NCBI RefSeq assembly: GCF_014203115.1
Contig: NZ_JACHIJ010000002.1
Span: forward strand, 496,001-560,000
Source of the DNA: Afipia massiliensis
GTDB taxonomy: Bacteria > Pseudomonadota > Alphaproteobacteria > Rhizobiales > Xanthobacteraceae
Reading direction: 5' to 3'
DNA: 64,000 nt
A model generated the notes under the pieces. It was not told the origin of the DNA, searched no databases, and was given only the letters and a program-made list of their open reading frames with translations. Positions within the stretch are counted from its first letter, which is position 1. Each line of letters begins with the position of its first letter. Shown in pieces: positions 1 through 64,000 of the stretch. The translations under genes and the position numbers were made by a program.

Positions 1-189
1 GCCTTTTTTGCGCACCATGAACGAGCCGAAAGATGACAGTTTCACCGTCTCGCCCTTCTCGAGGCAGTCGGTAATCTCCTTCAGCACCAGTTCCACGAAC
101 GCAGACGACTCCGTGCGCGAAAGCCCTACCTTTTGGTAGACGGCTTCGCACAGATCAACGCGTGTGACTGTCTTCCCGGTTCCGGTCAT
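1..189 (-). CDS. ihfA: Integration host factor subunit alpha, N-terminal part (runs off the window)
   Basis: The first 63 codons are present; the gene continues past the left edge. IhfA pairs with IhfB to bind and sharply bend DNA at specific sites, helping recombination, replication and promoter architecture. The HU/IHF fold is seen in the N-terminal helices ([16 protein letters not shown], residues 10-25) and the first strands ([12 protein letters not shown], about 46-57). The start is the ATG at 187-189. It lies 128 bases downstream of fabH on the same strand, and plsX-fabH-ihfA is a common alphaproteobacterial order, usually followed by a merR-like gene. The DNA-binding arm is outside the window. 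Confident call. Confidence 0.93.
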
Positions 190-317
190 CGCCTGCCCCG
201 CTCACGGCGAAAAATATTATGTTCTGAAATTATGAGCTTAGCGACCGAGGGTCAACCTTGCTCATCGATGCAACAGCATGAAGTTGTTTCAATTTGCATC
301 AGACTTTAGCAAAAGTC

Positions 318-1295
318 TCACCAGCGCAAGAGCGCTGAGCCCCATGTGAAACCGCCGCCCATCGCTTCCAGCATCAAAAGATCGTTCCTCTTGATGCGCC
401 CGTCATCGACGGCGGCGGCGAGCGCGAGAGGAATCGAAGCGGCTGAGGTGTTTCCGTGACGGTCGACGGTCAGCACCACCTTCTGCGGCGCAATATGCAG
501 CTTCTTGGCCGATGCATCGATGATGCGCTTGTTGGCCTGATGCGGAACCAGCCAGTCAACATCGTTCGCCGTCGTGCCTGTCGCCTGAAACGCGTCGACG
601 ATGACGTCGGTGATCATGCCGACGGCGTGCTTGAACACCTCACGGCCCTCCATCCGCAGATGGCCTACGGTCTGGGTGCTGGACGGCCCGCCATCGACGA
701 ACAGCTTGTCCTTGTGACGGCCGTCGGAACGCAGATGCGTGGTCAGAATGCCGCGATCGGCAGTGGTTCCCGCCTGCGGCTGCGCCTCAAGCACCACCGC
801 GCCCGCACCGTCGCCGAACAGAACGCAGGTCCCGCGATCGTTCCAGTCCAGGATGCGCGAAAAGGTTTCCGCACCGATCACCAGCGCACGCTTGAACGCG
901 CCGCTCTTCAGGAAATTGTCAGCCGTCGCCAGCGCGAAAATGAAACCCGTGCAGACAGCCTGCAGATCGAACGCGGCGCCGTGGTTGATGCCAAGACCGT
1001 GCTGAATCGCAACAGCCGTCGCCGGGAAAGTGTTGTCCGGAGTCGAGGTCGCCAGCACGATCAGGTCGATCGACTGCGCGTCGATCCCGGCATTGGCGAG
1101 CGCTGCCTGCGCAGCCTTCAGGCCCAGATGGGAGGTGAACTCTCCCTCGGCCGCAATATGGCGTTCTTTAATCCCGGTGCGCTGGACGATCCACTCGTCC
1201 GACGTATCGACCATCTTCGCCAGTTCGGCATTGGTCAAAATGCGCTCCGGCAAGTAAGAACCGTAGCCAAGCACAACCGAACGCATCACAGTCAC
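318..1295 (-). CDS. fabH: Beta-ketoacyl-ACP synthase III
   Basis: Starts fatty-acid synthesis in the cytoplasm by condensing acetyl-CoA (or another acyl-CoA starter) with malonyl-ACP. The 325 residues match the family length. The Cys-His-Asn triad is visible: C115 in LQAVCTGF, H252 in VPHQANKR and N282 in [10 protein letters not shown]. The chosen GTG start overlaps the plsX stop codon by 4 bases (GTGA), which suggests translational coupling; an ATG three codons later (1286) is the alternative. It forms a lipid-precursor run with plsX and yceD upstream. Nothing unusual is seen in the sequence. Confidence 0.97.
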
Positions 1296-2353
1296 GAGAC
1301 AGCCTCCTGCGCATTCGGCACGATCGAAAGAGCGTGGCCGTCGCGGTTGAGTGTTTGATTGATCTTGGGCAGGAGATCGTAGCGGACCATGTCGTAACCA
1401 ACATCAACTGCCGACGCAAAGCCCTCAGCGTCAGTGCCGCCGTGGCTCTTGATGACCACTCCGTTCAGCCCAAGGAAGACGCCGCCGTTAACTTTGCGGG
1501 GGTCCATTTTATCCCGCAACGCGTTGAAGGCGCCTCGCGCGAAAATATAACCGAGCTTGGAGCGCCAGGTCCGGCTCATGGCGCTGCGCAGATATTCCGC
1601 GATCTGCCGTGCCGTACCCTCAGCGGTCTTCAGGGCGATGTTGCCGCTGAACCCCTCGGTCACGATCACGTCGGCTGCCCCCCTGCCGATGCCGTCGCCC
1701 TCGACGAAGCCAATGAAGTCGAGCTGCGACAGGTTCATGGCCCGGAGCAGTTCGGCAGCCCCGCGCACTTCCTCCACGCCCTTCACTTCCTCGACTCCGA
1801 TGTTGAGCAGGCCCACCGTCGGACGTTCAAGATCGAACAGAACGCTTGCCATCGCACTGCCCATGATCGCGAGCGACGCGAGATGGCGGGCATCGCCGCC
1901 GATCGAGGCGCCGACATCGAGCACAACGGACTCACCGCGCACCGTCGGCCATACCGCAGCGATGGCCGGTCGGTCGATGCCGGGCATCATCCGCAGATTG
2001 AGCCGCGACATCGCCATCAGCGCGCCGGTGTTGCCGGCGGACACCACGACGTCGGCGTCGCCCCTCTTCACGGCGTCGATCGCCAGCCACATCGAAGAGG
2101 ACTTGCGGCCCCGGCGCAGCGCCTGGCTGGGCTTCTCGTCCATGCTGATCGCAATGTCGGCGTGAAAGACCCGCGAGACGGCCTTGAGCGCGGGATGTGC
2201 ATCGAGCTGCGCATTGATCAGCGCGCTGTCGCCAAACAGCAGGAATTCGACGTCGCTGTGGCGCATCAACGCGAGCGCCGCGCCTGGAACGATAATCGAT
2301 GCACCGAAATCGCCGCCCATGGCGTCAAGCGCGATTCGAACCTTCTGCGGCAT
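1292..2353 (-). CDS. plsX: Phosphate acyltransferase PlsX
   Basis: Peripheral membrane enzyme that turns acyl-ACP into acyl-phosphate, the donor used by PlsY in the first acylation of glycerol-3-phosphate. The protein has 353 residues, normal for the family. The N-terminal [12 protein letters not shown] signature (residues 5-16) and the later [11 protein letters not shown] and [11 protein letters not shown] segments are diagnostic. It starts at an ATG at 2351-2353 and its stop overlaps the fabH start. The preceding gene yceD is 200 bases away; rpmF, which often lies between yceD and plsX, is absent here. Confidence 0.96.
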
Positions 2354-2553
2354 AAGCGTCCCGGAAACCTGATCGTTGCGGCCTCGAAGCGACTGGCCGC
2401 GAGCTGGAAGCCATCGTCTCCGACGGCGGTGGGCGGAAGTCTACGCCACTGACAGCGCAACCCCAGCCGGGGCAGCGACAATAGCGTTTTTGTGGTGCGA
2501 TACAACGGCTTGACCCAAGCTGCGGCTTCGGTCAAGCGCCCGCTGCAGCCGTG

Positions 2554-3144
2554 TCATTTTCCCTTGGGTTTTTTACCCTTTGCACCGTCCGGCTTCTCCT
2601 TGAGCGCCTTCAGGGCCGCAAAGGGGTGCTCGTCGGGATCCTCAGGGGTCTCAGGCGGAGCGAATGCCACGCCCGGCTTGCGCGGATAGGTATCTATTCC
2701 CAGAACCAGAAACTCAGCCGCCAGTTGGCCGAGGTCGATGGCGCCATGGACGATGGGCTCCGGAGGATTGGAGATTTCGGCATCCTCACCCTGCTCCTTC
2801 TGGACGGATTTCGGACTAACGGCAATTTGCGACGGCGGCGCGAAGACCGCAGTAATCGCTTCCTCGATATCGTTCTCGACTGGATCGAGCGACACAACGC
2901 AGGTTTGCTCCACCCGCGCTCTGACCGTGCCGGTGACATTCACGATACCTCCCGCCTCGGGAATGACGTCGAGCGTCGCCACGGCCCGCAGCACCGCATT
3001 CACGCCGGCGGTGGCGGCCAGTAGACCGCGTTGAGCCGGGGTGGCCTCCAGCACCTGATGCAGCCCCGCCTCCGGCAACTGGGCCACCAGAACCGGGAAG
3101 CTCCAGGGAAGATCGCTATTCGGCATATGACTCGCCTTGCTCAT
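2554..3144 (-). CDS. YceD/DUF177 family protein
   Basis: A 196-residue member of the DUF177 (YceD) family. In other bacteria the family is linked with large ribosomal RNA accumulation and sits next to rpmF/plsX; its biochemical activity is not established. Seen here: a beta-rich core with VNVTGTVRARVEQTCV (the family pattern of a Cys after a charged strand, near residue 88), SLDPVENDIEEAI, and a basic tail ending in KGKKPKGK. The ATG at 3142-3144 overlaps the stop of the upstream chaperone gene by 4 bases (ATGA), which fixes the start against a longer open frame. It heads the yceD-plsX-fabH run. Confidence 0.85.
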   Translation of the reverse strand: MSKASHMPNSDLPWSFPVLVAQLPEAGLHQVLEATPAQRGLLAATAGVNAVLRAVATLDVIPEAGGIVNVTGTVRARVEQTCVVSLDPVENDIEEAITAVFAPPSQIAVSPKSVQKEQGEDAEISNPPEPIVHGAIDLGQLAAEFLVLGIDTYPRKPGVAFAPPETPEDPDEHPFAALKALKEKPDGAKGKKPKGK

Positions 3145-3695
3145 GATGCTCCGCCTTGGGAGGCGGCCGCAGGCCTTGGAAACGCCCACGCCCCCTTGCG
3201 AACGGCCTCGTCAGCCGATTTTGTGAGGCTATCGCTGGTTTCACGAACATAGGCGGCCAGCACTCTCGCGCCATCCGCGGCCTCGCCGTTGAAGACATTC
3301 TTGGACAACGCCTGCGCCAATTCCTCGTCACCCGCCTCAAAAGCGAGATCGTAGGCGGCCGAGCGTCCGTAGAACGCCTCCCCGAAAGCCTGCATGCGTT
3401 TCGGAACGGTCAGGTCGCCAACCCCCATCTCGCGAAGGTTGCCGTCCATGTCAGCGCAGAAATGGTCGAAAAGCGCCTGTGACATACTGTTTCCACCCTC
3501 CACCGCTTGCAACCGGCGCAGCACCAGCCACAGGTGCAGGATCAGCATGTCGAATCGGCCATTAACCGTGTCGCGCACGCCAAGGCTTGCGTAAAACGCC
3601 GGTTCTCGCGCTTGCGCCACGATCATGCCATAGATGGCTTCAATGGTGCCGCGCGGGACGGTGGGGTTCCTGAAGCGATTGAACGGCCAAAGCAT
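3141..3695 (-). CDS. Ubiquinol-cytochrome c chaperone (CBP3-like) family protein
   Basis: A 184-residue protein of the ubiquinol-cytochrome c chaperone family, named after mitochondrial Cbp3, which assists cytochrome b/bc1 assembly. The family core is seen in IYGMIVAQAREPAFYASLG (about 20-38), the helix DMLILHLWLVLRRLQ and LFDHFCADMDGNLREMGVGD, followed by GEAFYGRSAAYD. The open frame extends 45 codons further upstream, but that stretch lacks family features and overlaps the bamE start region on the other strand, so the ATG at 3693-3695 (MLWPF) was chosen. It overlaps yceD by 4 bases and is divergent from bamE. A role in bc1 assembly is inferred from the family. Confidence 0.85.
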   Translation of the reverse strand: MLWPFNRFRNPTVPRGTIEAIYGMIVAQAREPAFYASLGVRDTVNGRFDMLILHLWLVLRRLQAVEGGNSMSQALFDHFCADMDGNLREMGVGDLTVPKRMQAFGEAFYGRSAAYDLAFEAGDEELAQALSKNVFNGEAADGARVLAAYVRETSDSLTKSADEAVRKGAWAFPRPAAASQGGAS

Positions 3696-3828
3696 TTTTC
3701 GTTTCCACGTCGAAGCCGGCGACGATCCAGATCGTCCAGTCGGCCCCCGGTGTGTTGAAATCAGAAGCTCTGCCCGGTACGTCAACGCTTCGGCTGATGC
3801 AAGAGGCAAGAGGAAGGCCACGCGCGAC

Positions 3829-4305
3829 ATGACGGTTTTCAGACAGCCCGGTCTTCAGATCGCCGGAGAGCGACGGTTTGCGGCGCGCCTGCGTGCGGCG
3901 GCTGCGATGATGCTTGTGTGCGCCGCGCTGGCCGCCTGCACCGGCGAGCAGTTCCAGAAGGGCTACATCCTGCCCCCCGGAGCGCTTGAGCAAATTCCTA
4001 TCGGCGCCAGCCAGGATCAGGTTCTGATCGTGATGGGAACACCCTCCACCGTCGCCACCCTGAGCGGCGAGGTTTTCTATTACATTTCCCAGCGCTCGGA
4101 ACGCAAAGTCGCATTCATGCAACAGAGCGTCATCGATCAGCGGGTGATCGCGATTTACTTCGACAAGAACCGCACGGTCCAGCGCGTGGCCAACTACGGA
4201 CTCCAGGACGGCAAGATCTTCGATTTCATCAGCCGCACCACCCCGACCAGCGGTCAGGAAATGAGCTACCTCACACCGATCTTCAAGCTTCTCAGCCCGA
4301 ACTGA
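3829..4305 (+). CDS. bamE: Outer membrane protein assembly factor BamE
   Basis: A 158-residue lipoprotein subunit of the BAM complex, which folds beta-barrel proteins into the outer membrane. A signal peptide is followed by the lipobox LAAC with Cys37, giving a lipid-anchored periplasmic protein. The SmpA/OmlA core is seen in KGYILPPGALEQIPIGASQDQVLIVMGTPS (split here as KGYILPPGALEQ and GASQDQVLIVMGTPS) and the following VFYYISQ strand. The ATG at 3829 has an AGGAAGG ribosome site 12-18 bases upstream; longer upstream codons overlap the divergent chaperone gene and are rejected. A short hairpin follows the stop. Confidence 0.92.
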   Translation: MTVFRQPGLQIAGERRFAARLRAAAAMMLVCAALAACTGEQFQKGYILPPGALEQIPIGASQDQVLIVMGTPSTVATLSGEVFYYISQRSERKVAFMQQSVIDQRVIAIYFDKNRTVQRVANYGLQDGKIFDFISRTTPTSGQEMSYLTPIFKLLSPN

Positions 4306-4319
4306 TGTCGCTGGTCGCG

Positions 4320-4338
4320 CCGGCAGTTCAACTGCCGG
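4320..4338 (+). terminator. Hairpin after bamE, possible terminator
   Basis: Perfect inverted repeat CCGGCAGT-TCA-ACTGCCGG 14 bases after the bamE stop, followed only by a weakly T-rich TATTCTGCT. Plausible as an intrinsic terminator but without a proper U tract. Confidence 0.45.
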
Positions 4339-4462
4339 TATTCTGCTGAGCGAAATACCCGAGCTTTGCAGCGTAACGGCTGCGCTTGCCGTTACGGAAC
4401 CTGCCCGCTACGCTTCCTTCCAACAAGATCTCGCAAACGAGATGTATCTGGGAGGATAACCG

Positions 4463-5464
4463 ATGACGCGTTCACTATCCCGCCGCTCCGTGCTGTCAGG
4501 CGCCGCGGCCCTTTCCACAAGTCCGCTCTGGCCGCGCCCGGCGCGATCCGCCGACTGGCGTCCAACCGACACGGTGCGGATCATCGTGCCGGCAGCGCCC
4601 GGCGGCAGCACGGACGTGATCGGCCGCTACCTCGCACAACACCTGCAGGCGGCGTGGGGCATATCGGCGGTCGTCGAAAACAAGTCCGGCGGCGGCGGCA
4701 CTATCGGCACCTCGTTTTTCGTTCAGCAGAAACCCGACGGCAACACGATTCTCGTGGGCAATCCGGGGCCGAACGCGGTGGCCTTCAGCATCTTCCGGTC
4801 CCTGCCCTACAAGGCCGATCAACTGCAGCCGGTGACCAACGCGATCCGGATTCCAAATATCGTGTCGGCGCATCCCTCCAGCGGGATCAAATCGATCAAG
4901 GAACTGATCGCCTATCTCAAGGCCAATCCGGACAAGCTGAACTACGGCACGTCGGGGGTCGGGCAAAGCCCGCACCTGACCGCCGTCTGGTTCATGCAAT
5001 TGACCGGCGTGAAGATGACGCACATTCCGTTCCGGGGCGCTGGCCCCGCTCTCACCGGGGCGCTGGGCGGGGACGTGGCGATCCTGTTCGACAACCTCTA
5101 TCCATCGCTACCACAGGCGGAAGACGGCAAACTCGTCGCGCTGGCCGTGACGACGCCGGAGCGCAGTTTCAAGGCGCCGAATATTCCGACCATGCGCGAA
5201 AGCGCGCCGGAGCTCGCCAACTTCGACGTCTCGTCCTGGTTCGGAATGTTCATGCAAGCTGGAACACCGCGGCCGATCGTCGATGCGTACAACGCCGAGA
5301 TCAAGAAGATGCTGGCACGCGAGGACATCAAGAAGAACATCGCCGCGATGGGCGCCGTGACCGACTACGGAACGCCCGAGCAGTACTCGGCCTTTATCGA
5401 TGCCGAGATCAAAAAATTCGCGGGCATCATCAACAAGGAAGGTCTGAAGATGGACGTCAACTGA
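4463..5464 (+). CDS. Tripartite tricarboxylate transporter (Bug/TctC family) substrate-binding protein
   Basis: A 333-residue periplasmic binding protein of the Bug/TctC family. These bind small carboxylates such as citrate, aromatic acids or amino acids for TctAB-type carriers. The N-terminus has a twin-arginine-like signal (RRSVLSGAAAL, cleavage probably near ARSA-DW). The family motifs VRIIVPAAPGGSTDVIGR and NKSGGGGTIG, and later LNYGTSGVGQSPHL, are clear. GGAGG lies 8 bases before the ATG. No tctA or tctB is adjacent, which is usual for the expanded Bug families of Bradyrhizobiaceae and Bordetella, so the ligand and partner cannot be read from context. A strong terminator follows. Confidence 0.9.
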   Translation: MTRSLSRRSVLSGAAALSTSPLWPRPARSADWRPTDTVRIIVPAAPGGSTDVIGRYLAQHLQAAWGISAVVENKSGGGGTIGTSFFVQQKPDGNTILVGNPGPNAVAFSIFRSLPYKADQLQPVTNAIRIPNIVSAHPSSGIKSIKELIAYLKANPDKLNYGTSGVGQSPHLTAVWFMQLTGVKMTHIPFRGAGPALTGALGGDVAILFDNLYPSLPQAEDGKLVALAVTTPERSFKAPNIPTMRESAPELANFDVSSWFGMFMQAGTPRPIVDAYNAEIKKMLAREDIKKNIAAMGAVTDYGTPEQYSAFIDAEIKKFAGIINKEGLKMDVN

Positions 5465-5497
5465 CGCTCCACGCGACGCAGTTTTTCCAAAACAAAC

Positions 5498-5530
5498 CGG
5501 CCGCCTTGCGAAGTCCCCGCAAGGCGGCCG
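5498..5530 (+). terminator. Intrinsic terminator after the Bug protein gene
   Basis: A 13-bp perfect stem (5498-5510 with 5518-5530, CGGCCGCCTTGCG) with a 7-base loop, followed by TTTCCTGTTT. It sits 33 bases after the stop codon and may also serve the small gene converging from the other strand. Confidence 0.75.
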
Positions 5531-5554
5531 TTTCCTGTTTCACAAAGCGTAAAG

Positions 5555-5707
5555 TCAGACTGACATCAAACCCTGTTCAACGAATCTATAACCGGCCTCC
5601 CACCGCTGATGCTGCTCGGTATTTTCCGGATAGGGATTGTCGTGCGGCTCGTTGTTGAATCGTGCGAGCTTCCCCTGCTCGAACGGATCGCCGTCGTCTG
5701 CTGCCAT
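5555..5707 (-). CDS. Small RMF/CrpP-like protein
   Basis: A 50-residue acidic protein. The layout DPFEQGKLARF, then DNPYPENTE, then QRWEAGYRF matches in outline the ribosome modulation factor/CrpP family, where G-x-x-A, a Cys/Asn-Pro-Tyr segment and W-x-x-G-[WY] are spaced this way. In enteric bacteria RMF helps to dimerise and silence ribosomes in stationary phase; whether this protein does so is inference. The start at 5705-5707 is supported by GGGAGG 8 bases upstream. The open frame continues 22 codons upstream without a ribosome site and was not used. It stands alone between two terminators. Confidence 0.65.
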   Translation of the reverse strand: MAADDGDPFEQGKLARFNNEPHDNPYPENTEQHQRWEAGYRFVEQGLMSV

Positions 5708-5846
5708 GTGTAGCCTCCCTTGTTTAACCGGAGACAACGCCCGCAATCGCGATCGGGTTTCATCGCCTTTCAAAATTTTCGGCGTGGATAACGATTCAAC
5801 CTGTCATCAAATCGCAACAATCACCTGTGGCATCCGCGCAAAGAAA

Positions 5847-5872
5847 AACCCCGCAGCGTGAGCCGCGGGGTT
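5847..5872 (-). terminator. Intrinsic terminator of hppA
   Basis: Stem AACCCCGC/GCGGGGTT with a 10-base loop, followed on the minus strand by TTTTCTTTGC, 24 bases after the hppA stop. A good intrinsic terminator. Confidence 0.8.
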
Positions 5873-5895
5873 CTTCGATTTCAGGATTGTGGCGA

Positions 5896-8019
<2,124 letters not shown>

Positions 8020-8255
8020 TGATTTTTGCCTCAGATCCCTGCTGTTTCCCCAGTAACGCCCCACAGGCCGTACAGGGTGGCCGGGCGCGCAAAAAAGGAG
8101 GCATGCTTTCGTCAAAAGGCGAAATGCTGCCTCAATTCGGCGCGGACATTGCCAAAATCATATCCCTGACGCAACGCCGCCAAGACCCCGCAAGCCCCTT
8201 TTTCGGGCGATTCAAGGAATGCCGCACAGGACGTTTGTTTGCAGTGCGAAAAACG

Positions 8256-9248
8256 TCAGAAGTGGCTGTAGGACAGGCGTTTCAGCGCCACTGGCTTGCC
8301 AGCTGCATCGAGGAACCGGGGCGCAGCCGCACCGGCCTCGACCTTGCCGATGCCTCTGAGCTGCACATTGACCTGCCTTGCAGCGGCGAGAAACGAATCC
8401 CACCGATTCTCCGGGATTGCGCAGACGACCTCGTAATCGTCGCCGCCCGACACGATGGCTTCGATACTCGAGCTACTCTTGGCGACCAGCGCGCGCGCCT
8501 GCTCCGAGAGCGGAACAGCCATCAGGTCGATGGATGCAGAAATCCCCGATGCGGTGCAGAGCTTGGCGAGATCGCCCGCCAGTCCGTCCGACACGTCCAT
8601 GGCTGCGCTGGCATGTTCGCGGATCGCCACAGCAAGCGCATTGCGCGGCTGCGGCACGCGGTAGCGCTGGATCAGAAATTCGCGTGACGACGTATCGAGC
8701 CCCTCGCCCGCCTGCCCCTTGAGAATACGCAGACCCAGCGCGGCATCGCCGATGGTGCCGGTCACCGCGATCCGGTCGCCGGGCTTCGCACCGGTGCGGC
8801 GAACCATTCGGCCCGGCGGCACGCGGCCGAACGCTGTAATCGAAATCATCAGCGGCCCCGGCGTCGACACCGTATCGCCCCCCAGCACCGGACAACCGAA
8901 CGTCGCTGCATCCTCGCCAAGCGCACGCGCGAACGGCGCAAGCCATTGCTCTTTCGCTTCGCGCAGCGCCAGCGTCAGGACGAAGCCTGCAGGGACGGCA
9001 CCCTTGGCCGCCAGATCCGACAGATTCACACGCAACGCCTTGCGCGCAATGGTGTCGGGCGGATCGCCGGGAAGAAAATGGACGCCTTCAACGATGGCGT
9101 CCGTCGTCACGACAAGATCGTCACCCGCATGATTCAGCAGCGCCGCATCGTCGATCAGACCGAACGCGCCGGGATCGGTCGCGAGCGGACGGAAGTAGCG
9201 CGCGATCAGGTCGTCCTCGCCCGATGCTCCGGCACCCGGCGTCGTCAT
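8256..9248 (-). CDS. thiL: Thiamine-monophosphate kinase
   Basis: A 330-residue ThiL that phosphorylates thiamine phosphate to thiamine diphosphate with ATP. The family marks are the N-terminal GEDDLIARYF, LIDDAALL (metal-binding aspartates), VEGVHF, the KALRVNLSDLAAKGA segment and the glycine-rich GGDTVSTPG and GDRIAVTGTIGDAALGL. It starts at the ATG 9246-9248, two bases after the nusB stop, so it is probably translated from the same message as nusB. It belongs to the vitamin/transcription cluster ribH-nusB-thiL. Confidence 0.95.
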   Translation of the reverse strand: MTTPGAGASGEDDLIARYFRPLATDPGAFGLIDDAALLNHAGDDLVVTTDAIVEGVHFLPGDPPDTIARKALRVNLSDLAAKGAVPAGFVLTLALREAKEQWLAPFARALGEDAATFGCPVLGGDTVSTPGPLMISITAFGRVPPGRMVRRTGAKPGDRIAVTGTIGDAALGLRILKGQAGEGLDTSSREFLIQRYRVPQPRNALAVAIREHASAAMDVSDGLAGDLAKLCTASGISASIDLMAVPLSEQARALVAKSSSSIEAIVSGGDDYEVVCAIPENRWDSFLAAARQVNVQLRGIGKVEAGAAAPRFLDAAGKPVALKRLSYSHF

Positions 9249-9250
9249 TG

Positions 9251-9757
9251 CTATTGCCCCGTCCGCGCGAATTCCGGCGCACGAAACTGCCGCGCAATCT
9301 GGTCGAGCACAGCATTCACCATGCCGGTTTCGTCCTTGTCCACGAAGGCATGAGCCACATCGACATATTCCGACACCACGACACGCGCCGGAATATCCTT
9401 GCGGTGTTCGAGTTCATAGGCCCCCGCCCGCAGTGTCGCGCGCAGGATCGCGTCGATGCGCTTCAGCGGCCAGCCGCTTTCGAGCGCCTTGTCGATCAGC
9501 GGATCGAGCTTGCTCTGGTCGCGCACCACACCCGCGACGACATCCTTGAAGAACGCCGCTTCCGCTGGCAGGTAGGTATCGCCCTCGACTTCGCTGCCAA
9601 GCCAATGACTTTCAAACTCGGCGAAGATGTCTTCGATGCCGGCGCCTGCGATATCCATCTGATACAGCGCCTGCACAGCGGCAAGGCGCGCAGCACCGCG
9701 CCGGTTGGCCTTGCGGTCGCCCGGTCCCTTGTCGCCGGCTTTCTTGGCGTCGCTCAT
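9251..9757 (-). CDS. nusB: Transcription antitermination factor NusB
   Basis: A 168-residue all-helical NusB. With NusE (S10) it binds boxA RNA to allow antitermination of ribosomal RNA operons. Seen: [20 protein letters not shown] (about 19-38), [20 protein letters not shown] and [13 protein letters not shown], typical of the family. The ATG at 9755-9757 overlaps the ribH stop by 4 bases (ATGA), which decides the start against an upstream open frame that is only the ribH shadow. Translationally coupled to ribH, and followed after 2 bases by thiL. Confidence 0.95.
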
Positions 9758-10251
9758 AGCGGTTTCGCCAAACGCTTCTTGATACGCATCATGGTGAGCG
9801 CCGCGCGAGCCGCGTCGCCGCCCTTGTTCAGCTTGTCGGCGCGGGCGCGTTCCCACGCCTGCTCCGTCGTATTCACGGTAATGATGCCGTTGCCGAGCGG
9901 CAGGCTGCGCGCCACGGCGAGGTCCATCAGCGCCCGCGACGATTCCATCGACACGATCTCGAAGTGGATGGTGTCGCCGCGCACCACGCAGCCCAGCGCG
10001 ATGGCGCCATCGTACTGACGGCCGTTCTTCTTCGACGCGTCGAGCGCAATCGCAATCGCTGCCGGAATTTCGAGAGCGCCCGGAACGCTGATCACATCGT
10101 AGCCGACGCCCGCGGCCACCAGCTCCTTGATCGCACCCTGAAGCAGCGCTTCCTGGATATCGTCGTAGAACCGGGCTTCGATGATGACGACGGTCGCGCC
10201 GCTGATGTCGGTTTGATCCTTGAGTTCTGCGCGGCGCGGTTCGGCCATCAT
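9754..10251 (-). CDS. ribH: 6,7-dimethyl-8-ribityllumazine synthase
   Basis: A 165-residue lumazine synthase, the penultimate step of riboflavin synthesis. Motifs: [28 protein letters not shown] (substrate binding), [16 protein letters not shown] with the catalytic His, and [17 protein letters not shown]. Two ATG codons stand in tandem at 10251 and 10248. Its partner enzymes ribE and ribD lie upstream on the same strand, but a TetR gene and an acyl-CoA synthetase gene separate them from ribH here. Confidence 0.95.
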
Positions 10252-10361
10252 TCCATCCAGTCAAAGGGGTTTCGGTGTTTGCGCGTTTGTAGTCGCTGAG
10301 CGCCACAAAGCCAAGCACAACAGCCCCTTTTCACGGCAGGGATGCAGCTCCGAATCCGGCC

Positions 10362-12224
10362 TCAATTGGCCTGTGTCACCTTGTAATCGAACAGATACCC
10401 GTCCAGCGCCTTCTCAACCGCGGCGTGCCGGTCAGCCATCGCGCGCGGCAACGTCACGGTGACGTCGATACCGCGCTTGCCGCCCGCCGTGACATTGATC
10501 TCGGCGTCGGCCGCCCCAGCGGCTTCCGCAACCACCTGGGCGACGAGCCGCTGGACAGCGTCGGTGCGCAACTGCGGCTTGAAGATCTTGCCGACACTGG
10601 TCACCGGGATCGCGTCTATCACGATGATCTGCTTCGGCCATGCCGGGCGTTCCGCGATCAGCGGCTCGGCATGGGCTTTCAGTTCGTCGGCGGTCACCTG
10701 CGCGCCCGGCTTGAGGGCGACGTAACACACCGGCAGCTCGCCGGCATACTTGTCAGGCTGCCCAACGGCCGCCGCAAGAGCGACCGCTGGATGGGACTGC
10801 AATGCGTCCTCGATCAAAACGGGATCGATGTTGTGGCCGCTGCGGATAATGAGATCTTTCGAGCGCCCGGCGATGAACAACCGCCCCTGCTCGTCGGTGT
10901 AGGCCAGATCGCCGCTGTCGAGATAACCGTCGCGCAGCGCGTCGCCGTTCTGGCTCCGGTCCTTGTAACCGGGCGTGACGTTCGGGCCGGACACGGTCAT
11001 GACGCCGACCTCGTGCGGCGCGCAGGCCTCGCCCAGCGAACCGTCAGCGCCGAGCTTCCGAACGACGACCTGCGTATACGGCAGCCGAATGCCGACCGAA
11101 CCAAGCACGGGCTCCGCAGCGGCGGGATCGATGGACACCAGCCCGCCGGTCTCGGTCATGCCGAGGATTTCGTGGATCGTGGTGCCGGTCATCTTCTGGT
11201 ACTGCAACGCGACCGCCCGTGGCAGCAACGATGCGCCGGAAATGCTGTAGCGCGCCGACGAGATGTCGGCATCGACCGGCACATTGAGCAACGCCGCCAG
11301 CGCGGTGGGCACGCCACCAATTACGGTCGCGCGGTAGCGCTCCACGATCTTCCAGAAATTCTTGATGATGGCGGGATTGCGCATGCCCGCCGGCGACAGA
11401 ACGAGGATGTTTGCACCCGCGATGAAAAACGACAGCCCGCACGAAATCGTCGCGGCGACATGAAACAGCGGCAAACCGTTGGTAATAACATCAGCCTCAC
11501 TCAGATCCTGCAGCACGGCTCCGCCGAACGAAGCAGCAATCTGCATGCGATGAGTGTGGGTGACGAGCTTTGGCGAGCCGGTGGTGCCGCCGGTGTGGAA
11601 GTAAGCGGCGACATCATCGCCACCCCTCGCCTTGCCAAAGATTAGCGTATTGCCTTCATGCGCATTCAAGCCGGGCCAAAATCCCAATACGCCCTCCGGC
11701 AGAGGCGCATCGGAGAGCGACACCTGCACAAGTTTGATGTCCGGCAGCAGCTTTCCGACCTCGACCGCTTTCTGCCAGATGTCGAGCTGCGGATGCGGAC
11801 CCAGCGCCACGAGAATCTTTGCACCCGACGCCTGGACGAGATCCGCGATGTTCTGAGCCTGCAACAGGAAGTTGATCGGCACCGCGTAGCCTTGAGCTTC
11901 CGCCCCCCAGAGCGTGAAATGCGTTTCCACCAAGCTCGGCAGGATATAGGCAACGCCGGCACCACTTCCCGCAAGGTCAGCGAAACAATTCGCCGCGCGG
12001 GTGACACCCTCGAGCATCTGCCGATACGTGACGAGACGCGGCGTCTCGTCGTCGGCGCCTGTCATCAGCATGGTCAGCGCGGTGCGGTCAGGATACTGCG
12101 CCGCGCTCTTGGCGAAAATATCGTAGACGCTGCGCGCATCGTAGCGCTGCTCAAGCGTCTTCTCGGTTTCGAACTTGATGACGTCCTTGAGCGTAGCAAC
12201 CGGATAATCGCTGAAAAGCGGCAT
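10362..12224 (-). CDS. AMP-forming acyl-CoA synthetase
   Basis: A 620-residue adenylate-forming enzyme of the acyl-CoA synthetase family. The P-loop-like YFHTGGTTGSPK (about 209-220), the A5-type GMTETGG, the YLDSGDLAY/GRLFIAGRSKDLIIRSGHNI region and a catalytic Lys in SVGKIFK near residue 540 are intact. After that Lys an extra 65-80 residues (AGGKRGIDVTVTLP...) extend beyond the usual end. The acid substrate is not evident. GGGGGAG lies a few bases before the ATG. It follows a TetR gene on the same strand and interrupts the usual ribE-ribH adjacency, so it was probably gained together with its regulator. Confidence 0.88.
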   Translation of the reverse strand: MPLFSDYPVATLKDVIKFETEKTLEQRYDARSVYDIFAKSAAQYPDRTALTMLMTGADDETPRLVTYRQMLEGVTRAANCFADLAGSGAGVAYILPSLVETHFTLWGAEAQGYAVPINFLLQAQNIADLVQASGAKILVALGPHPQLDIWQKAVEVGKLLPDIKLVQVSLSDAPLPEGVLGFWPGLNAHEGNTLIFGKARGGDDVAAYFHTGGTTGSPKLVTHTHRMQIAASFGGAVLQDLSEADVITNGLPLFHVAATISCGLSFFIAGANILVLSPAGMRNPAIIKNFWKIVERYRATVIGGVPTALAALLNVPVDADISSARYSISGASLLPRAVALQYQKMTGTTIHEILGMTETGGLVSIDPAAAEPVLGSVGIRLPYTQVVVRKLGADGSLGEACAPHEVGVMTVSGPNVTPGYKDRSQNGDALRDGYLDSGDLAYTDEQGRLFIAGRSKDLIIRSGHNIDPVLIEDALQSHPAVALAAAVGQPDKYAGELPVCYVALKPGAQVTADELKAHAEPLIAERPAWPKQIIVIDAIPVTSVGKIFKPQLRTDAVQRLVAQVVAEAAGAADAEINVTAGGKRGIDVTVTLPRAMADRHAAVEKALDGYLFDYKVTQAN

Positions 12225-12304
12225 CTGACTCCCCCGTTTGGACTTTTCTCAGTCGATTGCGACGGAGCGCGTCCCGATTTTGGGCGGCACGCTATTTAAT
12301 TAAT

Positions 12305-12317
12305 TTAACAGCGTTAA
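12305..12317. promoter_or_regulatory. Candidate TetR-type operator
   Basis: Perfect inverted repeat TTAAC-AGC-GTTAA at the end of the tetR gene, about 80 bases before the acyl-CoA synthetase start, next to an AT-rich TTTAATTAATTTAA stretch. The position and symmetry suggest a binding site of the neighbouring regulator or a promoter element; no direct proof. Confidence 0.35.
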
Positions 12318-12982
12318 GTTTTGCGCAGAGCACGCGCATTCGCAACAATCCTGACCGGTTTTTTCGGGCTGGTCTGCTGGACATCCGACATTCCCGCGCC
12401 GCTGGCGATCAGGCGCATGGAGGCAAGATGCAGGTTGTCCCGCTCGCGGATCGTCCGCAACAGGCCGCTCATGTGCATCATGACGATGCCGTGCGCGGCG
12501 GAGAAAAACGACTCCCCCAATGTTCTGACGTCACCCTCGATATGCCCGGCATCGACAAGCGCCTGCACATAGGTGGTCATGGTGGCGCGGAAGCGCGTCA
12601 TCGTCGCGGAGAACTGCGGCGCAATCGCCTCTTCGAGATTGTCCGTGAAGAAGATCAGCCGGTAGGTGTCGGGATGTTTCAGCGCGAAATCGAGAAAGGC
12701 CTGCCCGACTGCACGCGCATTCTTGCGCGCATCTCTTGCCGGATCGAACGCCGCTTCAAGATGGCCGCAGAAACGATCGAGGGCTGCTGCCCGCATCGCC
12801 ACGAGGATTTCGTCCTTGTTGGCGAAATAGCGGTAGGCCGCAGTCTGGCTGTAGCCGAGCGCCTGTGCGATCTGGCGCATCGAAACGCCGGAGACGCCAT
12901 GTTTGGCAAAAAGCTTCTCGGCCACGCGCAACAGCCGTTCCCGGAAGACCTCGACCTGCTGATCGGTGAGTTGCTTACGCAT
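12314..12982 (-). CDS. TetR/AcrR family transcriptional regulator
   Basis: A 222-residue one-domain repressor. The N-terminal helix-turn-helix is seen in SMRQIAQALGYSQTAAYRYFANKDEIL (about 35-61, in pieces MRQIAQALGYSQ and AAYRYFANKDEI), preceded by RVAEKLFAKHGVSGV. The C-terminal ligand domain contains a FDPARDARKNARAVGQAFLDFALKHPD helix region like other TetR_C proteins. It lies 89 bases upstream of the acyl-CoA synthetase gene on the same strand and probably controls it, perhaps in response to an acyl-CoA; this is inference from context. Confidence 0.88.
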   Translation of the reverse strand: MRKQLTDQQVEVFRERLLRVAEKLFAKHGVSGVSMRQIAQALGYSQTAAYRYFANKDEILVAMRAAALDRFCGHLEAAFDPARDARKNARAVGQAFLDFALKHPDTYRLIFFTDNLEEAIAPQFSATMTRFRATMTTYVQALVDAGHIEGDVRTLGESFFSAAHGIVMMHMSGLLRTIRERDNLHLASMRLIASGAGMSDVQQTSPKKPVRIVANARALRKT

Positions 12983-13038
12983 GCCAATCCCGTCGCTCTG
13001 CCTCGCCTGCCTGCGCCATCCGGGGCTCCGGCAGATTC

Positions 13039-13647
13039 CTATTTCATCTCGATCAATCGCGCGGCGTAACGCGCCATCAGATCGATTTCGAGATTGACTT
13101 CCGACCCCACGCGCCAGTCGCTCAGCGTCGTGACCTGCAGCGTATGCGGAATGATGAGAACGGAAAATACATCGTCAACGGCGGTATTGACCGTCAGCGA
13201 AGCGCCATCGAGCACCACCGAGCCTTTCGCCGCAATGAACTTCGCAAGCTCGCGCGGCGCGCGCAGCTCGAACCTTGCCATGTCCGGCAGATCCTCGCGC
13301 ACGATAATCGTCGCGACACCGTCGACATGCCCGGCAACGATGTGGCCGCCAAGTTCATCGCCGATCTTCAGCGCGCGTTCGAGATTGAGGCGCGTCCCCT
13401 TGCCCCACCCCTTTGCTGTTGTCAGCCGCAATGTTTCAGCAGCGGCATCGACATCGAACCATGTCTTTCCCTGATCGACACCGGATTGAACCACGGTCAG
13501 ACACACGCCATTGCAGGCGATCGACGCACCGTCCGCGATGGTGGTCTGGTCATAGCGGCACGCGATCCGCAACCGATGCAACTGCCCCTGCGCCGTCGGC
13601 GTGATGCTGGTGATTTCGCCAAGGTCCGTGATGATGCCGGTGAACAT
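13039..13647 (-). CDS. ribE: Riboflavin synthase alpha subunit
   Basis: A 202-residue riboflavin synthase that dismutates two 6,7-dimethyl-8-ribityllumazine molecules. It has the expected tandem lumazine-binding repeats: MFTGIITDLGEI at the start, GASIACNGVCLTV, then the second copy GGHIVAGHVDG and GSVVLDGASLTVN. The ATG at 13645-13647 gives the universal MFTGI start. A longer frame reads into a palindromic repeat between ribE and ribD and is rejected. Follows ribD on the same strand. Confidence 0.95.
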   Translation of the reverse strand: MFTGIITDLGEITSITPTAQGQLHRLRIACRYDQTTIADGASIACNGVCLTVVQSGVDQGKTWFDVDAAAETLRLTTAKGWGKGTRLNLERALKIGDELGGHIVAGHVDGVATIIVREDLPDMARFELRAPRELAKFIAAKGSVVLDGASLTVNTAVDDVFSVLIIPHTLQVTTLSDWRVGSEVNLEIDLMARYAARLIEMK

Positions 13648-13663
13648 ACTTTTCTCTTTGTTT

Positions 13664-13712
13664 GCCCCTGATCTGATCGGAAAACCGGTGCCCACTTTTC
13701 CGGATCAGGGGC
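13664..13712. repeat. Rhizobial-type intergenic palindrome between ribD and ribE
   Basis: Arms GCCCCTGATC (13664-13673) and GATCAGGGGC (13703-13712) enclose GGAAAACCGGTGCCCACTTT and similar bases. The core resembles palindromes repeated many times in Rhizobium and Bradyrhizobium genomes. Its right end overlaps the ribD stop codon. Confidence 0.7.
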
Positions 13713-14811
13713 GTCGCTCGTAAACTGTCAGAGTATCTTGATCCAAGGCCTCGGTAGCACGCGCGCGCCAGCGAGGCGACTGGGCGATGACCGACAATGG
13801 CTGCGTATCGAGCGCCGGAATACCATCCATGCCGATGGCCGCCGGCCCGCGCAGCAGCCAGACCTCGTCCACGAGAGCAGCGCTCAGGAACGACGACGCC
13901 ACCCGCGCACCGCCTTCCACCATCAGCCGCGTAATGCCGCGCCCGGCTAGTACCCTTAAAGCAGCCTTGAGATCGAGGCCCGGCGGCGCCGTGGTCGTCA
14001 CAGGGACGCGGATGACCTGCGCACCAGCCGCGCCCAGCTTCATCGCCGCTGGGGCCTCGGACAGATCGGATGTCATCACCCACAACGGTGTCTGACGTGC
14101 GGAGTGCACCAGCTTGCTGGACCCCGGCAATCGCAGTGCACGATCGAGCACCACGCGCACCGGCGATTGTGCTTCCAGCCCCGGCAGGCGCACGGTGAGC
14201 AGCGGGTCATCGGCGAGCACCGTGCCGATGCCGACGAGAATGGCGTCGCTCTGCGCGCGCAGCAGATGCACCCGTGCCTTGGCTGCCTCGCCGGTGATCG
14301 CGACAGGTCGGTGGCCCGCCGCCGCGATCTTGTCGTCAGCAGATACCGCCAGCTTCAGAATGACGAACGGGCGTTTCTCGCCGACGCGCAGGAAGTGTCC
14401 GGCATGATCGCGGGCGGCCTCGTCCTTACAAAGACCAACCTCGACAGCGATGCCGGCGGCGCGCAACCGCGCGTGTCCCTGCCCGCCAACGTCGGGATTT
14501 GGATCTTCGATGGCGGACACAACGCGCGCGATTCCTGCCTCAACGATTGCATCTGCGCAGGGCGGCGATTTCCCGAAATGCGAACACGGCTCCAGCGTGA
14601 CATAGAGCGTCGCGCCGCGTGTCGCCTCGCCCGCGCGTCTCAGCGCCTCGGGCTCAGCATGGGGCCGCCCGCCGGGCTGGGTCCAGCCGCGTCCGACGAT
14701 GACCCCGTCCTTGACGATGACGGCGCCGACGGCGGGGTTCGGCCAGGTGCGGCCCTGCCCGCGCCGGCCAAGCGCCAGCGCAAGCTGCATGTAACGCAAA
14801 TCATCAGACAT
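13705..14811 (-). CDS. ribD: Bifunctional diaminohydroxyphosphoribosylaminopyrimidine deaminase / reductase
   Basis: About 368 residues with two domains: an N-terminal zinc deaminase (GGRPHAEPEAL, then LEPCSHFGKSPPC, carrying the zinc His and two Cys) and a C-terminal reductase (ILKLAVSADDKIAA, GIGTVLADDPLLTVR, MVEGGARVASSFL). It converts the product of GTP cyclohydrolase II into the 5-amino-6-ribitylamino-uracil precursor. The ATG at 14811 gives the typical short lead MSDDLRYMQLALALG; ATG at 14826 and TTG at 14856 are in-frame alternatives and none has a good ribosome site. The 3' end runs into a palindromic repeat. Between nrdR and ribE. Confidence 0.93.
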   Translation of the reverse strand: MSDDLRYMQLALALGRRGQGRTWPNPAVGAVIVKDGVIVGRGWTQPGGRPHAEPEALRRAGEATRGATLYVTLEPCSHFGKSPPCADAIVEAGIARVVSAIEDPNPDVGGQGHARLRAAGIAVEVGLCKDEAARDHAGHFLRVGEKRPFVILKLAVSADDKIAAAGHRPVAITGEAAKARVHLLRAQSDAILVGIGTVLADDPLLTVRLPGLEAQSPVRVVLDRALRLPGSSKLVHSARQTPLWVMTSDLSEAPAAMKLGAAGAQVIRVPVTTTAPPGLDLKAALRVLAGRGITRLMVEGGARVASSFLSAALVDEVWLLRGPAAIGMDGIPALDTQPLSVIAQSPRWRARATEALDQDTLTVYERRP

Positions 14812-14891
14812 GAAGTCAGAGGACATTGGGATCAGGGTATCCGGCACAGCGATCAAGCTAGCGGATTAGCGAACGCCGCGCCGTGAAAAAA

Positions 14892-15377
14892 TCACTTGCG
14901 CGCGACCGCCGGCCGCGGCGGTTCGTCCTCGCCCGACAGTTCGCCCAGCACGGCCTCGAAATCCTTGGCCTCGCGGAAGTTTCGATAGACCGAGGCGAAG
15001 CGGACATAGGCAACGTCGTCGAGCTGGCGCAGGTGCTCCATCACAGTCTCGCCGATGACCTCCGAGGAAATCTCCGCCTCGCCGCCGCTTTCAAGCTCGC
15101 GCACAATCGCCGACACCATCTTCTCGACGCGCTCTGGATCGACCGGACGCTTGCGCAGGCTGATCTGCAGCGAGCGCACCAGCTTGTCGCGGTCGAACGG
15201 AACGCGGCGGCTGTTGCGCTTGATGACGGTGAGTTCGCGAAGCTGCACGCGCTCGAAGGTGGTGAAGCGGAAATTGCACGCCATGCAGACGCGCCGCCGC
15301 CGGATCACGGCCGAATCTTCAGTCGGCCGTGAATCCTTCACCTGCGTATCGAGACTGTTGCAGCTTGGGCAGCGCAT
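14892..15377 (-). CDS. nrdR: Transcriptional repressor NrdR
   Basis: A 161-residue regulator of ribonucleotide reductase genes that senses ATP/dATP. The N-terminal zinc ribbon has MRCPSCNS and CMACNFRF, and the ATP-cone spans [19 protein letters not shown] to about residue 140, ending with [16 protein letters not shown]. The ATG at 15375-15377 has GGCAGGT before it. It lies 9 bases after the glyA stop, in the conserved glyA-nrdR-ribD order. Confidence 0.96.
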
Positions 15378-15386
15378 GGACCTGCC

Positions 15387-16688
15387 TTACTGGTAAATCG
15401 GGAAGCGGTTGGTGAGTTCCTTCACCTTCTCCTTGACCGATGCCTCGACCAGAGGTGCCGAACCCTCGCCCGATTGGGCGACGGCGTTGAGCACCTCCGA
15501 GATCAGCGCACCGACCTGCTTGAATTCGGCGACGCCGAAGCCGCGCGTGGTCGCAGCCGGGGTGCCGAGGCGAAGGCCGGAGGTGACGAACGGCTTCTCG
15601 GGGTCGAACGGGATGCCGTTCTTGTTGCAGGTGAGACCGGCGCGGACCAGCGCCTTCTCGGACACGTTGCCCTTGAGGCCCTTCGGCCGCAGATCAACCA
15701 GCATCAGGTGATTGTCAGTGCCGCCCGAGACGATCTCGAACCCGTTGGAGCGCAGCGTCTCCGCGAGCGCCCTGGCGTTCTCGACCACGTTCTTGGCGTA
15801 GATCTTGAAGTCCGGCTGCAACGCTTCCTTGAAGGCGACAGCCTTGGCGGCGATCACGTGCATCAGCGGGCCGCCCTGCAGGCCGGGGAAGATCGCCGAG
15901 TTCAGCTTCTTGGCGATCGCCTCGTCATTGCTGAGGATCAAACCACCGCGCGGCCCGCGCAGCGACTTGTGCGTCGTCGTCGTGGTGACGTGCGCATACG
16001 GCACCGGCGAGGCATGCACACCACCGGCAACCAAGCCGGCGAAATGCGCCATGTCCACCAGCAGATACGCGCCGACGCTGTCGGCGATTTCGCGGAAACG
16101 CTTGAAGTCCCACGCGCGCGAATAGGCCGAGCCACCGGCGATGATCAGCTTCGGCCTGATCTCTTCCGCCTGCTTCGCCACCGCATCCATATCGATGATC
16201 TGGTCTTCGCGGCGCACGGTGTAATGCGCCGGCTTGAACCACTTGCCGGACATGTTAACCGGCGCGCCGTGGGTGAGATGGCCACCCGCAGCGAGATCGA
16301 GACCCATGAAAGTATCGCCGGGCTGCAACAGCGCGAGGAACACCGCCTGGTTCATCTGGCTGCCGGAATTCGGCTGCACATTGGCGAAGCCCGCACCGAA
16401 CAGCTTCTTGGCGCGCTCGATAGCGAGATTTTCTGCGACGTCCACGAACTCGCAGCCGCCGTAGTAGCGCGCGCCCGGATAGCCTTCCGCGTACTTGTTG
16501 GTCATCACCGAGCCCTGCGCCTCGAGAACGGCGCGGCTGACGATGTTCTCAGATGCGATCAGTTCGATCTCATGCTGCTGGCGACCGAGCTCACCCTTGA
16601 TCGCATTCGCGATCTCAGGATCGGCCTGCGCGAGCGAGGCCGTGAAGAACGAGTCGGGAGCGGAAGCAGTCTTGGCAGATGAGCTCAT
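15387..16688 (-). CDS. glyA: Serine hydroxymethyltransferase
   Basis: A 433-residue PLP enzyme interconverting serine and glycine with tetrahydrofolate as one-carbon carrier. The PLP-lysine motif is [14 protein letters not shown]; also seen are [33 protein letters not shown] and VNMSGKWF. The ATG at 16686-16688 follows GGTGGAGATAT. The open frame extends about 100 codons upstream without family similarity, so the shorter form is used. First gene of the glyA-nrdR-rib run, with a 370-base untranslated or promoter region upstream. Confidence 0.97.
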
Positions 16689-17060
16689 GAAATATCTCCA
16701 CCGCCGCAGCCTTTCGAGACGGCTACGGACGGTTACGGGTGGCATCAAGGGCGGCAGCCGCGAGATACCATATCTGGCGGGGGTGGCCAAGTTCCAAGCC
16801 CGTGGGCCGCTATTTATGCCGGACAGCCCTGTTCCGCGCCGCCCCCGTGGGCCGGGTGCCAACCGGCACGCCGCCAGGCCGCCAGGCCGCTCCGCAGGCG
16901 CGGTTTTAGCTGCGCCTGCCCCCGGCTCGAGCCCCGCTGCTGGCCTTTTTGCCCACATTCCGGGTCCGGAACTGCCCGGGTTGGGCAACATAATTCGCAC
17001 CGAAGGCGGCCGCCGAGCCGGTATTTGGAGGGAGACCGCCCAAACGGGCGACGCGCGCGC
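16689..17060. other. glyA upstream region, no gene seen
   Basis: 372 bases of very GC-rich sequence between glyA and a tiny membrane-protein gene. It contains a hairpin GCAGGCGC...GCGCCTGC (reading towards glyA) and a weak promoter-like TTGGAA-19-TATGGT on the minus strand near 16765-16795. No known riboswitch core was recognised and no convincing reading frame is present. Confidence 0.4.
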
Positions 17061-17168
17061 CTACAGCCGCGCGTAAAGGAACATCACGTTCAGCGAGCAC
17101 GCGGCCAGCAGCACGAGCATCAGTGCGACCTGCAGCCGGTCGCCGGCGAATTTGAGAATCGGCCTCAT
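17061..17168 (-). CDS. Tiny hydrophobic protein, single membrane span
   Basis: A 35-residue frame starting MRPILKFAGDR, followed by a hydrophobic run QVALMLVLLAACSLNVMFLY (about 13-32) and ending ARL. One membrane span with a basic N-terminus, fitting an inner-membrane microprotein; the LAAC segment could be read as a lipobox, but hydrophobic residues continue after the Cys, so an anchor is likelier. There is no good ribosome site, which lowers confidence. The function is unknown. Confidence 0.4.
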   Translation of the reverse strand: MRPILKFAGDRLQVALMLVLLAACSLNVMFLYARL

Positions 17169-17299
17169 GATTTGAGGATGATGGAAAGAGTCCGCGCAAG
17201 AGTCTCGGACGATATTTTTGACTTTGGCGGGGGAGGATTCAGGACTCGTTTACGAGTCGATTCTCGAAACCAAAACGCGAAAAGGCGCCCGAAGGCGCA

Positions 17300-17347
17300 G
17301 CGCATGATCCGCCGAAGTGTGAGCGGTTCGGCGCAAAGATCATGCGC
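17300..17347. repeat. Rhizobial-type palindrome
   Basis: Arms GCGCATGATC and GATCATGCGC with an inner CCGCCGAAGTGTGAGCGG / TTCGGCG fold. The GCATGATC...GATCATGC ends are typical of dispersed palindromes in Bradyrhizobiaceae. Confidence 0.6.
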
Positions 17348-17359
17348 CCTTAAAATAGT

Positions 17360-17394
17360 TTAAGAGCGCGATCTTTTATTGATCGCGCTCTTAA
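17360..17394. terminator. Strong hairpin downstream of the MarR-type gene
   Basis: A perfect 14-bp inverted repeat TTAAGAGCGCGATC / GATCGCGCTCTTAA with a 7-base loop (TTTTATT). It lies about 160 bases after the stop of the MarR-type gene. A U tract is missing on both strands, so it is either a factor-assisted terminator or another repeat. Confidence 0.4.
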
Positions 17395-17555
17395 GTCGCA
17401 TATCCCACACCAGGGGAAGCTCGTGCGGAATTCTTCCGCGTGCATCTTTCGCGCACTTCGGTAACAGCCGGAGGGCACCGGCATAAAACTGCAAGGAAGA
17501 ACGATGGGCCGCCGATCTTTTTGCATCAGCCGGCTAACCCGAATTTGTAAAAGGC

Positions 17556-18068
17556 TCAGAGCCGATACAGGATCTGGTCGGTCCAGAAGCGCTCGAGGCG
17601 ATGCAGCGACTTGTTCAGCGTCGCGAACTCTGCGTTCGAGATGCCACCCACCTGCTCCACCGTCTTGACGTGCTTCTGATACAGCGCGTCGACGATGTGG
17701 CGGATTTCCTGGCCCTGCGCGGTCAGACGAATCCTAACCGAGCGGCGATCAACGCGCGAGCGCTGATGATCGAGGAAGCCCATCTCGACAAGCTTCTTCA
17801 GATTGTACGAGACGTTGGAGCCGAGGTAGTAGCCGCGCGTGCGCAGCTCGCCGGCGGTCAATTCCTTGTCGCCGATGTTGTAGAGCAGCAAAGCCTGCAC
17901 TGAATTGATGTCGTTGCGACCGCGGCGATCGAATTCGTCCTTGATGACGTCGAGCAGACGGCGATGCAGACGTTCGACCAGCGTAAGAGCTTCGAGATAG
18001 AGCGGCTGCACGGGTGCAGCGGCGTTGTCGCGAGCAGGTTCAACTGCCGTAGCGGCGGCTTTGATCAT
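17556..18068 (-). CDS. MarR-family winged-helix regulator, LdtR-like
   Basis: A 170-residue regulator with the winged helix in NDINSVQALLLYNIGDKELTAGEL (about 52-75), recognition region YYLGSNVSYNLKKLVEMGFL and wing HQRSRVDRRSVRIRLTAQG. This composition is typical of a MarR subgroup conserved in Rhizobiales; LdtR of Liberibacter, which controls an L,D-transpeptidase, belongs there, but assignment to it is from memory of the family. The ATG at 18066-18068 follows AGGGGAAG. A 300-base AT-richer region upstream probably holds its promoter and autoregulatory sites. Confidence 0.82.
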   Translation of the reverse strand: MIKAAATAVEPARDNAAAPVQPLYLEALTLVERLHRRLLDVIKDEFDRRGRNDINSVQALLLYNIGDKELTAGELRTRGYYLGSNVSYNLKKLVEMGFLDHQRSRVDRRSVRIRLTAQGQEIRHIVDALYQKHVKTVEQVGGISNAEFATLNKSLHRLERFWTDQILYRL

Positions 18069-18083
18069 GACACTTCCCCTGTT

Positions 18084-18097
18084 GTCGTTTTTACGAC
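18084..18097. promoter_or_regulatory. Inverted repeat upstream of the MarR-type gene
   Basis: GTCGT-TTTT-ACGAC, 16 bases before the start codon, followed by TTATTCGACGAAAC. Could be an autoregulatory site or a leader hairpin. The rest of 18098-18365 is AT-rich promoter-like DNA without a recognised gene. Confidence 0.25.
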
Positions 18098-18365
18098 TTA
18101 TTCGACGAAACTTTTGTCTCGCCTGATAGGTGCAAACTAAGGGAGGCGTTTGAAGATCAGCTTAAATAACAGCATAAAGAGATGGTTTATTTGAAACGGT
18201 GAATCGTATGTTACATCGATAAAATAAGGGCTTTTTGTTAGTTTTGATTCACCCAAACAGCCCGATGTTCACGCTTCGTCACAAGCGCTGTCGCATTCCA
18301 GCACACGTTCGTTCAAATTTGAAAGACTTCGTAAAACATCAAGGCGAGTACCGTGCCGCGATGCG

Positions 18366-18872
18366 CTATGGCGGCCTCTCCCGCGCCGAAAACCACGCCA
18401 GGACGAGATAGGCCGCGAGCAGGATCAGCGAGACGAGAACCGCGAAAAGGTTGCCACCGTAGATCGTGGGAAACATCAGCTCGATCACGGCGGTTGAGAC
18501 GATCGTCGTGAGCCACACGACCGCGCCCCATGGGGTTGCAAGCCACAACCCCACCGCCGCGACCAGTTCGATCACCGCGAAATAGACAGTGGCGGTTTGC
18601 CACTGCGTGGTCTGCGCCTCGAACGCGCTCTCATCGCCGCCGATGAAGCCGGTGATCTGCGCCCAGTGATAGAGTCCCTTGATCATCGACAGCACGGCCA
18701 TCACGCGCAGGAACAGCACGAGCCGTGTGGTCCATGTGCTTTCGCCCGTCTCCGCGTCCGGCGACGTCATCGCCGTGACCAGATTGACCTGATCGCGCGG
18801 AACGTCGTCGTTCGCGCCTCTGGTCCCTCGGCCCATGCGGGCGGCCATCGATTGCCGGGTGTCCTTGTTCAT
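18366..18872 (-). CDS. Small multi-span membrane protein (DUF6163-like)
   Basis: A 168-residue protein with a charged 45-residue N-terminus and four predicted membrane spans: VLFLRVMAVLSMIKGLYHWA, TATVYFAVIELVAAVGLWLA, GAVVWLTTIVSTAVIELMF and LFAVLVSLILLAAYLVLAWF. It resembles a family of unknown function found beside hemB in Bradyrhizobiaceae (DUF6163, name from memory). Divergent from hemB with 120 bases between them. No enzymatic motif is seen. Confidence 0.75.
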   Translation of the reverse strand: MNKDTRQSMAARMGRGTRGANDDVPRDQVNLVTAMTSPDAETGESTWTTRLVLFLRVMAVLSMIKGLYHWAQITGFIGGDESAFEAQTTQWQTATVYFAVIELVAAVGLWLATPWGAVVWLTTIVSTAVIELMFPTIYGGNLFAVLVSLILLAAYLVLAWFSARERPP

Positions 18873-18935
18873 GGCGCCTGTTTGATCCTTTACAAACCTA
18901 AAATCAATCCGCCCGATGACGCCTCCGTGCCGTGA

Positions 18936-20051
<1,116 letters not shown>

Positions 20052-20183
20052 CAGCGGTTCCGCGACCAGCGGGATAACTTTTTCTCCATGTGAGCCTAAG
20101 CCATCTTGCGCACGTAATTCGGCGGGGCCATGTGCGCAGCAAGCGGTCCAGTGGAACTTTCAGGACCGGCGAGGAGGGTTTCA

Positions 20184-20747
20184 ATGTCTAACACGAGAAA
20201 CACTGGCGACGCGACATCAGGTGCGACCTGGCGCAACAATCCATCGGCCAGCGCGAGCGCGCAGCAGGCCTATGATCCGTGGTTGCAGCCCGAGTTGTTT
20301 CGCGGCGTGCTGACCAAGCGGTTCTTCGCGTTTCTGATCGACCTCGTGATCCTGTCGATCCCGATCATCCTCGCGGTCATCTTCGTCACCCTGTTCGGCA
20401 TCGTCACGCTGGGGCTGGGCTGGTTCCTGTTCTGGCTGATCTCGCCGTTCTCGGTGATCTGGGCGCTGCTCTATTACGGCATGTCGCTTGGCGGGCCGAA
20501 CGGCGCCACCGTGGGCATGCGCATGATGGACATCGAGATGCGGACATGGACTGGCGAGCGGCCCTACTTCATCCTCGGCGCGGTTCACGCGGTGCTCTAC
20601 TGGGTGTCAGTCTCGTTCCTGACCCCGCTGGTCCTGCTGGTCGGCTTGTTCAATGGCCGCCGTCGGCTGCTGCATGACATCGTGCTTGGCACGGTGTTCA
20701 TCAACAGCAGCGTCCAGGCATCGGCGGTCCAGACCACGCGCGTTTAG
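20184..20747 (+). CDS. RDD family membrane protein
   Basis: A 187-residue protein with a hydrophilic 40-residue N-terminus and an RDD domain: [21 protein letters not shown] (first span with the conserved Asp), a second span [40 protein letters not shown], and a last span ending in [15 protein letters not shown], the family's RDD-like signature. A GAGGAGGG ribosome site stands 6 bases before the ATG at 20184, which excludes the longer frame. The function of the family is largely unknown; transport or stress roles have been proposed. Between hemB and bpt. Confidence 0.88.
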
Positions 20748-20919
20748 ACGAATTCCAGCCCGGGTAGATCACATCCGTGTGGTCTGTCCGGGTTCGGTGT
20801 CATTTGCTGCGAGAAACCCGGATCATTCTCGCGACGGCGCGTTCAAACTCGTTGACCCCTGCCCCCCGCGGCGCGATGCTGTAAAAGGAATCGCGCAGAC
20901 CGGAGACACACGGCACCCC

Positions 20920-21696
20920 GTGACGCAACACTCGCGCAATACGCCGCAATTCTATCTGACGGCGCCCTCACCCTGCCCCTACTTGGAGGGCAAGCAGGAG
21001 CGCAAAGTCTTCACGCATCTGGTCGGCGACAAGGCCGGTGAACTGAACGACCTCCTCACCCATGGCGGCTTCCGCCGCAGCCAGTCGATCGCCTACCGTC
21101 CTGCCTGCGATCAGTGCCGCGCCTGCGTGTCGGTGCGCGTCATCGCTAACGAATTCCGCCCCTCGCGCAATTTCCGCAAGATCCAGGCGCGCAACGCTGA
21201 CATCGTCAGCGAGTTGCGCACGGCGGTGCCGACCTCCGAACAGTACTCGGTTTTCCGCGCCTATCTCGATGCCCGCCACCGCGACGGCGGCATGGCGGAC
21301 ATGACCGTGCTCGACTACGCGATGATGGTCGAAGACAGCCACGTCTCGACCCGCATCATCGAATATCGCCGCCGCACCGCTGACAGCGGCGTTACCGGCA
21401 AGGGTGGCGACCTGATCGCGGTGGCGCTCACCGACATTCTCAGCGACGGGTTGTCGATGGTGTACTCGTTCTTCGAGCCCGGCGAGGAAGGCCGCTCGAT
21501 GGGAACGTTCATGATCCTCGACCACATCGCCCGCGCGCGGCGGCTCGGCCTGCCTTACGTCTATCTCGGCTACTGGATCGATGGTTCGCGCAAGATGGAC
21601 TACAAGGCCCGCTTCCTGCCGCAGCAGCGGCTGGCGCCCAGCGGCTGGCTGCGCGTCGAAGCCACCGGCTCGATGGCGCCTGAGCCGCAGGACTAG
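20920..21696 (+). CDS. bpt: Aspartate/glutamate leucyltransferase (Bpt)
   Basis: A 258-residue aminoacyl-tRNA-protein transferase that adds Leu to N-terminal Asp or Glu, marking proteins for ClpS/ClpAP degradation (bacterial N-end rule). The N-terminal domain motif is [17 protein letters not shown], followed by [25 protein letters not shown], and the C-terminal half holds [22 protein letters not shown]. The GTG at 20920 was chosen because conserved sequence begins at QFYLTAPS nine codons later and nothing before it is conserved. Confidence 0.93.
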
Positions 21697-21727
21697 CTTG
21701 CTCTCCTTCAACTGCAAACCAGCGCCG

Positions 21728-21841
21728 CCGTCATCCTGAGGCGCGAGCTCTTGCGAGCCTCGAAGGATGACGACGGCGGCGGTTGCTAACCGTCATCCTT
21801 CGAGGCTCGCCGTAAGCGCGGCTCGCACCTCTGGATGACGG
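21728..21841. repeat. Large intergenic palindrome, GTCATCC family, copy 1
   Basis: Nested inverted repeats: outer CCGTCATCCTGAGG / CCTCtGGATGACGG and inner GAGCCTCGAAGGATGACG / CGTCATCCTTCGAGGCTC. It lies between bpt and azoR, whose genes converge. Related copies are at 37604-37707 and 42758-42881. Such dispersed elements are characteristic of Bradyrhizobiaceae. Confidence 0.85.
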
Positions 21842-21865
21842 CACAGTTGCTCAGGCGGTGCCGCT

Positions 21866-22495
21866 TTACGCCGCCCGTTGACCGGTAGCACCCTGCAATG
21901 CATGCGCGGCGCGCAACGCACCCGCAACAGCCTTCTCACGCTGCTCGGGACCGATCTGGATTCCGTCGGCCGCAATGATCTCGGGATTGGTGATGCCGAT
22001 GAAACCGAACACCCAGCGCAGATAGGTTTCCAGATGCTCGCCCGCCGCGGCCGGCGTACTTGCGCCGTAGAAGCCGCCGCGCGAAATGGCGACGATCACG
22101 CGCTTGTTGCCAGCGAGCCCCTCAACGCCCTTCTCCGAGTACTTGAAGGTCTTTCCTGCGACGAGGATGCGATCGATCCAGGCCTTGAGCTGGCTCGGAA
22201 TGGTGAAGTTGTACATCGGCGCCCCGATGACAACGATGTCGGCGGCAAGGAATTCATCCAGCGCGGCGGCGCTGGCTGCGATGTCGTCGCGCACGGCCGG
22301 CGTTTCTGGCGTCGCGCCATGGGCCGCCGCGAGATGTTCCCCGCTCAGATGCGAGAACGGCGTCGCGCTGATGTCGCGATAGGTGACATCCAGATCGGGC
22401 GTGGTTTTGCGCAGGCGCTCGACGGCCGCAGCCGAGAGTTGCCGGGAGACGGAATTGCCGCCGAGGATGCTGGCGTCGATATGGAGCAGTTTCAT
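21866..22495 (-). CDS. azoR: FMN-dependent NADH-azoreductase
   Basis: A 209-residue flavodoxin-like oxidoreductase of the AzoR family, reducing azo compounds and quinones with NADH. Seen: [21 protein letters not shown] at the start (FMN phosphate loop), [23 protein letters not shown] (flavin site, in pieces) and AISRGGFYG. The ATG at 22493-22495 follows AGGGGAA; the longer frame is not supported. It is divergent from an HxlR regulator with a perfect palindrome between them, so it is very likely induced by electrophiles or quinones through that regulator. Confidence 0.93.
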
Positions 22496-22514
22496 AGGTT
22501 CCCCTTTAGCTCTA

Positions 22515-22529
22515 GTATCAGATTGATAC
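22515..22529. promoter_or_regulatory. HxlR operator between azoR and hxlR
   Basis: Perfect palindrome GTATCA-GAT-TGATAC, 20 bases before azoR and 67 bases before the hxlR start. Its place in a divergent intergenic region and its length fit an HxlR-family binding site. Confidence 0.7.
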
Positions 22530-22595
22530 CTGGACACTAATGGTGACCTTTGATAAACGCACAAGAAGGCACATTTTCTGAACCCGAGCACAGCC

Positions 22596-22994
22596 GTGAC
22601 ACCCGAGCACACCGATGTAACCGCCCCGCCCGACCATCATCTGCCAGGCAATTGCCTCGCGGTGGGGTCCATCCTGTCGCGCATCGGCGACAAATGGAGC
22701 GTGCTGATCATCATGCTGCTCAGCGACGGCCCGCGCCGCTTCAATGAGATCAAGCGCATGGTGGGTGGCATCTCGCAGCGGATGCTGACGCTGACGCTCA
22801 GAGGATTGGAGCGCGACGGCCTCGTCACGCGAACGATCTTTCCGACCATTCCTCCGCGTGTGGATTACGAACTCACAGAGCTGGGCCACTCACTCAAGGA
22901 ACCGGTGCAGCACCTCGGCTCATGGGCATTCGCACATCTGGCGAAGATCCAGACCGCGCGCGAACGCTTCGATAAAAAGACCGGCGGCCAGTAA
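22596..22994 (+). CDS. HxlR-family winged-helix regulator
   Basis: A 132-residue protein with the whole HxlR domain: [18 protein letters not shown] (about 25-42), [31 protein letters not shown] and [11 protein letters not shown] single Cys at about residue 20 (HLPGNCLAV) sits where YodB/HypR-type members have the redox-sensing Cys. It is divergent from azoR with a palindrome in between, so it probably represses azoR and itself until quinones or oxidants modify the Cys. The GTG at 22596 is the start used; the end converges with mntH with 6 bases between stops. Confidence 0.9.
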
Positions 22995-23000
22995 CCGCGA

Positions 23001-24371
23001 TCAGCCCAGTGCGAAGTCGATCAGCAGCTTCACGTTGAGCGTCACGACGACAGCGGCGATCAGCGCGGCGGCGGCGGTCAGCCAGCGGGGTGCTACGAAT
23101 TCGCCCATCTTCGCCTTGCTCGCCGTGAACATCACCAGTGGGATGATCGCGAAGGGCAACTGCAAACTCAAGATCACCTGACTGAAGATCAGAAGCTGCG
23201 CGGTTCCCTTTTCGCCGTACCACAGCGTCACTAGCGCCGCCGGAATGATCGCCACCATGCGCGTGGTCAGCCGCCGCAGCCACGGCGCGAGGCGGATGTT
23301 GATGAAGCCTTCCATCACGATCTGGCCCGACAGCGTTGCCGTCACCGTCGAACTCAGGCCGCAGCACAACAGCGCGATAGCAAACAGCGTCGGCGCCAGT
23401 GTCGATCCCAGCAGCGGCGCCAGAAACGAGTGCACCTGCTCCAGTTCGGCGACATCGGTCTTGCCTGCCTTGTAGAAGGTCGATGCCGCAAGAATGAGGA
23501 TCGATGCATTGATCAGCAGCGCAAGGCACAGCGCGATCGTGGAGTCGATGGTCGCAAGCTTGATCGCTTCCTTCTTCTCCGGAACGCTGTCGCCGTAGGC
23601 GCGCGTCTGCACCAGGCCCGAGTGCAGATACAGATTGTGCGGCATCACCGTCGCGCCGAGGATGCCGAGCGCGAGATACAACATGTCGCGGTTGGCGACA
23701 ATCTGCGTTGTCGGCGCGAAGCCCCGGATCACTTCGCCCCAGTTCGGATCGGCCATCGCGATCTGAATTGCGAAGCATGCGGAAATGATTCCGAGCATGC
23801 CGACGATGAAGGCTTCGATCCATCGGAAGCCGATCGCCTGCAGCGCGAGAATGAGAAACACATCCAGAGCCGTAACGATGACACCGATCTCGAGCGGAAT
23901 ACCGAACAGCAGATTGAGCCCGATGGCGGTGCCGATGATTTCCGCGAGATCCGTCGCCGCGATTGCAATTTCGGCCAGCAGCCATAGCGGCCATGCCAAG
24001 GCTTTCGGGAACGCATCGCGGCAGGCTTGGGCAAGGTCCCGGCCCGATCCGACGCCGAGCCGTGCGCACAGCGCCTGCAGGATGATCGCCATGATGTTGG
24101 AAATCAGCGCAACCGCGAGCAGCGCGTAACCGAACTTGGAACCGCCAGCGAGCGACGTCGCCCAGTTGCCCGGGTCCATGTAGCCCGTGGCGACCAGATA
24201 GCCCGGCCCCATGAAGGCTGCGAGCTTGCGCCAGAACGAGCCGGTCTTGGCTACCCGGACGGAGGCGAACATTCCGGTGAGCGAAGGCTCGCCGCGCGGC
24301 TTCCGCCACCCGCCCGGAACAGGCAGGGCAGCGGCCTGGTCAGGCGGCAATGACGGAGAACGTGCGTCCAT
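23001..24371 (-). CDS. mntH: Nramp-family Mn2+/H+ symporter
   Basis: A 456-residue divalent-metal importer with about 11 membrane spans. The metal-site motif [11 protein letters not shown] in span 1 and [10 protein letters not shown] in span 6 are intact. The ATG at 24369-24371 (MDARSP) was chosen; a GTG five codons upstream is possible but would fall inside the TTGCA repeats. It converges with hxlR and lies downstream of trmO on the same strand. The repeats before it suggest metal-dependent control, for example by a Mur/Fur-type repressor as described for mntH in rhizobia. Confidence 0.94.
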
Positions 24372-24390
24372 ATCGCCAATATGCACGGCT

Positions 24391-24427
24391 TTGCAGCTAG
24401 TTGCAAGTGAGTTGCAACAGCAGTTGC
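24391..24427. promoter_or_regulatory. Row of TTGCA boxes upstream of mntH
   Basis: Four TTGC(A) boxes begin at 24391, 24401, 24412 and 24424 (TTGCAG, TTGCAA, TTGCAA, TTGCCC), spaced 10, 11 and 12 bases, about one helical turn apart, immediately before mntH. TTGCAA is itself palindromic. A candidate metal-responsive operator. Confidence 0.5.
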
Positions 24428-24431
24428 CCGC

Positions 24432-24926
24432 CTACGCGCCCGTCTCGAAATCTCCCGGCTGCGGCGGCGCAATCGGTGTGAACTGGCAGCGGTCCGGCTT
24501 GAGATCGACCAGCGGCGTGCCGTCGAGGCAATCGAGCCCGCGCACCAGAACGGTGTTGCCTTCGATGCCGACGAGTTTGGCGACGGAAGTGCCGAGCGGA
24601 TTGGGCCGCACCGGCGACCTCAAGGCGAACGTTCCGTGCGTGTTGGTATCGCTCGCCGGACTTTGCAGAACGAGATCGCGGCGCGACTCGTGCAGCCAGT
24701 AGATCACCTCGACCTGCGTGAACCGGTCGAGTCCTTTCAGCGCCGGCACCCACGGCTCGAATATCTCGATCCTGCAAATGGGGCCATCGTGACGGCCCTG
24801 TCGCGGCGTCATCAGCCTGTCGGTCCATGGCGTGTGGATGCGGCCAATGAAAACGAGGCCGGCATCGGTCGGCGCCGGCGGATCGACGGCGACTTCGCCG
24901 TCGCGGATTTCATTGTAGCGGACCAT
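24432..24926 (-). CDS. trmO: tRNA (N6-threonylcarbamoyladenosine37-N6)-methyltransferase TrmO
   Basis: A 164-residue TrmO (TsaA/YaeB) that methylates t6A37 in threonine tRNA using S-adenosylmethionine. The signature is [15 protein letters not shown], followed by VKL-like [36 protein letters not shown] near residue 30 is also typical. The ATG is at 24924-24926. Situated between mntH and parC on the same strand. Formerly annotated as a VirR or UPF0066 protein. Confidence 0.92.
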
Positions 24927-25001
24927 TTACGTAGACCTCGCACCAAGAACTTTCGCGAGGAATGTATCGCTATCGAAAGCATCCGCAACAGCGGCAGCGC
25001 T

Positions 25002-27254
25002 TTACTCGATCACCTTGCCGAACTTGTTCGACTTCGGGAAACCATGCGCCAGACGGCCGGCGTCCGCGCGGTTGCCGCGCCAGTCGGCGAGTTCTTTCCA
25101 CGTCGAACCCTGATCGCGGCCCGCCGAATCCTTCCAGGTCATGCCGTCCTTCGCGGTGAACGTCATCACATCCGACAGCTTGCCGCCGCTGTACTTCTGC
25201 AAGCGCACGCCGCGTCCCCGCGCCATCTCCGGCACCTGCTCCAGCGGGAAGATCACCATTTTGTGGTTGGTGCCGATCACCGCGACGGTGTCACCGCTTA
25301 CGGTCGTGAGCGCCACCGCCTCGTTGGGCGCGGTGACATTCAGAACCTGCTTGCCCTTGCGGGTGTTGGCGATGCAATCGTCCTCGTTGACGACAAAGCC
25401 CTGCCCGTCGCTGCTGGCCACGAGGAATTTCCGGCCGCTCTTTTGCACAAACATCGACACGATGTTGGCATCGCCTTCCATGTCGATGGTCATGCGGATC
25501 GGATCGCCATGACCACGCCCACCCGGCAGCTTCTGCGCGTCGAGCGTATAGAAGCGGCCGTTGGTCGCAAACAACGTCAGCTTGGACGTGCTCTCGGCGA
25601 AGAACGAGAAGCCCATGCTGTCATCGGTCTTGAAGGCAAGGTTCGACAGATCCTCGACATGCCCCTTCATCGTACGCACCCAGCCCTTGTCGGAGACAAC
25701 GACTGTGATCGGCTCGCGCTCGATCAGCGCTTCCTCGATCGCGGCGAGATCATGCTCGGGCGCGTCGGCGAATTGCGTGCGCCGCTTGCCGAGCGGCGTC
25801 TTGGGACCGAAGGTGTCGCGCACCTTCTTCACCTGTTCGCCGACCTTCTTCCACTGCTCGTCTTCCGACGCAACAAGGGCCTTGAGGTCCTTCAGTTCGG
25901 CCCGCAGTGCCTTGTCCTCGCCGCGGATCTCCATTTCCTCGAGCTTGCGCAGGTTGCGCAGGCGCATGTTGAGAATGGAGTCAGCCTGAAGGTCGGTCAG
26001 CTTGAAGGTCTTGATCAGCACCGGCTTCGGCTCATCCTCGGTGCGGATGATCTTGATCACCTTGTCGAGGTTCAGGTAGGCGATCAGGTAACCGCCGAGC
26101 ACCTCGAGGCGATGCTCGATCTGGTTCTTGCGATAGTTCGCCCGCCGCACCAGCACGTCGCGCAGGTGGTCGAGCCATTCGCGCAGGCACTCGGCGAGAC
26201 CGAGCACCTTCGGCACCCGGCCTTTCACCAGCACGTTGAGGTTCAGCGAAATCTTGCTTTCAAGCTCGGTCTGCTTGAACAGCGTTTCCATCAGTACTTC
26301 TGGATCGACGTTGCGCGACTTCGGCTCGATGACGATTCGCACGTCTTCCGCCGACTCGTCGCGAACGTCGCCGACCAGCAGCAGTTTCTTCTCGTTGAGA
26401 AGTTCAGCGATGCGCTCGATCAGCCGCGACTTCTGCACCAGCCACGGAATTTCCGTGATGACGATATTCCAGGTGCCGCGCGCGCCCTCTTCCTGGGCCC
26501 ACTTCGCGCGGACGCGAAACGAACCACGCCCTGTCGCATAGGCCTCGGCTATGCTCTCGTGGGAATCCACCACAATGCCGCCGGTCGGAAAGTCCGGACC
26601 CTTCACATATTTCAGCAGGCCGCGCGACTTGGTGGCGGGCTTGTCGATCAGATGCAGCGCCGCGTCGCAGAGCTCCGCCGCGTTGTGCGGCGGGATCGAG
26701 GTCGCCATGCCGACAGCGATGCCCTGAGAGCCATTCGCCAACAAATTCGGAAACGCACCGGGGAGAACGATCGGCTCTTTCGACTGCCCGTCGTAGTTGG
26801 CGCGGAATTCGACCGCGTCCTCGTCGATGCCTTCCAGCAGAAGCCGCCCGACTTCCGTCATGCGCGCTTCGGTATATCGGTAGGCCGCCGGGTTATCGCC
26901 GTCGATATTGCCGAAGTTGCCTTGGCCGTCCACCAGCGGATAGCGCGAGGAGAAATCCTGCGCGAGGCGCACCAGCGCGTCGTAGATCGACTGGTCGCCG
27001 TGCGGATGGAACGAGCCCATCACGTCGCCGACGATTTTGGCGGATTTCTTGAACGGCGTACCGGGGTCGAGCCGCAGCAACCGCATACCGTACAGGATGC
27101 GGCGGTGAACCGGCTTCAAGCCGTCGCGCGCATCCGGCAGCGCGCGGTGCATGATGGTCGAGAGCGCATAGGCGAGATAGCGCTCCTCGAGCGCCTCGCG
27201 GAGTGCGACCTCCTGAATCTCCATCGGCTCCGGTGGAATCAGTCTTTTACCCAT
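25002..27254 (-). CDS. parC: DNA topoisomerase IV subunit A
   Basis: A 750-residue ParC, the breakage-reunion subunit that with ParE unlinks daughter chromosomes. The catalytic Tyr is Y127 in [10 protein letters not shown]. The quinolone-determining region reads [13 protein letters not shown], so a Gln stands where E. coli ParC has Ser80. The C-terminal beta-propeller is short, with repeated strands such as [17 protein letters not shown] (GyrA-box-like) and [11 protein letters not shown], as in alphaproteobacterial ParC. The ATG is at 27252-27254. No parE is nearby. Confidence 0.95.
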
Positions 27255-27451
27255 GGAAAGGGGTTAACTCCGCTGCGCGCGATGAACAATAGATGAATTA
27301 GACGGTCACTCGCCGTTCGTAATTCTTCTGCCACATTGCTGCGTTCTGCCCGTGGGCGTTTATAGATCGCCCAGCGGTCCATAACACCGGCCCAGGCCGG
27401 GTACAGTGCCCGACGGCAAAGTGCCGGAGGGCTTCAAGGAAGGAAAAAAGA

Positions 27452-27739
27452 ATGCGTCGATTCATTATCGCAGTTGCGGCACTGGCCGCGTTGACCGGGG
27501 CCGTGTCGTTGGGCGGCAGCCGCGCCGAGGCCATGAGCCTCCCTGCCCCGCTGGCTGGCGTCACGCAGCAGACCGAAGAAGTCCGCCTTGTCTGCACCAC
27601 ACGAAGGGTCGGCCACCGCTGGGTCAAGTCCTGCCGCGACGTACGCCCGCATTACCACCGGCGCCATCATCACCATCATCGGCACCATCATCGGCACCAT
27701 CACCGGCACCACCGCCCTCATCATCACCATCATCGGTAA
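27452..27739 (+). CDS. Exported His-rich small protein
   Basis: A 95-residue protein: a clear signal peptide (RRFIIAVAALAALTGAVSLGG, cleavage probably after AEA near residue 27), a middle part with two Cys (RLVCTTRRVGHRWVKSCRDV) and a tail of about 29 residues made almost only of His and Arg. The tail is encoded by degenerate 12-base repeats (CACCATCATCGG). It is probably periplasmic and may bind metals (Ni, Zn, Cu); that is inference. AAGGAAGG precedes the ATG and a strong hairpin follows. Similar small signal-peptide proteins with CxxxRR...GHWV-like cores are common in Bradyrhizobiaceae. Confidence 0.75.
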   Translation: MRRFIIAVAALAALTGAVSLGGSRAEAMSLPAPLAGVTQQTEEVRLVCTTRRVGHRWVKSCRDVRPHYHRRHHHHHRHHHRHHHRHHRPHHHHHR

Positions 27740-27750
27740 TGATTCAAGGA

Positions 27751-27775
27751 GCAGGCCGGACAATGTCCGGCCTGC
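27751..27775 (+). terminator. Intrinsic terminator between the His-rich gene and recO
   Basis: An 11-bp perfect stem GCAGGCCGGAC / GTCCGGCCTGC with a 3-base loop, followed by TTTCT on the plus strand. It lies 11 bases after the His-rich gene stop and 3 bases beyond the convergent recO stop, so it may act in both directions. Confidence 0.8.
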
Positions 27776-27778
27776 TTT

Positions 27779-28528
27779 CTATTCGGCGACGGCCCTCGCC
27801 CGTGGCCGTATCACCGCTGCGATAAAGCCGTCCCGCGCATCCGAATGACCCTGCCCGCGCGGCTCCAGCACATTGCGCAGCAGGAACAGCCCGGTCAGCC
27901 GAAACCCGTCCTCGATGTCCTGCCCGGACCAGCCGTTGGTCCCGTCGTCGCTCTCGCGCAGGAATGGCGGCAACCGTAGCAGCCGATCGCGCCACGGCTC
28001 GCCCGCCTGCCGCGAAACCGCGGCACCCGATTTCGGCGAGACGTAAATCAGGTCGTTCATCGCTCCGCTCGCCGCGCAGGATGACAAATCGAGGCCGAAG
28101 CCAAGTTCGGTCAGCATCGCGAGTTCGAACCTCACCAGTTGCACGCCGGCCGTGGCGACGTCATCGAAATCGTCGAGAATGGATTCCAGCATCTCATAGA
28201 TGTCTTCGTGCGGATCGCGCTCGGGCAGTAGCCGCACCAGCGACCCCAGATGCGTCACGCCGTAGACCGCATGCGAGGATCCGAACATCGTCGCGGCGCG
28301 CAGCCGCACGCCTTCAAGAGTGTAGTATCCGAGGTGCTCGTCGAGACGGGCGCGCCAGACCGCACTCACGGTATTTCCGGGCTGCAGCAGCGGACGCATT
28401 CGCGAGCCGGAACCACCGCGCACCAGCCCGAGATGGCGACCATGGCTGCGCGTCAGCAGTTCGACTATGGCGCTGGATTCGCCATGCCGCCGCACGCCCA
28501 GGACAATACCCTCGTCGGTCCATTCCAT
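27779..28528 (-). CDS. recO: DNA repair protein RecO
   Basis: A 249-residue mediator that loads RecA on SSB-coated DNA in the RecFOR pathway. The N-terminal OB fold is seen in [26 protein letters not shown] (in pieces), with [15 protein letters not shown]; the helical C-terminal domain contains [23 protein letters not shown], the usual place of the zinc-site region, where only one Cys is kept. The ATG is at 28526-28528. Last of the lepB-rnc-era-recO run. Confidence 0.93.
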
Positions 28529-28586
28529 GGCCGGAGCTTACAGGATTCTGCGCACGTTCGCAGCGACATCGGCCGGGAAAGTGAGG

Positions 28587-28988
28587 TCACACAGGTTGCC
28601 GGAACCAGTCCCGGGCATCGCCGGTGAAAGAGAAATACAGGCCGAAAGCCGTCAATGCCGTCGAGATCACGTCCACGAAGGTGCTGAACTGCATGCCGGC
28701 TTCACCCACCGTGGTGACGATGGAGGCGACAGACAGCATCAGCGCCACAAGCAGGACCGTCCGCGCCCATTTCTTGCGCCGGTGCGCGGCGAGCCAGACG
28801 AGTTGCACAAATCCCAGCGTCATCATGACTGCGATGAAATTGACTGCCAGCTTCGTCGACTCGGTGACGTCATCCGGGATGCGATCCAGAAACGCAGCGG
28901 AGAGCACGTCGATGAGCAGCGACAGATACAACAGCACCTGGAAGTAGAAGATGTTTTTGGGAACGCTGGCGCCGGGATCGTTGATCAT
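28587..28988 (-). CDS. Four-span membrane protein of unknown function
   Basis: A 133-residue hydrophobic protein with four predicted spans: FYFQVLLYLSLLIDVLSAAF, LAVNFIAVMMTLGFVQLVWLA, TVLLVALMLSVASIVTTVG and VISTALTAFGLYFSF. Its ATG overlaps the era stop by 4 bases (ATGA), so it is made with era. No motif pointing to an activity was found. It separates era from recO, which often adjoin. Confidence 0.8.
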   Translation of the reverse strand: MINDPGASVPKNIFYFQVLLYLSLLIDVLSAAFLDRIPDDVTESTKLAVNFIAVMMTLGFVQLVWLAAHRRKKWARTVLLVALMLSVASIVTTVGEAGMQFSTFVDVISTALTAFGLYFSFTGDARDWFRQPV

Positions 28989-29911
28989 TCCTTGGGAAAC
29001 TCCAGACCCATCTCGCGGTAACGCTCCGGATCGTCGCCCCAGCCATCCCTGACCTTCACAAACAGGAACAGATGCACCGGTTGGCCGACAATCTCCGCGA
29101 TCTCCTTGCGCGAATCCGCGCCGATGGCCTTGATCGTCGCCCCGCCCTTGCCGAGCACGATCTTGCGCTGGCTATCGCGCTCCACATAGATCGTCTGCTC
29201 GATCCGCACCGACTTGTCCTTGCGGTCGGTCCATGAGTCGGTTTCGACCGTGGACTGATACGGCAGTTCCTGATGCAGGTGGCGGTAGATTTTCTCGCGC
29301 GTGATTTCAGCCGCGAGATGCCGCAGCGGCGCGTCCGACATCTGATCTTCTGGATAATGGAAAGGCCCTGCGGGCACGTCCTTCGCCAGTGCACGGCGCA
29401 GGTCGTCAACGCCGTCGCCGGACATCGCGGAAATCATGAACGTCTGATCGAAGGTTAGCCGCTCATTGGCTTTCATCGCGAGCGTCAGCAGCTTCTCGCG
29501 CGGAACAAGATCGATCTTGTTCAGCACCAGAATCTTCGGGTGATTGACGGACGCGAGCTTCGTGAAGATGGCGTCGGCTTCCTCGTCGATGCCGGCGCGG
29601 GCGTCGAGCAGCACGCAGACGAGGTCAGCGTCGTGCGCCCCGCTCCACGCGGTGGACACCATGGCGCGGTCGAGCCGCCGTTTGGGCGTGAAGATACCCG
29701 GCGTGTCGACCAGAATGATCTGTGCATTGTCCTCGATCACGATGCCGCGGATCAGCGCGCGCGTAGTCTGCACCTTCTTCGAGACGATGGTGACCTTCGA
29801 GCCGACCAGCGCATTGACCAGCGTCGACTTGCCGACGTTCGGCGCACCGATCAGCGCGACGAAGCCGCAGCGAGTCTCGCGGGTTGAATTATCTTGCAGT
29901 TCGTCAGGCAT
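28985..29911 (-). CDS. era: GTPase Era
   Basis: A 308-residue GTPase that binds the 3' end of 16S rRNA and assists 30S assembly. G motifs: GAPNVGKST (G1), DTPGIFTPKRR (G3), NKIDLV (G4). The C-terminal KH domain has KIVLGKGGATIKAIG. It overlaps the end of rnc by 8 bases and its own stop overlaps the next small membrane protein gene. The rnc-era order is classical. Confidence 0.97.
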   Translation of the reverse strand: MPDELQDNSTRETRCGFVALIGAPNVGKSTLVNALVGSKVTIVSKKVQTTRALIRGIVIEDNAQIILVDTPGIFTPKRRLDRAMVSTAWSGAHDADLVCVLLDARAGIDEEADAIFTKLASVNHPKILVLNKIDLVPREKLLTLAMKANERLTFDQTFMISAMSGDGVDDLRRALAKDVPAGPFHYPEDQMSDAPLRHLAAEITREKIYRHLHQELPYQSTVETDSWTDRKDKSVRIEQTIYVERDSQRKIVLGKGGATIKAIGADSRKEIAEIVGQPVHLFLFVKVRDGWGDDPERYREMGLEFPKE

Positions 29912-30707
29912 CGTTGCCGCCCGTTACGCCTTCCCGCTTCAGCAGCGCTGTCGCTGCGAGCTTTTCGGCGGCGCGCTTGCTGCCGCCGACACCTTCCGCC
30001 GGGGTTAGTCCCGGCAACTCGACCGCCACGCGAAACTGCGGATCATGATGCGGCCCGGTACGCTGGACCTCGCGATAAACCGGCGTCGGCAATCCCTTGC
30101 CTTGCGCCCATTCCTGCAAGATCGTTTTCGGATCGCGCAGCGGACGCACCGGCTTGCGCATCCGCTCGGTCCAGTTGCGTTCCACGAATTGGGACGCCGC
30201 CGCGTAACCGCCGTCGAGAAACACCGCGCCGATCACCGCTTCGCAGATGTCGCCCAGCACCGAATTGCGCAACCGCGCTCCGGCGCCCGCGCCCACCGAC
30301 CCGAGTTTGATGGCCTCGTCCAGCCCGAGCGACTTGGCGACATCGGCGCAGGCTTCACGGCGCACCAGGTCGGCGAGACGCTTCGACAATTCGCCCTCGT
30401 CGGCCTTCGGAAACGCCCGATAGAGCATATCCGAAACAATGAGGCCGAGCACGTGATCGCCGAGAAATTCCAGCCGCTGATAGCTGTCGGCACGGCGCGC
30501 GGACTTCAGCGCCGAGACGTGGGTGAACGCCGTCGCCAGCAGCGCGGGATCAGCGAAGATGTGGCCGATGCGCTGCTCGACGACCTTGGCCGCCGCCTTC
30601 GCACTCGGGCGGCGAGTCTTCTTGGCAGGCTTGACCTCTGCGACACCAGCGGTCGCGGCGTCGTCAGTCGTTTCGGGAGTTTTGACGATTGCGGGTTCGC
30701 CGCTCAT
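29904..30707 (-). CDS. rnc: Ribonuclease III
   Basis: A 267-residue dsRNA endonuclease for rRNA and mRNA processing. An unusual 40-residue acidic/basic N-terminal extension comes before the catalytic domain; the signature is YQRLEFLGDHVLG (about 92-104), the second metal-site segment GDICEAVIGAVFLDGG, then a dsRNA-binding domain starting near WAQGKGLPTPVYR. The ATG overlaps the lepB stop by 4 bases, which supports this start despite the long extension. Confidence 0.96.
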   Translation of the reverse strand: MSGEPAIVKTPETTDDAATAGVAEVKPAKKTRRPSAKAAAKVVEQRIGHIFADPALLATAFTHVSALKSARRADSYQRLEFLGDHVLGLIVSDMLYRAFPKADEGELSKRLADLVRREACADVAKSLGLDEAIKLGSVGAGAGARLRNSVLGDICEAVIGAVFLDGGYAAASQFVERNWTERMRKPVRPLRDPKTILQEWAQGKGLPTPVYREVQRTGPHHDPQFRVAVELPGLTPAEGVGGSKRAAEKLAATALLKREGVTGGNDA

Positions 30708-31489
30708 CGCACAATGGAGAAAATGCGATTCCAGCGCACCGAAACCGGCCAGCGCCAGAACTGCCAGGCCTGTTCGCCTTCGGCAATGGAGAAGAAGATC
30801 ATCTGCGCGCGGCCGATCAGATTTTCGGACGGCACATAACCCACCGCCGACAGGACACGGCTGTCGGTGGAGTTGTCGCGGTTGTCGCCCATCATGAAGA
30901 AGTGGCCGGGCGGCACGGTGTAGACGTTGGTGTTGTCGTAGAAGCCGTTATCGACGCAATCGAGCGACTTGTAGCTCACGCCGTTCGGCAGCGTTTCCTT
31001 CCACTGCTTGACCCGCGCCGTTGCGTCAGAGCCGCAAGGGTCCTCGCCGACGAAATCCGGCAGCCGTTCGCGCTGCACCGGCTTGTCATTGATGTAGAGC
31101 AGCCCCTCCTTCATCTGGACGCGGTCGCCGGGGAGCCCGATGACGCGCTTGATGTAGTCGGTGGTGTCGTCCTTCGGCAAACGGAACACGACGATGTCGC
31201 CGCGATCAGGATCGGAGCCGAAAATGCGGCCGGTGAACAGCCGGGGCGACAGCGGGATCGAATAGTGGCTGTAGCCGTAAGAGTATTTCGAAACGAACAG
31301 ATAGTCGCCGACCAGCAGCGTCGCCTTCATCGATCCGGACGGAATGTTGAAGGGCTGAAACAGGAAGGTGCGGATCACCAGCGCGATGATGAGCGCGTGA
31401 ATGACGACGCGGACGGTCTCGCCGACGCCGCCTTCGGATTTGGCCGGTGCTGTCACGCTCATCTGCTCTTTCGAATCCTGATTTTTCAT
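30704..31489 (-). CDS. lepB: Signal peptidase I
   Basis: A 261-residue inner-membrane Ser/Lys protease that removes signal peptides. One membrane span (VVIHALIIALVIRTFLF, about 28-44) precedes the catalytic Ser53 in NIPSGSM, and Lys114 is in YIKRVIGLPGD; the box MGDNRDNSTDSR is intact. The periplasmic domain carries two Cys (DPCGSD and SLDCVDN). The ATG is at 31487-31489. Between acpS and rnc. Confidence 0.96.
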   Translation of the reverse strand: MKNQDSKEQMSVTAPAKSEGGVGETVRVVIHALIIALVIRTFLFQPFNIPSGSMKATLLVGDYLFVSKYSYGYSHYSIPLSPRLFTGRIFGSDPDRGDIVVFRLPKDDTTDYIKRVIGLPGDRVQMKEGLLYINDKPVQRERLPDFVGEDPCGSDATARVKQWKETLPNGVSYKSLDCVDNGFYDNTNVYTVPPGHFFMMGDNRDNSTDSRVLSAVGYVPSENLIGRAQMIFFSIAEGEQAWQFWRWPVSVRWNRIFSIVR

Positions 31490-31669
31490 GCCTCGGAACT
31501 GGACCTTTGATGCCCACCAGAGGCGAAGACGCCGCCCAAATCACCCGCGCGGGTTTTAGACCGTTGTCGCAAGGGGTGCAATCAACGGGCTCATGAAAAC
31601 TTGCTAATTGTCTGACAGTTCAGTGAATTTTAGATTTTCAGGCGGTCGGGAACCGGGTTTTAGCGCCGA

Positions 31670-32089
31670 TCAGGCTTTCGCCGCCGGAACGGCCGAAATG
31701 ATGACGAACGCCTGGGCCAACGGCCAGTCATCAGTAATGGTGAGGTCAATCCGCGCCTCATGGCCCGGCGGGATCAGGGATTCCAGCCGCGCCAGCGCGC
31801 CGCCGGTCAGTTTCATGGTCGGGCGGCCGCCCGGCATGTTGACCACGCCCATGTCCCGCCACCACACCCCGCGCCGGATGCCAGTGCCGAGCGCCTTCGA
31901 GCAGGCTTCCTTGGCTGCGAATCGCTTGGCGTACGTTGCCCAGATCAATTTGGGCATCTTGGAGCGGCGTTCGGCCTTGGCCCGCTCCGCCTCGGTGAAA
32001 ATTCGATCGATAAACCGGTCGCCGTGGCGCCCGATCACCTTTTCGATCCGAGTGATGTCGATAATGTCCGACCCGATGCCGATGATCAT
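31670..32089 (-). CDS. acpS: Holo-[acyl-carrier-protein] synthase
   Basis: A 139-residue phosphopantetheinyl transferase that activates ACP with Co[16 protein letters not shown] at the start binds the metal, and [15 protein letters not shown] is the second signature. The ATG is at 32087-32089. The upstream gap to pdxJ is filled by two large palindromes. Confidence 0.95.
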
Positions 32090-32092
32090 GGC

Positions 32093-32168
32093 CTAGTGTC
32101 CTGAATCCGAAGTTCGCCTCATTTTGCGGCACCTTCCTTAGCGAACTTCGGATTCGAAAGGACACTAG
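32093..32168. repeat. MITE-like palindrome A between pdxJ and acpS
   Basis: Imperfect inverted repeat with arms CTAGTGTCCTGAATCCGAAG... and ...CTTCGGATTCGAAAGGACACTAG, 25-28 bases each, around a 23-base loop. It begins 3 bases from the acpS start codon. The ends carry CTAG. Confidence 0.85.
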
Positions 32169-32181
32169 AAAATAAGATTCG

Positions 32182-32255
32182 AGTGTGGCTTTGGTTCGCA
32201 AGTCCGCGTCGAAGCATGCGACAATGACAGCGCGGACTTGCGAACTGCCACACTA
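32182..32255. repeat. MITE-like palindrome B between pdxJ and acpS
   Basis: Arms AGTGTGGC-tttg-GTTCGCAAGTCCGCG and CGCGGACTTGCGAAC-tg-CCACACT enclose a 22-base centre. It overlaps the pdxJ stop codon. Together with palindrome A it fills nearly all of the 160-base gap. Confidence 0.85.
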
Positions 32256-33020
32256 GCGATGACCCCGAAGCGATTTCCGGCCACGATCCATCGCCGCGCG
32301 CATGTCGCGAATGGTCTGCGCCAGACCGACGAACATCGCCTCGCCCATCATGAAATGCCCGATGTTGAGTTCGACGATCTGCGGCAGCGCCGAGATGGTT
32401 TCCGCCGTCACGTAATCGAGACCGTGTCCGGCATGAACTTCAAGCCCGGCGGACTGCGCAAGCTTCGCGCCGGCGACAATGCGCTGCCATTCAGCCTCGG
32501 CCTTTTGCTTTTGTCCCTCGACCACAGCATCGCACCACGCGCCGACGTGAATCTCGATCACCGGCGATTTCAGTTTTGCCGCCATCTCGATCTGGGCCGG
32601 ATCGGCGGCGATAAACAGCGAGACGCGGATTCCGGCGTCACCCAGGCGCGCAATGAAGGGACCGAGTGCGTCGCGTTGCCCGACGACATCCAGCCCGCCC
32701 TCGGTGGTGACCTCAGTGCGCCGCTCCGGCACGAGGCAGACCGCATGCGGCTTGGTCGCGAGTGCGATTTGCAGCATCTCGGCGGTTGCGGCCATCTCGA
32801 AGTTCAGCGGCTTGGAGATTTCGGCTTTCAGCCGCGCCATGTCGTCGTCGCGAATATGACGGCGGTCTTCGCGCAGATGCGCGGTGATGCCGTCGGCACC
32901 CGCTTCGATGGCTAGCAGCGCTGCACGCACCGGGTCCGGTGCACGGCCTCCACGCGCGTTGCGCAAGGTCGCAACGTGATCGACATTAACCCCGAGACGC
33001 AGCGGCGGAATAGCTGGCAT
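32253..33020 (-). CDS. pdxJ: Pyridoxine 5'-phosphate synthase
   Basis: A 255-residue TIM-barrel enzyme that makes pyridoxine 5'-phosphate from 1-deoxyxylulose 5-phosphate and aminoacetone phosphate. [17 protein letters not shown] at the start and [16 protein letters not shown] are the family signatures; [10 protein letters not shown] and [17 protein letters not shown] close the barrel. The ATG at 33018-33020 is preferred to a TTG two codons upstream. It ends inside palindrome B and follows rsh by 23 bases. Confidence 0.95.
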
Positions 33021-33043
33021 GGACAATCCAAAGAACGATGAGA

Positions 33044-35374
33044 TTAGCCGTTGATGCGATCGACGCTGGCGACAACCGCCTTGGCGCGAAGCTGAGCGAT
33101 GATACCGTTCAAATGCTTCAGGTCATAGACCTCAAGATCGATGGTGAGCTCTGTGAAATCCGGTGAGCGGCGGCTCATGCTGATGTTGTCGATATTGCCG
33201 TCATGTTCGGCGATCACCGACGCCACCTGGGCGAGGCTGCCCGGTTCGTTCACGTTCTGCACATGCAGGCGTGCCGGAAAACGCCGCGGCGCGGCTTCGT
33301 CGGTATCCCAGCGGACATCGAGCCAGCGTTCGGGTTCCTCCTCGAAATCCTTCAGCGCCGGGGACTGGATCGGATAGATCGTGATCCCCTCGCCCGGCGT
33401 GACAATGCCGACGATACGGTCGCCCGGCACGGCGCCGCCGTTCGGTGCGAACTTCACCGGCAGATCGCTGTTGATGCCGCGGATCGGTATCGCGCTCGAC
33501 GCCTTGGCGTCGCCCACAGGCTTCGGCTTTGCAGCGCCGCTCTTTTTGCCGCTGAGCCGCGCTTCTTCCTTGTAGTCCGGGTACATCGCACGTGCGACGT
33601 CCGATGCCTTCATCTCACCGCGCCCGACTGCCGCCATGACGTCATCGATGGAGGAGCGCGCCAGCCGCGGCAACGCACCCTTCAACTTGTCGTCGGCATA
33701 GACGATCTTCGCGCGCATGAACAAGCGCTCGACAATTCGCCGCCCAAGTCCTGCATACTGATCGCGAACGGCCGTGCGGGTGGCGCGGCGGATCGCGGCT
33801 CGCGCCTTGCCGGTGACCGCAAGGGACTCCCACGCCGTCGGCGGGGCCGACTGCGCCTGTGAGGTCAGCACCTCGACCTCGTCGCCGTTCTGCAATTCGG
33901 ATGACAGTGGCGCGAACTTGCCGTTGATCTTACAGCCGACCGCGCTGTTGCCGACGTCGGTATGCACGGCATAGGCGAAGTCGATCACGTTGGCATGGCG
34001 CGGCAGCGCGATCAGCTTGCCCTTCGGCGTGAAGCAGAACACCTGATCGTGGAACAGTTCCATCTTGGTGTGTTCGAGGAATTCCTCCGGATTGGCGCTT
34101 TCCGAAAGAACTTCAACCGTGTGCCGCAGCCACGCGAACGCATTGGATTCGCGCTCGAGCCGCTCGGTGGGCGAGCCGACGCCGTCCTTGTAGAAGGCAT
34201 GCGCGGCGATGCCGTATTCGTTGACGCGATCCATTTCCTCGGTGCGAATCTGCAGTTCGACACGCTGCTTTCCGGGGCCGATCACCGTGGTGTGGATCGA
34301 GCGGTAATCGTTCTGCTTCGGCGTCGAGATGTAGTCCTTGAACCGTCCAGGCACCACCGGCCAGGTCGTATGCACGATGCCGACAGTCCGATAGACCTCC
34401 GCAATGCTGTTGACGACGATGCGAAATCCGAAAATGTCGGACAACTGCTCGAAGCCAACGGATTTGCGCTCCATCTTCACCCAGATCGAGAATGGCTGCT
34501 TCCGCCGGCCTCTCACGTGCGCGTTGACGCCGTTCTTGGTGAGCTTGGCGGACAGTTGCGCTTCGATCTCACCGATCATGTTGCGGTCGCGTGCTTCAAG
34601 CGCATCCAGCCGCTGCACAACCACAGCATGCGCATCGGGATCGATCACCTTGAACGACAGGTCCTCGAGCTCTTCGCGCATTTCCTGCATACCCATGCGG
34701 CCCGCGAGCGGCGCATAGATATCGAGCGTCTCTTCCGCGATCCGGTGTCGCGAGGCCGGCGGCACGAATTCCAGCGTCCGCATGTTGTGCAGCCGGTCGG
34801 CGAGCTTGACGAGCAGAACGCGCACGTCGTCGGCGATCGCGAGCAGCAGCTTGCGCAGATTTTCGGCCTGCTTGGCTTCGCGCGAGACCAGCTCGAGCCG
34901 CTTCAGCTTGGTCAGCCCCTCCACCAGCGCGCCGATCTCCTGACCAAACATCTGGTCGATCTCGGAGCGGGTCGATTCGGTATCCTCGATCGTGTCGTGA
35001 AGCAGCGCAGCGACAATGGTCGCGTCATCCAGCTTCAGGTCGGTGAGGATCGCCGCAACCTCGAGCGGGTGGGAAAAATACGGGTCGCCAGAGGCGCGCT
35101 TCTGCTCCCCGTGGGCCATCATGGCGTAGACGTAAGCTCTGTTGAGCAAGTCCTCGTCGGTGTTCGGATTGTAGGCCCGGACCCGGTCCACCAGGTCGTA
35201 TTGGCGCATCATTTTGGTCCGGACCGGCTTCTTGGCCGGTACAGCCGCCGCTGGGGACACAGACGGAACCGCCGCGACCGCTTCGGTCGCCGCCTGCATT
35301 TGGGGCTGGTTTTGCCGCCCGATCGCCATCCGCTTGCTCGCCTCGACTGCCGATTCCGAAAAAGGAACCGTCAT
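33044..35374 (-). CDS. rsh: Bifunctional (p)ppGpp synthetase/hydrolase (RSH family)
   Basis: A 776-residue RSH protein that makes and degrades (p)ppGpp. Order: low-complexity N-terminus (about 1-55), HD hydrolase ([21 protein letters not shown]), synthetase ([37 protein letters not shown]), TGS ([12 protein letters not shown]), and a C-terminal ACT domain ([21 protein letters not shown]). The ATG at 35374 is kept; [11 protein letters not shown] at about 35209 is a plausible shorter start, since the first 54 residues look unconserved and no ribosome site precedes 35374. It lies directly after rpoZ, as spoT does in many proteobacteria. Confidence 0.95.
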
Positions 35375-35434
35375 TCACAATATCGCCGGTTCGTCGGTAA
35401 TCGCAAGGAAGACGCTAAAAATGTCAATAAATGC

Positions 35435-35463
35435 AAAGGCCCGGACGATCCGCCCGGGCCTTT
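35435..35463 (-). terminator. Intrinsic terminator after rpoZ
   Basis: Stem AAAGGCCCGG / CCGGGCCTTT with a 9-base loop, between rpoZ and rsh; on the minus strand it is followed by GCATTTATT. It suggests that rsh has its own promoter in the 60 bases after it. Confidence 0.7.
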
Positions 35464-35510
35464 GAGAAAAACGGCGTTCGAGCGCCGGAAAGTCAGTCCG
35501 AAAGACGGGC

Positions 35511-35903
35511 TTATTCGTCTTCCTCGGGTTGCTCCTCGGGCGGAGCAAGGCCTTCCAGGCCCTTCAGAAGCTCTTCTTCCGTCATGCGCTCGACGGCAAC
35601 TTCGGTGTCGTCGGCGTCCACGGAGGCTCCTGCGGAGCCGATCAGAGGTACCGTATCGGGTTCCGGCTCATCGACTTCGACGAATTTCTGCAGGGAATGA
35701 ACGAGTTCCTCGCGCAAATCCTCTGGAGAAATGGTCGTGTCAGCAATTTCGCGTAGCGAAACGACTGGATTCTTGTCATTATCGCGGTCGATGGTCAGGG
35801 GCGACCCTGAAGAAATCATCCGCGCACGGTGCGCGGCCAGCAGTACGAGGTCGAAGCGGTTGTCGACCTTATCGATACAATCTTCAACAGTGACGCGCGC
35901 CAT
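35511..35903 (-). CDS. rpoZ: RNA polymerase omega subunit
   Basis: A 130-residue omega subunit, stabilising beta' and taking part in (p)ppGpp binding at the polymerase. [27 protein letters not shown] is the family signature (read in pieces), followed by an acidic tail ending in EEQPEEDE. The ATG at 35901-35903 with GAGCGAC upstream was chosen over a frame that extends 49 codons further. Next to rsh. Confidence 0.95.
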
Positions 35904-36247
35904 CGGCTGTCGCTCCGGGTCTGGGTCAGAAAATATGTCGCTATGCGCGCTAGGTATAGCGACCCGGGCCTTTCCGCAAGCATCAATTTCGAAAAGGCAC
36001 GTAAAATGGCCGTTTCGGATGACCCCTGCGGAAGCATGGCTGAGGGTCAATTAGTCCCATGGACAAGAATTCGCTTCATTGCTTCATCAGAAATGCTTCG
36101 CGGTGCGGCGCCACCACCGCAAACAATATTTCTGACCTTTATCTTCTCTAAACTCTCTGGCGAATAACAACTGAAATTGAATGGGAATGCGCGGTGATGG
36201 ATACGCGCCAAGAATATATACGATAACAACGATGCGAGAAAAAACTG
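35904..36247. other. Divergent promoter region between rpoZ and the NYN gene
   Basis: 344 bases without a supported gene. The part nearest rpoZ contains a palindromic GTCGCTAT...ATAGCGAC, and the part near the NYN gene is AT-richer (36120-36247). A stable RNA cannot be ruled out but none was recognised. Confidence 0.4.
35954..35980 (-). promoter_or_regulatory. Candidate rpoZ promoter
   Basis: On the minus strand CTTGCG (35975-35980) and CTATAC (35954-35959) resemble the alphaproteobacterial -35 CTTGAC and -10 CTATAT, with a shortish 15-base spacer, about 50 bases before the rpoZ start. Confidence 0.35.
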
Positions 36248-36889
36248 ATGCCTTCTGCCACGAACAAGATCGCGCTGTTTATTGACGGTGCAAACCTATA
36301 CGCAACAGCGAAGACGCTTGGTTTCGACATTGATTATAAAAGGCTGCTTCTTGAATTTCAGAGCCGTGGCACTCTGGTCCGGGCGTTCTACTACACCGCC
36401 ATCATCGAAGATCAGGAATACTCATCAATTCGGCCGCTGATCGATTGGCTCGATTACAACGGCTATACCGTCGTGACCAAGGCGACGAAGGAATTCATCG
36501 ACGCGTCCGGACGCCGCAAGGTGAAGGGCAACATGGACATCGAACTCGCTGTCGACGCCATGGAGCTGGCCGAAAACATCGACCAGATGGTGCTGTTCTC
36601 GGGTGACGGCGATTTCCGTTCGCTGGTCGAGGCCGTACAGCGCCGCGGCGTCCGCGTCACGGTGGTTTCCACCATCTCGAGCCAGCCGCCGATGATCGCT
36701 GACGAATTGCGCCGCCAGGCGGATGTCTTTACGGATCTGGTCCAGCTACAATCCAAGCTTGGCCGCGATCCGAGCGAGCGCCCTGCTCCTCGCGAACCCC
36801 GCGAACCTCGTCAGCACACGCCGCAATTCCTGCAGCGAACGACGACCAGCTCAATGGCGCCAAGGGGCGATGACGAATTCGACGATTGA
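36248..36889 (+). CDS. NYN/LabA-like PIN-fold domain protein
   Basis: A 213-residue protein of the NYN (LabA/DUF88) group, a PIN-like nuclease fold. The acidic active-site positions are visible in IALFIDGANLY (D near residue 14), VKGNMDIELAVDAM and LFSGDGDFRSLVEAV. The last 45 residues are rich in Arg, Pro and charged residues and probably disordered. It is likely an RNase, inferred from the fold; the substrate is unknown. The gene overlaps the start of a uracil-DNA glycosylase gene by 20 bases, pointing to coupled translation. Confidence 0.88.
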   Translation: MPSATNKIALFIDGANLYATAKTLGFDIDYKRLLLEFQSRGTLVRAFYYTAIIEDQEYSSIRPLIDWLDYNGYTVVTKATKEFIDASGRRKVKGNMDIELAVDAMELAENIDQMVLFSGDGDFRSLVEAVQRRGVRVTVVSTISSQPPMIADELRRQADVFTDLVQLQSKLGRDPSERPAPREPREPRQHTPQFLQRTTTSSMAPRGDDEFDD

Positions 36890-37577
36890 GCAGAAAACCA
36901 AGGAGAGCCGGCGCAGCAGTGCCGGCCCTTCCTCTTCTGTTTCAGGGCAGTCGAACGAACCACGTCCGGATTGTCCTCTCTGCCCCCGCCTGAAAGATTA
37001 TCGCGACGCCAATCGCGCGCAGCATACGCATTGGTTCAACTCACCCGTTCCCTCGTTCGGGCCGACCGACGCGCAGCTTCTGATCGTCGGCCTCGCGCCG
37101 GGTCTTCAGGGCGCCAATCGCACGGGGCGGCCCTTTACCGGCGATTTCGCCGGAGATCTTCTCTACGGGACGCTTATCGAACTCGGCTTTGCGCGCGGGT
37201 CATACGAGGCGCGGCCCGACGATGGCCTGACGCTGGTTGATTGTCGCATCGGCAATGCGGTGCGCTGCGTTCCGCCACAGAACAAACCCCTGCCCGCTGA
37301 AATCAGCACCTGCCGCCCGTTCATGAAAGCCGCGATCGACGAGATGCCGCGCCTCCGCGCAATCGTGATGCTGGGCCGCGTCGCACACGATTCAACGTTG
37401 AAGACGCTCGGCATCCGCGCGCCCGATGCGCCGTTCGCCCATGGCGCGGAGCATCAGGCAGGATCGATCCGGCTGTTCGATAGCTATCACTGCTCGCGCT
37501 ACAACACGAACACCCGCCGCCTGACGCCCGAGATGTTCAGGGCGGTGTTCATCGGCGTACGGAAACATCTCAGCTAA
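36870..37577 (+). CDS. Family 5 uracil-DNA glycosylase (UdgB type)
   Basis: A 235-residue uracil-DNA glycosylase of the iron-sulfur family 5. Seen: CPLCPRLKDYR (two cluster Cys), the glycine motif GLAPGLQGANRTGRPFTGDFAG (in pieces GLAPGLQGANRTG and RPFTGD), CRIGNAVRCVPPQNKP with two more Cys, and the C-terminal DSYHCSRYNTNTRRLT, where family members have H-P-S-x-x-N-type motifs. The ATG at 36870 lies inside the end of the NYN gene with AAGGGG just before it. It removes uracil and perhaps other deaminated bases from DNA. Confidence 0.9.
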   Translation: MTNSTIEQKTKESRRSSAGPSSSVSGQSNEPRPDCPLCPRLKDYRDANRAQHTHWFNSPVPSFGPTDAQLLIVGLAPGLQGANRTGRPFTGDFAGDLLYGTLIELGFARGSYEARPDDGLTLVDCRIGNAVRCVPPQNKPLPAEISTCRPFMKAAIDEMPRLRAIVMLGRVAHDSTLKTLGIRAPDAPFAHGAEHQAGSIRLFDSYHCSRYNTNTRRLTPEMFRAVFIGVRKHLS

Positions 37578-37603
37578 GGTCGTTCGCAACCGAGCGATGG
37601 CTT

Positions 37604-37707
37604 CGTCATCCTGAGGTGCGCGCTCTTTCTTGCGCGCCTCGAAGGATGACCGCATGCAATCTCATCCTTCGAGGCTCGCCGAAGACGGCTCGCACCTCAG
37701 GATGACG
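37604..37707. repeat. Large intergenic palindrome, GTCATCC family, copy 2
   Basis: Outer arms CGTCATCCTGAGGTGCG / CGCACCTCAGGATGACG with the inner CGCCTCGAAGGATGA / TCATCCTTCGAGGCTCG. It lies between the convergent uracil-DNA glycosylase and peroxiredoxin genes. Confidence 0.85.
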
Positions 37708-37721
37708 AGAATCTAGCTGCG

Positions 37722-38297
37722 TTAAACCGGGTTGGCCTGCAGCCAGGCCAGCACGTCGCCTGCGTTCCGGTCCGGCGGAAACACCGGATAGAATACGTGG
37801 GTGATCGTCGCATCATCGATGATCAGCGCGAGCCGCTTGATCAGCGTCAATCCCGCAACATCCATCGACGGCAGCCGGAGTGCGCGCGTCAACGCAAGAT
37901 CGCCGTCAGACAAAACCTGAAACGGCACATGCAGCCGCTCGACCATGTCGCGCTGATAAGCTGTGTCCTGCGTCGAAATCCCAAACACATGCTGCGCGCC
38001 CGCATCCATCAGATCCTTGAACAGATCGCGGAAAGAACAGGTCTGCGGCGTACAACCCCGTGCGCCGGGGATCATGTCCCAGTCGTCGACAAGCCCGATC
38101 TTGCCGGGCTCACCGGTGCGCGGATAGGCGAACAGCACCACCCGGCCCGGCAGCGACGCGAGCTTGATCGATGACCCATCGGTCGCCGGCAGCACGACAG
38201 GCGGCATTTCCATGCCGACCAGATGCTTCGCCGCGCCGTCATCGATCGGCGCCGGGATCTTGCTCCAGTCCACATCCATCAGGTTCGGCTGGTTCAT
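37722..38297 (-). CDS. Peroxiredoxin (AhpC/TSA family)
   Basis: A 191-residue redoxin-fold protein. The peroxidatic region reads MIPGARGCTPQTCSFRDLF, giving two Cys spaced C-x4-C near residues 80-85; this resembles atypical PrxQ-like or bacterial DUF-type peroxiredoxins. The ATG at 38295-38297 is preceded by AAGGATAG, which supports it against ATG 38312. It converges with the uracil-DNA glycosylase gene across a repeat. The reductant is unknown. Confidence 0.85.
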   Translation of the reverse strand: MNQPNLMDVDWSKIPAPIDDGAAKHLVGMEMPPVVLPATDGSSIKLASLPGRVVLFAYPRTGEPGKIGLVDDWDMIPGARGCTPQTCSFRDLFKDLMDAGAQHVFGISTQDTAYQRDMVERLHVPFQVLSDGDLALTRALRLPSMDVAGLTLIKRLALIIDDATITHVFYPVFPPDRNAGDVLAWLQANPV

Positions 38298-38358
38298 CGC
38301 GCTATCCTTCATATCCTAGAGGATGACGTTGCCCGAAAACCGCTTCGCACTTTCGGCG

Positions 38359-38832
38359 TTATCCTCGCGCCCTCAGCAGGCGGCCCTTCTCGCGCGCCCA
38401 GTCCCGCTTCTTCTCGGTATCACGCTTGTCGTGCAGCTTCTTGCCCTTTGCCAGAGCCAGTTGAAGCTTCACCTTGCCGCGCTCGTTGAAATACATCTTG
38501 AGCGGAATGAGCGTCATCCCCTCGCGCTCGATCGCGCCGATTAGCTTGTTGATCTGCTTCTTGTGCAGCAGCAGCTTGCGGTCCCGCTTTGGTTCATGAT
38601 TGAAGCGGTTGGCTTGCAGGTATTCAGGAATATTGGCGTTAACGAGCCATATTTCCCCATCCTTGGAGTCCGCGTAGGACTCGGCAATTGTTGTCTTGCC
38701 GCTGCGTGACGACTTGACCTCGGTGCCGGTCAGCACGATGCCTGCCTCGACGGTATCCTCGATGGCATAGTTGAACCGCGCCTTGCGGTTCTCGGCGATG
38801 ACCTTGATCGTGGGTTCTTTCTTCTCGGCCAT
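38359..38832 (-). CDS. smpB: SsrA-binding protein SmpB
   Basis: A 157-residue tmRNA partner used in trans-translation to rescue stalled ribosomes. It has [29 protein letters not shown] (in pieces), LVNANIPEY and [13 protein letters not shown], and a C-terminal basic tail [25 protein letters not shown] that enters the decoding centre. The ATG is at 38830-38832. Downstream of dapA and mscL on the same strand. Confidence 0.96.
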
Positions 38833-38900
38833 CAGGTGCCTCGGTGCATATCCACGCGAAAAATTCGGCTCGCGTGAACACGCAATCCTTCAGTGCTGCC

Positions 38901-38929
38901 TGACGGCGCGGGAAGACTTTGCGCCGTCA
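38901..38929 (-). terminator. Hairpin after mscL
   Basis: Inverted repeat TGACGGCGC / GCGCCGTCA with an 11-base loop, 26 bases after the mscL stop. No U tract follows, so terminator function is uncertain. Confidence 0.4.
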
Positions 38930-38954
38930 GAATGTCTGGTTGGTATATAGTGAT

Positions 38955-39368
38955 TTACTTCGACTTCAGAAGATCACGGATTTCAGTGAGCAGTTGCTGG
39001 TCCTTGCTCATGGCCGCCGGTTCGGGAGCCGCTTCCTGCTTCGCCTTCAGGCGGTTCATCAGGCGGATCACAAGGAACAGCACAAACGCCACGATCAGGA
39101 AATTCAGCGTCAGGGTGAGGAAGTTGCCCCATGCCAGCACCGCGCCCTGCTTCTTGGCATCGACGAGGTTGGTGGCCGTGACCGACTTGGAAAGGCCGGT
39201 GAAGTAGTTCGAGAAATCCAGTCCGCCGGTGATCGCGCCGATGATCGGCATGATGAGGTCGCCGACCATCGAGGTGACGATCCCCCCGAACGCCGCGCCG
39301 ATGATGACGCCGACCGCGAGATCGACGACGTTGCCTTTCAAGGCAAATTTCTTGAACTCCTCAAGCAT
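38955..39368 (-). CDS. mscL: Large-conductance mechanosensitive channel
   Basis: A 137-residue channel that opens under membrane tension at osmotic downshift. M1 begins [24 protein letters not shown] and M2 is [21 protein letters not shown]; the C-terminal helix [11 protein letters not shown] closes the bundle. The ATG at 39366-39368 follows GGGAAA; a TTG two codons upstream is not needed. 27 bases after the dapA stop. Confidence 0.95.
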
Positions 39369-39395
39369 CGGCAATTTCCCTTTTCTGCTGCGTCG

Positions 39396-40286
39396 TCAGT
39401 TGAGCAACCCGGCGTACACCATCGCGTCGCGAATAATCTTGCCGGTCGGCGGCGTCACCGTCATCAGCGGCAGACGCACTTCCTCTTGCACGCGACCCAG
39501 CAGCTTGAGGCCATGCTTGGCGCCTGCAAGGCCCGGCTCCTTGAAGATGGCGTCGTGCAACGGCGTCAGCCGATCCTGAATCTTGAGCGCGGCCGCATAG
39601 TCGCCCTTCATCACGGCGGACATCAATTCCGCGCAGGGCTTCGGCGCCACGTTGGCGACGACCGAAATGCAGCCGTGCCCGCCCGCCGCCATATAGGCGA
39701 GCGCGGTCATGTCCTCGCCCGAGAGCTGGATGAAGTCCGGCCCCATCGCGTGGCGCTGTTGCGAAACGCGGGCGAGATTGGCGGTGGCATCCTTCACGCC
39801 GGCGATGTTCTTCAACTCGAACAACCGCGTCATGGTCTCGACGGAGAGATCGACCACCGAGCGCGGCGGGATGTTGTAGATGATGATCGGAATACCGATC
39901 GCATCGTTCACCGCCTTGAAGTGATGATACATCCCTTCCTGCGTGGGCTTGTTGTAGTAAGGCGTCACCACAAGCACGGCATCAGCGCCTGCCTTCTCGG
40001 CATGCTTCGCCAGAGCGACAGCTTCGCGCGTGGAGTTTGAGCCCGCACCGGCGATGACCGGAACACGGCCCTTCGCCTCCTCGACGCACCACTCAGTGAC
40101 CTTGTTGTGCTCTTCATGGCTGAGTGTCGGGCTTTCGCCGGTGGTGCCGACCGGAACGAGGCCATGCGAACCCTGCTCGATCTGCCAATTCACGAGCTCA
40201 CGCAGACCGGCCTCGTCCAGCGCTCCGTTTTTGAACGGCGTCACCAAGGCGGTAAGGGACCCCCTGAAATTCGTCTTGGTTGCCAT
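39396..40286 (-). CDS. dapA: 4-hydroxy-tetrahydrodipicolinate synthase
   Basis: A 296-residue class I aldolase that condenses pyruvate with aspartate semialdehyde, the first committed step to lysine and diaminopimelate. [10 protein letters not shown] binds the carboxylate, Tyr in TPYYNKP is the catalytic proton relay and Lys in [10 protein letters not shown] forms the Schiff base. The ATG at 40284-40286 was chosen; 50 extra upstream codons are unconserved. Divergent from the lytic transglycosylase gene with 247 bases between. Confidence 0.96.
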
Positions 40287-40533
40287 TGTCAGTCTCCGAA
40301 CGCGTCGCATGCTGCGATTTATGATTGATTGATACCGAGTCCCGAAGCGCGATGAAAGTCCCGGGCACTCCCATACCGCGCCCCGACGCCTGGATGACCC
40401 TGCGTTAGCCGCGATTTTGCCGCGGTGTTGCGGCATTGTGCCTGTTCTAACACATTTGATGTTTTGTCCACATATTCAATGCACTACACCTTGGGTGAAG
40501 GCTCTTGATGATTCGCCGCACAGGCCGCCCGTG

Positions 40534-42735
40534 ATGCCATTTGCACCTTCATCCGCGGGGCTCCCCCGTTTGGCGCGCTGGACCGCTGTTCTCCTCGGCG
40601 CAGGCGGTTTTGCGCTGATTTCATATGCAGCGTCCGCAGTTCCTTTACCGAAGCCGCGTCCGGTGTCTCGCAATGTGACGCCGCAAACCACACCGGCGAA
40701 GCCCGCCCAACCACCAGCTCCGTCGGCCGCGAAAGCTGACCCAGCCGCGCCTGCGCCCAAAACTCTGGCCGCGCGCCCTGCACCGCCCCGAAAGCCTGCC
40801 GTGCCTCTGGCGATGTCCACGTCATCGTCCACCTCGAAGGCCGACATGGAAACGCTCGAGCAGATCATCGAGCTGGTGCGCAAGCGGAAACCGGCCGATG
40901 CCACGCAGCTTCAGGCCTCGATCTCGGATCCCGTCGCGCGCAAGCTCTCCGAGTGGATGATCCTGCGCAGCGACGACAACAACGCGTCGTCCGACCGCTA
41001 CAAGGCCTTCATCACCGAGAACCCGACCTGGCCAAGCGTGACATTCCTGCGGCGGCGCGGCGAAGCGGCTTTGTGGGACGACAAGCGCGACGATGCCGCT
41101 GTCCTGGCGTTTCTCGGCGGCGAACAGCCGATCTCCGGCAAAGGACGATTTATGCTGGCGCGCGCCCTGTTGGCGCGCGGCGACCGGCCCGGCGCGGAAC
41201 GGCTCGTACGCGCTGCGTGGCGCGGCGATTCCTTCTCGTCCGACACTGAGGAAACAGCGTTCGACAGGTTCGGCACGCTGCTGACATCCGGCGACATCAA
41301 GGTCCGGATGGATATGCTGCTGTACAGCGGCGACAACGCCGAGTCCGCATTACGCTCCGCCAAGCGACTCGGAAGCGGTCATGTCGCGCTCGCAAAGGCC
41401 CGCTCCGCGCTTAACAAGAAGGCCTCGAACGCGAAGGCCCTGCTGGATGCCGTCCCGAACGATCTGCACAACGATCCGTTGTATCTTTTCAGCAAGGCAC
41501 AATGGCTGCGGCGCGAGGACAAATTCCTGGAAGCCGCGCGTGCCATGCAGGCCGCGCCGCGCGATCCGGCCCGGCTGGTCAATGCTGACGAATGGTGGAT
41601 CGAACGGCGGCTGCTGGCGCGCAAACTGCTCGACACCAACGAGCCGCGCATCGCCTATGCTGTCGCGCGCGATGCGTCGCTGCCGGCACGCGACATCTAC
41701 AAGACCGAACAGGAATTCACCGCCGGCTGGATCGCACTGCGATTCCTCAACGATCCAAACCTCGCGGCCCAGCATTTCGCGCGGATCGGCGTCGGCAGCG
41801 TCAATCCGACCGCCCTCGCCCGCGCCGGTTACTGGCAGGGCCGTGCCGCGGAAGCCGCGGGGCGGTCGCAAGAGGCGCGCGCCGCGTATGAATCAGCTGC
41901 GGCGCAGTCGACCAGCTATTATGGCCAGCTCGCGCGCGCAAAGCTGGGACTGCCGCAAATCGCGCTGAACGGCGTGCCCGGCCGCTCGCGCGGCGGCGAG
42001 CGGCTGGAGGTCGTCCGCGCCGTCGAGCTTCTCTACGCGCTGGATGAGCGCGAGATCGCGATCCCGATTCTCGCTGACATGGGCGAACGCGCCGACATGG
42101 ACGGCCTGCTTGCGCTTTGCGAACTGACTCAGCGTCACGACGATGCGCGGGGCATGCTGATGGTCGGCAAAGCCGCGCTGAATCGCGGCATGCCGTTCGA
42201 TCACTACGCTTATCCAGTGAGCGGCATTCCGCCCTACAAGGACTTTGGCCCCGCGGTCGAGAAGGCAATCGTCTTCGCCATTGCCCGGCAGGAAAGCGCG
42301 TTCCATCCGACAATCGTGTCCCCTGCCAATGCCTACGGCCTCATGCAGGTGACGGCAGGCGCCGGCAAATACGTCGCCAAGAAATACGGCACGACGTTCG
42401 ATCTCAACAAGCTGAAAACCGACCCGTCCTACAACGCCGCATTCGGCGCCGCTGAACTCGGCGGGTTGATCGACGATTATCGCGGCTCCTACATCATGAC
42501 CTTCGCAGGCTACAATGCCGGGCGCGGCAGCGTACGCAAATGGATCGAGCGCTACGGCGACCCGCGCGATCCCAAGGTCGACGCGGTCGATTGGGTCGAG
42601 AAAATCCCGTTCTCCGAAACCCGCAACTACGTCCAGCGCATCATGGAAAACGTGCAGGTGTACCGCTCGCGGTTCGGCGGCGGCAGCAAGCTGCTGATCG
42701 AGGCCGATTTGCGCCGCGGCGCGGGTGTGGAATAG
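40534..42735 (+). CDS. slt: Soluble lytic murein transglycosylase (Slt70 type)
   Basis: A 733-residue periplasmic enzyme that cuts peptidoglycan to 1,6-anhydromuropeptides. One N-terminal signal/anchor (WTAVLLGAGGFALISYAASA) is followed by a Pro/Ala-rich linker, a long helical superhelix (about 120-560) and the C-terminal SLT domain: catalytic Glu in ARQESAFHP, then NAYGLMQVTAGAGKYVAKKYG and AGYNAGRGSVRKW. The ATG at 40534 was chosen, with GTG 40531 next to it; upstream codons do not look like a signal peptide. Divergent from dapA. Confidence 0.92.
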   Translation: MPFAPSSAGLPRLARWTAVLLGAGGFALISYAASAVPLPKPRPVSRNVTPQTTPAKPAQPPAPSAAKADPAAPAPKTLAARPAPPRKPAVPLAMSTSSSTSKADMETLEQIIELVRKRKPADATQLQASISDPVARKLSEWMILRSDDNNASSDRYKAFITENPTWPSVTFLRRRGEAALWDDKRDDAAVLAFLGGEQPISGKGRFMLARALLARGDRPGAERLVRAAWRGDSFSSDTEETAFDRFGTLLTSGDIKVRMDMLLYSGDNAESALRSAKRLGSGHVALAKARSALNKKASNAKALLDAVPNDLHNDPLYLFSKAQWLRREDKFLEAARAMQAAPRDPARLVNADEWWIERRLLARKLLDTNEPRIAYAVARDASLPARDIYKTEQEFTAGWIALRFLNDPNLAAQHFARIGVGSVNPTALARAGYWQGRAAEAAGRSQEARAAYESAAAQSTSYYGQLARAKLGLPQIALNGVPGRSRGGERLEVVRAVELLYALDEREIAIPILADMGERADMDGLLALCELTQRHDDARGMLMVGKAALNRGMPFDHYAYPVSGIPPYKDFGPAVEKAIVFAIARQESAFHPTIVSPANAYGLMQVTAGAGKYVAKKYGTTFDLNKLKTDPSYNAAFGAAELGGLIDDYRGSYIMTFAGYNAGRGSVRKWIERYGDPRDPKVDAVDWVEKIPFSETRNYVQRIMENVQVYRSRFGGGSKLLIEADLRRGAGVE

Positions 42736-42757
42736 ATTTGGGCCGTTAGTTTCCACT

Positions 42758-42881
42758 CCGTCATCCTGAGGTGCGAGCCGCATATGCGGCGAGCCTGGAA
42801 GGATGAACGGCCCATCCATCTCTCAGCATGGCGCGTCGCCCTTCGAGGCCTTCGCTGCGCTACGGCTCCTCAGGGTGACGG
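42758..42881. repeat. Large intergenic palindrome, GTCATCC family, copy 3
   Basis: Outer arms CCGTCATCCTGAGGtGCGAGCCG / CGGCTCCTCAGGGTGACGG, with a less conserved centre. It abuts the start codon of the following hydrolase gene (ATG at 42885), so the repeat's right arm supplies the leader, including a possible GGGTGAC ribosome site. Confidence 0.8.
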
Positions 42882-42884
42882 CAA

Positions 42885-43778
42885 ATGCCCCAATCATTCC
42901 GCGACGTGTACTGCCAGTCGGCCGACGGGCTGAAGCTCCATGCCAAGGTCATCGGTCCGGACAACGGCACGGCATTGCCGGTGCTTTGCCTGCCCGGCCT
43001 GACGCGAACCACTGACGATTTCGACGACATCGCGCGCGCCATTGCCACCAATCCGGCTGCGCCCCGCAAGGTGGTGGCGGTCGATTATCGCGGCCGTGGC
43101 CTGTCGGATTACGACCCGGACCCCGCCAAATACACGGTCCCGGTTGAGCTTGGCGACGTCCTGACGATCGCGGCTTCGCTCGGAATTTCCCGCGCCATTC
43201 TGCTCGGTACCTCGCGCGGCGGCCTGATCTCGATGGCGCTGGCGGCGGCGCAGCCGCAACTGCTGGCCGGCGTTATCCTGAACGACATCGGCCCGGCGCT
43301 GGAGATCGACGGCCTGATGAAGATCAAGGGCTACATCGCCAATCCGCCCCCGAGGCAAACCTGGGATGAGGCGGCGGGCGGCCTGAAGGAGTTGTTCGGC
43401 AGCGTGTTTCCGTCGCTGAGCGATGCCGAGTGGATGGCATGGGCGCGGCGCGCGTTCCGGGAAAAGGCCGGCGGCGGCTTGGAGCGGACCTACGACCTGA
43501 AACTCGCGCATACGCTTGACGGACTCGACCCGGCTAATCCGCTGCCGCAGGTCTGGGAATTGTTCGACAAGCTCGCGGGCGTTCCAGTGATGCTGATCCA
43601 TGGCGGCCTGTCCGACCTGCTCTCGCTTCAGGGCGTTCAGGACATGATCGCGCGGCGACCGGACATCGAGCTCGTGACAGTCGCAGATCAGGGTCACGCG
43701 CCGTTGCTGGCCGACAACCCCACGATGGACCGCATCGTCGCGTTCTGCGCGCGGTGTGATGGGGCGACGGCGTCTTAA
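42885..43778 (+). CDS. Alpha/beta hydrolase
   Basis: A 297-residue alpha/beta-hydrolase. Seen: LCLPGLTRTTDDFDDIA (oxyanion region), VDYRGRGLSDYDPDP, the nucleophile elbow LLGTSRGGLIS, an Asp in HGGLSDLLS and the His in ADQGHAPLL. The cap segment is long (about 140-220). The substrate is unknown. The ATG at 42885 stands right after palindrome copy 3, which probably acts as its untranslated leader. It is followed by another palindrome. Confidence 0.88.
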   Translation: MPQSFRDVYCQSADGLKLHAKVIGPDNGTALPVLCLPGLTRTTDDFDDIARAIATNPAAPRKVVAVDYRGRGLSDYDPDPAKYTVPVELGDVLTIAASLGISRAILLGTSRGGLISMALAAAQPQLLAGVILNDIGPALEIDGLMKIKGYIANPPPRQTWDEAAGGLKELFGSVFPSLSDAEWMAWARRAFREKAGGGLERTYDLKLAHTLDGLDPANPLPQVWELFDKLAGVPVMLIHGGLSDLLSLQGVQDMIARRPDIELVTVADQGHAPLLADNPTMDRIVAFCARCDGATAS

Positions 43779-43804
43779 AACCTGCCATCGGCCCAGATCC
43801 TTTT

Positions 43805-43902
43805 GTCGTCCCCGCGAAAGCGGGGACCCCATACTCCCTGAGTAAGCGATCTCAGCCCAATAACCTTCGGTGGTTATGGATCCCCGCTTTCGCGGGGACG
43901 AC
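43805..43902. repeat. Long perfect inverted repeat
   Basis: A 22-bp perfect inverted repeat: GTCGTCCCCGCGAAAGCGGGGA (43805-43826) and its complement at 43881-43902, with self-complementary arms and a 54-base centre that also folds (AATAACCTTCGGTGGTTAT). Between two genes on opposite strands. This is another dispersed Bradyrhizobiaceae-type element. Confidence 0.85.
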
Positions 43903-43947
43903 GCGGTATGCGTGGCGGGCGCCCGGAATGACGCAAGACAAAGAAAA

Positions 43948-43971
43948 CCCCCGGCAGTTTCCTGCCGGGGG
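43948..43971 (-). terminator. Terminator of porin gene 1
   Basis: Stem CCCCCGGCAG / CTGCCGGGGG with a TTTC loop; on the minus strand it is followed by TTTTCTTTG. Identical to the terminator of the second porin. Confidence 0.85.
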
Positions 43972-44011
43972 TCTTTTAGTTCAGGTCGTAATCGCCACTA
44001 GGCGGTTACTA

Positions 44012-45514
44012 TTACCAGGTGCGGCGAACGCGGAGGTTGCCGGACCAGATGCCCTGATCTTCGTAGTTGTAGTTGCCAGCCGGCTTGAAGGCACCCATGG
44101 TGTTGGCAGCAGCAACAACCGTGCCGCTCATCGACTGATCGAGGTTGGTGTACATCACTTCGCCCGAGAACGTCAGGTTACGAACCGGAGTCCATGCGGT
44201 ACGCGTACCGATCTGCCAGATGGCAAAGTCAGGGTTGCAGTTCGCACGCGGCGTTCCGACGACAACCTGAGCAGCATAACGTGCACAGTAGAGGTCAGAC
44301 GCATTGTTGTTGTAATCGATGCGCGTGTAGCTGCCGAACAAGCTGGATTCCCAGTTCGGGGTCCAGTTGTGAACGTAAGCGCCACGGAAGCCCCAACCAG
44401 TGGTCTTCTCGATCTTCGTGCCTGCGCCGTAGATGCCATCGAACAGCGACATAACGGCGAAGCTGTTGTAGTTGGCACCCGAACCACCGCTGAAGTGGTC
44501 GAAGTTGTTGCCGGTCACGCCGCTGATGAGGTACTTCATCGCGCCGTCAGCATAGGTCGCGTCCAACGACAGCTTGTCGCCAGGGCCGGTCGGCAGGTTC
44601 TTCAGCTGAATGCCGCCAGAGATCGCGAAGCCCCACGTATCTTCGGGATGACCGTTGGTTTCAACAGTGGCAGCCGACGCGCCGTTCGCATAGTAGTTGG
44701 CGTGAAGGTTATGCACAGCACCCGACAACTGAGCGGTGAACGCAGCCTGGTCGACACGGATGTTGCCGACGAAGTCAGGCGAAACGTTTCCGCCGTAGGA
44801 GTTCGGATAAGCGCCCTGACCCAAGGCCAAAGCTGCCTGAGCAGCGGTCAGAGTGATCGAGGTATCGAGCATCTGAGCGCGGTTGATGACGCGGTTGTCT
44901 TCGATGCCGACCTGAGCCGACACGCCGTTGCCGAACTGCCACGTGTAGGCGATCTGGTTGATACCAGTCGCGTTGTCGTAGCCGCCGAGCAGGAACGAGG
45001 TGTTGTTGTTGGCGCCGTAAGCACCCCATGGGGTCTGGAAGCCAGAGACCGCCTTACCGAGGGTGAAGCCGGCGAACTGGATGAAGCCGTAGTCCATCGT
45101 CAGGTTGCCCGACGACGGGCCGAAGCCGGTCGAATGTTCGAAGTTGCTCGACCAGTAGGTACGAACAACGCCGTATTCGGTGGCGGTACGGGTGTCGATG
45201 TTCAGCTGAACGCGAGCGCGGGTGGTGAAGTAGTCGCTGTCGCGGCTGCCGGTACCGTTAGCGCGGAACCCGCCTTCATCCCATGCTGGCTTGCCGTAGT
45301 TGCCGGCGTTGATGTTCCAGTCAGCCTGGACGTAGCCGCCCAGCTTGATGCAGGTGTCGGTGCCGGGGATGTAGTAGAAACCGGCTCCGTAAAGGGAGCA
45401 GATCTTCACGTACTGAACGGCTTTCGCCTTGACGGGAAGATCGGCTGCCTGTGCTCCAGCGGACGCTGCGATAACCGCAGCCGATCCGAGGATAAGGCTC
45501 TTAATGGTGCTCAT
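44012..45514 (-). CDS. Outer-membrane porin (Porin_2 family), copy 1
   Basis: A 500-residue trimeric-porin-type beta-barrel for diffusion of small solutes. The signal peptide MSTIKSLILGSAAVIAASAGAQA is cut before ADLP, and the mature part begins with AVQYVKICSLYGAGFYYIPG, a two-Cys N-terminus typical of alphaproteobacterial Porin_2 proteins; the C-terminus ends LRVRRTW with the terminal aromatic residue. AGGTTTT/TTGGAGG precedes the start. A nearly identical second gene lies 3 kb away (first about 210 residues differ at only a few positions, later loops differ more). Transcribed towards its own terminator. Confidence 0.94.
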   Translation of the reverse strand: MSTIKSLILGSAAVIAASAGAQAADLPVKAKAVQYVKICSLYGAGFYYIPGTDTCIKLGGYVQADWNINAGNYGKPAWDEGGFRANGTGSRDSDYFTTRARVQLNIDTRTATEYGVVRTYWSSNFEHSTGFGPSSGNLTMDYGFIQFAGFTLGKAVSGFQTPWGAYGANNNTSFLLGGYDNATGINQIAYTWQFGNGVSAQVGIEDNRVINRAQMLDTSITLTAAQAALALGQGAYPNSYGGNVSPDFVGNIRVDQAAFTAQLSGAVHNLHANYYANGASAATVETNGHPEDTWGFAISGGIQLKNLPTGPGDKLSLDATYADGAMKYLISGVTGNNFDHFSGGSGANYNSFAVMSLFDGIYGAGTKIEKTTGWGFRGAYVHNWTPNWESSLFGSYTRIDYNNNASDLYCARYAAQVVVGTPRANCNPDFAIWQIGTRTAWTPVRNLTFSGEVMYTNLDQSMSGTVVAAANTMGAFKPAGNYNYEDQGIWSGNLRVRRTW

Positions 45515-45555
45515 AAAACCTCCAAGTTTTGCTCTCTAGGGAAGGTTCCGGGCCG

Positions 45556-45574
45556 GTGGTGTAAGTCACACCAC
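45556..45574 (-). promoter_or_regulatory. Conserved leader hairpin of porin 1
   Basis: GTGGTGT-AAGTC-ACACCAC, 42 bases before the start codon, unchanged in the leader of porin 2 and next to a conserved AACCAACC stretch. A candidate for control by antisense RNA or RNase. Confidence 0.5.
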
Positions 45575-45703
45575 GTGGTTGGTTCCCTTAATCCCCGCTA
45601 ACCGCCCGGTCGCCTCGCGCTTTCGGACACTCCCGCTGAACGCGAGCGACTTAAGCGAAACTCCCAAACGGGACGACCTCGGGATGCCCCCCTCCGTCGC
45701 TTC

Positions 45704-46214
45704 GATGACCATTGCCCAACAGTCGTGAACACACAACAAAAGACCGCCTTGAAACGGTGCGGTTCCGGCCGTTTTTAAGGAGATGTTGCACAAATGGCAC
45801 GCAACCTGTTGCTGGCATCCCACACAAGCTGTTGATACTATTTAGCTTTTGCAACCACCCCAGAATGTTCCATGAAATGGTCATTATGGCAGCGCACACG
45901 GCATCAGGTGCGTTGCGGCTGTGAATTGCGCGAATCGAAGCACCTGAAAAACGGCCTTCGATGCCCTGTGTCTCGGCGCTCAATCCTGGTGAAACCGTCG
46001 CCCGAACAAGCTTTGTTCCCGCTTTTGGAACGTCACAGTGGCCGCTCTTCTCACCAATTACGGCGCAACCGCGACGGGACACGCCTACCGAGTGCGATGG
46101 TCGCGACATTATAAAGGCAGGAGAACGATTTGAAGGAGCCTGAGGCAAACACAGGCTTTATAAAAGTCATCCGCGACTTGCGGCGCGTCATCGTGTGAGG
46201 CATATCGAGCCTGT
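45704..46214. other. Upstream region of porin 1 up to tRNA-Ser
   Basis: 511 bases of AT-richer DNA with no supported gene. It should hold the porin promoter on the minus strand and, at its right end, the tRNA-Ser promoter. Short open frames here lack ribosome sites and family features. Confidence 0.45.
46178..46206 (+). promoter_or_regulatory. Candidate promoter of tRNA-Ser
   Basis: TTGCGG (46178-46183), a 17-base spacer and CATATC (46201-46206), ending 8 bases before the first base of the tRNA. A good sigma-70-type match. Confidence 0.55.
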
Positions 46215-46306
46215 GGAGACGTGGCCGAGCGGCTGAAGGCACTCGTTTGCTAAATGAGCATACCTTGAAAAGGGTATCGAGGGTTCGAATCCCTCCGTCT
46301 CCGCCA
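46215..46306 (+). tRNA. tRNA-Ser, anticodon GCU
   Basis: Acceptor stem GGAGACG (46215-46221) pairs with CGTCTCC (46296-46302); discriminator G and encoded CCA follow. The anticodon stem CTCGT/ATGAG holds the loop TTGCTAA, giving GCU. A long variable arm (CATACCTTGAAAAGGGTATC) is the serine type, and the T loop GGTTCGAATCC is intact. Its 3' end is repeated beside the integrase, so it is the likely insertion site of the neighbouring element. Confidence 0.97.
46293..46306. repeat. Left attachment site (attL) in the tRNA-Ser 3' end
   Basis: CTCCGTCTCCGCCA, the last 14 bases of the tRNA gene, found again in the same orientation at 53113-53126 next to the integrase. Confidence 0.6.
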
Positions 46307-46525
46307 ACACCTATAAAACTATAGCTATATCAAGAAGTTAGCACGAGGCGCTGCACTACCAATGTTTCTACCCATGCGCGGCGACGTATAGGGTGACTAA
46401 CCGCGCCGGATCTCTTCCTCCCCAAGCGACTCAGGCTACTTTCAGGCTAGTTTAGCCGGCTTCCCACATTTTCAGATGCACGCCCGCGTCGATTTCCAGC
46501 CCTACTGCCACAGCGAAGGACCTGC

Positions 46526-47005
46526 ATGAGCAATCAGGAGTTCGAATTAAGGGCGAGCGCTTCCGAGCTGTCAGAGTTAGTGGGCGCTAGGTCCAAGGAC
46601 ATCGATAATTGGCTGCAGCGCCCAGAACTCCTTACTCGCTTCAAATCGACACGCACGGGCGCGCGGCGCTCTGTAAGTCGCCTGAACGTAATCGAGTTGG
46701 CATTCTTGGCTGCCTTTGTACGAACCGGGATTAAGGCTTCTACCGCAGTAAAACTAGCGTCCGATTTCGCTGTTCGAGCCAACCGCAAAGAGCTATCTGA
46801 TTGGCTTGTATTCGAACCAGGCGAAGATCCTAGCGGAGCTGGGACGCTGGATCACCTGCCCTCAACCGAAACGCTAACCTTACGGACGGCCACTGCAAGG
46901 CCGCCGATCGTCGTTCTAATCAACGTCGGCGAAATGGTTCGACGCATCGATGAGGTGTTCAGCACACGGCTAATTCGACGTGAGCTGAAGCTGACTCGCG
47001 ACTAG
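46526..47005 (+). CDS. MerR-like helix-turn-helix protein of unknown role
   Basis: A 159-residue protein. The N-terminal half looks like a MerR-type DNA-binding unit (SASELSELVGARSKDIDNWLQR, residues about 12-33, then RRSVSRLNVIELAFLAAFVRTG with the wing-like helix). The rest has no recognised domain and contains PPIVVLINVGEMVRRIDEVF. GAAGGA stands 6 bases before the ATG. Base composition is lower in GC than the flanking housekeeping genes, fitting acquired DNA. It lies 220 bases downstream of tRNA-Ser, inside the proposed element. Confidence 0.65.
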   Translation: MSNQEFELRASASELSELVGARSKDIDNWLQRPELLTRFKSTRTGARRSVSRLNVIELAFLAAFVRTGIKASTAVKLASDFAVRANRKELSDWLVFEPGEDPSGAGTLDHLPSTETLTLRTATARPPIVVLINVGEMVRRIDEVFSTRLIRRELKLTRD

Positions 47006-47037
47006 TTCAGTCTGTATCTCCCTAATGAAATAAAGAA

Positions 47038-47061
47038 CCCCCGGCAGTTTCCTGCCGGGGG
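47038..47061 (-). terminator. Terminator of porin gene 2
   Basis: Same CCCCCGGCAG-TTTC-CTGCCGGGGG hairpin as behind porin 1, followed on the minus strand by TTCTTTATTTC. Confidence 0.85.
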
Positions 47062-47101
47062 TCTTTTAGTTCAGGTCGTAATCGCCGTTAGGCGATTGCG
47101 A

Positions 47102-48628
47102 TTACCAGGTGCGGCGAACGCGGAGGTTGCCAACCCAGATGCCCTGATCCTTGTAGTCGTAGGTGGCGCCTGGCTTGAAGGCAGCGTTGCCGCCACCCTG
47201 GCCTGCAGCAAGAACCTGCGAACCAGTGTTCGACTGGTCGAGCTCGGTGTAGAGCACTTCGCCCGAGAACGTCAGGTTCTTGACCGGAGTCCAGGCGGTA
47301 CGGGTACCAACCTGCCAGATCTTGAAGTCAGGGTTACAGGTGTAACCGTTGACCTTCACAGACTGTCCCAGCTGCGCAGCGCAGATGCCAGCTGAAGCGT
47401 TGCTGTTGTAGTCGATGTTCGTGTAGCTGCCGAACACGCTGGTTTCCCAATTCGGGGTCCAGTTGTGGACGTAAGCGCCGCGGAAGCCCCAGCCCGAGGT
47501 CTTCTCGATGCTGCCGCCGGTGGTGTACACACCGTCGGCGAGCGACAGAACAGCGAGGCTCTGGTAGCTGCCAGCGAAGTTCGTATCACCACTGAACTTG
47601 TCGAAGTTGTTGCCGGTCACGCCGCCGATGAGGTATTTCATCGCGCCGTTAGCATAGGTAGCATCCAACGACAGCTTGTCGCCAGGGCCGGTCGGCAGGT
47701 TCTTCAACTGGATGCCAACCGACACCGCTCCACCCCATTCATCCGACGGATGACCGTTCGGCTCAACCGGAGCTGCGCCCGCTGGGCCAGCATAGTAGTT
47801 GGCGTGAAGGTTGTGCAGAGCACCCGACACCTGAGCGGTGAAGGCAGCCTGATCGATCCGGAGGTTACCGGTGATGTCAGGCGACACGTTGCCGCCGTAC
47901 GAGTTGGTGTAGGCACCGGTCACAGCAATCGCGCTGCCAGCACCAGTATTGGCCGCCAGCGAAGCGTTGATCAGCTGAGCGCGGTTGATGACGCGGTTGT
48001 CTTCAATGCCGATTTGACCCGACACGCCGTTGCCGAACTGCCACGTGTAGGCGATCTGGTTGATGCCAGTCGCGTTGTCGTAGCCGCCGAGCACGAACGA
48101 GGTGTTGTTGTTGGCGCCGTAAGCACCCCATGGGGTCTGGAAGCCAGAGACTGCCTTACCGAGGGTGAAACCGGCGAACTGGATGAAGCCGTAGTCCATC
48201 GTCAGGTTGCCCGACGTCGGGCCGAAGCCGCTCGAATGTTCGAAGTTGCTCGACCAGTAGGTGCGAACAACGCCGTATTCGGTGGCGGTGCGGGTGTCGA
48301 TGTTCAGCTGAACGCGAGCGCGGGTGGTGAAGTAGTCGCTGTTGCGGCTTCCGCTGCCGTAAGTGCCAGCAATAGCGTTGGTCGAGGCTTCGTCCCAAGC
48401 TGGCTTGCCGTAGTTATTGCCGTTGATGTTCCAGTCAGCCTGGACGTAGCCGCCCAGCTTGATGCAGGTGTCAGTGCCGGGGATGTAGTAGAAACCGGCG
48501 CCGTAAAGGGAGCAGATCTTCACGTACTGAACGGCTTTCGCCTTGACGGGAAGATCGGCTGCCTGTGCTCCAGCGGACGCTGCGATAACCGCAGCCGATC
48601 CGAGGATAAGGCTCTTAATGTTGCTCAT
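47102..48628 (-). CDS. Outer-membrane porin (Porin_2 family), copy 2
   Basis: A 508-residue paralogue of porin 1. The signal peptide differs by one residue (MSNIKSL against MSTIKSL), and the first 70 mature residues are almost the same. Differences cluster in what should be surface loops: an insertion after PAWDEA, a different region around residues 230-260, and changes near FSGDTNFAGSYQS and AAQLGQSVKVNGY. The C-terminus LRVRRTW is kept. It lies inside the segment bracketed by the tRNA-Ser repeat. The two copies could provide pore variants with different selectivity or phage sensitivity. Confidence 0.93.
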   Translation of the reverse strand: MSNIKSLILGSAAVIAASAGAQAADLPVKAKAVQYVKICSLYGAGFYYIPGTDTCIKLGGYVQADWNINGNNYGKPAWDEASTNAIAGTYGSGSRNSDYFTTRARVQLNIDTRTATEYGVVRTYWSSNFEHSSGFGPTSGNLTMDYGFIQFAGFTLGKAVSGFQTPWGAYGANNNTSFVLGGYDNATGINQIAYTWQFGNGVSGQIGIEDNRVINRAQLINASLAANTGAGSAIAVTGAYTNSYGGNVSPDITGNLRIDQAAFTAQVSGALHNLHANYYAGPAGAAPVEPNGHPSDEWGGAVSVGIQLKNLPTGPGDKLSLDATYANGAMKYLIGGVTGNNFDKFSGDTNFAGSYQSLAVLSLADGVYTTGGSIEKTSGWGFRGAYVHNWTPNWETSVFGSYTNIDYNSNASAGICAAQLGQSVKVNGYTCNPDFKIWQVGTRTAWTPVKNLTFSGEVLYTELDQSNTGSQVLAAGQGGGNAAFKPGATYDYKDQGIWVGNLRVRRTW

Positions 48629-48669
48629 AAAACCTCCAAGTTTTGCTCTCTAGGGAAGGTCCCGGGCCG

Positions 48670-48688
48670 GTGGTGTAAGTCACACCAC
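48670..48688 (-). promoter_or_regulatory. Conserved leader hairpin of porin 2
   Basis: Same GTGGTGT-AAGTC-ACACCAC hairpin as in the porin 1 leader, at the same distance from the start codon. Confidence 0.5.
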
Positions 48689-48817
48689 TTGGTTGGTTCC
48701 CTTAATCCCCGCTAACCGCCCGGTCGCCTCGCGCTTTCGGACACTCCCGCTGAACGCGAGCGACTTAAGCGAAACTCCCAAACGGGACGACCTCGGGATG
48801 CCCCCCTCCGTCGCTTC

Positions 48818-49096
48818 CACAAAGATGCCGGATGAATGCCTTGTTGCACAAGAATTGATTGGCAATTGCTCGGATTTGGACACGGTTGTGTGGTTTTCAC
48901 GCAACAGAAAGGGGGCCTTTTCCCCTATTGGTAGCCCTGGAGGGGCTAATGCTGGCGAAAGTACAACTCCTGGCCCCCTGCCCGACCGCTCGATGAGCAT
49001 CGACTCAGCGACTCAGTCGCGCATCGATGATGGCGGCGGGGGGTGTATGTCCGGCTTTACAACAACTCTGCTTTTATTACCGTAGATACAGGCGAC
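48818..49096. other. Gap between the porin 2 leader and the Rep-like gene
   Basis: 279 bases beyond the porin homology. It probably contains the porin 2 promoter and the end of the Rep-like transcription unit. One feature, CCCTGGAGGGG within a GGGG...CCCC-rich run at 48910-48945, can fold. No gene is supported. Confidence 0.4.
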
Positions 49097-50077
49097 TCAG
49101 GAAACGAGAGCATTTTCACCGCTAGACGGCAGAAAATGAGCAATGGGGATGTTCTTGAGAAACGGCCCTGAGCCGTAGTTCTGGATCAGCGCCTGAACGC
49201 ACAAGCTGCCGGATTTATCGTATGCATACGCGCGCCAGAGAACTTGCCCGGTACGGCGGTCGTCGGGTCCCGGTTCTTGCCGCCGCTTCCCGAAACGCTT
49301 GTTCAGGCTATGGCGACCTAGCCGGGCGATATCGACATCGCGTAACACGAGGTGCTTCTGCCAGAAGGCGCGGAAGTCGAACGCGAGCAAATCCGCGATG
49401 CTGGCAATGCCAACGGCGCGCACGGCGCGGGCAGAGCAAATCCGATACTCGATATGCAGGCAATCGACCTCGCCGGTGACGGGGCTGGGTTTTGAGATGT
49501 ATCCGCTGAGATATTTGCCGTTCCATCGGCGGCCGGTCGACATGCCGCCGTTGTCAAACTCGATGGCCTCGTTCTTGCCATTCCAAAGCTGGACGAAGCA
49601 TCGCTTGAACGCAGCGAACGCCTCGCGCAGGATCTGTTCGTTCGCCAGAATGATGTCGAGCGCGATTTCGAGATAGATGATGAGCGGCGGTTGACGGTCA
49701 CGCTTCGGCAACGCGCCGTCGCCTTTCGGAATGCGGTCATCGCGTGAGGCCAGGTATTCGAGCGCCACGCGGTTTGCGCCGACAAGTTGAACCTGTTCTT
49801 TGAAGGGGAAGATGTTCAACTGCCGGAATGCGCCGCTCGCATCCTTTATCCATTGCCCATGCCGATGCACGTCGAGGCTTTGACAGTTATCCGCGAGATG
49901 CTGCTGTTCTTCGGTTGTCAGCGACCGCTTGAACAGAATGCGGCCCGAGTGCGCGTAAACGTAAACGTCGAGCGGCGCGAGCGCGACTAGGAAAGCGGCG
50001 GCGTCAGGGCGAGTCGAACGGCCAACCGGACGCGGGGGCCTTGGGGAACTAGCCGGGTTGACCGCCGCCGCGCGCAT
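49097..50077 (-). CDS. Rep-like protein of the integrated element
   Basis: A 326-residue protein not firmly assigned. The central and C-terminal parts (NGKYLSGYISKP, then DCLHIEYRICSARAVRAVGI and DLLAFDFRAFWQKHLVL) recall rolling-circle plasmid or filamentous-phage replication initiators, where a strand with H-x-E-x-R is followed by a helix naming the host-strand nuclease region. I do not see the full HUH and Tyr set with certainty, so replication is inference. The N-terminal 25 residues are Pro/Arg-rich and the true start could be further downstream (the ATG at 50075-50077 has only a weak ribosome site). It lies at the end of the int-alpA run. Confidence 0.45.
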   Translation of the reverse strand: MRAAAVNPASSPRPPRPVGRSTRPDAAAFLVALAPLDVYVYAHSGRILFKRSLTTEEQQHLADNCQSLDVHRHGQWIKDASGAFRQLNIFPFKEQVQLVGANRVALEYLASRDDRIPKGDGALPKRDRQPPLIIYLEIALDIILANEQILREAFAAFKRCFVQLWNGKNEAIEFDNGGMSTGRRWNGKYLSGYISKPSPVTGEVDCLHIEYRICSARAVRAVGIASIADLLAFDFRAFWQKHLVLRDVDIARLGRHSLNKRFGKRRQEPGPDDRRTGQVLWRAYAYDKSGSLCVQALIQNYGSGPFLKNIPIAHFLPSSGENALVS

Positions 50078-50414
50078 TTGAAGGGCCTTTTGGACCGGTT
50101 GTAATTCGGCCCCGAGGGGGCCGCCCGTGAAGCCCCGGCTTTTGGCCGGGGTTTGGAACCCGTTTTGTCGCCCCTGTCGCGGCCCACGGTAAGCATTTCG
50201 CGTTCAGGGGCGGCAGTGCCCGCCCTCTTGCCGGAAAACGGCCGTCGCGGCTGTGTCAGAATGCAACCTCCGTCGAAAGCCTCAACTGCTGGGTGCACGC
50301 TGGGGGCGGCACCCAACAGCCGCGCCGCCGTGCCGGAGCGCGAGAAAGGAAACCAAACCGCGCTCGCTGCCTGCCGCGCCCCGAAAGGTAGGCCGCAGAC
50401 TCAGGGTGTTGTTT
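50078..50414. other. Hairpin-rich non-coding stretch upstream of the Rep-like gene
   Basis: 337 bases with several strong inverted repeats: GCCCCGGC-TTTTG-GCCGGGG (about 50133-50152) and GCTGGGTG...CACCCAACAGC (about 50289-50322), with GGGGCGGC repeats. No gene is supported. The arrangement could be an origin or the leader of the Rep-like gene. Confidence 0.4.
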
Positions 50415-50704
50415 CTATGAACGAGGACACCGCCCTGTGGTCTTCGCCAGCGGCAGCGTCATCGAACTGCGGCTGGAGATGCGAGCCTTCTGCGCATCGT
50501 ACATATCCGCGCGCCGGTCTAGCTCAGCATCGGTGAGGGACAACGAACCCGGCCGGTGGCCCGCACTATCGAAGACCGGCATGGCGTCCATGAGAGTCAT
50601 CTCGGCTCTGATCGACTCGCCATCGCGGCAAAAATAATTGCCCTCGGACTCGTCGAGAATTCTCACGAACTTGCCGTCGCGATATAGCTTGGTAGGTTTT
50701 TCAT
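50415..50704 (-). pseudogene. Small element gene with a frameshift near its start
   Basis: A readable frame of 83 codons from a GTG at 50666 begins MRILDESEGNYFCRDGESIRAEM. Upstream in the same frame lies KPTKLYRDGKFV, but the natural start, an ATG at 50704 with an ideal GAGGTAAC ribosome site and only 5 bases after the alpA stop, is in another frame. Adding one A to the run of five A at 50697-50701 would join them as MKKPTKLYRDGKFV-RILDESEG. So the gene is either frameshifted, read by slippage, or carries a sequencing error. The product resembles small proteins of other Bradyrhizobiaceae islands; the function is unknown. Confidence 0.55.
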
Positions 50705-50709
50705 TTCAG

Positions 50710-51054
50710 TTACCTCGCTTTGCGCCGCCCATCGGCGCTGGTTGAGTTCGTACGGCGCGGGACGCGCGCCGGGCGTGCATCATCGCGCGCAGCCTTCGGC
50801 GGGCGGCGACCACGCTTCAATGTTTGAGGTTCATCAGATGATGGCGCGCGCGACTTCTCGATGCGCTCCCTGATCCAGTCCTGAATTTCGCTTTCGATCC
50901 AAGCTACGCGGTTGACGCTGAGCGCAATCTGCTTCGGAAAAGCACCGGCGGCCATCATCACGTAGAGGCTAGGCGCAGGTATGCCGGTCATATCGACGAC
51001 CTGTTGCATTCGCACCAGTCGGGTCGCCTGCTGCTGAACTTCTGGTGAACCCAT
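50710..51054 (-). CDS. AlpA-type regulatory protein
   Basis: A 114-residue protein with an AlpA/excisionase-like winged helix: TRLVRMQQVVDMTGIPAPSLYVMM (about 11-34), then FPKQIALSVNRVAWIESEIQDWI, the usual R-x-x-W-x-x-x-E-[IV]-x-x-W signature. The last 45 residues are basic and disordered. Such proteins switch on integrase or excision genes of P4-like satellites. GAGGT precedes the ATG. Between the unknown 207-residue gene and the frameshifted small gene. Confidence 0.85.
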   Translation of the reverse strand: MGSPEVQQQATRLVRMQQVVDMTGIPAPSLYVMMAAGAFPKQIALSVNRVAWIESEIQDWIRERIEKSRAPSSDEPQTLKRGRRPPKAARDDARPARVPRRTNSTSADGRRKAR

Positions 51055-51110
51055 CGCGCCAAACCTCGTGAACGATAACGAGGTCTAGCCGGTACTAAGC
51101 CCGCAGACTC

Positions 51111-51734
51111 CTAGACTTTAACGGGCTTATTTCCGGTGAACACGGCGAGTGCTTCGACCAGTTCGTCAACGAGGGGACGCGCCGCGAAGCGCAACTCACG
51201 GCAAACAAGATATTCCGCGTGCTTGGTCGGGCCGACTTTATACGGCGATTTCTTCGACGCACCGGGCAGGCCGATCAGGTCGGTGGCCTCCAATGGCGCG
51301 TTCAGCTTCGAAAACTCCGCGCTCGTCTTGGCCGCCGTCACGCGGGCTAGTTCTTTTATCTCATCGCTATTCAGTCGTTCGCGACCGTATCGATCAGTGA
51401 AAATATCTCGCGCGGCGCACATAAACCAAACCGCGACTTCAATGGCCTCTTGCTCATCGGTGGGAGTGCCGGACGGTCCACCATGGCGGCGTTCGAGAAA
51501 TTCCTTCAGCAGCAAGGCGACAGCAGCACGGCCTTGCGGCGTGAGGGGGGCGTCGCTGTTGATGTATTCAACAAGGTCGTCCCACTTGCCGTCTCTGGCG
51601 CGTATGACCAGCCATGACAGATGATCGCCGGGCTTGGTTCGGGTCGGGCGCTTCACAGCAAAGCCGCCTTCCGAGCGTTTCACAACGCGGTTATTTTTGC
51701 GATTGCTTAGAATCTCTTCGTACCTCGATGCCAT
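51111..51734 (-). CDS. Unknown protein encoded behind the integrase
   Basis: A 207-residue soluble protein, rich in helices, without a recognised domain. It begins MASRYEEILSNRKNNRVVKRSEGG; its start codon overlaps the integrase stop (TGATG), so it is translated with the integrase. Notable segments are GDHLSWLVIRARDGKWDDLVEYI, a helix LTPQGRAAVALLLKEFLERRHGG, and IKELARVTAAKTSAEFSKLNAP. Its position suggests a role in the element's maintenance or transfer, which cannot be shown here. Confidence 0.7.
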   Translation of the reverse strand: MASRYEEILSNRKNNRVVKRSEGGFAVKRPTRTKPGDHLSWLVIRARDGKWDDLVEYINSDAPLTPQGRAAVALLLKEFLERRHGGPSGTPTDEQEAIEVAVWFMCAARDIFTDRYGRERLNSDEIKELARVTAAKTSAEFSKLNAPLEATDLIGLPGASKKSPYKVGPTKHAEYLVCRELRFAARPLVDELVEALAVFTGNKPVKV

Positions 51735-52960
51735 CACGCTAAGTCCCCTTTACGCAGCGGGGTCACAACGCCATCGCGCTTTGCCGGTGGCTGAGCACAA
51801 TAGTTCATCCAGTCACGCATGAGTCTGCGCCTCTTCTCCAACAAGTCACCGCGCCGGTACGCGGCCTCGACTTTGTCGGCGACCGCGTGCCAGAGCGCGG
51901 CCTCGCTTACGATGTTTTCGTAACGGGTGCATTCCGCCGCCCAGTCTTTGAAGCTGGACCTAAATCCGTGGACCGTCATGCCCTTGCGCACCATGCCGCG
52001 CACGAGTTCGAGCATGGCCATATTCGAGATGCCCTTGCCTCGCGTGCCGCCGACGAAAACATGCGGGTTGCCGTCCTCACGCGGCAACGCCTTCAAGATG
52101 GTGATGGCACGGTCGCAAAGCGGAACGACCTTCGGTTTGTTGCCCTCGATTTTCACCCCCGCGCGATCCGGCGGAACCGTCCAGAGTTTTTCGGCTAGGT
52201 CGAGTTCGTGCCACGTTGCCCCGATCACAGCGCCGGTGCGCGCGGCGGTGAGGATCGTGAATTCCAAGGCGCGAGCGCTGATGCTGTCACGCTTGCGCAG
52301 TTCGGTCATGAAGCCGGGTACGGCAGTATATGGCATCGCCTCGTGGTTCTTGACCCTTGCCAGCCGCGACCGGCCCGGAAAATCATGAGCAAGGTTTCCG
52401 CGCCACGCGGCCGGGTTGTCCCCCTCCCGCGCCCCGTTCGATTTTGCGTAATCGAGTATCTTTTCGATGCGGCCACGGATGCGTTCGGCCGTTTCTGGCG
52501 TCTTGGCCCAAACCGGCTTCAGCACCTTCAGGACTTTGGTCTTATCGACATCGCATACCGCCTCATCGCCAATGTCCGGGTAGACGTAGGTCGTGAGGGT
52601 GTTGGTCCATTGCTGGCGATGCTTCGCGTTTCGCCAGCCGGGTGCCTGTGCCTCAACATAGGCCGTGGCCATCTGCTTGAACGTGGTCTTTTTGCGGGCT
52701 TGGGCTTTCGTGTCCGCAATCGGGTCAATGCCGTCGTCTAGTTGGTCCCGGCACTTCCCAGCCTTTTTGCGTGCTTTCTCCAAGCCGACCTGAGGATAAG
52801 GGCCGAGTCCTTTCTGACGGACCCGGCCACCGATGCGGTACTGAAATATCCACGCGCGCGTGTTGAACGCGGAAACCTGAAACCAGAGGCCACCACCGTC
52901 AGCATACCGACCTCGCTCAGTGAATGATTTCAACTGAGTTGCTGTCAGCCGATGAAGCAT
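51734..52960 (-). CDS. P4-type tyrosine recombinase/integrase
   Basis: A 408-residue integrase. N-terminal DUF4102-like arm-binding part (GGLWFQVSAFNTRAWIFQYRIGG in pieces, RQKGLGPYPQVGLEKAR), a core-binding domain (about 95-200), and a catalytic domain with Arg in TAARTGAVIG, His-x-x-Arg in VHGFRSSF, His in LWHAVADKVEAAYRRGDL and the nucleophile Tyr in AAYRRGD. It sits 150 bases from the tRNA-Ser tail repeat (53113-53126), its expected attachment site. All catalytic residues are present, so it may still be active. Confidence 0.93.
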   Translation of the reverse strand: MLHRLTATQLKSFTERGRYADGGGLWFQVSAFNTRAWIFQYRIGGRVRQKGLGPYPQVGLEKARKKAGKCRDQLDDGIDPIADTKAQARKKTTFKQMATAYVEAQAPGWRNAKHRQQWTNTLTTYVYPDIGDEAVCDVDKTKVLKVLKPVWAKTPETAERIRGRIEKILDYAKSNGAREGDNPAAWRGNLAHDFPGRSRLARVKNHEAMPYTAVPGFMTELRKRDSISARALEFTILTAARTGAVIGATWHELDLAEKLWTVPPDRAGVKIEGNKPKVVPLCDRAITILKALPREDGNPHVFVGGTRGKGISNMAMLELVRGMVRKGMTVHGFRSSFKDWAAECTRYENIVSEAALWHAVADKVEAAYRRGDLLEKRRRLMRDWMNYCAQPPAKRDGVVTPLRKGDLA

Positions 52961-53112
52961 CGAAAAACCCTACCCATTTTTGTACCCATACATTGCATCC
53001 TGAAGGGGCTATTTCCCCCCATAACCGCTAAGGCATAGAAGCCGGGATAAGTCCATGGGAACGATGGGTTTTTTCAATTAGGGTAAATTAGGCTAGAAGC
53101 CCGCCGGGCGGA
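52961..53112. other. Integrase upstream region with possible arm sites
   Basis: About 150 bases between the integrase start and the repeat. Contains TACCCA/TGGGTA-like boxes (CCCTACCCATTTTTG, TGTACCCATAC and, in reverse, GATGGGTTTTTT). A similar TTTCTACCCATGC box lies at 46366-46378 near the other end. They could be integrase arm sites and the int promoter. Confidence 0.3.
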
Positions 53113-53126
53113 CTCCGTCTCCGCCA
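53113..53126. repeat. Right attachment site (attR), copy of the tRNA-Ser tail
   Basis: CTCCGTCTCCGCCA, identical to the last 14 bases of tRNA-Ser (46293-46306), in the same orientation. The bases before it (GGGCGGA) do not continue the tRNA match. Confidence 0.6.
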
Positions 53127-53183
53127 TCCTGCTTCGCGCTACGCGCTTCGCAGGATTGGCATCCGGCGGGACGAAGCAGGATG
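53125..53183. repeat. Palindrome starting at the tRNA tail
   Basis: CATCCTGCTTCG (53125-53136) and CGAAGCAGGATG (53172-53183) form a 12-bp perfect inverted repeat that begins within the CCA of the tRNA tail copy and ends at the hairpin before the GIY-YIG gene. Confidence 0.8.
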
Positions 53184-53210
53184 CCCTCCGAAGCCTCGGC
53201 GAAGGAGGGC
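53183..53210 (+). promoter_or_regulatory. Hairpin that covers the GIY-YIG ribosome site
   Basis: GCCCTCC (53183-53189) pairs with GGAGGGC (53204-53210); the AAGGAGG ribosome site, 8 bases before ATG 53218, is inside the stem. This would restrict translation. Confidence 0.5.
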
Positions 53211-53217
53211 TAATTCC

Positions 53218-53453
53218 ATGTGGTACGTCTATCTGCTGGAGAGCGATACCGCCGAAAATCAGCGCTATGTCGGCGTAACCTCAGATTTGAAACGGCGCAC
53301 CGCCGAACACAATGCTGGAAAATCTACGCATACATCGAAGTTCATGCCTTGGCGGCTCGTGACCTACGTGGCTTTCTCGGATGAAGCCAAGGCGGCTTCA
53401 TTTGAGCATTATCCGGCTCGGGGCACGCCTTCGCTAACAAGCGTCTGTGGTAG
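53218..53453 (+). pseudogene. Decayed GIY-YIG nuclease-like gene
   Basis: The frame starts MWYVYLLESDTAENQRYVGVTSDLKRR, a GIY-YIG domain (YVYLLES ... RYVG) like UPF0213 proteins of about 90 residues. It stays in the normal family up to SFEHY (about residue 64), then shifts: the next bases read, in another frame, SGSGHAFANKRLW-stop, the family's usual end (stop TAG at 53451-53453). About 7 bases appear to be missing at 53411. The gene is thus frameshifted. It is preceded by a tRNA tail, a palindrome and a covered ribosome site. Confidence 0.8.
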
Positions 53454-53523
53454 GGATCGTATCACGCAGGCGCGGCGCTCGAAGCCAATGCGCTCAGCAG
53501 GTCAAAACCGGCAGCCATGTCTC

Positions 53524-53790
53524 TTAGTGCATCGCCATCCACGCCCGCGCTTCACGCTGAGCTGTTGCGATCTCGACATCGGACATCAGCCCGGCGACTT
53601 CCCGGCGCAGCGAGATGGCATCCACCCTGCCCTTGAGCGCAGCCAGGTTGAACCACTTGTGTGCGGCGACAAGATCGATCAGGCCGTTTCGCCCGCTCGA
53701 ATAGATCATGCCGAGGTCGAACAGGATGTCTCCGTTCGCCGCCTCCTCGACCGGCAGCGCGGTGCCGGTATCGATCGTTCCCTGAAACAT
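53524..53790 (-). CDS. Sel1-repeat-like protein
   Basis: An 88-residue acidic protein with one Sel1-type repeat: DILFDLGMIYSSGRNGLIDLVAAHKWFNLAALKG (residues about 21-54, in pieces LGMIYSSGRNG and AAHKWFNLAALKG), then a helix region ending VEIATAQREARAWMAMH. Sel1 repeats mediate protein-protein contacts; the partner is unknown. Small proteins of this layout are common in Rhizobiales. The 70 bases between it and the GIY-YIG remnant hold nothing recognised. Confidence 0.78.
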   Translation of the reverse strand: MFQGTIDTGTALPVEEAANGDILFDLGMIYSSGRNGLIDLVAAHKWFNLAALKGRVDAISLRREVAGLMSDVEIATAQREARAWMAMH

Positions 53791-54629
53791 CCTGGCTCTC
53801 CGATTTCCCGCCGCGGCGAGCGCGGCTCCTGTCGATATTCTGCTTGATGCGACCGTTGCTTTTGTTGGCGCGTATTCCGCAAAACCGGTTTGCCAATTCT
53901 GCGGAATACGCGTTCGCCGTTTGCCGGCTTGTTGGGATCATATGACCCGTAAAATTTGAATGGCAGTTTAAGCATCGCGATGAATCGAACGTGAACGCAG
54001 CGCTCGCGCGCCGCGCGTCGAATCGCAGAAATCCCATGTTTTCAAGCATTTCTCGGCAATCGTGACAATCGATTCACCTTCGTCTTTGGCGAAGCGATAA
54101 CCATTGCGCGGACAAGAGTCAGCGTGACGCGCATGGTCGCGCTTGCTGAGTGCAGGATGCTGACCGAGGCGGTCGCCGGTGTTCACAGCCGGGACTCTTA
54201 TCGACGAGACACACGCCGGATGCGGTCATTGCCCGCGCGGACAACGTCACGTCAGAGAGTCGGAGATTGTTTTCTGGTCTTGGAGAGATCGCCGCCGGAT
54301 GCACTCGAGGGAGGCATGGACAGTGCGGCTCAAAAAAACGAGGGCGTCGGTGAACACGTCAGGACTGAGATTTCACCGGGCCGCCTGCCGAGGCAGACCG
54401 CCGGGAAACTGCGAGGTCATCCCCCGCAACGAACGAAGAGCTCTTGAACTCTTCTGCCTGACCGGCCCCTTGCGGGAACGATGGTCAGACCGTCTCGCCT
54501 GATGTCTCGCCGACACCCTCTTTCGTCGACTGGAGCCGCCGGTTCAAACTCGTTCTTGCGAACAGATCAGCCTGGCGGCTCTTGTGACGATGCCGGCATC
54601 ATGTGCCGGCAATTCCATAAGGCGTAGCC
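53791..54629. other. Long stretch without a supported gene
   Basis: 839 bases upstream of the Sel1-like gene and downstream of the Lys-rich gene. It holds a palindrome at 53870-53911. Open frames of up to about 107 codons exist on both strands but lack ribosome sites, family motifs or a convincing codon pattern. GGGAGGC ATG at 54310-54318 has a ribosome site, but the 43 codons behind it do not look like a protein. A small RNA gene is possible. Confidence 0.4.
53870..53911. repeat. Rhizobial-type palindrome
   Basis: Perfect 12-bp arms GCGTATTCCGCA / TGCGGAATACGC around AAACCGGTTTGCCAATTC. The AAAACCGGT core is shared with the ribD-ribE palindrome. Confidence 0.75.
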
Positions 54630-54722
54630 TTACTTCTTCTTCTTGGCGACCTTGCGGGTCTTCTTGGCAGTCTTCTTCACTGCCGACTTCGCCTTCTTCG
54701 CCTTCTTCGCTTTCTTGGCCAT
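54630..54722 (-). CDS. 30-residue lysine-rich basic protein
   Basis: A very short gene: MAKKAKKAKKAKSAVKKTAK then KTRKVAKKKK, 30 residues with 16 Lys and 1 Arg. The ribosome site AGGAGG stands 6 bases before the ATG at 54720-54722, the best in the region, which argues for real translation. The composition resembles the tail of histone H1, HU-like or AlgP-type proteins, so nucleic-acid binding is likely, perhaps nucleoid compaction or ribosome association; this is inference. It has a long, structured upstream region. Confidence 0.75.
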   Translation of the reverse strand: MAKKAKKAKKAKSAVKKTAKKTRKVAKKKK

Positions 54723-55316
54723 GTTGCCCTCCTAAGTTCGTGAGATGGCTTAATCGCTGTGTGCACTCGGGAATCGAAATGCACTTCATCTGGATTACAC
54801 CAACGCACTCAAAAAAACAGTGTCCCGCTTAAGGAAGTGTTTACGCACAAGGCGCAGCGCGCGCTGCAAACACGAAACGGAAGCGTTGCAACGCCTCTGC
54901 GTGACACTGCATCGCGCGCACGAAACGCCTGAGCGACGCAACATCACGCATCAAAGAAACGACTGTGCCGCAGTGGTTTCTTTCATCGCAACACAACACG
55001 CATCGTAACGCCTTTAAAACCGCGGATAACTCTGCGGCTGGCGAAAAGTGCGTTTCGCGGACTCTGAGTCGCAAATTTTGGCAACAAAAATATTTTCTGG
55101 AAAATTTGGTTTTGGCGCGATCAGCGCTCGCACCGGAGAACTTTTCCGGACGCTTTTGCGAATCTGATTCGCAAATCGATTCCACGTCGCGAGAGGTTTT
55201 CGCCGCCGGCGTACCGATGCTGCGCGCTCATCGTCGCATCGAAAACCGAAAACGAGATGACCGGAGAGCGCGCGCAAGCTCGCCGCGCGCACCCGGCATC
55301 ATCGCGTTAACGATGT
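54723..55316. other. Upstream region of the Lys-rich gene, no other gene seen
   Basis: 594 bases, clearly lower in GC than the surroundings between 55070 and 55130 (ATATTTTCTGGAAAATTTGG). It carries a row of CGCAAC, GTTGCAACGCC and GAAACGCC-type words at 54875-55015 and the perfect palindrome listed separately. Short frames on both strands look unconserved. Confidence 0.4.
55155..55175. promoter_or_regulatory. Perfect palindrome, candidate operator
   Basis: TTTGCGAATC-T-GATTCGCAAA, 21 bases with exact symmetry, in the non-coding region between gatB and the Lys-rich gene. A half site, TCGCAAA, recurs at about 55069. Confidence 0.4.
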
Positions 55317-56801
55317 TCAGATGCCGAGCTTGGCCTTGAGAAGGTCGTTCACTGCCTGCGGGTTCACCTTGCCGCCGGACGACTTCATCACCTGGCCGAC
55401 GAACCAGCCCATGAGCTGCGGCTTGGCGCGCGCCTGCTCCGCCTTGTCCGGATTTGCGGCGATGATGTCATCGACCACCTTCTCGATAGCGCCAAGATCG
55501 GTGACCTGCTTCATGCCGAGGCTCTCGACCAGTGCGCGCGGATCGCCGCCCTTGGTCCAGACGATCTCGAACAGGTCCTTTGCGATCTTTCCGGAGATGG
55601 TTCCTTCTCCGATCAGGCCGATGATCGCGGCCATCTGCTCCGCCGAGACCGGCGAGGCAGAAATATCCTGCCCCTCCTTGTTGAGACGACCGAACAGTTC
55701 GTTGATGACCCAGTTGGCGGCCAGCTTGCCGTCGCGCGCCTTGTCCGCGAGCTTGCCCAGCACCGCTTCGTAAAAGTCCGCGCTTTCGCGCTCGGCGACC
55801 AGCACGCTGGCGTCGTAAGGCGTCAGGCCGAAGTCGGCCATGAAGCGCTCGCGCTTCTCGTCGGGCAGTTCGGGCAGTTTCGCTTTCAGCGCGTCCACAT
55901 AGGCCGCGGTGAATTCCAGCGGCAGCAGGTCGGGGTCCGGAAAATAGCGATAGTCGTGCGCTTCTTCCTTGGAGCGCATCGAGCGGGTCTCGCCCTTGTT
56001 CGGATCGTAGAGCCGGGTTTCCTGATCGATGCTGCCACCGTCCTCCAGGATACCGATCTGGCGACGCGCCTCGTAGTCGATTGCCTGGCCCATGAAGCGG
56101 ATCGAATTGACGTTCTTGATCTCGCAGCGGGTGCCGAACGGATCGCCGGGCTTGCGGACCGAGACGTTGAGGTCCGCGCGCAGGTTGCCCTTCTCCATGT
56201 CGCCGTCGCAGGTGCCGAGGTAACGCAGAATGCTCCGCACCTTCGCAACGTAGGCCTGCGCCTCTTCCGACGACCGCATGTCCGGCTTGGAGACGATTTC
56301 CATCAGCGCCACGCCGGAGCGGTTGAGATCCACGAACGACATGGTTGGATGCTGGTCGTGCAGCGATTTGCCCGCATCCTGTTCGAGATGAAGCCGCTCG
56401 ATACCCACCGTGATGCTTTGGCCGTCGCGCAGTTCGATAACGACCTCGCCCTCGCCGACGATCGGCGACTTGTACTGGCTGATCTGGTAGCCCTGCGGCA
56501 GATCCGGATAGAAATAGTTCTTCCGGTCGAAGGTCGACTTCAGGTTGATCTGCGCTTTCAGGCCGAGGCCGGTGCGGATCGCCTGCGCCACGCATTCCTC
56601 GTTGATGACAGGCAGCATGCCGGGCATTGCCGCATCGACCAGCGAGACGTGATCGTTCGGCGCGCCGCCGAATTCGGTCGAGGCGCCCGAGAACAGTTTG
56701 GAGTTCGAGGTCACCTGGGCGTGGATTTCCAGCCCGATGACCATTTCCCAATCGCCAGTGGCGCCTTTGATGAGCTTTGAAGGTTTGACAGGTGCGTTCA
56801 T
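55317..56801 (-). CDS. gatB: Aspartyl/glutamyl-tRNA(Asn/Gln) amidotransferase subunit B
   Basis: A 494-residue GatB that phosphorylates and amidates misacylated Glu-tRNAGln or Asp-tRNAAsn. Seen: [12 protein letters not shown] at the start, SRKNYFYPD-like [48 protein letters not shown] and the YqeY-like tail ([19 protein letters not shown]). The ATG at 56799-56801 was chosen; the 42 upstream codons are unconserved. It is separated from gatA by about 5.7 kb and five intervening genes, while gatC is presumably beyond the right edge. Confidence 0.96.
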
Positions 56802-56943
56802 GGGACGGCTCTGGATAAGGACGCGTTCATAGCGATTCACATCGAAAAGCGTTGAAATATTTGAGCTTTTCTTTGTTGGATGAGAGTTTTTAGCAGCCCT
56901 GTGGCACCGCGTCGAGAGAGGCTCCACCCGGTCTCGATCTCGC

Positions 56944-58398
56944 CTAGAACGACCCGAACATCGACCCCAGAGCGATCACCGCGGCCAGCGCAATCAGCGC
57001 ACCAGCGATGCCGACCATGACAATATCGAGATAGCTTTCGCGATGCGTCGATCCACAGACGGCGAGCAATGTCACCACCGCACCGTTATGCGGCAAGCTG
57101 TCGAGCGTGCCGGAGCCAATTGCCGCCACCCGGTGCATCAGCGCCGGATCGATGCCCTGTTCCGCCGCGATGCGCATGTAAGTGCTGCCGAGCGCATCGA
57201 GCGCGATCGTCATGCCGCCCGACGCCGAGCCGGTGAGAGCCGCAAGCACGTTGGTCGCAACGGCAAGCGAAACCAGCGGCCCGCCTCCAATTGAAAGCAC
57301 CCAGTCGCGTACCGCCGCAAACGCCGGCAGCATTGCGACAACGGCTCCGAAACCCACAAGGCTGGCCACGCTGAAGGCCGGCAGGACCGACGCATTGGCC
57401 CCTGCGTCCATGCTGAGCCGCAAGGCCGGCAAGCGCTGGCGATTGACTACGATCAGCGTCACGATCGCAGCCGCAAGTGCGACCGCGACCGACCAAACGC
57501 CGGCCACCGCAGACAACGAAGAACTGCCCCAGCGCTCTTCCGCCAGAAACGAAAAGTCGAGCCTTGGCAGGATGACCAGCGACATGAGAAGATTGACGCT
57601 CACCACCACGGCAAGCGGCAGCACAGCCACACCGATCGGCACCACGGCATCGGTATGGTGGCCGTGACCGATTTCCGCAGGGTCAAATTCCCGCGCAGTC
57701 GTCGCTCGCTCACGAATTTTCTGATCGTCGGCGGCCAGCTTTGGAGCCGCATCGGCACCGTCGCCATAGCCCTCGCCGGATCGGCGCGCAGCCGCCTCGG
57801 CACGGGCAAGCCACCACAAGCCAAATCCCAGCATGATGACCGAGGCAATGATGCCGAGGCCCGGCGCGGCAAACGGCGTCGTACCGAAGAACGGCATCGG
57901 AATCGCGTTCTGAATCGCAGGCGTGCCCGGGAATGCCGTCATCGTGAATGTCGAGGTGCCGAGTGCGATCGCGGCCGGCATCAACCGCCGCGGAATGTTG
58001 GCCGCGCGGAAGAGTGCCTGGGCCATCGGCGCCAGCACGAAGAACGCGACGAACAGGCTTACGCCGCCATACGTCACGACGGCGCCCGCAAGCACCACCG
58101 CCAGCATGGCGCGGCTCGGACCCAGCTTCTCGGTCATGAACCGCGCGATCGCCTCGACCGAACCACTGTCGTCCATCAACTTGCCGAACAGTGCGCCCAA
58201 CAGGAACAGCGGAAAAAACTGTGCGAGAAACTGCGCCGCACTGCCCATGAAGGTCTGGGTCCAATGGGCAAGCAACGGCTCTCGTGACACCGCCGCCGCG
58301 ACAAGCGCCGCCGCAGGCGCAAGCAGGAGCACACTCCAGCCGCGATAGGCGAGCCAGATCAGCAATCCGAGCGCAAGGAGAATTCCCAGGAGGCCCAT
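56944..58398 (-). CDS. GntP-family permease
   Basis: A 484-residue transporter with about 12 spans, similar to gluconate/H+ symporters and their relatives. Markers: [24 protein letters not shown] near residue 70, [49 protein letters not shown], and [17 protein letters not shown] near the end. A charged loop around 200-245 is likely cytoplasmic. The substrate (gluconate, hydroxybutyrate or another acid) is unknown. Three bases separate it from the stop of the preceding patatin gene, so they share a message. Confidence 0.88.
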
Positions 58399-58401
58399 GG
58401 T

Positions 58402-59454
58402 TCAGACCTCGTCCAGCAGACGATCCAGATCGAGTGTGGATCGCTTGCCCACATCCGACCCATGAGCAGTCAGAAAGGTTTCGGCTGAACGTCGTCCCTC
58501 GTCGCGCAACATGGTCAGGAAATCCCATTCCGCGTTGAATTTCGATGACGCACCAAGCTTGTCGATGGCTGTGCTGGAGATCAGGTGGATACGCATCCCT
58601 GCCCACAACGCCCCTTCCCCGGTGCCGGCATCGACGACTTGCCGCAGCAAGGCGATCATGCGCAGTTCCTTCAGCAGCGTGGCGTTGAAGGAAACCTCGT
58701 TCAGCCGATCGAGAATCTCGCGCGCCGAACGTGGTGTACCCTCGCGTTCGACCGGGTTGACCGCGATGAGCAGCGTATCCTGCGATTTGCACTCCCGCAC
58801 CAATGGGGTGATGGTCGGATTGCCCGAGTAGCCGCCATCCCAATAGGCTTCACCGTCGATCTCGATCGCCTGAAACAACGTCGGCAGACAGGCCGACGCG
58901 AGCAGGACGTCAGGAGTCATCTCGGCATTGCGAAAGACACGTCCGCGCCCCGTGCGAACGTTGGTCGCTGTGACGAACAGGCGAATGGACGACTTCGCAA
59001 CCCGCTCGAAATCAACGCACTCAGCTAGAATTTCCCTGAGCGGATTGGCGCCTCGCGGGTTCAGGTCGTAAGGCGAGAACAGCCGCGCGGCCATATCGAA
59101 GGCAACAAAGAATGGCGAGTTGTCGAGCGTCCATCTGCCCAGCAGAATATCCAGGGGGCTGCGCCGAATGGGACTAAACCGGGCGGCGTGCGAGACACGT
59201 CGCCAGAACAGTTCGAGGGCCGTACGCGCGCCCTCCGGTCCGCCTGCAGCGTATCCGTCCGCCAGCACCACGGCATTCATCGCACCGGCGGAGGTGCCGG
59301 AAATACCATCGATCCGTAGCCACGGCTCCTCAAGGAGCCGGTCGAGCACGCCCCAGGTGAAGGCGCCATGAGAACCGCCGCCCTGAAGCGCGAGGTCGAC
59401 CAGAAGTGTATCGTGAACGGTATCGACGGAAGCCTTAGAGGGGTCGAGTGGCAT
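58402..59454 (-). CDS. Patatin-like phospholipase (RssA type)
   Basis: A 350-residue patatin-fold acyl hydrolase. The oxyanion hole is ALQGGGSHGAFTWGVL, the nucleophile Ser is in GISGTSAGAMNAV and the catalytic Asp in WDGGYSGNP. The ATG at 59452-59454 has AGGAGG 5 bases upstream; a longer frame from 59484 is rejected on that ground. It likely cleaves phospholipids or polyhydroxybutyrate-type esters; the exact substrate is not shown. Upstream of gntP, downstream of a second patatin gene. Confidence 0.9.
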   Translation of the reverse strand: MPLDPSKASVDTVHDTLLVDLALQGGGSHGAFTWGVLDRLLEEPWLRIDGISGTSAGAMNAVVLADGYAAGGPEGARTALELFWRRVSHAARFSPIRRSPLDILLGRWTLDNSPFFVAFDMAARLFSPYDLNPRGANPLREILAECVDFERVAKSSIRLFVTATNVRTGRGRVFRNAEMTPDVLLASACLPTLFQAIEIDGEAYWDGGYSGNPTITPLVRECKSQDTLLIAVNPVEREGTPRSAREILDRLNEVSFNATLLKELRMIALLRQVVDAGTGEGALWAGMRIHLISSTAIDKLGASSKFNAEWDFLTMLRDEGRRSAETFLTAHGSDVGKRSTLDLDRLLDEV

Positions 59455-59571
59455 CTGTCCTCCTGCACGAAGTACGACGTCCATCGTTCAGCTGGGTCTT
59501 GCGCGCTCAAGCTTGCAATGAAACGGCCCCATAGCCTACCTCGAAAAGATGACGATCGCCGGACTGCCCTC

Positions 59572-60957
59572 TTATAAACCCGCCGCAAAACTGCGGAACG
59601 TCGGACTTGCCCGCAGCGCATCGCCGCCCGCGGCAATGACGCTGTCGACCTGTTCGGGCGGAAGCTGGAAGCGCGTCGGGATTCGTTCAAGGTCTGCCGC
59701 GCGCGCCTGGTCGAGCTGATCGAAGCCGATCCGCCCGACATAGAATTTCAGATCGCGGCAATTCCAGCCCGGGCCTACTCCGTACTTCGCGCGATCCGCG
59801 ACCGACAATCCACAACGCCATCTGATCAGCGAGCCCTGCCAGTCCATCATCGTCGCGTTGAACGCGGTGAAACTGCCGGCGACGCTGGCATCGATGGCGG
59901 TGTCGGCCGCTGCCTTCACAAGATCAGCGCCGCTCGGGCCTTCAATGGTATTGATCCAGTTGCCGGACAAACCCGTCTTGGCGTCGACCACCAGAATGAG
60001 AGCACGCCGCAGCTTCACCGCCTGTCGCGGGCTGAGCGGTCCATACGGCGTATCTGACGACAGCCGTGCGATGGTCATGCCGGCCAAGCCATAGTTGTCG
60101 ACCAGGCCGCCATCGAGCAGCTTGATGTAAGGCATAGAGCCGTCGTGATAGCGGCTGATCGCCTTGGCAAACGAGTTGAGCATCGGAGGCGCGTTGGAAT
60201 TGTCCCGTGCGCGCACGATCCACGGCGGCAGCCGATCGTTGCACTTTCCGGGGAACGTCTGGATCACGACCGGCGCAAACGCCACGGGGACCGCCGCCGA
60301 AGCCGCAACCGCGTTCGCCAGCGGATACTCGGACAGATTGCTGCACATGGCGCCGAAGGCCACCGAACCGAACACGAATGGCGTCCTGTTATAAATGTCG
60401 GAGGCATTGATCCAGACCTGCGGCCGCGTCGTGAGGCCCAGATCGCGAAACGTCGCTCCCTGAAACAGATTGGCGTCGAGCCAGCGCGGAAATCCCGTGG
60501 AGTCGTTGATGCCGCCGGCAACAGCGCGGGAGAGAGTAGCCAGAGTGAGATTTGTCTGCAGTCCCTCCTCCGCATTGCGCAACAGGAACCGCTCACGAAA
60601 ATCGGCAAGAGCAGCCCGCTTCCGCAAACCGTAATAGGCCGCCGTAACCGAACCGCCGGACACACCGGAGATGAATTCGACCCGATCGATCATCGATCCC
60701 CGCGCGCCGCGGACCGGAATGCGCTCCATCTCCTGCAGCACGCCAAAGGAAAACGCGGCGGCGCGGGTTCCGCCGCCTGAAAAGGACAGTCCAACGACCG
60801 TGTCCTCATGGCTCGTCGTCTCGCCGAAGCCGATATTTCCTCTGTCAGCGAGGTTGTCGGATCCCGGCAGATTGACTGGAGCATTCTGAATCGACGCGCA
60901 GCCCAGCAGAACGCCGGACACGAACGCAACACTGGCGAGAGGCCGCACCCAACGCAT
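59572..60957 (-). CDS. Patatin-like phospholipase, lipoprotein
   Basis: A 461-residue patatin-family protein with a signal and lipobox (PLASVAFVSGVLLGC, Cys20), so it is probably anchored in a membrane facing the periplasm. The oxyanion loop is LSFSGGGTRAAAFSFGVL, the nucleophile motif GVSGGSV and the Asp motif LDGGLVDNYG. The C-terminal half (about 260-461) is long and contains four Cys. The ATG at 60955-60957 is preferred to a GTG five codons earlier. It lies in tandem with the other patatin gene. It may remodel lipids of the outer membrane. Confidence 0.88.
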   Translation of the reverse strand: MRWVRPLASVAFVSGVLLGCASIQNAPVNLPGSDNLADRGNIGFGETTSHEDTVVGLSFSGGGTRAAAFSFGVLQEMERIPVRGARGSMIDRVEFISGVSGGSVTAAYYGLRKRAALADFRERFLLRNAEEGLQTNLTLATLSRAVAGGINDSTGFPRWLDANLFQGATFRDLGLTTRPQVWINASDIYNRTPFVFGSVAFGAMCSNLSEYPLANAVAASAAVPVAFAPVVIQTFPGKCNDRLPPWIVRARDNSNAPPMLNSFAKAISRYHDGSMPYIKLLDGGLVDNYGLAGMTIARLSSDTPYGPLSPRQAVKLRRALILVVDAKTGLSGNWINTIEGPSGADLVKAAADTAIDASVAGSFTAFNATMMDWQGSLIRWRCGLSVADRAKYGVGPGWNCRDLKFYVGRIGFDQLDQARAADLERIPTRFQLPPEQVDSVIAAGGDALRASPTFRSFAAGL

Positions 60958-61067
60958 AATCACCGATCCCACCGGCCGTTATCGACGCCGAAGGTTAAGG
61001 AACACATACCGCTGCGTCAGGCCTTCTGCCCGCAAAATGGTGAATGCAAGGCGGGGGTTGCGCGGAA

Positions 61068-62168
61068 TCAGCTCGCAAGCTTCTTCGAAGACTTCTGGTC
61101 GAACATCAGCGTGAAGAAGGCTCCCTGCCCCGGCATGCTGGCGACGTCGAACTGGACGTTCTTTGCATTCTCTTTCAGAGTTTGCAGGATCAGCGCACCC
61201 AGCTTCCGCGGCGAAGGCCACACAACGCCCTCCCCTATCCCCACACCGTCATCGGAAACGACAACGGTCACGCGTTCGTTTTCAAGTTTGCAGATCACCT
61301 TCAGGACACCTGCGCTGCGGCCTGTGAATGCGTATTTCAGCGCGTTGGTCAGCATCTCGTTGACCAGCAGGCCGACCGGCATCGCCACATTGATCGACAG
61401 CGGACAGTAACCGGTCTGAACGTCGCACTCGATGTCGGCCGTCGCATTGGCGGCCATCACTGCGCCAGCGACATCGGCCAGATATTGTCCAAGGTCGATA
61501 TCGTCCCCGGCGTCCTCGGCCGACAGTGTGCGATACAACACAGTCAGCGCATCGATCCTACTCGCAAGCCGCGCCAGCGCGACGGTTTCGCCTTCGGTTG
61601 CGGATCGCGCCTCCAGGCGGATCAGCGCAGTGATCAATTGAAGGTTGTTTTTCACGCGGTGCTGCAACTCGCGCATCAGCGTGTCGCGCTCGCGGATCTG
61701 GATTTCGTACTGCTCGAGCTGCGCGCGCTCGCGTCCGCCAACATCGACCAGCGCCACGATCCGGAAATTCTCCACGCCGTCGTCGCTTTCGATCACGGAG
61801 GCGTAAGCCTGAACAATGACGATCCTGTCGCCGCCCTGAACCGGCCGGAACACGCCGAGAAAGTCTTCACCCGCCGCGATCGCCTGACCCAGGGTCTGTA
61901 ACGGATCGTCCTCGTTCTGAAAGACGTCGAGCACGGACCACGGCTTGCCCTCGACATCCGCAACCGCCATTCCAGTTACGGTTTCGAAGGCCGCGTTGGC
62001 ATAAGCGATGTGCTGATTTTTTTCAGAGCCGCGCGATACCGCGACTGCGACGGGAACGCTGTCGAGCAGATGCTTGTAGCTGTCGCCCTCGATGGCCCGG
62101 ACCAGCGATGGCGAACTCAGAAGCTGATCGACCTGTTCCGGAGGCGTTGTGCCGTCATTGGCGCTCAT
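61068..62168 (-). CDS. PAS-domain sensor histidine kinase (HisKA_2 type)
   Basis: A 366-residue soluble kinase. An N-terminal PAS domain (about 35-150, NAAFETVTGMAVADVEGKPW) precedes the HisKA_2 phosphoacceptor LMRELQHRVKNNLQLI (His170) and an HATPase domain (NEMLTNALKYAF, DDGVGIGEG). No membrane span and no receiver domain, so it senses something in the cytosol. There is no response regulator beside it, as is common with this family in alphaproteobacteria, where such kinases feed the PhyR-type general stress response. The ATG at 62166-62168 is preferred to a TTG two codons upstream. Confidence 0.9.
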   Translation of the reverse strand: MSANDGTTPPEQVDQLLSSPSLVRAIEGDSYKHLLDSVPVAVAVSRGSEKNQHIAYANAAFETVTGMAVADVEGKPWSVLDVFQNEDDPLQTLGQAIAAGEDFLGVFRPVQGGDRIVIVQAYASVIESDDGVENFRIVALVDVGGRERAQLEQYEIQIRERDTLMRELQHRVKNNLQLITALIRLEARSATEGETVALARLASRIDALTVLYRTLSAEDAGDDIDLGQYLADVAGAVMAANATADIECDVQTGYCPLSINVAMPVGLLVNEMLTNALKYAFTGRSAGVLKVICKLENERVTVVVSDDGVGIGEGVVWPSPRKLGALILQTLKENAKNVQFDVASMPGQGAFFTLMFDQKSSKKLAS

Positions 62169-62232
62169 GGACAAAACATGGCCAGATCAGGAGACGAATG
62201 CAATTCAAAAACAGGCTTCTTTAAACTCGGCG

Positions 62233-62547
62233 TCATGATTTCGCTTTGGCCGGGCTTGCGGTTCCACCGAGATGCCGGTCCTCGTAGGCGATCGACCAGT
62301 CGATCAGATTACGCCAGAGCTTTTCGGCGATATCCGGCGGAAAACCCACAGCATCAGCCTCCGCGCGCACGTGAGCGACAACTTCCTCGACCCGTTCCGG
62401 AATGGCAGCCGGGAGGCCATCGCGGGTCTTCACGGCGATCACCTGGTCGAGGCACCTGACCCGTTCGGCAAGCAGCGCGACGATGTCGCGATCGATCCGG
62501 TCAATTGTATGCCGCAGGCCTGACAGACTTTGCTGCCCGGACGACAT
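62233..62547 (-). CDS. Chorismate mutase-like protein (AroQ/PchB type)
   Basis: A 104-residue all-helical protein: LRHTIDRIDRDIVALLAERVR (about 10-30), PAAIPERVEEVVAHVRAEAD, and IAEKLWRNLIDWSIAYEDRHL. This matches AroQ-class chorismate mutases, and the PERVEEV plus IIxWxIAxE layout is nearer to PchB isochorismate-pyruvate lyases. The reaction cannot be settled from sequence. The ATG overlaps the gatA stop (TGATG), so it is translated with gatA. No other aromatic or siderophore gene is near. Confidence 0.85.
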   Translation of the reverse strand: MSSGQQSLSGLRHTIDRIDRDIVALLAERVRCLDQVIAVKTRDGLPAAIPERVEEVVAHVRAEADAVGFPPDIAEKLWRNLIDWSIAYEDRHLGGTASPAKAKS

Positions 62548-64000
62548 CAAACCCACCACTTTTTCGCGGTGAAGTGCCCAGCCGACTGCTCGATCACCTC
62601 GCCGAGCGAGAACAGCGTCTCCTCGTCGAACGGACGGCCGATCAATTGCAGGCCAAGCGGCAGCCCCTGCCCGTCCTTACCCGCAGGCACAGCGATGCCG
62701 GGCAGTCCGGCCATGTTCACGGTCACCGTGAAAATGTCGTTGAGATACATCTCGATCGGATCGGCCTGGCCCTTTTCGCCGATGCCGAACGCAGCGGACG
62801 GCGTCGCGGGCGTCAGGATGGCGTGAATTCCCTTGGCGAACACATCCTCGAAGTCTTTCTTGATCAGCGTGCGGACCTTCTGCGCACGCAGATAATAGGC
62901 GTCGTAGTAACCGGCCGAGAGCACGTAGGTGCCGATCATGATGCGGCGGCGAACCTCGGGACCGAAACCCGCAGCGCGGGTGTTCTCATACATCTCCGCA
63001 ATGTTCTTGCCGTTGACGCGCGCGCCGTAACGCACGCCGTCATAGCGCGCGAGGTTGGATGACGCTTCAGCGGGCGCGACGACGTAGTAAGCCGGCAGCG
63101 CGTACTTGGTGTACGGCAGCGAGACCTCGACAAGCTCAGCGCCTGCGGCCTTCAGCCAGTCGGCGCCCTGCGCCCAGAGCTTGGCGATTTCGCCGGACAT
63201 GCCGTCGAGGCGGTATTCCTTCGGAATACCGATCTTCATGCCCTTTACCGACTTGCCGATGGCTGCCTCATAGTCCGGCACGGGACGATCCACCGACGTT
63301 GTATCCTTCGGATCGTGACCGGCCATCGAACGCATCAGGATCGCGGTGTCGCGCACCGTGCGCGCGAACGGTCCGGCCTGATCGAGCGACGAGGCAAACG
63401 CCACGATGCCCCAACGCGAGCAGCGGCCGTAAGTCGGCTTGATCCCGACGATGCCGGTGAACGCGGCGGGCTGACGGATCGAACCGCCGGTGTCGGTGCC
63501 GGTTGCACCGAGACAAAGATTGGCCGCGACCGCCGACGCCGAGCCGCCCGACGAGCCGCCGGGAACGAGATTGGTGTCTGAACCTTCGCGCCGCCACGGA
63601 TTGACCACCGGACCGAACGCCGAGGTCTCGTTCGACGATCCCATTGCGAACTCGTCACAGTTGAGCTTGCCGAGCATCACTGCGCCGTCGCGCCAGAGCT
63701 GAGAGGTGACGGTGGATTCGTAAGGGGGAATGAAGTTGCCGAGAATCTTCGAGCACGCCGTTGCGCGCACGTCGGTGGTGGCGAACAGGTCCTTCACCCC
63801 GAGAGGAATTCCGGCGAGCGGGCCCGCATTACCCTTGGCGATGGTCGCATCTGCTGCACGCGCCTGCGCGCGCGCCTGCTCCGGCGTCTCCAGCACATAG
63901 GCATTGAGCACGCGCGCCTTTTCCATCGCGGCCAGATGCGCGTCGGTCAGTTCAAGCGCAGTGAAGGATTTCTGCGTCAGCCCCTCGCGGGCATCGGCGA
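62547..64000 (-). CDS. gatA: Aspartyl/glutamyl-tRNA(Asn/Gln) amidotransferase subunit A (5' end outside the window)
   Basis: The C-terminal 484 codons of GatA are present (the first few residues lie beyond the right edge). It liberates ammonia from glutamine and passes it to GatB. The amidase-signature triad is seen: Lys in [10 protein letters not shown], Ser in [13 protein letters not shown] and Ser in [12 protein letters not shown]. The last residues before the window's edge still belong to the N-terminus ([18 protein letters not shown]). The stop overlaps the chorismate mutase start. gatB lies downstream after five other genes. Confidence 0.96.

What the first reader, a model, noticed from the sequence alone, without database searches (positions are those of the whole stretch)
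46293..53126. A small element inserted in tRNA-Ser(GCU), with the integrase at the far end
Seen: the last 14 bases of tRNA-Ser (CTCCGTCTCCGCCA) recur beside a complete P4-type integrase, and between the two lie an AlpA-type regulator, a Rep-like protein and unknown genes. Known: P4-type integrases use tRNA 3' ends as attachment sites. The element has no conjugation genes, so it could be a satellite or an integrative element that replicates by rolling circle. Of the loci in this window, this is the one most likely to hold an undescribed system.
Basis: partly seen in the sequence, partly recalled or inferred. Interest (0 to 1): 0.75.

Follow-up and report, generated by a model that had tools for sequence, protein, structure and literature searches.

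The report
Small phage-satellite-like element in tRNA-Ser
A 6.8-kb mobile DNA element sits exactly in a serine tRNA gene; close relatives carry DNA-packaging genes and anti-phage defences but mostly no virus shell genes, so it looks like a stripped-down phage parasite that would need another virus to travel.

Summary
The exact 14-bp end of tRNA-Ser(GCU) recurs at 53113-53126, and a same-genus relative (G006) has the empty site: its tRNA runs straight into the DNA that follows 53126 here. The element is 46307-53126 (6,820 bp). Two sister elements of about 7.06 kb, one in this genome and one in another species, sit in other serine tRNA genes (GGA, UGA), each with the 14-bp repeat. The trio reads int - overlapping gene - alpA - P127 - (P281) - Rep - cargo - tRNA. 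Rep's model is closest to rolling-circle initiators (moderate support). The telling relatives are 9-15 kb tRNA islands with an integrase plus small and large terminase; in most no capsid gene was found, and several carry defence genes. One in the same genus (L144: same order, TerS-TerL, Thoeris cargo) branches next to the trio in the integrase tree. Best reading: a reduced phage satellite, laid out like Vibrio PICMIs, that lost terminase and P281 and now carries a porin, an allele of the porin gene beside the insertion site. Packaging by a helper is inferred, not shown; the integrase type and P281 also occur outside such satellites. New variant of a known kind.

The parts
46307..53126 (.). the integrated element, 6,820 bp, one copy of the 14-bp core included
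   Evidence: 14-bp repeat; empty site in G006 and others
46215..46306 (+). tRNA-Ser(GCU), integration target, left intact by the insertion
   Evidence: ARAGORN, Rfam tRNA
46293..46306 (+). attL core
   Evidence: exact 14-bp repeat
46526..47005 (+). 159-aa protein, cargo; helix-turn-helix nature is my reading of the sequence only
   Evidence: ORF; no family at E<=0.1 in Pfam, PHROGs, NCBIfam or PADLOC
47102..48628 (-). porin (Porin_2) carried as cargo, with similarity to the flanking porin continuing into its 5' and 3' surroundings
   Evidence: PF02530 E 2e-81; duplicate of the 43937-45558 region; tree
49097..50077 (-). Rep-like protein, 326 aa, rolling-circle-initiator-like model
50078..50476 (.). 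G+C-rich stretch upstream of Rep, 83% conserved with the sister element in the same genome; candidate origin (inference); holds an 11-nt, 91% inverted repeat at 50286-50319
50415..50666 (-). truncated copy (83 aa) of the P127 family, cut where about 1 kb (end of P127 + P281) is missing compared with L007; junction near 50476-50481
   Evidence: P127 profile E 9.5e-19
50710..51054 (-). AlpA-type regulator/excisionase
   Evidence: PF05930 E 1.1e-16, phrog_2790
51111..51737 (-). 208-aa gene overlapping int: 4 nt (GTGA) if it starts at GTG, 1 nt if at the ATG that follows; positional counterpart of PICMI iolg
   Evidence: homologue in L144 at E 4e-4
51734..52960 (-). P4-type tyrosine integrase, complete
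   Evidence: tree
53113..53126 (+). attR core
   Evidence: flank continuous with the tRNA in G006
44012..45514 (-). chromosomal porin beside the tRNA, outside the element; same locus in relatives

Best explanation
The element is a reduced phage satellite of the integrase-AlpA type. Int recombines the 14-bp core at the 3' end of tRNA-Ser; AlpA, with the int-overlapping gene, drives excision when a helper virus infects or is induced; the circle is copied by the Rep protein, probably by rolling circle into concatemers; a helper's own terminase and capsid package it. Its ancestors carried their own TerS-TerL followed by P127 and P281. The trio of sister elements lost TerS-TerL, and this copy also lost P281 and the end of P127. 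The slot between rep and the tRNA is a cargo slot: defence genes in several relatives, a porin and a small unknown gene here. Shown: insertion, empty site, gene order, homology to terminase-bearing elements, Rep under purifying selection. Inferred: excision by AlpA, rolling-circle replication, helper packaging, and the order of losses.
For: Exact att repeats in 3 of 3 trio members and an empty site. Order int-overlapping gene-alpA-P127-(P281)-Rep-cargo-tRNA in the trio, and int-overlapping gene-alpA-TerS-TerL-P127-P281-HTH-Rep-like-Thoeris-tRNA-Ser(UGA) in same-genus L144. Integrase tree: window + L007/L008 99/96; L144 next at 92/89, not a starred branch; then terminase-bearing Ser(GGA) elements. 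P127 and P281 follow TerL in 10 of the 35 named TerL loci (L095-L099, L106-L109, L114) and in L060, L061, L143, L144, L149, L150. 18 terminase elements bounded by tRNA repeats span 8.8-15.3 kb. Two of 91 other ORFs scanned are capsid proteins in the part of the lists shown; in nine P281-bearing elements no head, portal or tail family shows among 45 ORFs, 25 of 28 families listed. TerL assigned by PHROGs at E 1.7e-23 and 5.2e-25. Rep model nearest rolling-circle initiators.
Against: No packaging, capsid-remodelling or interference gene is recognisable in the window element, nor any remnant of TerL, TerS or P281, and a cos/pac signal cannot be read. P281 is not confined to these satellites: in L147 (same genus) a homologue stands beside Phage_cap_E and Clp-protease genes, a prophage-like setting, and L145-L147 hold P281 without this TerL. 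In 24 of the 35 named TerL loci neither P127 nor P281 was detected, in L102 P127 only. The integrase is not satellite-specific: of 12 further same-genus loci with an integrase 39-50% identical, none has Rep, P127, P281 or P208; 4 have an AlpA-like gene, 1 a weak TerL hit (E 3e-4), and one (L178) capsid and protease genes. The Rep model has mean pLDDT 63; Foldseek gives no match at E<=0.001 and ranks TATA-binding proteins first by E. No reads, helper or particle data.
Confidence: 0.6

Rival explanations
1. An integrative mobilizable element: Rep works as a relaxase on an oriT and a resident conjugative element carries it to new cells.
For: Rep's nearest folds are rolling-circle initiators, a fold shared with MobT-type relaxases (recalled). 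No capsid or terminase gene in the window element.
Against: No relaxase family among the Pfam, PHROGs or NCBIfam hits. Distant Rep homologues in five of seven loci fetched lie in elements with TerS-TerL, and the trio retains P127/P281, phage-associated genes elsewhere.
Confidence: 0.17
2. A dead or dying island: a satellite remnant that lost its packaging genes and no longer moves.
For: About 1 kb missing with a truncated P127 and no P281; terminase absent; a bulky porin as cargo.
Against: Int, overlapping gene, AlpA and Rep are open reading frames; Rep is under purifying selection (dN/dS 0.16 and 0.24); att sites are exact; PICMI115 moves without terS, sid or ppi homologues, and AH14b, without an identifiable terminase, was found packaged.
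Confidence: 0.15
3. An integrating plasmid-like element spread passively by transformation, generalized transduction or gene transfer agents, with no phage piracy.
For: Rep + integrase are enough for an integrating replicon; the own genome's only PF04860 portal lies in a terminase-portal-capsid cluster that looks like a gene transfer agent (that name is recalled).
Against: No plasmid relative of Rep; the backbone is shared with terminase-bearing elements, several of them with defence cargo.
Confidence: 0.08

Closest known systems
[quoted passage not shown] passages read)
   Same: Small size (6.1 kb prototype), int - int-overlapping gene (overlaps of 1, 4 or 13 nt) - alpA - extra gene - replication gene - variable cargo slot - target gene; no packaging genes found
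   Different: Rolling-circle-like Rep instead of the DUF3987/DUF5906 primase; tRNA-Ser instead of fis; an alphaproteobacterial family instead of Vibrionaceae; kin with terminase
Phi-AH14b of Antarctic Pseudomonas (PMC4936722; passages read)
   Same: Integrase, AlpA, own replication gene, no identifiable terminase or capsid gene; found in the capsids of AH14a
   Different: 16.8 kb, primase, Rha and other genes; homology not tested here
PICI and capsid-forming PICI (from passages of PMC11389934 and PMC10690885; PMC6092414 seen as search listing only)
   Same: Integrase and site-specific insertion; AlpA in PICIs (listing)
   Different: No capsid, capsid-remodelling or TerS gene recognised in the window element; the relatives have TerS-TerL but mostly no capsid gene found
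tmRNA islands moved by jumbo phages (PMC12595487; abstract and outline read)
   Same: Tyrosine integrase, direct repeats, defence cargo, no transfer genes
   Different: tmRNA target; no AlpA-Rep-terminase kinship stated in what I read
VEIMEs and tycheposons
   Same: Named as satellite families in passages read; tRNA association is recalled
   Different: Primary papers not read (VEIME paper not held); overlap with the terminase-bearing relatives cannot be excluded

Membership tests
PICMI | tyrosine integrase and AlpA next to each other | tested here: met
PICMI | gene overlapping int (iolg; common but not in the formal model) | tested here: met
   overlap of 4 nt (GTG start) or 1 nt (ATG start) at 51734-51737; by position only, sequence kinship to PICMI iolg not tested
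PICMI | primase with DUF3987/DUF5906 | tested here: not met
   no such hit at E<=1 in the element's genes
PICMI | insertion next to fis | tested here: not met
   inserted in tRNA-Ser(GCU)
PICMI | packaged as a concatemer by a virulent helper | not testable with these tools
   needs phage and reads
Phage satellite in general | mechanism or signal for packaging in a helper's particle | tested here: inconclusive
   no packaging gene recognised in the window element; terminase in close kin; cis signals unreadable
Capsid-forming PICI | own capsid, portal and protease genes | tested here: not met
   no such hit in the window element
P4-like satellite | P4-type structural/interference genes (sid, psu, delta; recalled) | tested here: not met
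   no such hit at E<=1 in Pfam or PHROGs
Integrative mobilizable element | relaxase and/or oriT | tested here: inconclusive
   no relaxase family hit but Rep's fold could serve; oriT not readable
Rolling-circle initiator (RepSTK1/RepDE-like) | initiator fold | tested here: inconclusive
Rolling-circle initiator (RepSTK1/RepDE-like) | catalytic tyrosine with acidic metal ligands (recalled) | tested here: inconclusive
   D141, Y193 and E210 invariant in 11 rows; D141 and Y193, not E210, in the 8-row alignment; their catalytic role is inferred

The most novel reading that the evidence does not exclude
The trio are the terminase-free end of an undescribed lineage of proteobacterial satellites that carry their own terminase pair but mostly no capsid, sit in alpha- and gammaproteobacterial tRNA genes, use either primases or rolling-circle initiators and exchange defence cargo. 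They reached the PICMI-like minimal layout independently by losing the terminase. P281, whose homologue in L147 stands beside a capsid gene, would be the lineage's head-morphogenesis or capsid-redirecting factor. The porin cargo would act as receptor change or exclusion, as reported (recalled) for the phage PA-2 Lc porin. A bolder form, also not excluded: the particle used is the host's gene transfer agent.
Probability: 0.3. Interest if true: 0.75.

Novelty: new variant of a known kind. Interest (0 to 1): 0.5.

Why it matters
It gives, inside one bacterial genus, collinear satellite-like elements with and without their own terminase at serine tRNA genes, so the question of how a satellite comes to depend fully on a helper's packaging becomes testable. 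The terminase lineage, with the L095 protein as query, has only 7 matching records among 50,697 phage records, at 22-30% identity. Several relatives carry recognisable defence genes, such as a Thoeris ThsA-ThsB pair in L144 and a restriction enzyme with methyltransferase in L062, which points to a vehicle for defence genes in these bacteria.

Tried and rejected
Simple tandem duplication as the origin of the second porin: rejected, because a tandem copy of 43937-47027 would have repeated the tRNA and the 159-aa gene, and neither recurs. Porin as an ancestral gene to the right of the tRNA: rejected, since in the empty site of G006 the tRNA joins the right flank directly. Recent copy of the host's own flanking porin: not supported; the element's copy is nearer the alleles of G008 (86%) and G001 (85%) than its own neighbour (83%), although its first third is 94% like the neighbour's; the clade with G008 and G001 has 86/94 support, below the starred level.

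Shared cos/pac or origin with known phages or plasmids: the stretch 50078-50480 has no match in phages or plasmids; in the genus its only long match besides itself is the sister element, the other 15 rows being 22-34-bp matches. Rep has no match in phages, plasmids or viral contigs, nor, with one protein as query, in genome contigs, and no solved relative by sequence.

Integrase as a marker of satellites: rejected; the tRNA column came out empty, so I draw nothing from it. P281 as a marker confined to terminase satellites: rejected. Structure of P281: never run, the machine was full each time. Search of viral contigs with P281: not possible. P281 in phage records: no match. Host genus: not established.

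Literature: searches listed no paper that, by title and start of abstract, describes such elements in Alphaproteobacteria. The lists were capped (15 of 123, 25 of 33, 12 of 96, 12 of 965, 10 of 13) and the library is partial.
Full report
What is there. The window holds tRNA-Ser(GCU) at 46215-46306. Its last 14 bases recur exactly once more, at 53113-53126. Of the 26 same-genus loci fetched with this tRNA (L020-L045), 13 have the window's right-hand flank within 1.5 kb behind the tRNA, and four are continuous across the joint: G006 over 1.5 kb at 94%, and L023, L034 and L036 for 34-49 bp, core included. The element is therefore 46307-53126, 6,820 bp.

Genes, from the right end: integrase (51734-52960 -), a 208-aa gene overlapping it by 4 or 1 nt according to its start codon, AlpA, an 83-aa fragment of a family I call P127, a G+C-rich stretch, Rep, then the cargo slot with a Porin_2 porin and a 159-aa gene, then the tRNA. 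Of the seven proteins, int, AlpA and the porin have significant family matches, the other four have none. The porin is a second allele of the porin that stands beside this tRNA in the nine relatives compared; the first third of these alleles is conserved, the rest variable. This genome has four full-length porin genes and two partial matches.

Sister elements. Rep is found in 2 of 29 genomes of the genus: a second copy in this genome (L007) and one in G023 (L008). Both lie in ~7.06-kb elements, at tRNA-Ser(GGA) and tRNA-Ser(UGA), with the last 14 bases of the tRNA repeated at the far end beside the integrase. Rep is 96% and 84% identical to the window's, with dN/dS 0.16 and 0.24, whereas the integrases are only 59-64% identical at the DNA level. 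So the rep module has a more recent common history than the int module: modules are exchanged. L007 and L008 carry full P127 and a further gene, P281; the window copy lacks about 1 kb there. Cargo differs: L008 has an HNH protein that resembles defence effectors and a Polbeta-type nucleotidyltransferase; the two L007 cargo genes scanned have no PADLOC match.

Distant relatives. A profile of the three Reps finds 9 of 391 family genomes. Of the seven new loci fetched (L058-L064), five (L058-L062) hold integrase, Rep, a small-terminase-like gene, a large terminase, P127 and P281. All five are of genus g25, which is Bradyrhizobium: contigs of three of them have the lengths of the named records behind L095, L108 and L109, which are the same loci. 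L063 has only an integrase and Rep, and L064 no hit. L058-L060 have exact tRNA repeats of 55, 45 and 16 bp. The large terminase is recognised by PHROGs at E 1.7e-23 and 5.2e-25. P281 occurs in 48 of 391 family genomes and 11 of 47 genera. The terminase was found in 35 loci of named genomes, mainly alpha- and gammaproteobacteria, and in 6 viral contigs. Of these 35, P127 and P281 follow TerL in ten, P127 alone in one, and neither was detected in 24. Of 25 terminase loci with a tRNA that I tested (of 26 with one), 21 have a repeat touching the tRNA's 3' end. Three of these (L100, L122, L127) I left out of the bounded set because the repeat was partial or the interval did not suit; 18 elements of 8.8-15.3 kb remain. 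Of 119 further ORFs of at least 120 aa in these I scanned 91, dropping 28 by eye. In the part of the lists shown (25 of 36 Pfam and 25 of 110 PHROG families) they match primases, restriction-modification genes and the like, one tail-component family, and two HK97-type capsid proteins, in L116 and L128. For nine P281-bearing elements (L095-L099, L106-L109) I scanned 45 of 49 such ORFs again with PHROGs: none of the 25 families shown of 28 is described as head, portal or tail, most having no description. So the wider group is mostly, not wholly, without recognisable capsid genes. Defence cargo: of 20 proteins given to PADLOC, matches include Thoeris ThsA and ThsB (L144), a type II restriction enzyme and methyltransferases (L062, L059), ShosA (L096), weak PD-T4-7 (L097), a candidate PDC-S59 (L106) and the HNH and nucleotidyltransferase-like proteins of L008; ten had none, among them the window's 159-aa protein and five cargo genes of terminase-bearing elements.

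The bridge. In the window's own genus the terminase is in 5 of 29 genomes, not in this one. In G004, L144 reads int - overlapping gene (4 nt, ATGA) - AlpA - TerS - TerL - P127 - P281 - HTH - a second Rep-like gene (my reading of the sequence; no family hit) - ThsA - ThsB - tRNA-Ser(UGA), with a 17-bp att repeat. The integrase tree puts the window with L007 and L008 (99/96), L144 next (92/89, not starred), then Ser(GGA) terminase elements; by path length L060 is slightly nearer the window than L144.

Results against. The rows of that tree were chosen through Rep, TerL or P281, so I ran a control with the integrase alone. Of 17 matches at 39% identity or more over a good length, four are the trio and L144, one stands at a contig end of this genome with no other profile hit, and the 12 others carry no Rep, P127, P281 or P208; four have an AlpA-like gene, one a weak TerL hit, and L178 capsid and S49-protease genes. 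Two of these 12 stretches are short (4.4 and 9 kb). The integrase type is thus shared with other islands. P281 is not exclusive either: in L147, same genus, a homologue stands next to Phage_cap_E and a Clp protease, in L146 in a tRNA-Gln-bounded stretch with a DUF5906 primase, and L145 has a fragment beside chromosomal genes; none of the three has this TerL. The satellite reading rests on P127/P281, the overlapping gene, AlpA and Rep together with the gene order of L144.

Standing. Element and boundaries: near certain. Kinship to terminase-bearing tRNA satellites: likely. Present-day movement by a helper: open. By its authors' definition it is not a PICMI, because primase and fis were tested and not met. 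It works like one, if it works at all.

Noticed in passing
window 44012-45514 and 47102-48628; L049-L057: The porin beside tRNA-Ser(GCU) is mosaic across the genus: against the window's flanking copy the first third of nine alleles is 85-97% identical, the last third 67-89%, as expected of a surface protein under diversifying exchange.
   Followed up: partly
L147 7606-10462 (G005): A P281 homologue stands directly before a Phage_cap_E capsid gene and a Clp protease gene: P281 may be a head-morphogenesis protein.
   Followed up: partly
L144 11796-13208 (G004): A terminase-bearing satellite-like element carries a Thoeris ThsA (macro domain) + ThsB (TIR) pair in its cargo slot.
   Followed up: yes
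L116 11610-12752, L128 11540-12700: Two distant members (Thiomicrospira, Roseinatronobacter) carry an HK97-type major capsid gene behind TerL, so capsid gain or loss happens within this terminase lineage.
   Followed up: partly
plasmids NZ_CP121649.1, NC_010373.1, NZ_CP019881.1, NZ_CP134887.1, NZ_CP024585.1: Terminases 47-55% identical to that of L144 lie on five Methylobacterium, Komagataeibacter and Roseomonas plasmids of 10-58 kb, annotated as hypothetical protein.
   Followed up: no
L185 (G000:C1:536000-555900): The genome's only PF04860 portal lies in a compact cluster with terminase and HK97-type capsid genes that resembles a gene transfer agent (name recalled).
   Followed up: partly
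L186 1318-2526 (G000:C1): A third related integrase (44%) stands near a contig end next to a very large repetitive gene.
   Followed up: partly
window 53218-53847: A GIY-YIG nuclease-like reading frame stands directly behind attR in the chromosome.
   Followed up: no
L178 7744-9833 (G008): Another island with a related integrase carries HK97-type capsid and S49 protease genes, perhaps a capsid-forming satellite or prophage.
   Followed up: no
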